Shown here: one piece after another, positions 1 to 35,942 of the stretch
Layout: each line of letters opens with the position of its first letter
Position numbering within the stretch: the stretch's first letter is position 1
Origin: Acidilobaceae archaeon
Lineage (GTDB): Archaea; Thermoproteota; Thermoprotei_A; Sulfolobales; Acidilobaceae
Direction: 5' to 3'
DNA length: 35,942 nucleotides
NCBI GenBank assembly: GCA_026986415.1
Contig: JALSOR010000083.1
Coordinates: 1-35,942 of the forward strand
Program-made: the position numbers and the translations under genes
Notes under the pieces: model-generated
The model's input: only the letters and a program-made list of their open reading frames with translations
The model's database searches: none
What the model was told of the DNA's origin: nothing

Positions 1-1
1 G

Positions 2-100
2 TGTCCTGTAAGGGTTTCTAGCCCTAAAGGCTACGCTATTCTCACCGCTGATAGTTCGGGGTGCAGGGTGCCGCCTGTAGGATACCTCGCACACATATAG
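2..100 (+). CDS. Possible C-terminal fragment of a gene cut by the left window edge
   Basis: Frame 2 is open from the left edge to a TAG at 98-100 and would encode about 32 residues containing SPKGYAILTADSSG and ending in GYLAHI. The stretch is too short to identify a family. Its only support is that it is open and of ordinary composition, directly upstream of gcvT on the same strand. The opposite strand is also open here, so a gene leaving the window to the left on the minus strand is an equal possibility. Confidence 0.25.
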   Translation, partial: CPVRVSSPKGYAILTADSSGCRVPPVGYLAHI

Positions 101-149
101 TTGTCCAGTTAAAGATCAATATTAGAATACTTGGAGGTGCCGGAACGGG

Positions 150-1277
150 TTGGCGGCACTGAAAAGACTCCTGTTAGAAGATGTTCATGAGAGCTTAGGA
201 GCCGACTTCGGCGAGTTCGCTGGATGGCGTGTCCCCATGGTTTATACTAGCACGCTGGAAGAGCATATGGCCGTGCGTACAGCGGTGGGATTGTTCGATA
301 TTAGCCATATGGGCAGGCTTAGGATTGCCGGGCCCGGCAGTTTAGACCTCCTGGAGCGCCTCTACACTAAGCGGCTGGGCAAGACGAAGATCGGCTTCAT
401 GAGCGGCCCTACACTCGCCCTCAACGAGTATGCCCGCGTCAAGGACGACGAGATGTTCTACAGAGTGTCGGACGATGAATGGCTGGTCGTGCCTAACGCT
501 GCGGTCAAAGACCTCATGCTAGAATATCTGGGTTCCTGGGCTAGGAGGCTGGGGCTTAAAGACGTTGTTGTAGAGGATCTAACGGGTAAATACGCGCTCC
601 TTGCTTTACAGGGGCCCATGGCTGAAAGTGTTGTTAGGAAGCTGGGAGGCGGGGACATTGCCGGCCTTAAACCGTTGGAGTTTATAGTTGATACTAGCCT
701 GGCTGGGGCGAGAATTTACCTGGCAAGCAGGAGCGGTTGGACGGGCGAGGACGGGTTCGAGTTCTGGGTTGAGCCTGGAGAGGCGAGGAGGCTCTACAAG
801 GCCTTCCTGGATGCGGGCGTGAAGCCTGTGGGTATCGCGGCTAGGGACACTCTACGAATAGAGATGGGCTTCGTCCTGGGCGGGCACGAGTACGGCGAGG
901 ACCCTGTAGTGTACCCCTGCGCGTTGAGCCTACGCTATGGTATGGGCGCGATAGACTGGGATAAAACGGGCTATGTTGGAGAGCCGATGCTGAGGGCTTG
1001 CAGGAAGGAGGGCATCCGCTGGGTCCGGATAGGTTTGATTATGAAGAAGAAGAGCGCCCGCTTCATACCTAGGCAGGGCTACAGTATAACTATTGAGGGG
1101 CAGCCTGTGGGCTGGGTGACCAGTGGCACCTATAGTCCTGTGAGGAGGAGAGGCATAGGTATGGGGTATATCGACGTTCGCTACGCCGTTTTCGGGGAGC
1201 CCGTAGAAATAGTCGCCCCCTCCGGTAGGAGCGGCATGGCTAAACTTTCGGATTTCCCACTTATAGAGAAAAAGTAG
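150..1277 (+). CDS. gcvT: Aminomethyltransferase (glycine cleavage system T protein)
   Basis: The 375-residue product matches the GcvT family along its whole length. It has the N-terminal FGEFAGWRVPM-type segment, VGLFDISHMG at about residues 47-56, and LALQGP followed by SRSGWTGEDGFEFW in the middle. The C-terminal barrel contains GYID. In the family this enzyme moves the aminomethyl carbon from the lipoylated H protein to a tetrahydropterin, giving methylene-tetrahydropterin and ammonia. In a crenarchaeon the acceptor may be a modified pterin rather than folate, which is interesting because pterin-type genes follow downstream. The start is TTG at 150, chosen because GGAGGTG at 133-139 lies at the proper distance. 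No other glycine cleavage subunit is present in the window. The gene converges with the DUF167 gene, leaving 23 nt between them. Confidence 0.93.
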   Translation: MAALKRLLLEDVHESLGADFGEFAGWRVPMVYTSTLEEHMAVRTAVGLFDISHMGRLRIAGPGSLDLLERLYTKRLGKTKIGFMSGPTLALNEYARVKDDEMFYRVSDDEWLVVPNAAVKDLMLEYLGSWARRLGLKDVVVEDLTGKYALLALQGPMAESVVRKLGGGDIAGLKPLEFIVDTSLAGARIYLASRSGWTGEDGFEFWVEPGEARRLYKAFLDAGVKPVGIAARDTLRIEMGFVLGGHEYGEDPVVYPCALSLRYGMGAIDWDKTGYVGEPMLRACRKEGIRWVRIGLIMKKKSARFIPRQGYSITIEGQPVGWVTSGTYSPVRRRGIGMGYIDVRYAVFGEPVEIVAPSGRSGMAKLSDFPLIEKK

Positions 1278-1300
1278 GCGTGAATAGGCGGGCCCCCTCA

Positions 1301-1624
1301 CTACCAGGGCTCGGCCACGCTTGCCAAGGCCTTGACAACCCGGTCTTTACTCACGTCCCGTATAACAATTGTTTTAACCCTGTCTTTCAGGCCGCGTACT
1401 ATTTCGATCCTCGAAGTGTTAACCCCTACAGCCTTCGCTATGAACTTCTTCAGGCTCGCGTTAGCCCTCCCCTGCACGGGAGGCTCGTCCGTGTAGAATA
1501 CGAGCTCGTCCTCCTCGACAACGAGGGCGGTCTTATTTGATCCTGGTTTAACGTAGACCCTTAGCCTCACACCACCGTTGATCTCCTCAACGATCTTCTC
1601 CAATAGCTCCTCGCTAACCGGCAT
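1301..1624 (-). CDS. DUF167 (UPF0235/YggU-like) protein
   Basis: The 107-residue product has the hallmark DUF167 pattern: a strand LRVYVKPGSNKTAL, then DELVFYTDEPPVQGRANASL, then a helix and IEIVRGLKDRVKTIVI. The VQGRAN segment is the most conserved part of the family. The function is unknown; the fold is a small alpha/beta domain found in bacteria and archaea. The ATG start is at 1624, with no longer reading frame upstream. It is transcribed away from the pterin-synthase-like gene, so the short gap at 1625-1738 must hold both promoters. Family assignment is firm; biochemical role cannot be given. Confidence 0.85.
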   Translation of the reverse strand: MPVSEELLEKIVEEINGGVRLRVYVKPGSNKTALVVEEDELVFYTDEPPVQGRANASLKKFIAKAVGVNTSRIEIVRGLKDRVKTIVIRDVSKDRVVKALASVAEPW

Positions 1625-1738
1625 AGTTCTCCACCATAATTCTACGATAGAATGGAGACCAGCATAATTATGTTATTTTTACGCTTCTCGCCTCAATTGC
1701 ACTCCCAGGCTCCAGGCATGCGCGGGGGCATCGGAGGG

Positions 1739-2080
1739 ATGGCCTACAAGTATTGCGTATCAACCACTGTCAGTATTGCCCTGGAAATACCAGAGTGGGG
1801 CTACGGGATTCACGGTCATGATATAGACATTGAGGCATGCTATGTCTCGGAGGGAAGGGTGAATATCGATTCCTTAAAGGATACGCTTGATACTGCCGCT
1901 AGAAGGTATGATCACAAACCTCTTAGAGACTCTCTTAGAGCCACCCGGTACCCATTAATAGAAGACATGCTCGAGGACCTATGCGAGCGGCTGAAACTGG
2001 AAACCGGGGGACAGGGATTAAGGCTTGCCTCTGTGACTGCACGCTTAAAGGAGAGAAGCATAACACTACAGTGCAGCTAA
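1739..2080 (+). CDS. Divergent 6-pyruvoyl-tetrahydropterin synthase / QueD-like protein
   Basis: With the start used here the product has 113 residues, a usual length for the T-fold PTPS/QueD family. The zinc-site segment GIHGHDIDIEACY and the catalytic YDHKPLRDSL with a following PLIEDMLEDL helix match the family pattern (HGHNY..., LDHK.LND..., PT.EN...). The first zinc-ligand His normally found in the N-terminal strand is not visible: that strand reads STTVSIALEIPE. Enzymes of this fold convert dihydroneopterin triphosphate to pyruvoyl- or carboxy-tetrahydropterin, or act as pterin aldolases, so the exact reaction here is uncertain. The start at 1739 is preferred because GGGGG at 1724-1728 lies 10 nt upstream and the domain begins at once. 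The frame is open back to 1652, adding 29 residues of non-conserved look. A pterin role fits gcvT and the MptE-like gene nearby. Confidence 0.6.
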   Translation: MAYKYCVSTTVSIALEIPEWGYGIHGHDIDIEACYVSEGRVNIDSLKDTLDTAARRYDHKPLRDSLRATRYPLIEDMLEDLCERLKLETGGQGLRLASVTARLKERSITLQCS

Positions 2081-2098
2081 AACCCGCAAGCCCGCACG

Positions 2099-2139
2099 CC
2101 CCGTACCTTATGAGGGCCTCTAGTGGCCGCTGGACGGGG
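2099..2139 (+). other. Hairpin downstream of the pterin-synthase-like gene
   Basis: CCCCGT at 2099-2104 pairs with ACGGGG at 2134-2139. Inside, GGCC at 2115-2118 can pair with GGCC at 2125-2128 around a six-base loop. The two stems are separated by an asymmetric internal loop. The element lies 18 nt after the stop codon and just before the TATA-like GTTAAAAG of htpX. It may be a 3'-end structure. The shape recalls an H/ACA guide hairpin, but no ACA follows the lower stem, so that identity is not claimed. Confidence 0.3.
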
Positions 2140-2152
2140 TTAAAAGAAAATA
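2139..2152 (+). promoter_or_regulatory. Putative TATA promoter of htpX
   Basis: The AT-rich run TTAAAAGAAAATA is centred about 36 nt before the GTG start of htpX. That is where an archaeal TATA box would sit for a transcript with a leader of about 10 nt. It is a sequence resemblance only. Confidence 0.35.
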
Positions 2153-2180
2153 GTCTCGGACTTAACAGTATGGCTGAAAG

Positions 2181-3281
2181 GTGTTCAGGGGCTTGATAGG
2201 ATTCATAATAGCCTACTGGTGGCTGCTACTAATAGAGAGCTTGGCTGTGGCTGGCGTGGTAGGTATTCTCTCGCTGGGAGCCGACAAGCTTGTAGGTAGG
2301 GAACCCTCCAATCTTTCGGCCTTAAAGCTTAGCATGCTCGTCACAGCCATAGCAATGTTTACAGCATACATGGCTATCATAGTGGGCCTATACAAGTATC
2401 TTGGAGGCGCAGGTAGCGGGGCATCCTCCATCGTGGTATTTTCAGCATTACTATCCGCAATACTACTCCTATTCCAGTGGCTTCTAGGCCCCTACATGGT
2501 CAACTCTGCCTATAGGACCCGTCCCCCCAGAACGAGCGATGAGCTGGCTGTCGAGAGGATCCTGGAGCGGGTTGCACGCGAGAGCGGGATAAAGCCGCCG
2601 AGGCTTAGAATCGTGGAGTCTAGGGTTCCTAACGCCTTCGCCTATAGTAGTCCTATCGCTGGAAGCTATGTCGCTGTAACAAGGGGGCTCATACGTATTG
2701 CAGGGCCAGACGAGATCGAGGCAGTGCTAGGCCACGAGGTTGGGCACTTGAAGCATCGGGACGTGTCATGGATACTGGCGCTCAGCATTGTGCCTCTCAT
2801 GGTATACTTCCTGGGCAGGAGCCTGCTGTATGCGGGCCTTGTTAGCGGGGGGTCCAGGGATAGGGATGATGCTGGCGGCGCATACCTCATGCTTATAGGG
2901 CTCAGCCTTATCATTGCCAGCGTGCTTTTCAAGTTTATGATCGCCCATTTCAACAGGCTTAGAGAGTACTATGCCGATGCTCACAGCGCGCTAGTAACGC
3001 GGCGCCCGAGAGCGCTCCAGCGCGCCCTAGCCAAGATTTACGTGGCAGTCAAGAAGGACCCTGTTCTAGCAGTTGAGGCTACAAGGTCTAGTATTGCGGC
3101 GCCGCTCTTCATAGTGTCTCCTCTAATAATGGTTAACGGCGGCTTCTTTACCGATATAGATTATCTTGTTGAGACGCTCAAGGAGGAGAAAGCCGACCCG
3201 GTAGAGGAACTATTCAGCACCCACCCGCCAGTGCCAAAAAGGCTCCGCTTCCTAGACAGGCTGGCAGCCGCACTCATATAG
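2181..3281 (+). CDS. htpX: HtpX-family M48 zinc metalloprotease (membrane)
   Basis: The 366-residue product has two N-terminal membrane segments (about 5-30 and 48-72) and a third hydrophobic stretch at about 83-105. The zinc motif HEVGH is at residues 185-189, followed by LKHRD. A later pair of hydrophobic segments precedes REYYADAHSA, which supplies the third zinc ligand Glu. This order is typical of HtpX, a membrane protease of the M48 family that degrades damaged membrane proteins, with the active site facing the cytoplasm. The GTG start at 2181 has a modest purine-rich sequence in front of it. A separate small membrane protein gene follows after 47 nt and may be co-transcribed. Confidence 0.92.
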   Translation: MFRGLIGFIIAYWWLLLIESLAVAGVVGILSLGADKLVGREPSNLSALKLSMLVTAIAMFTAYMAIIVGLYKYLGGAGSGASSIVVFSALLSAILLLFQWLLGPYMVNSAYRTRPPRTSDELAVERILERVARESGIKPPRLRIVESRVPNAFAYSSPIAGSYVAVTRGLIRIAGPDEIEAVLGHEVGHLKHRDVSWILALSIVPLMVYFLGRSLLYAGLVSGGSRDRDDAGGAYLMLIGLSLIIASVLFKFMIAHFNRLREYYADAHSALVTRRPRALQRALAKIYVAVKKDPVLAVEATRSSIAAPLFIVSPLIMVNGGFFTDIDYLVETLKEEKADPVEELFSTHPPVPKRLRFLDRLAAALI

Positions 3282-3328
3282 TGCTATAATACCAGACAAA
3301 ATATCTGGGGTACTGGAGGGTAGCAGTC

Positions 3329-3571
3329 GTGGGGGAAACTGCGAAGGCAGCGGTATCAATAGTGTTCGCGGCATTCCTAATCATAGCAGGCATATACTTC
3401 CTCTACAATAGCCTCCTATTAATCAAGGCTAGCCCCCCGCAGGTTGCGGCCAGTCTTCTAGCTGCGATAATAGGGCTCAGCCTAGTATCCGCGGGGGTCA
3501 CCCTCCTGAGGACCTGGCTTGTTAGCAAGGCCGTCGAAACGATAGGACAGGAAGTGTCAGGCAAGAAGTAG
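3329..3571 (+). CDS. Small two-helix membrane protein, unknown function
   Basis: The 80-residue product is almost entirely hydrophobic, with two predicted membrane helices at about residues 8-30 and 38-60 joined by a short KASPP turn. A short charged C-terminal tail ends in GKK. It starts with GTG at 3329, and GGAGG at 3316-3320 is correctly placed for initiation. It follows htpX on the same strand after 47 nt, so an operon is likely. No family is recognised. A membrane partner or substrate of HtpX is possible but only inferred from position. Confidence 0.6.
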   Translation: MGETAKAAVSIVFAAFLIIAGIYFLYNSLLLIKASPPQVAASLLAAIIGLSLVSAGVTLLRTWLVSKAVETIGQEVSGKK

Positions 3572-3662
3572 GAGCCTTCAAGTCTGGGGGCTCGGACTGG
3601 GGTTCGCAAACGCTCATCCCATTTTCCAGCGGTACAGAGCCTATCTCACTCTAGGCTTGTAA

Positions 3663-3680
3663 GGGTAAGCCCCCCTTTTT
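3663..3680 (+). terminator. Pyrimidine/T-tract, possible terminator after the htpX operon
   Basis: A GGG-TAAG-CCC mini-hairpin runs into a C-then-T tract ending in five T at 3676-3680, about 100 nt after the last gene of the htpX pair. Archaeal termination often needs only a T-rich run, so this is a reasonable but weak terminator candidate. Elsewhere in the 230-nt gap 3572-3801 nothing convincing was seen. Confidence 0.3.
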
Positions 3681-3801
3681 ACTGAACGTTCTGGTCGCCA
3701 GCGGCAGAGTTCCTCACAGCCCCCATTACATTCTCTTTCAGAACGCTCTAATAGACTATTTTTGCTCTCCAAACCGTAAAGGTCCCTCCAGGGGCCTTGA
3801 A

Positions 3802-4404
3802 GTGCCAGTAGAAAACGCTGATGGGACCTCCTGGTATAGGGAGTTCATAGCGTTCCCGTGCGTTTCAGGCTTCAAGTATAGCATGCCCCTAGGCTTACTA
3901 TTATACGATAGCCTCGCTTATGGCAGGGTTTTCAGGGGCGCGGGCCTGTATAGGCTTGCTGGAAGAATAGATGGTATGCTCCTCTTATCGCCCGATGATC
4001 CCCTGCTATTCTATAAGAGCCTGAAACACGAGCTGGAGAATAAGATAAAATACTGCGGGTCTTGCCCCTGCCCCGATCCCAGGCTGGGCTCCTGGTACTC
4101 GTGCACCCCGCAACTCTATTCTGACACGGGAGACTTCAAACCTTTAACATGCACGAACCTTAAACCCCAACTATCGGGCCTGCATACTATTACTGCATAT
4201 AGTAGGGTTTACGGTTGCCTCGTCGAGCTACTAGTATATTGTACACGGGTTCTCGCCGGAGTGTGGGGGAGATCTCCAAGCGTTGAAGCGTATCTTGCAG
4301 GCTGTGCCATTAGGGCTTCCCGTGGTGATAGGAGGGTTGTTGAGACCGTTTCTGAAATACTGCAGTGTCTTCGAGGACATGTGCGATCGCCTCTCACAGG
4401 CTAG
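3802..4404 (+). CDS. Cysteine-rich hypothetical protein upstream of mptE
   Basis: The 200-residue product is not recognised. It has ten cysteines, including a CGSCPCPDP cluster near residues 75-83, and a helical C-terminal third with further single cysteines. The N-terminal part (YREFIAFPCVSGFKYSMPLG) has no motif I can name. The proposed start is GTG at 3802. Its last 122 nt overlap the proposed start of the MptE-like gene in another frame, which suggests translational coupling. A role linked to pterin metabolism, for example a divergent aldolase or synthase step, is a guess from position alone. The Cys cluster could bind metal. Confidence 0.5.
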   Translation: MPVENADGTSWYREFIAFPCVSGFKYSMPLGLLLYDSLAYGRVFRGAGLYRLAGRIDGMLLLSPDDPLLFYKSLKHELENKIKYCGSCPCPDPRLGSWYSCTPQLYSDTGDFKPLTCTNLKPQLSGLHTITAYSRVYGCLVELLVYCTRVLAGVWGRSPSVEAYLAGCAIRASRGDRRVVETVSEILQCLRGHVRSPLTG

Positions 4405-5113
4405 GAATCTTTATTTCCGGGTGGCCGAGAAGGCTATGGGCCATCCGCGTATTAGGGAGTACGAGGCTGCACAGTATGCTTCTAGAACTGTTAGTGAGGA
4501 GCGGTTCTGCGAGAGTATAGGGGTGCTCCGCGAGGATCTCCTCTCCTCTGAGAACGCGTGCGTTCTAGGCCCCCTCTTCGACCCCTGGAGCACGGCCTTC
4601 CCGGGCAGGTGCGATCTGATCGTGGTTCTCGACTCTGCCGCACACCTTGTTCCCCCCAGGCGTTTTAGGGGTATACGGGCCAGAGTATACCTGCTGGGGG
4701 ACGGGGATTTCGACCCGGCCAGATATCGGCCCTGCTCGAGCGGGCTACCGTTGGGGGCATATCTGCTCCACTACCATGGCGACAACTACATTAGGGTTTC
4801 AATGCTCAAGCGTGCAATGAGTATACCAGTAGTGCCTACCAGCCAGGCTGTATGCTGGTGGAACGTTCTCGGCCTGGGAGGCTACACTGATGGCGACAGG
4901 GCAGCGATGCTTCTCATGTCGCATGGAGTTCCGCGCGTCGTCCTGGAGGGTTACAATTTTGAGAGGATCTCGTGCTCGCATAAGCGTACACTGTCTTGCG
5001 GCTTGAAGCATCGTAAGCTCATGGTTGCACGCAGGATTCTTTCGGAGGGGGCGTCTGCGTATGGTTATGTGATGGACGTGTTAGAGAATAAGGTTCTTCT
5101 ATATAGGGTGTGA
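4283..5113 (+). CDS. mptE: MptE-like 6-hydroxymethyl-7,8-dihydropterin pyrophosphokinase (DUF115 family)
   Basis: The C-terminal half has two signatures of the archaeal MptE/DUF115 family: HYHGDN at residues 163-168 and GGYTDGDRA at 199-207. In the family the enzyme transfers pyrophosphate from ATP to 6-hydroxymethyl-dihydropterin, in methanopterin- and folate-type cofactor synthesis. The upstream part is divergent. Where other members have an aspartate-rich DGAT and TDLDG, this protein has VVLDSAA and GDGDFDP, so substrate preference could differ. The TTG start at 4283 has GGGGGAG 11 nt before it. An ATG at 4379 would give a shorter protein with less overlap with the preceding gene. It is the last gene of a plausible pterin set with the genes at 1739 and 3802. 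Confidence 0.75.
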   Translation: MKRILQAVPLGLPVVIGGLLRPFLKYCSVFEDMCDRLSQARNLYFRVAEKAMGHPRIREYEAAQYASRTVSEERFCESIGVLREDLLSSENACVLGPLFDPWSTAFPGRCDLIVVLDSAAHLVPPRRFRGIRARVYLLGDGDFDPARYRPCSSGLPLGAYLLHYHGDNYIRVSMLKRAMSIPVVPTSQAVCWWNVLGLGGYTDGDRAAMLLMSHGVPRVVLEGYNFERISCSHKRTLSCGLKHRKLMVARRILSEGASAYGYVMDVLENKVLLYRV

Positions 5114-5132
5114 ATGGAAAACATCCTGTCTC

Positions 5133-5143
5133 ACAAATAAATA
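5133..5143 (+). promoter_or_regulatory. Putative TATA box for the first CBS gene (leaderless)
   Basis: ACAAATAAATA is centred about 30 nt upstream of the ATG at 5168. An archaeal start site 25-30 nt downstream of the box would coincide with the initiation codon. No Shine-Dalgarno sequence precedes that ATG, which is consistent with a leaderless mRNA. Confidence 0.4.
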
Positions 5144-5167
5144 GCCTGTCGATCCTATAATATTATA

Positions 5168-6007
5168 ATGAACCCTACTGTAACGGTGAGATTAATGGTA
5201 TCAGCCTTCCCCATAACCTTGGATTCTAAGGTTTCCTCGCTCATGAACCGCGACCCGCTTATTGTTGGCCTTGACGAGCCTGCTACGAGTATTAGAACAT
5301 TAATGAGGAAATCTAAAGAGAGGATTAGCCTGGTTGTTGACGGTAAGGGTAGGCTTGTAGGAATAATAACCCGTGGCGATATCCTAACAATTACTAGCAC
5401 TAAAAGCGAGGCTAGAGCTTCAGACATAATGTCTAGGCCCCCGGCCGTATTGTCTCCCGATGACACTGTGGAGAGGGCTCTAAGGGCTATGCTTGGAGCT
5501 GACGAGTGGTATGCGCCTGTCGTTGGTGAGAATAGTGTTCCCCGGGGTGTTCTCGGCCTTGAGCATGTAATCAGGAGGATGCTCGACGAGAATGAGGAGT
5601 ACATGCGTGGAATTCCCGTCAGGGACATTATGAGTAGTGATGTTGTTACCGCTGGTGTTGACGAGCGTGTTAGCAAGGTATGGCATCGCATGGTTGAGCT
5701 CAAATACGCTGGACTGCCTGTTGTCGACGGTAAGGGCAGGCTTGTAGGAATAATAACCCAGTACGACCTGTTGAGCCGCGGTGTTAGGCTGGGGTTAGAG
5801 TCTAGCAGTGGTATCTCACGCGATCCTAAGATACGCGAGGTTATGAATCCTAGCGTCGAATTTGCCGTTCCCGACGATAATGTTGATAAGCCAGCGGAGC
5901 TAATGGTCTCTAAGGGTTATGGTAGGATACCTGTTGTGGACTCTCCCGGGTCTCGCAGGCTTATCGGTATCCTTGACAGGGAGGATATCGTGCGATTAGC
6001 TCTCTAA
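5168..6007 (+). CDS. Four-CBS-domain protein (1 of 3)
   Basis: The 279-residue product is made almost only of CBS domains, four in tandem (two Bateman modules). They are visible from repeated motifs: LMNRDPLIV...GIITRGDIL, IMSRPPAVL...GVLGLEHV, IMSSDVVTA...GIITQYDLL and VMNPSVEFA...GILDREDIV. Such modules bind adenine nucleotides, S-adenosylmethionine or other ligands and regulate a partner, but no catalytic domain is attached here. Domains 1 and 3 share the VDGKGRLVGIIT peptide, also repeated at DNA level. The ATG at 5168 is preceded by a TATA-like sequence and no ribosome-binding site. An ATG at 5195 is the alternative start. Two more CBS genes follow in the same direction, which suggests paralogous duplication. 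Confidence 0.88.
   Translation: MNPTVTVRLMVSAFPITLDSKVSSLMNRDPLIVGLDEPATSIRTLMRKSKERISLVVDGKGRLVGIITRGDILTITSTKSEARASDIMSRPPAVLSPDDTVERALRAMLGADEWYAPVVGENSVPRGVLGLEHVIRRMLDENEEYMRGIPVRDIMSSDVVTAGVDERVSKVWHRMVELKYAGLPVVDGKGRLVGIITQYDLLSRGVRLGLESSSGISRDPKIREVMNPSVEFAVPDDNVDKPAELMVSKGYGRIPVVDSPGSRRLIGILDREDIVRLAL
5339..5372 (+). repeat. Intragenic direct repeat, copy 1
   Basis: This 34-nt segment in CBS domain 1 recurs at 5726-5759 in CBS domain 3 with a single mismatch (T/C at the twelfth base). It encodes DGKGRLVGIIT. Such high DNA identity between domains whose remaining sequence has diverged suggests recent gene conversion or strong codon-level constraint. Confidence 0.8.
5726..5759 (+). 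repeat. Intragenic direct repeat, copy 2
   Basis: Second copy of the 34-nt repeat, located in CBS domain 3 of the same gene and in the same reading frame as the copy at 5339-5372. One base differs. Confidence 0.8.
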
Positions 6008-6034
6008 CGCGTATAAACAGGGGGTGATTGAGAG

Positions 6035-7069
6035 ATGGTGTCGAAGAGAGGTGGAGGGCAGAGGAGGCCTCCTGTGAGGAAGACGAGCCAGGTCAGGCTG
6101 TCTAGGCGTGTGCCCAGGTTTGCCGTTGTGAGGCCGCGCCCGGAGGGTATACGGTATATCCGTGCTGATGGCACGCCTAACTGGACCCAGTGGCTTAGGC
6201 TGCGTGAGGGCGAGGTTAAGAGCGTCGCGAGCCATCCGGCTATAACAGTGGCGACCAGTGCTAACATTCTAGAGGCGCTGGAGGTTGCAGCCAAACATAA
6301 CGTTAGAGGGCTCCCCATAGCTAATGCCGGGGATGGGAGGCTTGCCGGGATTGTGACGGCGCTCGACATGGTGAACTATCTTGGGGGCGGCGAGTACTAT
6401 AATATTGTTGTTAACAGGCATAAGAAGAATATCTATAAGGCGCTAAGAGACGAGAGTATTATGAGTATCGCTAATCCAACCCCCGTATATGCTAGCATTA
6501 CTGACAACCTTGACAGCGTAATACATATGATGTTCGAAACGGGAGTCGGCATCGTCCCGGTGGTATGGGAGGACGGCACGATTTACGGTGTCATAACCGA
6601 GCACGACATAGTGAAGAGGTATAGCGGCGACCTCCTAGGAGTCAGGGTCGGCGATATCGCCACGCGCAACGTGGTTACTGTTAACATTGAGGCTCCCATA
6701 GTTGAGGCTGCAAGGATAATGGTCAGGGAAGGCTTCCGCAGGCTCCCCGTGGTATCGGAGGCGGGAGATACTGTTAAAGGCATTATCTCTGCCAAGGATA
6801 TTGTCAGGTTCTTCGGAAGCCATGAGGCCTTCAAGGATCTGAAGACTACGAATATAGAGGAGCCCCTCTCAACCCCCGTCTACGAGCTGATGACAGCAGA
6901 ATTCTACACCATCAGGGACGACGCCGATGTCGGAGAGGCCGCCCAGCACATGGCCGAGCAGGGCGTCAGCTTCCTGCTCGTCACAGACGAGAACGACTCG
7001 CTCATAGGAATAATAACTGAGAGGGACGTGCTCAACGCTATCGCCATGCGAGGACCCGAGAAGGCTTAG
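6035..7069 (+). CDS. Four-CBS-domain protein (2 of 3) with basic N-terminal extension
   Basis: The 344-residue product starts with about 50 residues rich in Arg/Lys (SKRGGGQRRPPVRKT...), which could bind nucleic acid or a partner. Four CBS domains follow, recognised from VASHPAITV...GIVTALDMV, IANPTPVYA...GVITEHDIV, IATRNVVTV...GIISAKDIV and LMTAEFYTI...GIITERDVL. The ATG at 6035 is supported by GGGGGTGAT beginning about 15 nt upstream. The gene lies 27 nt after the first CBS gene and is probably in the same transcript. It differs from its two neighbours by the basic tail. A regulatory or sensor role through adenylate binding is a family inference; no partner enzyme is encoded next to it. Confidence 0.88.
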   Translation: MVSKRGGGQRRPPVRKTSQVRLSRRVPRFAVVRPRPEGIRYIRADGTPNWTQWLRLREGEVKSVASHPAITVATSANILEALEVAAKHNVRGLPIANAGDGRLAGIVTALDMVNYLGGGEYYNIVVNRHKKNIYKALRDESIMSIANPTPVYASITDNLDSVIHMMFETGVGIVPVVWEDGTIYGVITEHDIVKRYSGDLLGVRVGDIATRNVVTVNIEAPIVEAARIMVREGFRRLPVVSEAGDTVKGIISAKDIVRFFGSHEAFKDLKTTNIEEPLSTPVYELMTAEFYTIRDDADVGEAAQHMAEQGVSFLLVTDENDSLIGIITERDVLNAIAMRGPEKA

Positions 7070-7128
7070 CCCTCCTGTTTTCCCCGCGCTCCCCCTCCAC
7101 TATATGCTCATGTTTGAGGTGTTCAAGT

Positions 7129-7989
7129 GTGCCCCCCAGGGTTTCAAGCTACGCGAGGCCCACAGTATATGTTGTCAGGCCTGTGGACAACCTGGCTCAC
7201 GCTAGAAATCTCATGCTAAAGAAAAGGGTTAGCAGGCTCATCGTAGTTAACGATGAGGAGAAACCTATAGGCGTCCTGACAATAACAGACCTTTACAATG
7301 CGGTACTGGGCACCCACTATAACAGGCCGATTAACAAGATCCTGGTCGAAGAGGTTATGAGCAGGAACCCTATAACTATAGAGCCTACTAAGAGTATAAA
7401 GACGGCGGCCCAGATAATGTTGAAGTATAATATAGGTGGCCTCCCGGTAGTGGACAGCGAGGGGAGGCTAACCGGGATAATCACGAGGACGGACCTTGCA
7501 AGAGCGTTCGCCGAGAGGTTCGACGGTAAATACCTGGTTAGAGACCTGATGAGGCCAGCCTATGCTAAGGTCGAGCCGGGACACAGCATATATTATGTTG
7601 CTAGGATAATAGAGATGGACCCCTCCGGCAAGGTTGTCGTTATAGACGAGGACGAAAAACCGATAGGCATTATAACCAAGAGGGATCTAGCCTTCGCCTC
7701 CATACCGTTAGAGCAGAGGGTTAGCAGGGGAAAGGACAGGTATGTTAAGAGGAAAATAACACACCTCTACAGCGAGAAGATAGTGCCCGCACGTTACTAT
7801 CTAGTGCCCGTAGCCTCCGACATTATGACCCCGGACCCGATAACCACTACAGATAACGTTGACGCGGCGGAGGCAGCCGGACTCATGGTCAGAGAGGAAA
7901 TAGGCTCCCTACCGGTTGTCGACGAGAACGGCGTGCTGCAGGGCCTACTGACGAAGAGAGAAATACTGTATGCTATTGCTAGAAGTTAA
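7129..7989 (+). CDS. Four-CBS-domain protein (3 of 3)
   Basis: The 286-residue product again has four CBS units: ARPTVYVVRPVDN...GVLTITDLY, VMSRNPITI...GIITRTDLA, LMRPAYAKV...GIITKRDLA and IMTPDPITT...GLLTKREIL. An insertion rich in Arg/Lys and Tyr (KDRYVKRKITHLYSEK) separates domains 3 and 4. The start is set at GTG 7129 because GAGGTG at 7116-7121 lies 7 nt upstream; a TTG at 7114 in the same frame lacks this support. A pyrimidine-rich gap at 7070-7128 separates it from the second CBS gene and may contain a terminator. It converges with ftsY and overlaps its 3' end by 11 nt. Confidence 0.87.
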   Translation: MPPRVSSYARPTVYVVRPVDNLAHARNLMLKKRVSRLIVVNDEEKPIGVLTITDLYNAVLGTHYNRPINKILVEEVMSRNPITIEPTKSIKTAAQIMLKYNIGGLPVVDSEGRLTGIITRTDLARAFAERFDGKYLVRDLMRPAYAKVEPGHSIYYVARIIEMDPSGKVVVIDEDEKPIGIITKRDLAFASIPLEQRVSRGKDRYVKRKITHLYSEKIVPARYYLVPVASDIMTPDPITTTDNVDAAEAAGLMVREEIGSLPVVDENGVLQGLLTKREILYAIARS

Positions 7990-8908
7990 GGATCATGTTA
8001 ACATATTTTTCCGGGTTAAACTTCTCGATATCGTCGTATTCCTGGCCTACACCAATATATAATATGGGCTTCCTTATAGCGTAAGTCACGCTTATAGCCG
8101 TGCCGCCCTTAGTATCGGCATCCGTCTTAGTTAGTACTACACCGTCGACACCAACATTATCGTTGAAAAGCCTGGCCTGCTCCACGGCATCGTTCCCGGT
8201 TAGAGAGTCCACGACGAGAATCTTATAGTCCGGCTTCGTGACCCTGACGATCTTCCTCAGCTCGCCCATAAGATCATAATCGACATGCATCCTCCCTGCA
8301 GTGTCAACTAGGACCGCTTTGAACCCCCTACTCGACGCGTAGCTTATCGCGTCATGCGCCACACTCGCAGGGTCGGAACCATAGCGGCCCTTAACTATTG
8401 GCACCCCTATCCTCCTCGCATGCTCTTCGAGCTGCTCCTGCGCGCCGGCACGGAAAGTGTCTGCCGCCGCTAGGACTGGAGTGACACCGGCTTTCTTCAT
8501 CTTATACGCTATTTTAGCGATAGTAGTTGTTTTGCCTACACCGTTAACGCCTAGGAAGACGACGACGAGCGGTGGTTCTCCTGACCGGCGGTTCTTTGCC
8601 TCTTCTACGATATCGAAGGAGTCGACGCTTAGGATCTCTAGGAGCTTGCTCCTGAGGGCCTCCCTAACTATACGCTCGATATCGTCCCCTCTCCGTATTT
8701 TTCTGCCAACAAGCGACCTCTTAACATGCTCAACTATCTCTTCTGCAACATCAAACGCTACATCGGCCTCTATTAACTCCATCAAGAGCTCGTCTAGGGT
8801 GTCCTGAAGGTCCGACTCTTTTATCTCCCTATAAGCGATCCTCTCTGCTACACGCGTCTTAAGGCTTTCTGCTGTCTTCGAGAATGCTTTTTTGAGCTTG
8901 TCGAACAT
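7979..8908 (-). CDS. ftsY: Signal recognition particle receptor FtsY
   Basis: The 309-residue GTPase has an N-terminal helical N domain (about 1-105) and a G domain with P-loop GVNGVGKTTT at 120-129, DTAGR at 202-206 and TKTD at 260-263. The DTFRAGAQEQL segment is typical of the SRP GTPases. It is the membrane docking partner of Ffh/SRP54 in co-translational targeting. It lacks the long acidic A domain of bacterial FtsY, as is usual for archaea. The gene ends the minus-strand cluster with prefoldin alpha, LX and aIF6, an arrangement conserved in many archaea. A TATA-like sequence in the 104-nt gap upstream suggests it also has its own promoter. Confidence 0.96.
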   Translation of the reverse strand: MFDKLKKAFSKTAESLKTRVAERIAYREIKESDLQDTLDELLMELIEADVAFDVAEEIVEHVKRSLVGRKIRRGDDIERIVREALRSKLLEILSVDSFDIVEEAKNRRSGEPPLVVVFLGVNGVGKTTTIAKIAYKMKKAGVTPVLAAADTFRAGAQEQLEEHARRIGVPIVKGRYGSDPASVAHDAISYASSRGFKAVLVDTAGRMHVDYDLMGELRKIVRVTKPDYKILVVDSLTGNDAVEQARLFNDNVGVDGVVLTKTDADTKGGTAISVTYAIRKPILYIGVGQEYDDIEKFNPEKYVNMILNF

Positions 8909-8970
8909 TCCCGGTCACGCCCGCTCCTCCCATTTACAGTTTAACTACTAGAACAAATATGAAGAAAATA

Positions 8971-8980
8971 ATATAAAATA
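8971..8980 (-). promoter_or_regulatory. Putative TATA box of ftsY
   Basis: On the minus strand this reads TATTTTATAT, inside a very AT-rich gap between prefoldin alpha and ftsY. It would place the transcript start about 40 nt upstream of the ftsY ATG. Confidence 0.35.
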
Positions 8981-9012
8981 CTTGTACTCTATCTAATGCT
9001 GGGAGAGGAAAA

Positions 9013-9474
9013 CTATTTCTTCTCGCCCTTCTGGCCGGCCATTACAGCCGCCTGCGCGGCAAGTGCCGCCTGCTGTAGGAGGCTCTCTGCCGCTTCCAAG
9101 GCCCGGACTGTTTCTGCATGCTCAGCCTTGAGCTCCCCTATCCTCTTAGACAGTATCCTCTCCCTGTCTTCAAGTATCTGTATCGCCTGCTCGCTTGGTA
9201 GTTTGACGTAAATGTTCTCCCCTAGACGTATAATACTCTTATCCTTCTCCTCAACCCTAACCTTTATGATCGCATTATAATCCGGATCTGTCGGTGCTAG
9301 CAGAACGTCGTTCTCCGATGATGCCTTTATAGTCTCTCTCGCCCTCGCAGTGTTTAGCCTTGCCCTTTCCAGCTCCGCTATAGCGGCCTCCAGCTGTGCC
9401 AGCCTCTGCCTTAGGAGCTCCACTTGCGCCATTAGAGCGTTCGGGTCTATAGCGGGTTGTGCCTGCTTGCTCAT
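9013..9474 (-). CDS. pfdA: Prefoldin alpha subunit
   Basis: With the start used here the product has 153 residues and the prefoldin alpha layout: an N-terminal coiled-coil helix (LMAQVELLRQRLAQLEAAIAEL), a central beta region (ENDVLLAPTDPDYNAIIKVRV) and a C-terminal coiled coil ending in a Lys-rich tail. Prefoldin is the hexameric (two alpha, four beta) jellyfish-shaped chaperone that passes unfolded proteins to the thermosome. The start at ATG 9474 overlaps the stop codon of the LX gene by one base and has GGGTGA 6-7 nt upstream. An ATG at 9489 is possible but has no ribosome-binding site. Confidence 0.92.
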   Translation of the reverse strand: MSKQAQPAIDPNALMAQVELLRQRLAQLEAAIAELERARLNTARARETIKASSENDVLLAPTDPDYNAIIKVRVEEKDKSIIRLGENIYVKLPSEQAIQILEDRERILSKRIGELKAEHAETVRALEAAESLLQQAALAAQAAVMAGQKGEKK

Positions 9475-9740
9475 TACGCTTTCACCCATTTCTCTAGTTG
9501 TGATAGCCTGAGGATGTTTATGTCGTCTATCTCCTCTAAGGGTACGACCTCTATCTTCTCTATTTTTATATGATACCTTTTCAGCTTGTGCCTGCTACCG
9601 AGATCGCTATAGACCTTCTCTATAGCGTGCTCGGGCTTGAGCGCCCTCACCAGTATGGAGAACTTCCTCCACTCCGGGAATCTATCGTGGGAGAGCATCA
9701 TCCTGCCGCTGACCCTGAACACTTTAACCTCACTGCTCAT
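9474..9740 (-). CDS. rplX: Large ribosomal subunit protein LX (L18ae/L20a)
   Basis: The 88-residue product (VKVFRVSGRMMLS...FSILVRALKPEHAIEKVYSDLGSRHKL...IEKIEVV) matches archaeal LX, the homologue of the eukaryotic L18a domain. The pattern of a short strand, a helix containing EHAIEKVYS and a GSRHKL(K) turn is characteristic. The start is ATG 9740, with GGTGAGG just upstream, so it overlaps the end of the aIF6 gene by 11 nt. It lies between aIF6 and prefoldin alpha, its common archaeal neighbours. Confidence 0.93.
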   Translation of the reverse strand: MSSEVKVFRVSGRMMLSHDRFPEWRKFSILVRALKPEHAIEKVYSDLGSRHKLKRYHIKIEKIEVVPLEEIDDINILRLSQLEKWVKA

Positions 9741-10422
9741 TCTCCTCACCTCCTCCAAGCGCCATCTGTATCCTGGCCAGCTCGGGACCCCTCGTCTCAC
9801 CGCCTACTAGGGCCCCGTTACTGTTGGCCACCAGGCCTGTTCTAACGAATGAGACGCCGAAATTAACCGTTCCCGTCATGAACGGGACGCCGAAAAACTC
9901 GGATAAGAATTCTACCTCCTCTTCGGTAGCGTCGGGATGGACCAGGCCTCCACGGTTCGTAACGACAATAACGCTGCCAACAGTGCCTACTCCCGCTATG
10001 GCCCTCTCTTCCACTTCAACGTCGAGGACGTCTCGGATCAACTGTACAGATTCCCTCTCCAAGCCGGGATAGACAAGGGCGGCCTTATCGTTTGCAGCTA
10101 TAAGGTTGCCTACCGCGTTATTCTTCGAGGGTAGAACCTCCACGGGAACGTCTAGCGCGTCTCTCAGCCGTTTGATTTCCTCCTCCCTTGCAGTCGATCC
10201 TACGAGGACCCCCTTACTGTTACCCGCGAGGAGGACTCCTATAAGCCTGCTACCTCCCACGAGCGTTTTCACAATGTCAACCTTCAACACTTCGGCTACT
10301 ACCGTTTCGGCCTCACTATCAATATCTTCGGGTACTATTACAAACCTGTCAGTAGCGTGAATATAGACTCCAATGTTAGAGTTCCCCATGAGATTTAGTA
10401 TTGCAACCTCGAATTTAGCCAA
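9730..10422 (-). CDS. eif6: Translation initiation factor 6 (aIF6)
   Basis: The 230-residue product has the fivefold pseudo-repeat of eIF6. Each repeat has a hydrophobic strand, an asparagine-glycine or related turn (GNSKGVLV, ANDKAALV, TNRGGLVHPD, ANSNGALVG) and a TEEE/REEEIKRL-type helix. aIF6 binds the large ribosomal subunit near L14 and L24e and prevents subunit joining. The TTG start at 10422 is supported by GGAGGTG about 8 nt upstream. The stop overlaps the start of LX. A 145-nt gap separates it from the L31e gene ahead. Confidence 0.95.
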   Translation of the reverse strand: MAKFEVAILNLMGNSNIGVYIHATDRFVIVPEDIDSEAETVVAEVLKVDIVKTLVGGSRLIGVLLAGNSKGVLVGSTAREEEIKRLRDALDVPVEVLPSKNNAVGNLIAANDKAALVYPGLERESVQLIRDVLDVEVEERAIAGVGTVGSVIVVTNRGGLVHPDATEEEVEFLSEFFGVPFMTGTVNFGVSFVRTGLVANSNGALVGGETRGPELARIQMALGGGEENEQ

Positions 10423-10519
10423 CCACTACACCTCCATACTAGCATGTCTGGTGTTACTCCACGCTATATGTAGGGTTCGAACGTGCGGATAGCCCTTCGC
10501 CGCCAAGCCTGGCTGTGCG

Positions 10520-10557
10520 CCTGCCTCGAGCGCCTGTAGTATCCTGCGCGTGGCAGG
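10520..10557 (-). other. Inverted repeat in the L31e-aIF6 gap
   Basis: CCTGCC at 10520-10525 pairs with GGCAGG at 10552-10557, and inside GCGC at 10530-10533 pairs with GCGC at 10546-10549. On the minus strand the outer stem is followed after 3 nt by ACA, as in an H/ACA guide hairpin. The internal loop (4 and 2 nt) is too small for a pseudouridylation pocket. It may be a processing or attenuation structure inside the ribosomal-protein transcript. Confidence 0.3.
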
Positions 10558-10567
10558 TATTCTCAGC

Positions 10568-10918
10568 CTACTTAGCAGCGGTTGCGGGCTGGAAGGGGCC
10601 TGGTTTCAGCTCTTTTGGTGCGAGCTTGACTTTAGCGACTGTTATCTTCTTCTTTTCCTCTTCCTCTTCTTCTTCGACCTCGTATACGAGCACTAGGATC
10701 TTAACCCTTCTCGGGGGCTTCTCTCTCCCCTTCGACCATATGTAATTGTTAACCTCATTGTAGACGACTATCCTATCAGCCTTAACATGCCTCGCCACGA
10801 ACCTTTTCAGGAGCTTTACAGCCCTATCAGCCCTGTTAGTCCTCCTACCCCAGTATACCCTTGAGAGGGGGACAACGTATACGAAGCCTTTGACCAGCCT
10901 GCTCTTCTCATCCGCCAT
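10568..10918 (-). CDS. rpl31e: Large ribosomal subunit protein L31e
   Basis: The 116-residue product has the L31e core: VYVVPLSRVYWGRRTNRADRAVKLL, then RFVARHVKADRIVVYNEVNNYIWSKG and PPRRVKILV. L31e surrounds the polypeptide exit tunnel and helps bind SRP and nascent-chain factors. It is longer than usual because of a C-terminal tail with a run of glutamates (about seven) and a KKK cluster, then an Ala/Pro-rich end. The ATG at 10918 follows the L39e gene on the same strand, the conserved archaeal L39e-L31e pair. Confidence 0.96.
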   Translation of the reverse strand: MADEKSRLVKGFVYVVPLSRVYWGRRTNRADRAVKLLKRFVARHVKADRIVVYNEVNNYIWSKGREKPPRRVKILVLVYEVEEEEEEEKKKITVAKVKLAPKELKPGPFQPATAAK

Positions 10919-10945
10919 AGCATTCCACCCTTAAAGGTTAGACTA

Positions 10946-11101
10946 TCACTTTTTCAGCTTGCTAATCCTCCAGTGCCTCCTGTGAGCGTTAACCGTTACA
11001 CGCCTGTTCGTCTTCAATATGACCCAGGCCGGGACAGGGCTGTTCGATTTGAGCGCCTTCGCCAGCCTGAGCTTCCTCGCTAGAGGCTTGTTCCTAGCCA
11101 T
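10946..11101 (-). CDS. rpl39e: Large ribosomal subunit protein L39e
   Basis: This short gene encodes 51 residues beginning [20 protein letters not shown], then [18 protein letters not shown] and ending in a basic [13 protein letters not shown] tail. This is the standard L39e sequence pattern and length. L39e lines the peptide exit tunnel. It starts with ATG at 11101 and stops with TGA at 10946. It lies 27 nt before L31e, the usual archaeal order, and 32 nt after the PDCD5-like gene, in one operon. Confidence 0.95.
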
Positions 11102-11133
11102 TCACCGCACCCCGGCACCTAGCCATGCCCTAT

Positions 11134-11475
11134 CTACTTTCTCTTAAACTTTATCTGGAAGTCACGCCTTGTTCTCCTGTCCAGCTCCAGCAATATAGCT
11201 TTAACCTGGTCGTCATCGACGGGTGTCGGGAGCCTTCCAGCCTGTACGAGCTGTATTATTAGGTCCTCGGCCGCTCTTGCGAGCTCCGGTTTTACAAGTT
11301 TAAGGTTGGAGAGCCTCTCCCTTGCTTTCAGTGTTAGTATGCCTCTTAGCAGGGCTTGCCGTTTGGCTTCTAGCTCTGCCTCCATCTGCTTTCTCTTCTC
11401 TTCCTCTTCCATCTGCTTTCTCAGTTCTAGAAGCTTCCTCCTCCTGATTTCTTCCAGCTCATCATCATACGACAA
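11134..11475 (-). CDS. PDCD5-family DNA-binding protein
   Basis: The 113-residue product matches the PDCD5/TFAR19 family. It has a charged N-terminal helix (DDELEEIRRRKLLELRKQ), an Arg/Lys/Glu-rich linker, then a three-helix core containing LTLKARERLSNLKLVKPELA and a C-terminal helix with DRRTRRDFQIKFKRK. Archaeal members are small basic proteins reported to bind DNA, and their exact role is unclear. The position upstream of L39e is conserved in archaea. The TTG at 11475 is the proposed start, with GGAAGG just upstream. Confidence 0.9.
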   Translation of the reverse strand: MSYDDELEEIRRRKLLELRKQMEEEEKRKQMEAELEAKRQALLRGILTLKARERLSNLKLVKPELARAAEDLIIQLVQAGRLPTPVDDDQVKAILLELDRRTRRDFQIKFKRK

Positions 11476-11676
11476 TACCTTCCACCCCGCATTGTTCAGA
11501 TTCGTGTAGTTGCTCCCTACCGCCGCCAGTTAGATATGTGTTGTATCGAACTTATAACCGCCTACAATTGCTTTGAATCACGCTTCACACGAACATAATA
11601 CAGTCAAATAATAATATGTTTTGTTAAAATAGTTCGAGCCCCACGTGCCGCCGGCAAGCGGCGAGCCTCAAGGCTT

Positions 11677-12141
11677 TTACTCGTAGCGTTTAAGCGATGG
11701 AACCTCCTTCACGGTCTCCTGGAAAACCTCCTTAGCAGTCTTATCTAGAAGACTCCTCCCGGCGGCCGTGAGGGTTCTCCCCTTCCTCGGAACCTTTACC
11801 ACGAGACCGGCCTTTTCTAATTGTTGGAGTATTTTCCTGGCGACGCTGCCACTACCCTTCCTGAAATGCTCTGGGGCGCTACCCCTGTTCTGCCTTCCCC
11901 CATAGATTGTGCGGAACGATTCTATGCCTATCGGCTCTCCAGACTTGTATAGTTTCCTTAGGATTGATGCGGCCCTTACATACCACCAGTCGGGATCCTC
12001 GGGCGGCTTCTCCTTATGGACTCCCGTTTTAGCGTAGAACGCCCAGGCCGGGGGCTTCACAGTGTCGCCGTACTCTTTCTTCAGCTTTTCTGCTACTGCC
12101 TTTATCAGCTTGTCCGCGGGTACTTCCAGCGCGTTAACCAT
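11677..12141 (-). CDS. rps19e: Small ribosomal subunit protein S19e
   Basis: The 154-residue product matches S19e in full: VPADKLIKAVAEKL, PPAWAFYAKTGVHKEKPPEDPDWWYVRAASILRKLY, then YGGRQNRGSAPEHFRKGSGSVARKILQQLEKAGLV. S19e is a winged-helix protein of the small-subunit head, needed for 16S/18S maturation. The ATG at 12141 is the start. It lies 47 nt after the CRM-domain gene on the same strand. After its stop, the 201-nt gap to PDCD5 holds a short GCCGCC/GCGGC hairpin and an AT-rich promoter-like sequence. Confidence 0.96.
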   Translation of the reverse strand: MVNALEVPADKLIKAVAEKLKKEYGDTVKPPAWAFYAKTGVHKEKPPEDPDWWYVRAASILRKLYKSGEPIGIESFRTIYGGRQNRGSAPEHFRKGSGSVARKILQQLEKAGLVVKVPRKGRTLTAAGRSLLDKTAKEVFQETVKEVPSLKRYE

Positions 12142-12188
12142 GCCTCTAACCCTCCTAGAGTGTGTCTGCTCTTATAGGATTTTAAACT

Positions 12189-12467
12189 CTAATCCTTTTC
12201 CCGGTAGAGTACGAATGTTCTCCCTCTAACCCCTACAAGTTTAGCGTTTAGGGCTTTGGCTATTTCTCTTGCCAGTATTCTCCTGTCTGCCCCTCCCATG
12301 GCTTCTATTGCCGTTTTCAGCATCTTTACTTTTACTATTTTCTTCTTTTTCAATCTTAGATCTATTTCTCGGAGAATCTCCTCCGTTACCCCCTTCTTCC
12401 CTATTATCACGTCCGGGCTCGAGTGATGGGCCATCCTGGCCCTTCTCGCGTCCTCCCCTGGCAACAC
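12189..12467 (-). CDS. CRM-domain (YhbY-like) RNA-binding protein
   Basis: The 92-residue product is a single CRM domain. It has DVIIGKKGVTEEILREIDLRLKKKKIVKVKML, where GKKG is the GxxG RNA-binding loop, then IAKALNAKLVGVRGRTFVLYR. Bacterial YhbY and archaeal relatives associate with pre-ribosomal particles. A start at GTG 12467 is preferred because AGGAGGAG lies about 8 nt upstream; an ATG at 12434 would remove 11 residues. The first 227 nt overlap the 3' end of the RNase P subunit gene in another frame, a long overlap for an archaeon. Confidence 0.85.
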   Translation of the reverse strand: MLPGEDARRARMAHHSSPDVIIGKKGVTEEILREIDLRLKKKKIVKVKMLKTAIEAMGGADRRILAREIAKALNAKLVGVRGRTFVLYREKD

Positions 12468-12801
12468 TCCTACTCCTCCTGTAAGGTATCCTATGAATCC
12501 AGCCGCAAGCTAAACACTTAACCGTTCTATATGCTAGCCCTCCCTGGCTGTTCAACCGTACAGTCGCTGTCACGCCCGGTATTAATGGAATACCGCAATT
12601 CCTACATAGGCCCCTCTTAACCCTTCTCGGCGGCCGCACGCCGGTGTGCATTGACAGTTCCAATATGTGCTTGCCGAGCATCGAAGCGTAGCTCCAGTCC
12701 CCGCGGCGGGCAGCATCTACGGCTAGACTGTAGAGGTAGAGTATTCTCTGCCTTACAAGATCTCTATAGTACCTATTCCTCCTATTAGGCTTCCTCCTCA
12801 A
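12241..12801 (-). CDS. rnp4: RNase P protein component 4 (Rpp21/Rpr2)
   Basis: The first 105 residues match archaeal Rnp4: a helical N-terminal part (LVRQRILYLYSLAVDAARR) and a zinc ribbon with CRNCG near residue 66 and CLACGW near 97. Rnp4 binds the specificity-side RNA of RNase P together with Rpp29 and aids tRNA 5'-end maturation. About 80 further residues are low-complexity and rich in Gly, Ser, Arg, Glu and Asn. They are encoded where the CRM gene lies in another frame, so this tail may be produced simply because the overlap constrains it. Start ATG at 12801 overlaps the DNA ligase stop by 17 nt. Confidence 0.9.
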   Translation of the reverse strand: MRRKPNRRNRYYRDLVRQRILYLYSLAVDAARRGDWSYASMLGKHILELSMHTGVRPPRRVKRGLCRNCGIPLIPGVTATVRLNSQGGLAYRTVKCLACGWIHRIPYRRSRSVARGGREKGQDGPSLEPGRDNREEGGNGGDSPRNRSKIEKEENSKSKDAENGNRSHGRGRQENTGKRNSQSPKR

Positions 12802-14641
12802 CTCTCCTCAGCTGCCTGGTGTACATCTCGTAGAGCTCATCCTCTGTCGTAGCATCTTCGGGCGCCTTGTCCGGCCTCCAACGTATGAATCTTGGGAATC
12901 TTATCGATATCCCCACGCCCTGCCTGACCCTGTTCATGCAGCATGTATGCATCGGGCTCAGTGTTAGCTCTGCCCCTAGTATTTCGGCTACAAATTTCGG
13001 CTCTATCCAGACGTCCGGCGTTATTTTAGAGTCCACCCTTGGGTGCTTATGCGGTATTATGTGGGGTTTCAGCATGTCCTGCATCCTCTCCAGCTCTTCG
13101 TCGGTGAAGCCTGTCGCCACTTTACATACGGTCCTGAACGTGTCCGTTGAGGGGCTGTATGCCGCCATTAACAGGCTACTTAGCTTTCCTCCCCTCTTCC
13201 CCTTGCCGTAGAAGGCGCCTACAACCACGAGGTCTACCGTGTCTACCATCTCGCTCTTGTAGTCCTTCTTCAGCTTCACCCATAGCCAGCCTCTTATGCC
13301 GGCCCTGTAAATGCTCCCCTCATGGATAGCCTTGACCATTACGCCTTCGGCTCCCTCCTCGATAGCCTGGAGGAAGAAGTTCCAGAGCTCTTCCGGGTTG
13401 TCAGTGTAGATCCCTCTGGCCAGTGTGAAGACGTCTGTCTTCTCTATTATCTCCTCGAGGCTCCTCCTCCTAGCCGGGAGGGGCTTGCTGGTAAGGTCTT
13501 CGTCGCCTCTCATCATGTTATCGAATAGGAATACTGCTACTGGCACTTCTTTCATGACCTTGTGGATATCGTGTTTCCTCTTCCTCTGCATTAGGAGCTG
13601 GAAGGGTAAGAGCTCCATCGTGTCCGGGTTGATCGCGACTATCTCTCCCTCAATTATCGCCTTCTCGGCTTTAACATGGTTCCGCACCATTTCCACAACA
13701 TCAGGATACATTCTGGTTATGTTCTCCAGCCTCCTGGAGAATATCCATACCTTGTCACCGTCCTTATGTATTTGGCCGCGCTCACCGTCATACTTGTATT
13801 CTACCAGCGCCTTGCCCCCCACCTTTCTCAGTATCTCCGCCGGGTCGCGTCCCCTCTCCGCTAGCATCGGCCTTATGGGGACTCCGACCTGAGGATGAAT
13901 ATTTTTGAGGGCGTCGATCCCCTTCTCTACGAGGAGCCTAGCTATATATCCCAGGTCCGCACGTAGATTGTAGGCCCTCTCAATTATCTCTCTAGCGTGG
14001 GGGCCGCCGCCGTACGCAGCGGCTAGAGCGTCCATTACTGTAGCGTCCCCGATGCCTACTCTTAGACGTCCCTCGACGAAACGCACAATGTACTTGGCCT
14101 CTAGGGGTTCAGCGTCCGAGAGGAGGCCTGCGAGGAGGCGGAGTTTCAGGTCCCTACTATTCTCGCCCTGAGCGTATGCCACTCTTAGGAGCGTGTTGTA
14201 TACCCTGGAGAGCGTGAGGGGTTCCACTTCCTCCTCCATGAACGCTAGGAGCCCGACTCCACGGCCACGCCTCTTAGACTTGTACTCCTCTGAGAAGCGC
14301 TCCGCGACCGTCCCTAGATCTCCGATAGACTGGTAGGTTTTGACTACTCTCTCCTCCGGCACTTTATAGGCGAGGGCGATAGCCTTTATCAGTAGTTTCT
14401 CCCCTACTCCGAGCTCCGGTATGTCTTTCCATTCGGGGCCGAGCTTCCCCTGTATAAGGTAGACGAGCTTATCTATTACTTGGGGAGGCGTTTTCTTCAC
14501 CAGTTTGACGAGTGCGAGGGTTAGCTGTGTCCTGCTAGTTATCCTCTCCATGATCGAGAATGTCCTAGCGACCTCGATGAATGGTAGATCGCTACTTCTA
14601 CTATTCTCTGAGGAGCCCTGCACCTTAGCATGCACCCCCAA
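12785..14641 (-). CDS. lig: ATP-dependent DNA ligase
   Basis: The product is 618 residues long from the TTG at 14641. It shows an N-terminal DNA-binding domain, then the adenylation domain with the nucleotidyl-lysine motif KYDGER (Lys283), EGEIVA, EGVMVK and WVKLKKDY, and an OB-fold C-terminal part. This is the archaeal/eukaryotic type I ligase that seals Okazaki fragments. The start is uncertain. Crenarchaeal ligases normally begin a few residues before PFIEVARTFS, so GTG at 14635 or 14623 may be used instead. No strong ribosome-binding site is visible for the first codon. The stop overlaps rnp4 by 17 nt, so the ligase heads a long minus-strand transcript. Confidence 0.95.
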   Translation of the reverse strand: MGVHAKVQGSSENSRSSDLPFIEVARTFSIMERITSRTQLTLALVKLVKKTPPQVIDKLVYLIQGKLGPEWKDIPELGVGEKLLIKAIALAYKVPEERVVKTYQSIGDLGTVAERFSEEYKSKRRGRGVGLLAFMEEEVEPLTLSRVYNTLLRVAYAQGENSRDLKLRLLAGLLSDAEPLEAKYIVRFVEGRLRVGIGDATVMDALAAAYGGGPHAREIIERAYNLRADLGYIARLLVEKGIDALKNIHPQVGVPIRPMLAERGRDPAEILRKVGGKALVEYKYDGERGQIHKDGDKVWIFSRRLENITRMYPDVVEMVRNHVKAEKAIIEGEIVAINPDTMELLPFQLLMQRKRKHDIHKVMKEVPVAVFLFDNMMRGDEDLTSKPLPARRRSLEEIIEKTDVFTLARGIYTDNPEELWNFFLQAIEEGAEGVMVKAIHEGSIYRAGIRGWLWVKLKKDYKSEMVDTVDLVVVGAFYGKGKRGGKLSSLLMAAYSPSTDTFRTVCKVATGFTDEELERMQDMLKPHIIPHKHPRVDSKITPDVWIEPKFVAEILGAELTLSPMHTCCMNRVRQGVGISIRFPRFIRWRPDKAPEDATTEDELYEMYTRQLRRVEEEA

Positions 14642-14704
14642 GCTACTACTAGTGTTAACCCCGAGGATTTAGGGGGTCTAGAAGGTGTCCTGCCGAGCGT
14701 TTGT

Positions 14705-14723
14705 CCATATACCATATTTTTCC
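14705..14723. promoter_or_regulatory. Shared AT-rich promoter element between lig and the C/D sRNA
   Basis: Read on the minus strand, the block (GGAAAAATATGGTATATG) has TATA-like sequences 65-80 nt before the ligase start. Read on the plus strand, CATATTTTTCC lies about 30 nt before the sRNA at 14748. Both directions fit archaeal promoter spacing, so the two transcripts may be divergent from one AT-rich block. This is a spacing argument only. Confidence 0.4.
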
Positions 14724-14747
14724 TTGAAGGGTAATAATACTCACTCA

Positions 14748-14839
14748 GAGGCTATGAGGTGACCCGGCAAGTCAGACCCTCACCCCAGTCTATGGGGGAG
14801 GGGTGAGGGGGTGACGTGTAACCCTGGTTTCCGAGCCTC
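14748..14839 (+). ncRNA. Box C/D guide sRNA with an extended C'/D' hairpin
   Basis: The element sits in a 220-nt gap and is bounded by a 5-bp stem, GAGGC (14748-14752) with GCCTC (14835-14839). Inside are a C box (TATGAGG, 14753-14759) and a D box (CCGA, 14831-14834), giving a 3-nt bulge, tandem G-A pairs and a GG/CC helix, i.e. a standard kink-turn. A D' box CAGA lies at 14773-14776 after a 15-nt guide region. It is followed directly by CCCTCACCCC, which pairs with GGGGTGAGGG at 14800-14809. Then comes C' GTGACGT at 14111-offset position 14811-14817, which forms a second kink-turn. The D' guide could pair with a CUUGCCGGGU segment that I recall only tentatively from archaeal 23S rRNA. The D guide target is unknown. 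Such RNAs direct 2'-O-methylation with L7Ae, Nop5 and fibrillarin. Confidence 0.65.
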
Positions 14840-14861
14840 GAGGATCCAGTATCGAGCACTT

Positions 14862-15362
14862 CTAGATGTCGTCCTCCTCTCCTTTCCCTCCAGACTTGTA
14901 GAGCCTGTAGAGGAGCTCCGCCGCGTATTTGAGTGTCGCCTTGGCCTTTAGCTTTTCTAGTGTGGTGTTGAGATTCTCTATGCGGATCTCTCTTAGCGTC
15001 CCGTCGGGGCCGTTCACGAGTTTAAGAGTTGCCCTTTCCTCGGCCCCGCTCTTGGCCTGCCTCGAGGTGAGCTCGTCCACGAAGGTCTTAAGATACTCTT
15101 CAACGTCGGATGGAAGGCTGATATCGAACAGGGGGGTCATCCTAACATAATTATCCCCAATATATATTTTGGCGACAAGTCTTTTCCCTATCTTATATTC
15201 TTCCGCCTTCTCAGCAGGATTAACGATAGGGCTTCCAACCCCCGCCTCGTACTGGGCTAGGATTGTTTTGAGGATTCTCAGCTCCTCCTCTAGCTCTTTA
15301 ACCCTTTTCCTTACCCATATGAGCACCTCCTCTGGCGTTGCATAGTTCTCTTTAACGCTCAA
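14862..15362 (-). CDS. Coiled-coil hypothetical protein (archaeal, unknown function)
   Basis: With the start used here, the 166-residue product begins with a helical, heptad-like region (PEEVLIWVRKRVKELEEELRILKTILAQYEAG). A probable beta-rich middle (IGKRLVAKIYIGDNYVRMTP) follows, then two helices ending in GEEDDI. It resembles no family I can name. The start is set at TTG 15362 because GGGGGTG lies a few bases upstream; the frame continues to a further start at 15410. It is transcribed in the same direction as the Trm112-like gene after a 76-nt gap. The charged acidic end and coiled coil suggest a protein-protein role. Confidence 0.65.
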   Translation of the reverse strand: MSVKENYATPEEVLIWVRKRVKELEEELRILKTILAQYEAGVGSPIVNPAEKAEEYKIGKRLVAKIYIGDNYVRMTPLFDISLPSDVEEYLKTFVDELTSRQAKSGAEERATLKLVNGPDGTLREIRIENLNTTLEKLKAKATLKYAAELLYRLYKSGGKGEEDDI

Positions 15363-15438
15363 AACACACCCCCGGTAGGAGTGTATTATTGCTGTGCGTG
15401 GAGGAAACATGCTAGGCGTGGTGTTACCCGCCTATTAT

Positions 15439-15855
15439 CTACTCTTCCCCGGGTGTTCTCTCGAGAAGGGTTTGAGGGTTCGGGTTCCTCATCTTCTCTT
15501 TTATGCTTGACGGTATCCTGTCCCAGTACTTCCTGAGGAATCCGGCGTAGAGTTTGTCGTCCCTGAACTTGTCGTCTAGCATTACCGGTATCTCGTCTAT
15601 TATTGGGTACCATCTCCCACATTTCAAGCATATTATAATACCGGTCACTATTCTTATTTTAGAGCATTTTCTACATGTTTCTATTCCTACTTGCGAGGCT
15701 TCTCTACCAAGATACGAACAGTAAGACTTGCACCTGACAGACTCAATATCAACGTCTATATCTTCCTCCCTAGTCTCGATAGGGTACAGTAGGAGGTCTT
15801 TCCCGTGGGCCTTACATACCGGGCACGCGAGTATATCCATGAAATAGTATTTCAA
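15439..15855 (-). CDS. Trm112-like zinc protein
   Basis: The 138-residue product has Trm112 hallmarks: ILACPVCK at residues 8-15 and a C-terminal CLKCGRWYPIIDEIPVML. A second Cys pair, CRKC, lies between them. Trm112 is the small activator that stabilises several SAM-dependent methyltransferases acting on tRNA, rRNA and release factors. The archaeal form is a single zinc knuckle, and this one carries a larger insertion of about 60 residues and a C-terminal extension. The start is TTG 15855, behind GGAGGTGAG, 10 nt after the phosphohexomutase stop. An ATG at 15840 is an alternative. Confidence 0.75.
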   Translation of the reverse strand: MKYYFMDILACPVCKAHGKDLLLYPIETREEDIDVDIESVRCKSYCSYLGREASQVGIETCRKCSKIRIVTGIIICLKCGRWYPIIDEIPVMLDDKFRDDKLYAGFLRKYWDRIPSSIKEKMRNPNPQTLLERTPGEE

Positions 15856-15865
15856 CTGGTCTCGC

Positions 15866-17251
15866 TCACCTCCCCAGGCATCTCTTCCTTATCTCGTCCT
15901 CGACAGTCCTGACTATCCTCTCTAGCTTCTCCCTCGATTTGGCCTCGGCCATTATCCTTAGCACCGGCTCTGTCCCGCTGGGTCTTACGAGTATCCAGTA
16001 GTCGGACCCTATAACTTTGACACCGTCTATTGTTACTAGCCTCTCGTTCGAGAATATTTTCTCTACGAGCTCTACAGCGCACGCGGCTTCAGCTTTTGTG
16101 GCCGGTATCTTCTTTTTCAGCGTGTAATATGTTGGTAGGGTGTCGACTAGCTCGCTCATGCTCTTGCCCGTATATGCTAGCATGTGTAGGAGGAGCGCGG
16201 TTTTCATTGCCCCGTCACGGACGATCTGGTGTGGCACATGCATGTACCCACCGTTCTCCTCGAACCCTGCTATGGCTCCTCCGTCTCGCAGTATCATGCG
16301 CGATATTGTCACGCTACCAACAGGCGTCCATACAACGTCGATCCCGCGGGGCCTAAGGTACTCCTCGACTATAATGCTGCTCGAGACTCCCGTGTAAACC
16401 CTCCTGGGGAGGTCCTTCCTGGTTTCGCCAACGAACGCCGCGAGGAGGGTGCCGTCCCTGTCGCCCCATAGGATTCTCCCCTTATCGTCTCCGACTATTG
16501 CCCTGTCAGCGTCGCCGTCATGGCCTACTATTAGGTCCGCGCCTAACTCTCGTAGCAGGCTTATGGCGGGGGCGAGGGTTTCCGGGGTCGGCTCCGGCTC
16601 TCTTCCCGGGAAGAGAGGGTCTAGGTTGCAGTTGAGGCTCACATATCTTACTCCGAGCCTGGATAGCACTAGTGGGGTGGCGATGCTCCCCACACTGTTA
16701 GCACAGTCTAGGACTACTTTGAACTGCCTCTTGGCTATAAGTTCCGCGTCGACCTGGCTTACGACTGCGTCGACATAGGTCTCTACTGCCTGGCTCGCTA
16801 TTTCCAGGTCGTGGACGTAGGATCTCCATGGGAGCCTGGAAGCTGTCCCTTTAAAGTAGTATTCCTCTATTGTTTCCTCCTCTTCGTGGGGCACCTCTAT
16901 GCCGTCGCCCGCTATGACCTTGATACCGTTGTACTGGGGAGGGTTGTGGCTTGCAGTTATCATCACCCCGCCGTCGTATGGGCCGATCTTAACGTTATAT
17001 TGCAGTCCCGGGGTGGGGATGAAGCCTGCATCATAAACCTTGACTCCCTCAGCTAGTAGCCCGGACACTACGGCGTCCTTGATCATTTCGCCCCCCGCAC
17101 GTATATCCCTCCCGATAAGGATCCTGGACCCCTTCCCGAAGTATGCTCCTATAGCCCTGCCAAGCCTAAGCGCCAGCTCCGGGGTAAGCTTCTCGCCTAT
17201 GACCCCCCTAACACCGTCTGTCCCGAAAAGCCTGCCCAATACTATGGTCAC
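15866..17251 (-). CDS. glmM: Phosphoglucosamine mutase / phosphomannomutase
   Basis: The 461-residue product is an alpha-D-phosphohexomutase. It has RLFGTDGVRG at 7-16, the phosphoserine loop ITASHNPPQYNG (Ser101), the metal-binding GHDGDADRA, the sugar-binding GFEENGG and the phosphate-binding RPSGTEPVLR. The family isomerises phosphorylated hexoses between the 1 and 6 positions. In archaea one enzyme may serve glucosamine, glucose and mannose phosphates, for UDP-GlcNAc and glycan synthesis. The exact substrate cannot be read from sequence. GTG 17251 is the start. The gene leads into the Trm112-like gene after 10 nt. Confidence 0.93.
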   Translation of the reverse strand: MTIVLGRLFGTDGVRGVIGEKLTPELALRLGRAIGAYFGKGSRILIGRDIRAGGEMIKDAVVSGLLAEGVKVYDAGFIPTPGLQYNVKIGPYDGGVMITASHNPPQYNGIKVIAGDGIEVPHEEEETIEEYYFKGTASRLPWRSYVHDLEIASQAVETYVDAVVSQVDAELIAKRQFKVVLDCANSVGSIATPLVLSRLGVRYVSLNCNLDPLFPGREPEPTPETLAPAISLLRELGADLIVGHDGDADRAIVGDDKGRILWGDRDGTLLAAFVGETRKDLPRRVYTGVSSSIIVEEYLRPRGIDVVWTPVGSVTISRMILRDGGAIAGFEENGGYMHVPHQIVRDGAMKTALLLHMLAYTGKSMSELVDTLPTYYTLKKKIPATKAEAACAVELVEKIFSNERLVTIDGVKVIGSDYWILVRPSGTEPVLRIMAEAKSREKLERIVRTVEDEIRKRCLGR

Positions 17252-17273
17252 CCCGATCCTGTACTGCCCTCCA

Positions 17274-18209
17274 TTATGTTATGAGTGCGTTGAGCACCTC
17301 CTTAAACGTGTCTCCCAGACTCTTATGGCGGGACACGATGTATTCTCTCGACGCTTTAACGATCCTGTTTTCCGATGCAAGGTATACGCTCACATCGTCG
17401 GGGTCTATAATATCTATGCTTCTAGCCCTAACCCTGCCACCGCTCTGCGAGCTCTTGAATGTGACTCGGGGGATAAGACTCTCCTCAACATTATGGGGGC
17501 AGAGTGTGAACGAGTGTGCAAGCAGGAATGTTTTCTTCCCCTGCCCTTCAAGCATGCGTATAGCAGGCAATGACCCTGCATCAACTATAAGCTGGCCGTC
17601 GCTGGTAGTCCCAATAAGGACTCCTACCGCTACGCTTGCGATCGTAGTAATATATCCTAATTGCTCGTCTGGGAGGACTTGCACGTTCAACTTCCTCTTC
17701 CTCAGCTTCTCCCCTAGGAGTATTCCCGAGCGGAACGGCTCTTTCCTCCTGAGAATAACCGTGTCGGCCTTGAACTGTACGCCGCTTAGGAGTGAGACGA
17801 TCGCGTTAGAGTATGATAGCGCGTAGACAGTGCTCCCCTGGACTAGCTCGTCTGCCAGTACTGTTATTGACTGCTGGATGTTCCTCTGCCTCATTGCTTC
17901 TAGGAGGCCGGCCCTCTTTACGAGTATTGGTGCCCTGTCGACAATGGTCTCCGGTTTTACTAGTGTGATTGCAGTGTTTATGAGCTTGCATAACGTGCAG
18001 ACTGTTCCCAGGAATCCGGCTATTTTGCAGGCTTCGTTTATCCCCCTTATAGTATTATTATAATTCTTTATTTTTATTTTTTTAAAGTTATTTAATAATA
18101 TATTTGTTATAATATTTTCTAAATCTAAATAATCATACTTTTCAAAATTAGCGATATAACGGTAAACCTCCTCCCCGAGCTTCGTATTAGGCTTGGGCCT
18201 CTCAGACAT
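17274..18209 (-). CDS. IF2B-like family protein (aIF2B/ribose-1,5-bisphosphate isomerase superfamily)
   Basis: The C-terminal two-thirds of this 311-residue protein fits the IF2B-like fold: LVQGSTVYALSYSNAIVSLL, TVILRRKEPFRSGILLGEKL and VAVGVLIGTTSDGQLIVDAG. Family members include eIF2B-alpha-type subunits and sugar-phosphate isomerases. Residues known to be catalytic in the isomerases are not obvious, so the role here is open. The N-terminal part is rich in Lys, Asn and Ile and is encoded by unusually AT-rich DNA at about 18050-18150 (roughly one tenth G+C), unlike the rest of the gene. ATG at 18209 is the start. It diverges from rnhB. Confidence 0.7.
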   Translation of the reverse strand: MSERPKPNTKLGEEVYRYIANFEKYDYLDLENIITNILLNNFKKIKIKNYNNTIRGINEACKIAGFLGTVCTLCKLINTAITLVKPETIVDRAPILVKRAGLLEAMRQRNIQQSITVLADELVQGSTVYALSYSNAIVSLLSGVQFKADTVILRRKEPFRSGILLGEKLRKRKLNVQVLPDEQLGYITTIASVAVGVLIGTTSDGQLIVDAGSLPAIRMLEGQGKKTFLLAHSFTLCPHNVEESLIPRVTFKSSQSGGRVRARSIDIIDPDDVSVYLASENRIVKASREYIVSRHKSLGDTFKEVLNALIT

Positions 18210-18326
18210 AACTACACACCGGCATGTTCGAGCCGGAAGGCCTCCCCACCCGGCCCTGCTATTATTACTGTTAAGCCCAATAATAGAGTATTTAGTGGTA
18301 GCATAGCTGGGCTCGGGGCGGGTCCT

Positions 18327-19022
18327 GTGGGCGAGAGATACTATGTGGGTGCCGACGAGGCTGGAAGGGGTAGTTTAGTAGGGGAGATGATTGTTGCTGT
18401 AGCCGCCGTACCGGAGAGTATCTACAATACGCTCCGCGATATGGGGGTTCGCGATAGTAAAGAGCTCACGGCAGAGAAGAGAAGGAGCCTCTACAGGGAG
18501 CTGTCGCGTACTCTCGTGTTCGCTGTTGTTCCTGTAGCCCCGCAAGATATTGACAGGGAGAATCTTAACCTTTTGACTGCGAAGGCGATAGTTAGGGGCT
18601 TCAATATTGTATCAAGCCGTGTGGGGATCAAAAATGTTAGACGGGTCGTTATTGACAAGTTCGGGGATCCTACGAGTTTGAGGTTGGAGCTGAGAAAGGC
18701 GGGCTACCTGGGCCCGCTAATTATTGAGGAGAAGGCTGACAAGAACTATCCTGAAGTTTCTGCTGCAAGTATTATTGCCAAACACGTCAGAGACTCCCGC
18801 ATAAGGGTTCTCTCTAAAATTTACGGTGTTGAGGGGAGCGGGTATCCGAGCGATCCGAGAACCGTTGCCTGGCTTGAGAGGGTCTTGGCCGGTGGCAGCC
18901 CTCCACCGCCAATTATACGCCTCTCCTGGGGCACGCTTAAGGGGACCCCATGGTTCGTGGAGAAAAAGAACGCCAGGAGGGGGAGACGTGTGACGTTAGA
19001 GGACTTCTTCGGGACGGGGTGA
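18327..19022 (+). CDS. rnhB: Ribonuclease HII
   Basis: The 231-residue product has the RNase HII motif YVGADEAGRG (Asp10, Glu11), the GVRDSKELTAEKR segment, and a central VIDKFGD. Later it has KADKNYPEVSAASIIAKHVRD, which contains the typical archaeal/eukaryotic Ser-Ala-Ala-Ser block. The enzyme cuts RNA in RNA-DNA hybrids and removes single ribonucleotides from DNA. The start is GTG at 18327. The 117-nt gap in front is shared with the divergent IF2B-like gene and contains a small CCGG/CCGG hairpin and AT-rich promoter-like sequence. Trm10 follows 87 nt downstream on the same strand. Confidence 0.95.
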   Translation: MGERYYVGADEAGRGSLVGEMIVAVAAVPESIYNTLRDMGVRDSKELTAEKRRSLYRELSRTLVFAVVPVAPQDIDRENLNLLTAKAIVRGFNIVSSRVGIKNVRRVVIDKFGDPTSLRLELRKAGYLGPLIIEEKADKNYPEVSAASIIAKHVRDSRIRVLSKIYGVEGSGYPSDPRTVAWLERVLAGGSPPPPIIRLSWGTLKGTPWFVEKKNARRGRRVTLEDFFGTG

Positions 19023-19109
19023 TGCGGTATAGTAGGCGCTCCCAGCCGTTCCTGCACCCCTGTCCCCGGGGCATGTATAGGTTCTAGGAGGCCTGTTGCT
19101 GAGAGTCTC

Positions 19110-20105
19110 ATGGGCCTCCTCTCGGCTAGGAACGCGTGTAGGCTGGGGGTTAGGTTTCCATTCGAGCCTAGAAAGCTTGAGAGCTACGGGTTCCAGTATG
19201 TCGCCGTTGAAATGCTTGTGCGCGAGTATAGCGTGTGGCAGAGGAGCTACTGGGGGAGGCCCGTACACTCGTGCGGGGAGTATAGCCTTGTGGCTTCACG
19301 GGGAGGGCTGACCGCGGAGTATGCTGTTTCAAGGGATGGGCCTGGAAACCCCGTCCTCGAATGGTATGTGCTCGAGGAGGCTGTTGAGAAATACAGGTTC
19401 CCAATACTCGATATTGATCTCTCGTTAATGAGCAAGCACTCGGAGGACGAGCTTTCCAGCCTCCGCGTCCAGCTAGCCCTGGTGTTGGCGGAGGCTAGAC
19501 GGTATCTTTGGGATAGAAACGTCCTGCTGACCAGCGCACCCAGGGGCGTCGAGGAGTGGCTCTATCCTCTAGCGGGCAACCACAAAATGATTGTTAGCGA
19601 GTCGGGGCCCGGAGAGGCGCTCTGGGGGTTGAAGGCGGACAGGGTCGTCATACTTAGGCCTGACGCCGAGGAGGAGCTGTCCCGTGAGGATATACTCTCG
19701 GCTCAGGCATTCCTTATTGGCGGTATAGTTGATAAGATCCCGCGTCCCGGTCTTAGCAGGGTTCTAGACTCTGCTGTCCCGTGGGGTGAGCCCAGGAGGA
19801 TAACGCTTAGGGGTTCAACTATTGGCGTCCCCTCCCGGCTTAACAGGATTGCTGGTATCCTTCTGAAGGCTAGGCTCGACTATGATGGTGACCTGGAGAG
19901 GGCTGTTATAGACTATATGGCCAGGGCTGACAGGGTTAACAGGCTCTTCTACGAGATGCAGAGGGCTAGGGTTAGGAGGGCCAGATTGTCGAGCCTGCTC
20001 GAGGAGTACTCCTGGCTCAGGCCGACTGTTGACGATATAATGCTTGCCGCTAGGAAGGCTAAAGTAGAGGTGGTACCTGACGAGGGCTCGCGTGCTAGCC
20101 GCTGA
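19110..20105 (+). CDS. trm10: Trm10-type tRNA (position 9) N1-methyltransferase
   Basis: The 331-residue product has the Trm10 SPOUT core. The central domain contains DIDLSLMSKHSEDELSSLRVQL and later QAFLIGGIVDKIPRPGLSR, where the GGIVDK...G segment forms part of the knotted SAM site. Archaeal Trm10 methylates A9 or G9 of tRNA; which base cannot be said. The C-terminal region is helical with many basic residues. ATG at 19110 is used, with GGAGG about 20 nt upstream, a little far. It overlaps the next gene by 14 nt, so the two are translationally linked. Confidence 0.8.
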   Translation: MGLLSARNACRLGVRFPFEPRKLESYGFQYVAVEMLVREYSVWQRSYWGRPVHSCGEYSLVASRGGLTAEYAVSRDGPGNPVLEWYVLEEAVEKYRFPILDIDLSLMSKHSEDELSSLRVQLALVLAEARRYLWDRNVLLTSAPRGVEEWLYPLAGNHKMIVSESGPGEALWGLKADRVVILRPDAEEELSREDILSAQAFLIGGIVDKIPRPGLSRVLDSAVPWGEPRRITLRGSTIGVPSRLNRIAGILLKARLDYDGDLERAVIDYMARADRVNRLFYEMQRARVRRARLSSLLEEYSWLRPTVDDIMLAARKAKVEVVPDEGSRASR

Positions 20106-20979
20106 CAGTAGAGGGGTCAGAAGCCTGGCGGTTCTTGTTGAGGCGTGCGGGTACACTATAGGCATAGACCTAGGCGTCAGTATCGCGCCGAGAAGATACG
20201 GCCTGCCACCTCACGAGTCGGAGCTAAGACGCCTGGAAGAATCTATGGACAGGGTTAGAAGCGCGATACGCGAGTCCGACATTATAATAGTTACGCACTA
20301 CCATTACGACCACTATGTAAGGGACGAGCCGGAACTCTATAAGGGGAAGATCCTCATCGTAAAAGATCCTAAGCACAACATTAACCGTAGCCAGGCCATA
20401 AGAAGCTATGTCTGGCTGAAGAAGCTGGGAGTGGAAGAGGCTGCCAGAGAAGTATTAATCGCCGACGGGAACGAGTACCGGTTCCCGGGCGGCCTTAAAC
20501 TAGCATTCTCACCCCCGGTATGGCATGGGTATCCGGGAACCAAGGTTGGCCGCGTCGTCATGGTCCGCTTGGAGTGCGGGGGAGAATCGCTCATCTATAC
20601 TAGCGATGTTCAGGGGCCGGCGGACCCTGACGCGCTCGAAACACTCAGGTCCTGGTCGAGCCTGGGAAGGCCTATGCTTGCCATCGTGGACGGACCCCCA
20701 ACATATTTTGCCGGGTTCAAGGTTCCTAGGAGCCATGTTGAAGCCGGCCTTAAAGGTATGGAGGAGCTCGCTAAGATATTGAAACCCGAAGTTATAATTG
20801 TGGACCACCATCTGGTCAGGGATAAGGATTATAGAAAATACCTGGCGTCCCTTGCAGGTGAAGCCCCTACTGTCAAGGTTCTCACGGGCGCCGAGTATAT
20901 GGGCGAGCCCGTCGAGCCGTTAGAGGCTTGGAGGCGCGAGCTTTGGAGGGGGGAGGACCCGGCCCGCTGGCAAGACTAA
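20092..20979 (+). CDS. UPF0282 metallo-beta-lactamase-fold protein
   Basis: The 295-residue product shows the metallo-beta-lactamase fold: THYHYDHY at residues 68-75 (the HxHxDH metal motif), an LKLAFSPPVWHG block with a further metal His, YTSDVQGP and a later DHHLV. It matches the archaeal UPF0282 family. These proteins resemble RNase Z/KsgA-like hydrolases, but the substrate is unknown. The GTG start at 20092 overlaps the end of trm10 by 14 nt. It lies between two SPOUT RNA methyltransferase genes, which hints at an RNA-related role. Confidence 0.78.
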   Translation: MLAADSRGVRSLAVLVEACGYTIGIDLGVSIAPRRYGLPPHESELRRLEESMDRVRSAIRESDIIIVTHYHYDHYVRDEPELYKGKILIVKDPKHNINRSQAIRSYVWLKKLGVEEAAREVLIADGNEYRFPGGLKLAFSPPVWHGYPGTKVGRVVMVRLECGGESLIYTSDVQGPADPDALETLRSWSSLGRPMLAIVDGPPTYFAGFKVPRSHVEAGLKGMEELAKILKPEVIIVDHHLVRDKDYRKYLASLAGEAPTVKVLTGAEYMGEPVEPLEAWRRELWRGEDPARWQD

Positions 20980-21644
20980 TCCTTGTCGAGGCCGCTCTCG
21001 AGCTCGTGCCCAAGGAGCTGTGGGACGAGCTGGACGTGAAGAGGAGCTCGGCCCGTTACGGTGTACCGCCTGGTCATATGCTGCTCGATAAGAGCCTTCA
21101 CTATAGGGCTATGAGGCGTCTCCCTGGGAAGTGGAGGAGGGGGAGGCCGGACATACTTCACGTCTCACTACTCAACGCTATGGACTCTCCCCTGGTCAGG
21201 AAGGGTCTTGTCGACGTGTATTTCCACACCGTGGAGGGCAGGGTTTTCCGTGTGCGGGGCGATACTAGGATTCCTAAGAGTTATGAGAGGTTTAGAGGGC
21301 TAATGAGCCAGCTTCTACGGGAGGGCAGGGTTCCGCCCGGGGGAGACCCGCTTATCTACGAGCTTAATGTTAGGCTTGACCGTTTGATAGGTGATAGCCC
21401 CAGGATACTATTGTGGGAGAGGGGGCGAAGTATTGGTCTAGAATCGCTTGTCGATAGGGTTCTCGGGAGTAGGGGAGTGTGGATTATTATTGGGGCCTTC
21501 CCTCGGGGGGATTTCCCGTCTCACATATTCAGGCTGGCCGGGGAGGATGAGAGGGTGAGCCTCTATAGGGGCCTCCCCGTTAAGGCGTGGACTGTTGTTT
21601 CAAGGATCCTGTGCGGTTTAGAGTCTGCTCTCGGATTATTATAA
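20943..21644 (+). CDS. nep1: Nep1 (Emg1) rRNA pseudouridine N1-methyltransferase
   Basis: The 233-residue product has the Nep1 pattern: ILVEAALELVPKELW, a PPGHMLLDKSLHYRAM segment, RRGRPDILHVSLLNAMDSPLV and ERFRGLMSQLL. In Nep1 the SPOUT fold methylates the hypermodified pseudouridine in helix 35 of 16S/18S rRNA and also helps S19 assembly. The start is set at TTG 20943 because GGAGG at 20930-20934 lies 8 nt upstream; a TTG at 20928 is less well supported. The gene overlaps the UPF0282 gene by 37 nt and converges with rpl2. Confidence 0.85.
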   Translation: MEGGGPGPLARLILVEAALELVPKELWDELDVKRSSARYGVPPGHMLLDKSLHYRAMRRLPGKWRRGRPDILHVSLLNAMDSPLVRKGLVDVYFHTVEGRVFRVRGDTRIPKSYERFRGLMSQLLREGRVPPGGDPLIYELNVRLDRLIGDSPRILLWERGRSIGLESLVDRVLGSRGVWIIIGAFPRGDFPSHIFRLAGEDERVSLYRGLPVKAWTVVSRILCGLESALGLL

Positions 21645-21671
21645 AAACTGTTTGGTGGTAGTAGTAAAATA

Positions 21672-22388
21672 CTACCTCTTCCTCCGCCCGGTCCTTCTCG
21701 CAGCGATATGGCCGACCTTTCTTCCGGGCGGCGTCTCCCGTGCCACGGTCGAGGGGTGGCTCCTCCTCTGGTGGCTGCCGCCTCCGAACGGGTGGTTCAC
21801 AACGTTCATGGCGACGCCACGGACGCGAGGCCATTTCCTGGCTTTAACCTTCCACTTGTAGTATGCGTTGCCTGCTCTCATTAGCGGTTTCTCCGTTCTC
21901 CCGGCCCCGGCGGGTACGCCTATTGTTACCCGTGCAGTGTCGGGGACGTCTTTCTCCTTGCCGCTGGGGAGCCTTATCCTGGTCTTGCCTCCTCCCCTGC
22001 CTACTACTAGCGCGTAGCTACCTGCCTGCCTGGCCAGTTTGCCTCCGTCTCCGGGTCTTAGTTCTATGTTGAAGACTGTGGTTCCCTCGGGGACTCTCCC
22101 TATTGGGAGAATGTTGCCGGGCTCCGGTTTAGCCTCTGGGCCTATCATTACTATCTGACCTACATAGCTGCCCTCGGCGGCTGGTGTGAGGAACTCCTTG
22201 CCGTTCTCCATGACTATCCTTGCGAGGGGAACGTATCTTCCAGGGTCGTGTAGCAGCTCTACTATCTTCCCTCTGAGTGTCTCTTCGGAGAGTGGCGGGT
22301 ACTTGGCGGGTCCGGGATGTATATGCTTAGGGCTCCTGTAGACGGACGTGCCTCTGCCTGCTCTCTGCTGTCTGAGTCTTTTACCCAT
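21672..22388 (-). CDS. rpl2: Large ribosomal subunit protein L2
   Basis: The 238-residue product is a full L2 with the C-terminal GVAMNVVNHPFGGG stretch, which holds the conserved peptidyl-transferase-near histidine. The N-terminal QRAGRG and KYPPLS segments are also conserved. L2 binds 23S rRNA domain IV and bridges the subunits. In most archaea L2 follows L23 in the S10 cluster; here it is about 5 kb from rpl3-rpl4-rpl23 and on the opposite strand. The ATG at 22388 overlaps the cedB stop by 8 nt, so it is likely translated from the ced transcript. Confidence 0.97.
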   Translation of the reverse strand: MGKRLRQQRAGRGTSVYRSPKHIHPGPAKYPPLSEETLRGKIVELLHDPGRYVPLARIVMENGKEFLTPAAEGSYVGQIVMIGPEAKPEPGNILPIGRVPEGTTVFNIELRPGDGGKLARQAGSYALVVGRGGGKTRIRLPSGKEKDVPDTARVTIGVPAGAGRTEKPLMRAGNAYYKWKVKARKWPRVRGVAMNVVNHPFGGGSHQRRSHPSTVARETPPGRKVGHIAARRTGRRKR

Positions 22389-23778
22389 CGGTTACCCCTC
22401 TTCTACTCCTCTCAAGTCTAGAGCGTGAGGCTGGTTTTTTAACGTATTCCTCGTAGTTGAACACTCTCACCTTGAACGGCGGCTCGCCTTTCTTTTTCAC
22501 TATCGCCGTTCCGACGGGGAGGTAGAGTAGGTCCTCCGTTTTAAGGCCGAGGATTTGCGAGTCCTCGGTGTAGCTCCTCGTGTATCCCCCAAATATTATC
22601 TGTACCCCGGTATTGTCTAGAATGTTTCTGGGAATGTCTCTTGGTGTCTGCGTCGCGTAAATAATGTAGAGGCCCCTGCTTCTCCCCTCCCTTATGCTGG
22701 ACTCCATGTAGTTTTCAAGCTCTCCTAGAAACCTCCACGCCTCGTCCACGAAGACTACCACTGGGATGGTGCATGCGTCCTGTTCCGCCGAGTCTAAGAG
22801 TGCTGCGAGGAGCCTTTTAGCGTTCTCATGCTTCTCCTTTCCCCTGCCGGCTGGCTTGTATGCTCCCGGCTGGTAGCATGGGAGGCTGTAGGATTCCTCT
22901 TCTAGTTCTTGTATTTCTATTCCGGACTTCTCGACTAGACGTTCTAGGTCTCCTTTTGGGTCGAGGATGACTATGCTTGTCCCTCCGGGATTCTTAGTGT
23001 TGAGCTGGAATGCGACTAGGGCCATGAGAACGGTCTTCCCCCTGCCTGTGGGCCCTATAATCCCTATGTGGGTCTGGAAGTCTCTGGGCCATGAGAGCGC
23101 ATATAGTATTCCATAGTCGGGGTGTACTCCAAGTATTATTGGTTCTCCGCGTACTGGATCCCAGGGGAGGACCGCTATCCCGTTATTGTCCATGAGGTCT
23201 CTCGTGGTGGCTAGGGCCTCGCTGAGGCTACCGTTGAATTTTGAGAGTTTAACCCCCATTTCCGCCTCGAAGAGTGATCTTACTGCTTCTGCTCTCGACT
23301 CGGGCTCGCTCTCGCCGAGCCAGACTATTAGTGTGAGCGAGCCGGCGTACGGTGCAGTGCTCCTAGCGATATCCCGGTATAGTTTTTCGAGCACTGAGAG
23401 TTTCTCGGAGTATTTCACGTGCCGTGTTGCCTCGTACGCCATTCTCGCCCTTTCAATGTCTCGTTCGAGCCTGGAGAGGGCGGCGTCTTTGTTGATTCTC
23501 ATCATTGTTGTCGCTATTGTCGCGTTGACCCTTGCCTGCCTGATTATTGCGGCTAGACGGTATGGTAGGCCCTCGTCGAGCCTCTCCCTTGGTATTGGGG
23601 GGCCGGTGTATATTACTGGGGTTAGGATTTTGCCGTCTACTATTATTTTGCCGTCCCCGGCATGTTTCGGTCTGTGCTGTGCTATGGTGTTCCGCACACT
23701 CCTGTACCCAGTATTTCTTAATATTAATATAAATGATATTATAGATATTAATCCAATTATAATATCGAACACTCCCAC
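22381..23778 (-). CDS. cedB: CedB-like DNA import ATPase (VirB4/HerA family)
   Basis: This 465-residue protein has one N-terminal membrane helix (residues 3-20), a variable domain, and a RecA-like motor domain. The latter has Walker A GPTGRGKT at 242-249, Walker B VVVFVDEAW at about 340-348 and the YIIYATQTPRDIPRNILDNTG sensor segment. These are features of the HerA/VirB4 family and of CedB, the motor of the crenarchaeal exchange-of-DNA system. The GTG at 23778 has GGGGGG about 8 nt upstream. The gene follows cedA after 20 nt and is followed by rpl2 with overlap. The first 60 nt are strikingly AT-rich. Import of chromosomal DNA between cells is the known role of Ced in Sulfolobales. Confidence 0.85.
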   Translation of the reverse strand: MGVFDIIIGLISIISFILILRNTGYRSVRNTIAQHRPKHAGDGKIIVDGKILTPVIYTGPPIPRERLDEGLPYRLAAIIRQARVNATIATTMMRINKDAALSRLERDIERARMAYEATRHVKYSEKLSVLEKLYRDIARSTAPYAGSLTLIVWLGESEPESRAEAVRSLFEAEMGVKLSKFNGSLSEALATTRDLMDNNGIAVLPWDPVRGEPIILGVHPDYGILYALSWPRDFQTHIGIIGPTGRGKTVLMALVAFQLNTKNPGGTSIVILDPKGDLERLVEKSGIEIQELEEESYSLPCYQPGAYKPAGRGKEKHENAKRLLAALLDSAEQDACTIPVVVFVDEAWRFLGELENYMESSIREGRSRGLYIIYATQTPRDIPRNILDNTGVQIIFGGYTRSYTEDSQILGLKTEDLLYLPVGTAIVKKKGEPPFKVRVFNYEEYVKKPASRSRLERSRRGVTDG

Positions 23779-23798
23779 TTACCTGCCCCCCAAGAATA

Positions 23799-25178
23799 TT
23801 ATAGGCGGATGAAGAGTCTCTCCCTACCGCCTAGGAGTCTCGAGAGCCCGTGTGTTAGCGAGTATAGCATAAGCAGGTAGAGGCTTGGCAGCGTGAAGAA
23901 GTATACGATAAACATTTTTATAAAATTAATAGTGTAGAAGCTACCTACTATGCTAAGCGGCGTAACGTAGCTCTCAAATTTCAACCTGGGAAGCGGCGGG
24001 TTAGAACACGACCAGGAGTAGGTTATTACTGCCTCACCACCATTATCATAGATAAGCCGTGTGTACGCCCCCTTTATTCCAGCCCAGCTCCACGAGCCAT
24101 CTTCTACCCTGTAGGCGGCCCCCTCACTAGTTATGTGGGCGTCGCACTGCGAGGCGTGCCTCTCCTCTATGTAGCCTCCTGGCGGGAGCTCTACCCTCGC
24201 TGTCACACTGTTCTGCATGAGTGTAACGTTGACAACGTTCCCGTCAGTATATAGTAGTATTCCGTGCCCTCCCACGACTGCGTATGGCGTGCTCAGGTTT
24301 ATTGCCCACACTCCTGCCTGCACAGTATAGTTTGAGGGGTATGTGGGGTAGGGTGTGAGGTTGAAGTAGACTCCGAGGTACTCGTAGGTGTAAACTACGG
24401 GTATCCTGCTGGGTATTAGGATCCCCTGCCTGGAGAGGCTGCCTATAGGTGCTCCATCGCGCAATGGGCGTAAAGCTAGTATCGAGCCGTCGGTCTTCTC
24501 GAGGCGTAGCGCACCGTCCAGGGGGCCTCCCGGCCCGGTTACGGTCACGTTCGCCAGTGCCACACCATATTTTGCGGCCGTGCCTGGGCCTACAATGCTC
24601 GGGCCTCCTATTGTTGAGACGAATACTGGTAGGACTTGGAGGCCGCCGCTGAATACTAGGCTGAACGCTATGAGCCATGCTCCTGCACTCCTCCCCACGC
24701 GGAAGGGGAGCGCGTAGAGGATCGCGCCTACCGATGCTAGAGGCCCGGCGTAATGTTTCACTAGCCATGCCAGTCCAAGTATGAGCCCCTGGAAGTATAC
24801 TGCTGATGTGACCATCCTGTCCAGCATGTATGCGGCGCTCTTTAGGCCTCCAAGCACGCCGGTAGGGGATGGTAGACTCTCAATAAGGGCTAGGATGCCT
24901 TTGAGTGTTAGGAGGAATGAGACTGCCGATGCTTCCCACGCGTTGAAATACTGCCATGAGCCTCCTGCCAGCTGTACCAGCCTATCGACAATGTTGAAGA
25001 GCACGTCGAGTATGAGTATCAGTATCGCCGCCACGATCGAGTCTTCTATTAGTGTTGGCGCCCACCTCTTGAGGCCCCTTATAGGTATTGGGAGGGCGTA
25101 GATTAGCACTCCAGTGTAGAATGTTAGCATCGCTATCCGGTATGCTAGAATAAGATAATCAATATTTGTTATATACAA
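23799..25178 (-). CDS. cedA: CedA-like membrane channel protein with an extended surface domain
   Basis: With the start used here the product has 459 residues. The N-terminal half is a bundle of hydrophobic segments, of which about five can be seen before residue 195. A long domain of about 200 residues rich in Thr, Ser, Val, Tyr and Gly follows, without hydrophobic segments, then a C-terminal membrane pair ending in YSLTHGL. The N-terminal hairpin carries YALPIPIRGLKRWAPTLIEDS, shared with CedA1 next door. CedA is the inner-membrane component of the Ced system, likened to VirB6 of type IV secretion. The start is TTG 25178, since GGGTGG lies 5 nt upstream; GTG at 25187 is possible. The surface domain may face outside, which is inferred from composition. 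Confidence 0.8.
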   Translation of the reverse strand: MYITNIDYLILAYRIAMLTFYTGVLIYALPIPIRGLKRWAPTLIEDSIVAAILILILDVLFNIVDRLVQLAGGSWQYFNAWEASAVSFLLTLKGILALIESLPSPTGVLGGLKSAAYMLDRMVTSAVYFQGLILGLAWLVKHYAGPLASVGAILYALPFRVGRSAGAWLIAFSLVFSGGLQVLPVFVSTIGGPSIVGPGTAAKYGVALANVTVTGPGGPLDGALRLEKTDGSILALRPLRDGAPIGSLSRQGILIPSRIPVVYTYEYLGVYFNLTPYPTYPSNYTVQAGVWAINLSTPYAVVGGHGILLYTDGNVVNVTLMQNSVTARVELPPGGYIEERHASQCDAHITSEGAAYRVEDGSWSWAGIKGAYTRLIYDNGGEAVITYSWSCSNPPLPRLKFESYVTPLSIVGSFYTINFIKMFIVYFFTLPSLYLLMLYSLTHGLSRLLGGRERLFIRL

Positions 25179-25188
25179 TTTTACCACC

Positions 25189-25437
25189 CTATTTTGTTAT
25201 TACCGAGACCAGATAGGTTATCAAGGTGAAAACCGTCGATCCCACCGCGAGCCAGAATGCTGCCCAAACAGAGTCCTCTATCAGGCTGTTGCCTGCCCTC
25301 TTGAGGCGGGAGATGGGGATCGGGCTCCCCCTTATAGTCCATCCTATACTCCATGTTAACAGGAAGAGCGCCCATGCCAGCGTGGTTATCTGCTGTGTCA
25401 GGTTCTGGACAAGCGTTAGAACATCCTGTACCGCCAA
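25189..25437 (-). CDS. cedA1: CedA1-like two-helix pilin
   Basis: The 82-residue product has two long hydrophobic helices joined by a positively charged loop, RGSPIPISRLKRAGNSLIEDS. CedA1 is described as the subunit of a DNA-import pilus related to bacterial conjugation pilins. The short TTG-initiated form at 25437 is preferred because GGGGTG lies 8 nt upstream. A longer frame opens with GTG at 25524, overlapping the stop codon of the preceding gene by one base, and would add 29 residues rich in Gly and Pro. It is directly followed by cedA, so the order is cedA1-cedA-cedB-rpl2. CedA2 was not seen. Confidence 0.72.
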   Translation of the reverse strand: MAVQDVLTLVQNLTQQITTLAWALFLLTWSIGWTIRGSPIPISRLKRAGNSLIEDSVWAAFWLAVGSTVFTLITYLVSVITK

Positions 25438-25523
25438 GATCCAAGCACCCCCGGTAATCCCCACAGTCCAGGGGGCTGGGGGTCTACCGGAGGTGCCACT
25501 GGCAGGACCGGAAACGTGCAACA

Positions 25524-26363
25524 CTAGGAGAGATACCTGTCGAGCCTGGCCAGTGCTATCTGCACTGCCTCCTCTGTACGGAGAGTCTTGTTACCCTGGA
25601 ATGGGAGGGCATTATAGACTAAGTCGAAAAGTTCTTGGGGGCTCCTATCTCCCCATACATGCCCTCGCGGCCCCCCGAAAGCCAATAGCAGCCCTCCTCT
25701 CCGCATGGCAGAAAGCCCGATCTGGTCCTCTATAAGGGGCTCTCCCAGCCTGGACGCCGCTACGAGAAGCATCCGGCCCCTCCACTTGTCTAGTAGGGAT
25801 TCGAGCGACGGTTCATAGTCTACAGTAAACCTCCAGTAGAATGGTGGGTCTCTCACCACACCTTCAAGAATATCTTCTTTTTCCTTAACTATTTTTATGA
25901 TAACCCTCCTCCCCGGCTTCAGCCTCACCCCCACGCGGGCGCGAGGAGCCCTCTCCCCGATGAAAACCGTCGACCCCTCCCCGGCTGAGTCCTCAACGAT
26001 CCCCTCAACATACATTCCCGGTTTTACCCTGGGAGGAACAACATGGCTTGGAGTCTGGAGGGGAGGCATGAGCCCGGCATACCTTAGCTTGCTCGCGACC
26101 GTGAAGAGGCGCCTCCTCAAGTAGGGCGGCGTAGAATAGTATTCCAGCAACAGCCTGAGCAGTCTCGCATCACTGCGGGACCTCTCACCGTCGGAATACA
26201 CTATAACGCGCTCAACACGGAAACTACCAGCAGCCCTTCCTATCTGTGCAGCTTTCAAAGTTTTCAGCTGGAGGGTATCCTCGCTGGTTAGAATAGAGCC
26301 TGCAACGGCTAGGAAAACACGGGTCTTCCTCCGGGGCGGGGGCCATCCGCGCGGTACTTCCAC
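25524..26363 (-). CDS. Putative SPOUT-family RNA methyltransferase (PF02598/DUF171 type)
   Basis: The 279-residue product has the layout of the archaeal SPOUT RNA methyltransferase family related to eukaryotic SPOUT1/C9orf114. It has an N-terminal strand-helix VFLAVAGSILTS, an RVERVIVYSD segment, and an inserted OB-like region with VKPGMYVEGIVEDSAGEGSTVFIG. The C-terminal knot contains LLLAFGGPRGHVWG. The target is probably rRNA. In many archaea this gene lies just upstream of rpl3; here the rpl3 cluster is close but on the other strand, separated by a lyase gene. The GTG at 26363 is the start. The stop overlaps the alternative longer start of cedA1 by one base. Confidence 0.75.
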   Translation of the reverse strand: MEVPRGWPPPRRKTRVFLAVAGSILTSEDTLQLKTLKAAQIGRAAGSFRVERVIVYSDGERSRSDARLLRLLLEYYSTPPYLRRRLFTVASKLRYAGLMPPLQTPSHVVPPRVKPGMYVEGIVEDSAGEGSTVFIGERAPRARVGVRLKPGRRVIIKIVKEKEDILEGVVRDPPFYWRFTVDYEPSLESLLDKWRGRMLLVAASRLGEPLIEDQIGLSAMRRGGLLLAFGGPRGHVWGDRSPQELFDLVYNALPFQGNKTLRTEEAVQIALARLDRYLS

Positions 26364-26390
26364 TTTCAGCGACCCTGCAATGTCAGGCCC

Positions 26391-26489
26391 CTACTTTTTC
26401 TTCTTAAAACCTTTAGTCTTCTGCTGTGCCTGCTCCTCTTCTTTCCTCCCCTTCTCCATGAAGAGGGTCGTCTTCTGCCTGCCGCCCAT
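26391..26489 (-). CDS. Tiny Lys-rich ORF (32 residues), possible RNA-associated protein
   Basis: An ATG at 26489 with AGGTG about 8 nt upstream opens a 32-residue frame, MGGRQKTTLFMEKGRKEEEQ followed by AQQKTKGFKKKK, ending at TAG 26391. It sits 27 nt before the SPOUT methyltransferase start on the same strand. Its composition, highly basic with an ending of four lysines, recalls small ribosome- or RNA-associated proteins. No family is claimed. The ribosome-binding site and operon position support translation. Confidence 0.4.
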   Translation of the reverse strand: MGGRQKTTLFMEKGRKEEEQAQQKTKGFKKKK

Positions 26490-26587
26490 ATTCTAGCACC
26501 TGGTAGCCTGTCTAGGATGCGGGGACAGATAAAATGTTTAACAACCAGCCGGTTCCCCTTCAACATGGAGTATGGGTGCAATACGGG

Positions 26588-27520
26588 TTGGCGTTCCTGT
26601 ATAAGAATAGGCCTGACGATCCTGGAGCAGAGCTCAGAAGGCTAATACGAGAAGAAGAAATAATCGTGGCCCCAGGAGTATTCAGCCCCTCAACAGCCCT
26701 ACTAGCGGAGAGCATGGGATACCGTGCCGCTTACCTTTCAGGGGCTGCACTGACAGGGCTGCTGGCAATGCCAGACCTTGGCCTTATAACCCTCACCGAG
26801 CTTGCAGCTGCCACACGCTACATTACGAGGGTGACAAGCATACCTCTAATTGTTGATGCCGATACCGGCTTCGGGGAGACTATAAACGTTCAGAGAGCAG
26901 TCAGAGATCTCGAGGAGGCAGGAGCTGCCGCCATCCAGATAGAAGACCAGGTTTTACCTAAAAAGTGTGGCCACCTGAAGGGTAAGAAGCTCGTGCCGCC
27001 CGAAGATATGGTCAAGAAGATTATAGCTGCGGTTGAGGCTCGCAGGAAGGAGACGGTAATAATTGCTAGGACTGACGCCAGGGGCGTCGAAGGGTTCGAG
27101 TCCGCTGTTGAAAGAGCCAAGATGTACCTAGAGGCTGGGGCTGATGTTATCTTCCCGGAGGCCCTCACAAGTCTAGAAGAGTTTAAACGTTTCGCTAGAG
27201 AGGTGAGGGCCCCACTTCTGGCGAATATGACAGAGTATGGGAGGACGCCGTTTATCACGGTGGACGAGTTTAAGGAGGCAGGATACAAGATAGTGATCTT
27301 CCCTGTCACCGCCTTCAGGCTCGCTATGGGCGCTGTCCGGAAGGCCTATGAGACCATTCTCCGTGCCGGCACTCAGAAGGACCTTGTCGATAAGCCCGTA
27401 GAGATTAAGATGATGTCCAGATGGGAGTTTTACAGTCTTATAGGGTACAATGCTTACGAGGAGGCAGACAAGAACATAGCTGAGAAGGCGGAGGAGCTTA
27501 TCGAAAGAATGAGAACGTAG
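26588..27520 (+). CDS. prpB: 2-Methylisocitrate lyase / isocitrate lyase family enzyme
   Basis: With the start used here the product has 310 residues. The barrel signatures are all present: APGVFSPSTALLAESMGY, IVDADTGFG at about 88-96, AAIQIEDQVLPKKCGHLKGK with the catalytic KKCGH at 125-129, and ARTDA. The family cleaves methylisocitrate to pyruvate and succinate, or related C-C bonds. The exact substrate cannot be decided from sequence. The start is set at TTG 26588, since GGGTG precedes it. An ATG at 26534 lies inside a TATA-like GATAAAATG and would be too early. No methylcitrate synthase or dehydratase is nearby, so its pathway role is open. Confidence 0.85.
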   Translation: MAFLYKNRPDDPGAELRRLIREEEIIVAPGVFSPSTALLAESMGYRAAYLSGAALTGLLAMPDLGLITLTELAAATRYITRVTSIPLIVDADTGFGETINVQRAVRDLEEAGAAAIQIEDQVLPKKCGHLKGKKLVPPEDMVKKIIAAVEARRKETVIIARTDARGVEGFESAVERAKMYLEAGADVIFPEALTSLEEFKRFAREVRAPLLANMTEYGRTPFITVDEFKEAGYKIVIFPVTAFRLAMGAVRKAYETILRAGTQKDLVDKPVEIKMMSRWEFYSLIGYNAYEEADKNIAEKAEELIERMRT

Positions 27521-27531
27521 GGGAGAGCACA

Positions 27532-27541
27532 AGATATAAAC
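27532..27541 (+). promoter_or_regulatory. Putative TATA box of the rpl3-rpl4-rpl23 operon
   Basis: AGATATAAAC lies 73-82 nt upstream of the rpl3 ATG. A transcript starting 25 nt downstream of the box would have a leader of about 50 nt. Confidence 0.4.
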
Positions 27542-27613
27542 TCGACACCTCGCCTGGAATGGGTAGGAGGATAGACCAGGGTCTAACAATCGCAGAGACA
27601 GCGGGTGTCTATA

Positions 27614-28651
27614 ATGGGAGCAAGAAAGAAAAACGCCCCGAGAAGAGGAAGTCTCGGGTACTCCCCGAGGAAGAGAGCAGCCAGGCTAGTACCACGCGTT
27701 AAGACATGGCCGGATCCAGAACTGGGCAGACCACAACTACTAGCCTTCCTAGGCTATAAGGCGGGGATGACCCACGCCTACATGGTAGAGGACAGGCCTG
27801 GGAGCCCTCTGAAGGGTAAAGAGGTTTTCGTCCCAGTAACAGTCGTTGAGACCCCACCCGTCTACGTGCTCGCGGTTAGAGGCTATGCTTACGACCCTAA
27901 CAGAGGGCTTTACAGTGTGGGTGAAGCGTGGGTTGAGCCTCCGAAGGAGTTAGAACTGGAGAGGAAGATCGCGACCCTCGGAGGCTTCGATGCCGACAAG
28001 AAGCTTAAACAGATAGAAGAGAAGCTTCAGAATCTCAGAGAAATACGAGCCATAATCGCCACCCAGCCAAAACTCGTTGGAGGACTCAGCAAGAAGAAAC
28101 CAGATATCCTCGAAGTGAAAATAGGCGGCACGAAAGATATTGGGGAAATATTTGACTACGCTAAAAAGATCCTGGGAAGCCAAGTTTCTATAAGAGACGT
28201 GTTCCAGCCCGGACAGCTGGTTGACGTGATAGCCGTCACACGCGGGAAAGGATTCCAGGGCCCCGTGAAGAGGTGGGGCATTAAGGAGCTACCCAGATGG
28301 CACAAGCACAGGAAGGGGAGCAGGAGGACCGGGGCCAGAAGCCATGGCCGGGGAACATGGTGGGAGATCCCCCAGGCCGGGCAAATGGGCTATCATAGGA
28401 GGACCGAGTACAACAAGAGGATACTGATGATTGACGGTGACGGCTCGAAGATCACGCCGGCCGGCGGGTTCCTCCATTACGGCGTTGTGAGGAGCGAGTA
28501 CGCCGTCCTAGCAGGCAGCATACCTGGCGTGCCGAAAAGGCCCATAGTGTTGAGATGGCCTGTGCGCGTGCCAAGCTGGTTCTACGATCTAGGCGATAAG
28601 ATACAGCCCACGATAACCTATATCAGCCTGCTGAGCAAGCAGGGCAACTAG
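27614..28651 (+). CDS. rpl3: Large ribosomal subunit protein L3
   Basis: The 345-residue product is an archaeal/eukaryotic-type L3 with GSLGYSPRKRA near the N-terminus, LAFLGYKAGMTHAYM, TRGKGFQGPVKRWGIK, HGRGTWWEIPQAGQMGYHRRTEYNKRI and a C-terminal tail. L3 nucleates 50S assembly near the peptidyl-transferase centre and the sarcin-ricin region. The ATG at 27614 is preferred to a GTG at 27605 because GGGTG lies 8 nt in front. It begins the L3-L4-L23 operon. Confidence 0.97.
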   Translation: MGARKKNAPRRGSLGYSPRKRAARLVPRVKTWPDPELGRPQLLAFLGYKAGMTHAYMVEDRPGSPLKGKEVFVPVTVVETPPVYVLAVRGYAYDPNRGLYSVGEAWVEPPKELELERKIATLGGFDADKKLKQIEEKLQNLREIRAIIATQPKLVGGLSKKKPDILEVKIGGTKDIGEIFDYAKKILGSQVSIRDVFQPGQLVDVIAVTRGKGFQGPVKRWGIKELPRWHKHRKGSRRTGARSHGRGTWWEIPQAGQMGYHRRTEYNKRILMIDGDGSKITPAGGFLHYGVVRSEYAVLAGSIPGVPKRPIVLRWPVRVPSWFYDLGDKIQPTITYISLLSKQGN

Positions 28652-28666
28652 CGGGGGTAGATGGTA

Positions 28667-29488
28667 ATGAGCGTATACACGTACCTAGCATTATACTTGA
28701 GAGAGCCCATATCGGTCCCCCTCTACTCGTGGGACGGCGGGGACGCAGGCCAGGTAGTACTGCCCGACGTTTACCGTGTACCTGTCAGGAAGGATCTAAT
28801 ACGGCGCGTCTACCTCAGCGAGTTCACCGCCAGGCTACAGCCTAAGGGAAGAGACCCCATGGCTGGAAAGAGGACTAGTGCCAGGAGCCTTGGAGCACAC
28901 CATGGAGTCTCAAGGGTGCCGAGGATTAGGGGTAGTATGAGGGCCGCCCTAGTAAACATGGCTAGGGGCGGGAGGCTTGCCCATCCCCCACGCGTAGAGA
29001 AGGTAATACATGAAAGGGTCAACAAGAAGGAGCGCATCCTAGGCACTATGAGCGCTATAGCAGCGACAAGCATTCCAAGCCTTGTAAGAGAGAGGGGGCA
29101 CAGGTTTAACTCCGAATTCCTACCAGTCGTTGTAGAGTCTGCCGCCGAGCAGAAAATAGCTAAGACTAGAGATTTGATGACCCTCTTGGAGAAGACCGGC
29201 CTCCTACCCGATATAGTCAGGGCCCAGTCCGGGAGGAGGCAGAGAGCAGGGAAGGGTAAGCGTAGAGGGCGCAGGATGAAAGAGCCTAAGAGCATACTGT
29301 TCATACTCGAAGACCACAGGAGCCCTCTTGCACTCGCCGCGAAGGCCCTTCCCGGTGTCGACATTGCGACTCCGGACAGCCTGAACGTGCTCCTACTCGC
29401 CCCCGGCGCCGTGCCTGGCAGGCTTACGCTAGTAACCGAGGGGGCCCTCAAGAGGCTGGGAGAGAAGTACAGGGTGGTCGTGCCATGA
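28667..29488 (+). CDS. rpl4: Large ribosomal subunit protein L4
   Basis: The 273-residue product matches archaeal L4: [53 protein letters not shown], and a C-terminal part with [27 protein letters not shown]4 lines the exit tunnel with its extended loop. The start is set at ATG 28667 because GGGGGT at 28653-28658 is 8 nt in front; the ATG at 28661 is too close to it. It lies 15 nt after rpl3 and overlaps rpl23 by 4 nt (ATGA). Confidence 0.97.
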
Positions 29489-29742
29489 AAAGGGACATAA
29501 TAATTAGGATACATATGAGCGAGAAGGCCAAGAGGCTCATTGAGGAGGAGAACACTCTAACCCTGATAGTAAGGAGAGACTCTACTAAACCCGAGATTAA
29601 GAAAGCTGTAGAAGAGACCTATGGGGTCAAGGTTGCAAAGGTGAGGACTCTCATAACGCCTAGAGGCGAGAAGAAGGCGTATGTTAGACTAGAGAAGGAG
29701 CACGAGGCGAGCGAGCTAGCCACTCGCCTCGGCCTCATCTGA
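29485..29742 (+). CDS. rpl23: Large ribosomal subunit protein L23
   Basis: The 85-residue product ([20 protein letters not shown]...[32 protein letters not shown]) is L23. L23 lies at the exit-tunnel mouth and is a docking point for SRP. The ATG at 29485 overlaps the rpl4 stop (ATGA), with GGGTGG nearby upstream. Its last 27 nt overlap the end of the convergent mrp gene. In most archaea L2 would follow; here it does not. Confidence 0.96.
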
Positions 29743-30615
29743 TCCCTCCTTTTTACCCTCAACTATTTCTATTATCTTCTCGGCAGCCTTTAGGAATGCT
29801 TTTGCCGCCTCACTCTCAGGATACTCGAGGAAGAACAGCTTCCCCCTATCGTTAGCCTCCCTTATCCTGGGATCTATAGGTATCTGGCCTAGGAAGGGTA
29901 TACCGTACTCCTTGGCGAGGTCCTCCGCGGCCCCTTTACCAAATATGTATTGTATGCTACCGTCGGGGCATTTGAAGTATGCCATATTCTCGATTATTCC
30001 TATTATTCTCTTGTTGAGCCTGTTGGCGAAGGCTATGGCTTTCTTTACTATGACTTTCGAAACGTCGCTTGGTATTGTGACGAGTATGAATCCTGTGAGA
30101 TCCGGTATGAGCTGTGCGATGGTAAGCTGTTCGTCTCCTGTGCCTGGTGGAAGGTCTATTAGGAGGTAGTCCAGCTCTCCCCAGTCTGTATAGGCTAGGA
30201 GCTCCCTGAGGGCGGTTGTTTTCAGGCTCCCCCTCCAGATTATTGGTGTTTCATCCTCCGGGAGTAGGAGGCCGAGGCTTGCGAGCTTTATTCCAGGCGG
30301 CACCTCTACAGGGAAGATTGTACCGTCCGGCCTGGCAAGCATGCCGAAGCCCGTGGGGAGGCCGAGCATTTTATGTATTGTCGGCCCGTGAATGTCACCG
30401 TCTAGAATGCCCACTTTTCTCCCCGAGACGGCTAGTGCTCCTGCGAGGCTCACGGTGACGAAGCTTTTACCTACACCACCCTTATTACTGAGGATCGCAA
30501 TTTTATATTTTATTTTTCTCATTCTCTGAACAATGAGCTTCTGCTCCTCCTGTATCTTCTTCATACGCTCTGCTACTTGTTTATACTCGCGAGTGCTGAT
30601 CCTCTTAGCAGACAT
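29716..30615 (-). CDS. mrp: Mrp/NBP35-type P-loop ATPase (iron-sulfur carrier family)
   Basis: The 299-residue product has the deviant Walker A KGGVGKS at 45-51, then [14 protein letters not shown] and [13 protein letters not shown]. In ApbC/Mrp and NBP35 proteins this ATPase dimer carries and transfers iron-sulfur clusters, with a CxxC near the C-terminus. Here the equivalent segment reads [11 protein letters not shown], with a single Cys (Cys216) where CPxC is usual, so cluster binding may differ. The start is ATG 30615, with GGGTG upstream; an upstream ATG at 30636 is less likely. A convergent overlap with rpl23 marks the 3' end. Confidence 0.9.
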
Positions 30616-30652
30616 AGATGCGCACCCATGCCACACACTAGCAGTATGAGAC

Positions 30653-30663
30653 AGTTTTATACG
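30653..30663 (-). promoter_or_regulatory. Putative TATA box of mrp
   Basis: On the minus strand this reads CGTATAAAACT, centred about 43 nt before the proposed mrp ATG. That would give a short leader carrying the GGGTG ribosome-binding site. Confidence 0.4.
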
Positions 30664-30728
30664 TTGGTTATATGTGGTAGTTCCGAGAAGGATAAGTTAT
30701 AGTCCGGCCCTGACCCTAATGTATTCCT

Positions 30729-30794
30729 GGGCGGATGAGGTCTTTGCCGAGTACCGACAGAAACGATGGGGAGTGGTGACCTCACCGACCGCCC
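30729..30794 (+). ncRNA. Box C/D guide sRNA, D' guide matches archaeal 23S rRNA segment
   Basis: A gap of about 230 nt holds a closed element. GGGCGG (30729-30734) pairs with CCGCCC (30789-30794). A C box containing GATGAGG (30734-30740) faces a D box CCGA (30785-30788), with tandem G-A pairs and a GG/CC helix. A D' CCGA lies at 30754-30757 after a 15-nt guide region, and a C'-like ACGATGG lies at 30763-30769. The D' guide is complementary to UACUCGGCAAAG; ACUCGGCAAA occurs in archaeal 23S rRNA as I recall it. By the D+5 rule the methylated base would be the second C of that segment. A GATAAGTTAT sequence at 30691-30700 is placed like a TATA box. The D guide target is unknown, and GGTC/GACC pairing between the two guides is an alternative fold. 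Confidence 0.6.
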
Positions 30795-30802
30795 TTCCAG
30801 GG

Positions 30803-30814
30803 TTTACAATAATA
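30803..30814 (+). promoter_or_regulatory. Putative TATA box of the gene pair 30867-32919
   Basis: TTTACAATAATA lies about 58 nt before the ATG at 30867, with the following leader containing a small GGCT/AGCC hairpin. Placement is compatible with a leader of about 30 nt. Confidence 0.35.
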
Positions 30815-30866
30815 GGGAAAGTTAAGGGCTCAAGCCTAACAGTCTAGCTAATGCTGGGGGCCGGCG

Positions 30867-31319
30867 ATGACAGGGGTTTTAAGAGACGACGCGGGAGTGG
30901 ATGAGATAGAACCCACGCAGAGAGTCGGCCCCTGCCTTGAAGATCTAGATTTTGTAGAGGAGGAAGATGCTAGGCTTGCACACGCCACACTCTATAGTAG
31001 AGAGTATAATATCGTCTACCTTCTAGCCGGGGAGTACGAGGGGATCGAGGTCTCGCTGAAAGCGTTCGTAGGCCTCGACTGCCTCCACTTGTTAAGCCTG
31101 CACGCTAGAGGCTGCGGGCCGGAAGTGCAGGGTAGGCTTAAGAAGCTTTACGAGAACCCGGAATTCACGAAGATTATACTGGAAGGCGACTGCATAGAGA
31201 TTGTTGCTCCCGCAGAGCCCCCATACCGTGTGAAGCGGGCTCTAAAACTGCTCGGCATAGAAGGGAAGCTCAGACTGTTAGCTTATAGGAGGGCCGAAAG
31301 CTTTGTACTCGATGAGTGA
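30867..31319 (+). CDS. Hypothetical protein co-transcribed with XPB helicase
   Basis: The 150-residue product is not recognised. It has an acidic N-terminal segment (residues 9-35), a probable alpha/beta middle (YNIVYLLAGEYEGIEVSLKAF) with a CLHLLSLHARGCG stretch, then KLYENPEFTKIILEGDCIEIV and a basic helical end. ATG at 30867 is preceded by GGGGG. The last 17 nt overlap the XPB gene, so the two are very likely one operon and may act together. The usual XPB partner, the Bax1 nuclease, is not this protein: it is far too short and shows no nuclease motif. Confidence 0.6.
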   Translation: MTGVLRDDAGVDEIEPTQRVGPCLEDLDFVEEEDARLAHATLYSREYNIVYLLAGEYEGIEVSLKAFVGLDCLHLLSLHARGCGPEVQGRLKKLYENPEFTKIILEGDCIEIVAPAEPPYRVKRALKLLGIEGKLRLLAYRRAESFVLDE

Positions 31320-32919
31320 GCCCCGATTCCGCGTTAAGGGGTGGATAAGCGACGAGGAGTTCAGGAGGCTCCTAGAGTTCTCCCGGTATAGGGGCAGGGT
31401 CTCCGGCTATGCTGTCTTCGAGGTCGACCAGGCTAAGGTCGAGAAGAACGGTTTCACTGTTGACGATATCATCGCGATTCTTTCAAGCCTTAACGTGCCT
31501 GCAGAGGATATTGAGGCCGTTAAGAGGGCTCTTGTCGAGTCTAGGAAGGTAACAGTATACCTGGGGGAAGATGGCTGGCTCAGGATTAGGAGCAGGCTTA
31601 GACTCAAAGAGCACCTGAAGGAGCTCGGCTTCTGGCTACCCTATGATGCTGTGAAGAGGGAGTATAAGGCTCCCCCCTTCAAGTATAGGGCTATCATCGA
31701 GCATTTGAGAAGTAAGGGTTTCTATGTTGAAGACAAGCTCGGGCTCCTAGACAATGCCAATCTACCCAGGAAGGTAGTGTTCCAGGGCCAGCTAAGGCCC
31801 TACCAGGAAGAGGCTCTGGAAGCATGGAAGAATGCTGGAATGTCGGGAATAATCGCCCTGCCTACCGGGGCCGGTAAGACGGTTATAGCGGACGCCGCAA
31901 TAGCCGATCTAGGGAAGAGGACGCTCGTGGTCGTTATAACGAGGGAGCACGTCAAGCAATGGGTCGAAAGCATACGCCGGTTCACCGATGCCGGGCCTCT
32001 CGTCGGAGCGTATTATGGGGAGGAGAAACGTCTAGCCCCAATAACGGTTACAACATACCAGACGGCATTCCGGAAGACAGATCTTTTCGCTGACAAGTTC
32101 GCCTTCCTAGTCTTCGACGAGGTACACCACCTGCCAGCAGACAAGTTCCGCCTCATAGCGACCCGTATGCCCGCACCTTACAGGCTAGGACTCTCCGCCA
32201 CTATAGAAAGGGAGGATGGGAGGCACGAGGAGCTGTTCCCCCTGCTGGGAGGGATAGTCTATAAGACTAGTCCCGGAGAGCTCACACGCATGGGTTATCT
32301 CGCCCCCTACATTGTCAGACGGGTCAAAGTCGACCTCCTACCCGAGGAGAAGAGGAAGTACGAGACGTTACGCCGTCAATACAACATGCTCGCCCGCGGG
32401 CTGCCCTTTAACCAGCTCGTTGAGAAGGCAAGGAAGGGGGACCCGGAAGCCATACAGGCTGTCAGGATTAATACCGAGATGAGAAAGCTCGTACAGAACA
32501 GTGAGGCCAAGCTTAAGGCCGTGGAGAAAATAGTGAGGGACGAGCTGGCCCGCGGCTCTAAGATCATAGTCTTCACCCAGCTGAGAAGCCAGGCCGAGGA
32601 GATAGCTAGGAGGGTTGGAGGCCTCCTACTCCATGGCGGGCTCGACAAGAAGACCAGAAAAGCCGTGCTTGAACGGTTCAGGAACGCTAAAAGCGGCGTA
32701 CTAGTCGTCACAACAGTAGGAGACGAGGGACTAGACATCCCTGACGCTAATGTTGGCATAATAGCATCGGGAACAGGCAACCCACGCCAGTTCATCCAGA
32801 GACTGGGGAGACTGCTAAGACCGAAAGAGGGGAAGGAAGCGAGACTGTACGAGATCATAGTCGCAGGCACCAGCGAAGAGTATCAGAGCAGAAAGCGTAG
32901 AAGAACAAGACTACTATAA
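31303..32919 (+). CDS. xpb: XPB-type DNA helicase (archaeal)
   Basis: The 538-residue product has the XPB order: an N-terminal DNA-damage-recognition-like region (about 1-155), Walker A PTGAGKT at 187-193, DEVHH at 272-276, the XPB RED motif inside EREDG at 302-306, a thumb-like insertion and a second helicase lobe with QRLGRLLRP. XPB opens DNA in transcription and nucleotide excision repair. The TTG at 31303 is chosen because AGGAGGG at 31287-31293 lies 9 nt upstream; an ATG at 31312 is also possible. No Bax1 nuclease gene follows. It ends before an AT-rich convergent gap. Confidence 0.93.
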   Translation: MYSMSEPRFRVKGWISDEEFRRLLEFSRYRGRVSGYAVFEVDQAKVEKNGFTVDDIIAILSSLNVPAEDIEAVKRALVESRKVTVYLGEDGWLRIRSRLRLKEHLKELGFWLPYDAVKREYKAPPFKYRAIIEHLRSKGFYVEDKLGLLDNANLPRKVVFQGQLRPYQEEALEAWKNAGMSGIIALPTGAGKTVIADAAIADLGKRTLVVVITREHVKQWVESIRRFTDAGPLVGAYYGEEKRLAPITVTTYQTAFRKTDLFADKFAFLVFDEVHHLPADKFRLIATRMPAPYRLGLSATIEREDGRHEELFPLLGGIVYKTSPGELTRMGYLAPYIVRRVKVDLLPEEKRKYETLRRQYNMLARGLPFNQLVEKARKGDPEAIQAVRINTEMRKLVQNSEAKLKAVEKIVRDELARGSKIIVFTQLRSQAEEIARRVGGLLLHGGLDKKTRKAVLERFRNAKSGVLVVTTVGDEGLDIPDANVGIIASGTGNPRQFIQRLGRLLRPKEGKEARLYEIIVAGTSEEYQSRKRRRTRLL

Positions 32920-33164
32920 AAAGATGACGAGGAAACCGGATTTGTAATAAAACGTGTTGTTCGTGGAAACGTTGTATCGCTAATCGAGGCTATTAAAATA
33001 AAAGATTGCGAGCTGGCTTCTAGATAATATTATATTATACTCTTTAAACTTAACATATATAATATGAAGTTTTAAAACATATTTATATCTATAAAATAAA
33101 GGGTGAATAAGCTTCTAGGAGTAAACGGGGAAAATACTAGTTATCTCTTAGTGAGTAGTTTTTC
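32920..33164. other. AT-rich convergent intergenic gap
   Basis: This 245-nt gap lies between the convergent ends of xpb and sucD. From about 32990 to 33110 it is extremely AT-rich, with several T-runs on both strands, as expected for bidirectional termination. A GATGA occurs at 32925-32929, but no matching D box with a kink-turn stem could be built, so no sRNA is called. No open frame looks real. Confidence 0.5.
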
Positions 33165-34043
33165 TTACTTTTTTAATACTTCTTTTAGTAGGTCTGGTAT
33201 TTCGAACGGGGTTTTGGCGACTTTCACGCCCGCCTCCTGGAGGGCCTGAACTTTACCCTCGTAGGTGCCTGTTCCAGCCATTATTATTGCTCCTGCGTGT
33301 CCCATTCTCTTGCCTGGGGGTGCTGTTCTTCCGGCTATGAATGCTACTACGGGCTTTGTGAATTCTCCCCTCTTTATCATCTGCGCTGCCCTCTCCTCCA
33401 TGTCGCCGCCTATCTCGCCCACTAGTACTAGCGCCTCGGTCTCCGGGTCCTCCTCGTATAGTTTCATTGCCTCGGTGAAGCTCGTGCCTATGACGGGGTC
33501 GCCGCCTATGCCTATGACTGTGGACTGGCCCATGCCCTCCTTTGTTATGGCATAGCCTATCTCGTAGGTCAGGGTGCCGCTCCTGCTCACGATGCCTATG
33601 CTGCCCGGCTTGAAGACGTGGCCAGGCATTATTCCAACCTTGGCTTTCCCGGGGCTTATAATTCCTGGGCAGTTGGGCCCTATTATTGTGGTTCCCTTCT
33701 GTTTGGCGTAGTTTATGAATTTCATTGACTCGTGGACCGGTATGTGCTCTGTTATTACGACTACGAGTTTCAGGCCTGCGTCGATCGCCTCGTACGCTGC
33801 GTCTGCGGCGAACCTTGCGGGAACAAATATTATGGATGTGTTTGCTTCGGGGTGCGCCTCGACTGCCTCGCTCACAGTGTCGTATACTGGGACCCCGTAT
33901 ACTTCCTGTCCTCCCTTGCCCGGGGTCACACCGGCCACTATTTTCGTGCCGTACTCGAGCATGAGTTTCGTGTGGAATGATCCCTCTCTACCCGTAATCC
34001 CCTGGACTATGACCCTCGAGTTCTCGTCTAACAGGACCGCCAT
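33165..34043 (-). CDS. sucD: Succinyl-CoA synthetase alpha subunit
   Basis: The 292-residue product has the CoA-binding [10 protein letters not shown] near residue 16, the SRSGTLTYE turn and the phosphohistidine region RMGHAGAI (His249). The enzyme makes succinate plus ATP (or GTP) from succinyl-CoA, or acts on other acyl-CoA. The start is set at ATG 34043, with GGAGGTG about 6 nt upstream; an earlier in-frame start at 34064 would overlap sucC. It follows sucC by 17 nt in one operon. Confidence 0.95.
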
Positions 34044-34060
34044 TGCGACCACCTCCCTTC

Positions 34061-35200
34061 TCACAGCTCCATGAGCCTTTTCACGGCCTCGATCGGGTCT
34101 ACGAAGGCCTCTATACCGTTCTCTCTAAGTATCTTCCTGCCCTCCTCCTCGTTCGTCCCTGCAAGCCTCACTACTATGGGCTTCTTGACCTCTCCAAGCT
34201 CCTGGAACGCCTTAACAATGCCCTTAGCTACCTCGTCACACCTTGTTATCCCGCCGAAGATGTTCATGAATATCTTCTTTGTCTTCGGGAACTCTATGAG
34301 GAAGCTGACAGCAGTCTTCACATGCTCGGCGTCAGCACCACCGCCAATGTCTAGGAAGTTGGCCGGTTTCCCGCCGTACTCGTAGACTAGATCCATAGTC
34401 GTCATTGTGAGGCCTGCACCATTACCTATGATTCCTATGTCGCCGTCGAGCTCTACGAACGCCAGCCCTAGCCTTCTAGCCTTTATCTCCCACTCCGTGT
34501 ACTCGCCCGTCTCCTCTAGAATATCCTTCTGGAGCTCTGGATGCTTGTAGAGGGCGTTATCGTCAACTATGAGCCTTGCATCGAGCGGTATAACCTCGTC
34601 GCCCACGAGGGCGAGAGGGTTAGACTCTGCTAGCTCGCCATCGTAGTCCATGAACATGTTGTAGAGTGCTGTGAGGAACTTGCTGAAACTGCCCAGGGCC
34701 TTCCCTTTGAGGCCGATCTTCTTGCCTATAAGCCTGGCCTGGTAGCCTTTTAGGCCTATGAACGGGTCTACGTGCGTTCTAACTATACTGTCGGGCTTCT
34801 CTTTAGCTATCTCCTCAAGATCCATACCGCCATACCTGCTTGCGAGTATTACCGGTTTCCTCTCGCTCCTGTCTATGACGATTCCAACATACAACTCCAC
34901 GTCGTGGGGTATAGCCTCCTCTATGAGGAGGAGCTTGGGTACTATCCCCTTGATAGGCTTGTTGAACAGCTCTTCGACCTTCTCCTTCACTTCCTCCCAT
35001 GTCCTAGCCATTTTTATGCCGCCAGCTTTTCCCCTGCCTGCCACTAGCACCTGGGCTTTAACAACTACTGGCGGCTCGAGCCCCGCCTCTTTCATTTTTG
35101 CTATCGGGTCTTCACCTTTCCTTATGAGGACCGACCGGGGAACCTTTACGCCATACTTGTCGCGCAGTATCTCTTTAGCCTCATACTCGAACAACTTCAA
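34061..35200 (-). CDS. sucC: Succinyl-CoA synthetase beta subunit
   Basis: The 379-residue product is the ATP-grasp beta subunit. It has [17 protein letters not shown] at the start, [16 protein letters not shown] in the ATP-grasp domain, [21 protein letters not shown] and the C-terminal [15 protein letters not shown] that contacts the phosphohistidine loop. It pairs with sucD downstream. The start is TTG 35200, with GGGTATGAG upstream and a TATA-like sequence about 40 nt in front. Confidence 0.95.
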
Positions 35201-35234
35201 TGCTCATACCCGCGTAACGCGTTGTACACTCATA

Positions 35235-35244
35235 GATTTAAATA
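35235..35244 (-). promoter_or_regulatory. Putative TATA box of sucCD
   Basis: TATTTAAATC on the minus strand is centred about 40 nt upstream of the sucC TTG, giving a leader of about 13 nt that contains the ribosome-binding site. Confidence 0.5.
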
Positions 35245-35284
35245 TTGAAATACGGCCAATACAGGTACAACACGCCCCATACCC

Positions 35285-35297
35285 GGAAATAAGCTTT
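35285..35297 (+). promoter_or_regulatory. Putative TATA box of the sRNA at 35324
   Basis: GGAAATAAGCTTT lies about 30 nt upstream of the sRNA terminal stem, on the same strand, so an independent transcript is plausible. Confidence 0.35.
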
Positions 35298-35323
35298 CAA
35301 CCATGCCAAGCCCTACAGTTACA

Positions 35324-35390
35324 GTGGGGATGAGGAGGGCTGTACTCGCTGATAGGCAAAGGGTGAGGAAACCTTTAAGTTCCGACCCAT
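35324..35390 (+). ncRNA. Box C/D guide sRNA targeting 16S rRNA
   Basis: The 67-nt element begins with GTGGG (35324-35328), which pairs with CCCAT (35386-35390). C box GATGAGG begins at 35329 and D box is CCGA at 35382-35385, giving a 3-nt GAT bulge, two G-A pairs and a GG/CC helix, a textbook kink-turn. D' CTGA is at 35349-35352 after a 15-nt guide; C' GTGAGGA is at 35363-35369. The 12-nt D guide, AACCTTTAAGTT, contains CCTTTAAGTT, which is perfectly complementary to AACUUAAAGG of archaeal 16S rRNA, the site of the universal 907R primer. By the D+5 rule the target is the second U of that segment (about position 912 in E. coli numbering). The D' guide target, complement CGAGUACAGCCC, is unknown. 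Confidence 0.8.
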
Positions 35391-35475
35391 AACACGTGGA
35401 CGGATAAAATAATTCTAAAAGACACAGCCACTACGGGAGTGGGCCGGCGGAATGAAGAGCCGTGTAAAGGGGGAA

Positions 35476-35491
35476 CCGGCCTATAAGCCGG
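35476..35491 (-). terminator. Hairpin after the HTH gene, possible terminator
   Basis: On the minus strand, CCGGC, a six-base loop and GCCGG form a short stem just downstream of the HTH stop, followed by a pyrimidine-rich run. The first half can alternatively pair with GGCCGG at 35442-35447. It may be a 3'-end or processing structure. Confidence 0.3.
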
Positions 35492-35499
35492 GATGCCCT

Positions 35500-35826
35500 C
35501 TAACCAGGCTGGCGACCGCCAGGCCTTCCTGCTAGCGCCTCGCATCTATCCTGCCGCTGGCGCCTATAGTTTTCTAGAAGCTCCCTTGCAGCCTGATCTA
35601 ACGGTTTAACCTCTAGCAGGATCATGTTATCCCGTTTAATGTAGGTGAGAAGCCCGTTCTTCCTCAACCTTTTAATTACCGCCCGGGCAGTCCTCCTCGT
35701 CATGCAAAGTTCGCGTGAAAGCACATCTACAGCCTCTCCCAGCTCTACCAGCGGTCCCCTGTACTGAAGGAGGATATACGCTGCCAGCTCCCGCTTGTTC
35801 AGCCTAGAGAGCAAGTCTACTGACAC
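35500..35826 (-). CDS. Small winged-helix-type HTH protein
   Basis: The 108-residue product has a helix-turn-helix pattern: LLSRLNKRELAAYILLQYRG, LVELGEAVDVLSRELCMTRRTARAVIKRLRKNGLLTYIKRDNMILLEV. This arrangement fits the DNA-binding wing of MarR- or other winged-helix families. The last 25 residues are Arg/Gly-rich and fall outside the fold. The GTG start at 35826 has GGGAGG immediately before it, a little too close; a TTG at 35814 is an alternative. It could regulate a neighbour such as sucCD, but no operator was found. Confidence 0.65.
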   Translation of the reverse strand: MSVDLLSRLNKRELAAYILLQYRGPLVELGEAVDVLSRELCMTRRTARAVIKRLRKNGLLTYIKRDNMILLEVKPLDQAARELLENYRRQRQDRCEALAGRPGGRQPG

Positions 35827-35942
35827 CCTCCCATGCCTGCCGGCCCGTTCTATTCGCTTGTATTCCAGGTTTATGGTAGAGCTCGGATAGGTCGGTGATC
35901 CTCAGCCCCCACTTAGAATTCGAGCCTCACGGTGGGGTCGGT
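35827..35942. other. Right-edge sequence without a supported gene
   Basis: The last 116 nt contain no convincing coding frame. The segment upstream of the HTH gene includes its promoter side and short GC-rich inverted pieces near 35900-35942 (CCCCAC / GTGGGG). The window ends here. Confidence 0.3.

Follow-up and report, generated by a model that had tools for sequence, protein, structure and literature searches.

Here we ask whether the gap between sucC and an HTH gene close to one end of a 35,942-nt stretch of archaeal DNA (hereafter the window) holds a functional guide RNA gene and, if so, which nucleotides this RNA would direct to be modified. The window is a contig of a 1.26-Mb MAG that is 93% complete, with Acidilobaceae and Desulfurococcales MAGs as nearest relatives according to sucC. 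An initial annotation, made from the sequence of the window, had placed in the gap a plus-strand box C/D sRNA of about 67 nt, with a complete C-D'-C'-D layout, a canonical terminal kink-turn and a D guide holding the exact complement of the 16S rRNA segment AACUUAAAGG. We explore the anatomy, conservation and predicted targets of this sRNA in order to identify which explanation of the locus fits best.

Box layout and genomic setting

The plus strand of 35325-35389 reads AUGAGGA-GGGCUGUACUCG-CUGA-UAGGCAAAGG-GUGAGGA-AACCUUUAAGUU-CCGA, with UGGG and CCCA closing the ends. The C box AUGAGGA (35330..35336), the UG of which is invariant in 63 orthologues, is followed by the D' guide GGGCUGUACUCG (35337..35348) and the D' box CUGA (35349..35352). 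The C' box GUGAGGA (35363..35369), recognised by both sequence and alignment, precedes the D guide AACCUUUAAGUU (35370..35381) and the D box CCGA (35382..35385), a variant of CUGA. UGGG (35325..35328) and CCCA (35386..35389) pair into a terminal stem, of 4 bp in the window copy, that closes the C/D kink-turn. The C, D', C' and D boxes hence stand in the order that defines archaeal box C/D sRNAs, with guides in the range of 9-13 nt. A relaxed C-D'-C'-D pattern was found once in the whole window and in none of 150 windows simulated by a first-order model. On this anatomy, 35325-35389 is a genuine archaeal guide RNA gene of the box C/D class. The proposed class, strand and approximate size are upheld, both by the full layout and by a match at 35325-35392 of the plus strand to a covariance model that lacks the window (see below). 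The layout is complete as claimed, but the terminal kink-turn is not canonical, since the D box is CCGA rather than CUGA and the C box AUGAGGA rather than AUGAUGA. Both variants are common among the orthologues; the second base of the D box is C in 17/63 and U in 42/63.

The flanking genes, sucC (34061-35200) and the HTH gene (35500-35826; weak HTH_Crp_2 match), are both located on the minus strand, opposite to the sRNA. The same genome encodes the protein partners that a box C/D sRNA requires: genes for fibrillarin (C43:7562-8239; PF01269, E 4e-105) and Nop5 (C43:6699-7376; PF01798, E 5e-79) are adjacent on another contig, C43. A 56-aa ORF on the minus strand (35375-35545), which overlaps both this sRNA and the second RNA described in the last section and has no Pfam match, was taken as spurious.

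Conservation and covariation

The element was identified in ten relatives by blastn against sucC neighbourhoods. A covariance model made from these ten and the window was then used to search 214 genomes of the order, which yielded 78 places with an E-value below about 1e-7; the counts presented here are based on 63 loci that were inspected. A model trained without the window recovers the window copy on the plus strand with 69.8 bits (E ~5e-21), hence its detection is not circular.

The D' guide is kept as GGCYGUACUC in 63/63 orthologues, with the exception of one last-base change in a single sequence. The Y, which faces G894 of 16S rRNA, is U in 47 and C in 16 orthologues and can pair with G in either form (G-U or G-C); one variant, GGCCGUACUC, makes a perfect 10-bp match to 16S. 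The base between the D' guide and its box varies freely. For the D as well as the D' guide, the distance from guide to box does not change in most of the 63 orthologues. The stretch CCUUUAAGU of the D guide is likewise conserved.

The terminal stem covaries. Among 62 distinct orthologues, aligned by fitting to the model, 83% of the stem cells are paired as compared to 54% in shuffles, double changes number 56 versus 17.7, and the covariation score is 0.630, while shuffles give 0.174 and slid controls no more than 0.198; a smaller MAFFT alignment of 11 sequences agrees. Loss of the boxes and guides in close relatives had been set beforehand as grounds for abandoning the sRNA, and both are retained in the 63 orthologues examined. 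At the level of comparative sequence analysis, this conservation settles that the sRNA is real.

Two variations on the layout were encountered. At eight loci a GC-rich hairpin is inserted precisely in the interval from D' to C', which looks like an internal k-loop that has expanded to a stemmed k-turn; such hairpins occur in several genera. One genome (G106) has two diverged copies of the sRNA, with the U891 guide described below in both and different D guides.

Predicted targets in 16S rRNA

The MAG lacks 16S and 23S genes of its own, hence the target sequence was taken from the 16S genes of relatives, in nearly all of which 885-917 reads GGGGAGUACGGCCGCAAGGCUGAAACUUAAAGG. Positions 35372-35381 of the D guide form 10 contiguous Watson-Crick pairs with A908-G917, starting at the base adjoining the D box, which places D+5 at U912. 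Positions 35338-35347 of the D' guide form 10 pairs, including one G-U, with G888-C897, which places D'+5 at U891. U891 and U912 are 21 nt apart on opposite sides of helix 27, and both guides bind within 30 nt of 16S. According to published criteria a guide has an uninterrupted run of at least nine Watson-Crick pairs that includes the +5 nucleotide, and a double guide has a second target within 100 nt, for which G-U or one mismatch is allowed (PMC4644070). The D guide has its 10 pairs across U912 and the D' guide its 10 pairs, one of them G-U, across U891, which by these criteria makes the RNA a double-guide sRNA. The 10-nt match of the D guide to AACUUAAAGG is indeed exact, and the pairing places D+5 on the second U of this segment, E. 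coli position 912, as had been proposed. That reading of the D guide was correct but incomplete, as it overlooked the D' guide, which also targets 16S.

How often would such matches arise by chance? A run of at least 10 Watson-Crick pairs somewhere in 16S or 23S is reached by 43 of 2000 shuffled, composition-matched D guides, hence the 10-nt match of the D guide is by itself not strong; for the D' match the number is 181 of 2000. Of 2000 shuffled guide pairs, none gave the two matches at a distance of 100 nt or less. The D match alone was therefore less improbable than had been stated. The sRNA very probably directs methylation at two neighbouring sites, U891 and U912.

Uninterrupted 16S sequences of relatives are identical over 885-917 in all but three genomes. 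G043 has C912. G023 and G031 read AAACUUUAAGG instead of AAACUUAAAGG, which changes A913 to U; position 913 of 16S is normally highly conserved. Neither of these two genomes has the sRNA. Three further relatives (G017, G025 and G059) have introns in or beside the segment, around 908 and between or within the guide targets, and lack a strong sRNA match. That loss of the sRNA follows such introns or a changed target is unproven, since a strong match is likewise missing in several genomes of the order that have an intact 16S target.

In G043 the guide base opposite C912 is G, which provides a natural test in trans. The base opposite 912 is also G in G076 and in the guides of genus g45, where the 16S of G106 is interrupted by a contig end. 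In G043, G076 and genus g22 the D box is displaced by 2-3 nt, which would move the +5 site to 910 or 909, and in G043 to 910.

Comparison with known sRNAs

Dennis et al. (2015) described 489 archaeal C/D sRNAs by RNA-Seq, about half of which are double guides, and identified helix 27, together with helices 3 and 18, as a hot spot of archaeal C/D targets (PMC4644070). The sRNA of the window resembles their double guides in box order, terminal stem, guide lengths, +5 geometry, two targets less than 100 nt apart and a target in a hot spot. It differs from the RNA-Seq set in being known from sequence alone, in its CCGA D box and in a target taken from relatives. By predicted function it is an ordinary double-guide box C/D sRNA, although one that is widely conserved.

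The closest published counterpart may be sR56 of Pyrobaculum calidifontis, for which Table 3 of the same paper lists 16S U894 as D target and G925/G1358 as D' targets in alignment numbering. From A915 of that numbering lying in helix 28 we infer an offset of 18, by which U894 would correspond to E. coli U912. Given this conversion sR56 would share its D target with the sRNA of the window, while its D' guide points downstream (~941-943) rather than to U891, and methylation of U912 has probably been predicted in the literature before, for another lineage. A partner guide for U891 was not found named in a limited search of the published C/D sRNA literature.

A covariance search with Rfam models gave nothing above gathering score and no usable match at relaxed thresholds; the sRNA falls below the gathering threshold of each of RF00095, sR1, sR5, sR41 and sR51. 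Sub-threshold matches to snoPyro_CD (RF00095), sR5, sR41 and sR1 align box to box, as is expected within one class, but the guides differ, hence the sRNA is not a member of these families. The covariance search that had been suggested as a check thus failed with the Rfam C/D families and succeeded with the orthologue model from which the window was left out. The locus is an addition to the broadly conserved guide RNAs, and one that scores below the threshold of every Rfam model.

Lineage pattern of the guides

A search of 229 genomes of the class gave 72 occurrences of the D guide with its box, CCUUUAAGUNCUGA, and 6 of the same pattern read backward. Of the matches to the D-guide pattern elsewhere in the phylum, over half are in sequence that lacks C/D boxes and is mostly coding-like, and these were discarded. 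Outside the order, four genomes of family f34 have both guides as in the window. Family f11, which we judge to be Sulfolobaceae-like, shares the D guide CCUUUAAGU and its U912 site with the window and joins this guide to a D' guide that is shifted about 5 nt upstream and pairs with 16S 883-892. Its predicted site is G886, as opposed to U891 in the window, and is still in helix 27. In families f23 and f31, which belong to other orders, the same D guide is combined with the D' guide GCUUCACC, which pairs near 16S 942; this version appears to resemble sR56 as listed by Dennis and collaborators. With its constant D guide and changing D' guide, this pattern offers a natural experiment to distinguish whether the methyl group or the handling of rRNA folding is the reason for which C/D sRNAs are retained.

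Proposed function and alternatives

The explanation that fits best overall, and of which we are confident, is that of a plus-strand box C/D sRNA of ~65 nt with both guides on helix 27, by which U891 and U912 would be methylated. Transcription of the plus strand would yield the ~65-nt RNA, the C and D boxes would fold into a terminal kink-turn and the C' and D' boxes into an internal one, and L7Ae, Nop5 and fibrillarin would, as in other members of the class, assemble on both. Pairing of the D' guide with 16S 888-897 and of the D guide with 908-917 would engage both sides of helix 27, and the +5 rule predicts that fibrillarin methylates U891 and U912 (E. coli numbering) at the 2'-OH. While bound, the RNP may keep helix 27 and the adjoining strand of the central pseudoknot open during assembly. 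This predicts two precise methylation sites in the 16S switch helix, of which the U912 region is known to influence decoding and the response to streptomycin.

The alternative that survives best, although we consider it unlikely, gives this last step the main part: the sRNA would mainly serve in 30S assembly to keep open helix 27 and the strand of the central pseudoknot, with methylation at one site or at neither. It would account for guides that occupy both strands of a single helix and for D' partners that vary by lineage yet stay close to the helix 27 region, and a chaperone role has been proposed for C/D sRNAs (PMC4644070). Against it stands the constant spacing from guide to box in most of the 63 orthologues, as methylation depends on this spacing whereas binding does not.

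Combined with methylation, such a role does enter a joint reading of the lineages, which we put forward tentatively and rate somewhat below an even chance. An ancestral guide RNA would have kept its U912 D guide over much of the Thermoproteota while the D' guide was replaced by lineage (U891, G886, ~G942). What is conserved would then be not a fixed pair of methyl groups but the function of holding and marking the strand of helix 27 and the central pseudoknot. In the genus of the window this RNA would stand in tandem with a second C/D RNA, with both guides of the latter on U34 and C17 of tRNA-Val(UAC).

It is far less probable that the conserved element is a 5' leader or regulatory element of sucC or the HTH gene that gives no free RNA. 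Its position between two opposite-strand genes might suggest so, but the sRNA is encoded opposite to both, and the orthologues of other genera, which occur in both orientations, are at least ~1.3 kb away from sucC or at another place in the genome. An element that shifts relative to sucC and flips between genera is hard to reconcile with the leader of an adjacent gene. The notion that box-like motifs arose by chance between two genes and match 16S by accident can be dismissed: about 2% of shuffled guides do reach a 10-nt rRNA match, yet the layout never appears in simulated windows and conservation in 63 genomes with a covarying stem already refutes this explanation.

A second C/D-like RNA downstream

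A separate C/D-like RNA, absent from the initial annotation, is located at 35446..35520 on the plus strand, 57 nt downstream of the first, and overlaps the 3' end of the opposite-strand HTH ORF. It consists of a stem GGCGG/CCGCC that encloses a C box AUGAAGA, a guide, an internal hairpin, a second guide and a D box GCGA. We refer to it as C/D-like, since the window copy has degenerate D' and C' boxes. Guide GCCGUGUAA complements the anticodon loop and guide UAACCAGGCU the D arm of tRNA-Val(UAC) of the same genome; by our own reading the predicted +5 sites are U34 in the anticodon loop and C17 in the D arm. The 29 homologues show no change in the conserved cores UGUAA and ACCAGGC. Guides of Pyrobaculum that target tRNAs have been reviewed as using only one guide per RNA (PMC7994747), which makes a two-guide tRNA sRNA unusual, but perhaps not unprecedented, as a U34 and G18 pair on tRNA-Gln was reported for Sulfolobus acidocaldarius (PMC7668247). 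The second RNA and tRNA position 38 were compared in the 19 genomes that provide both sequences, and do not covary consistently in trans.

The tRNA-Val(UAC) genes of three genomes (G015, G007 and G026) have an apparent intron immediately 3' of position 37. For G007, a 9-nt match exists between the unspliced tRNA-Val(UAC) and the guide of the second RNA.
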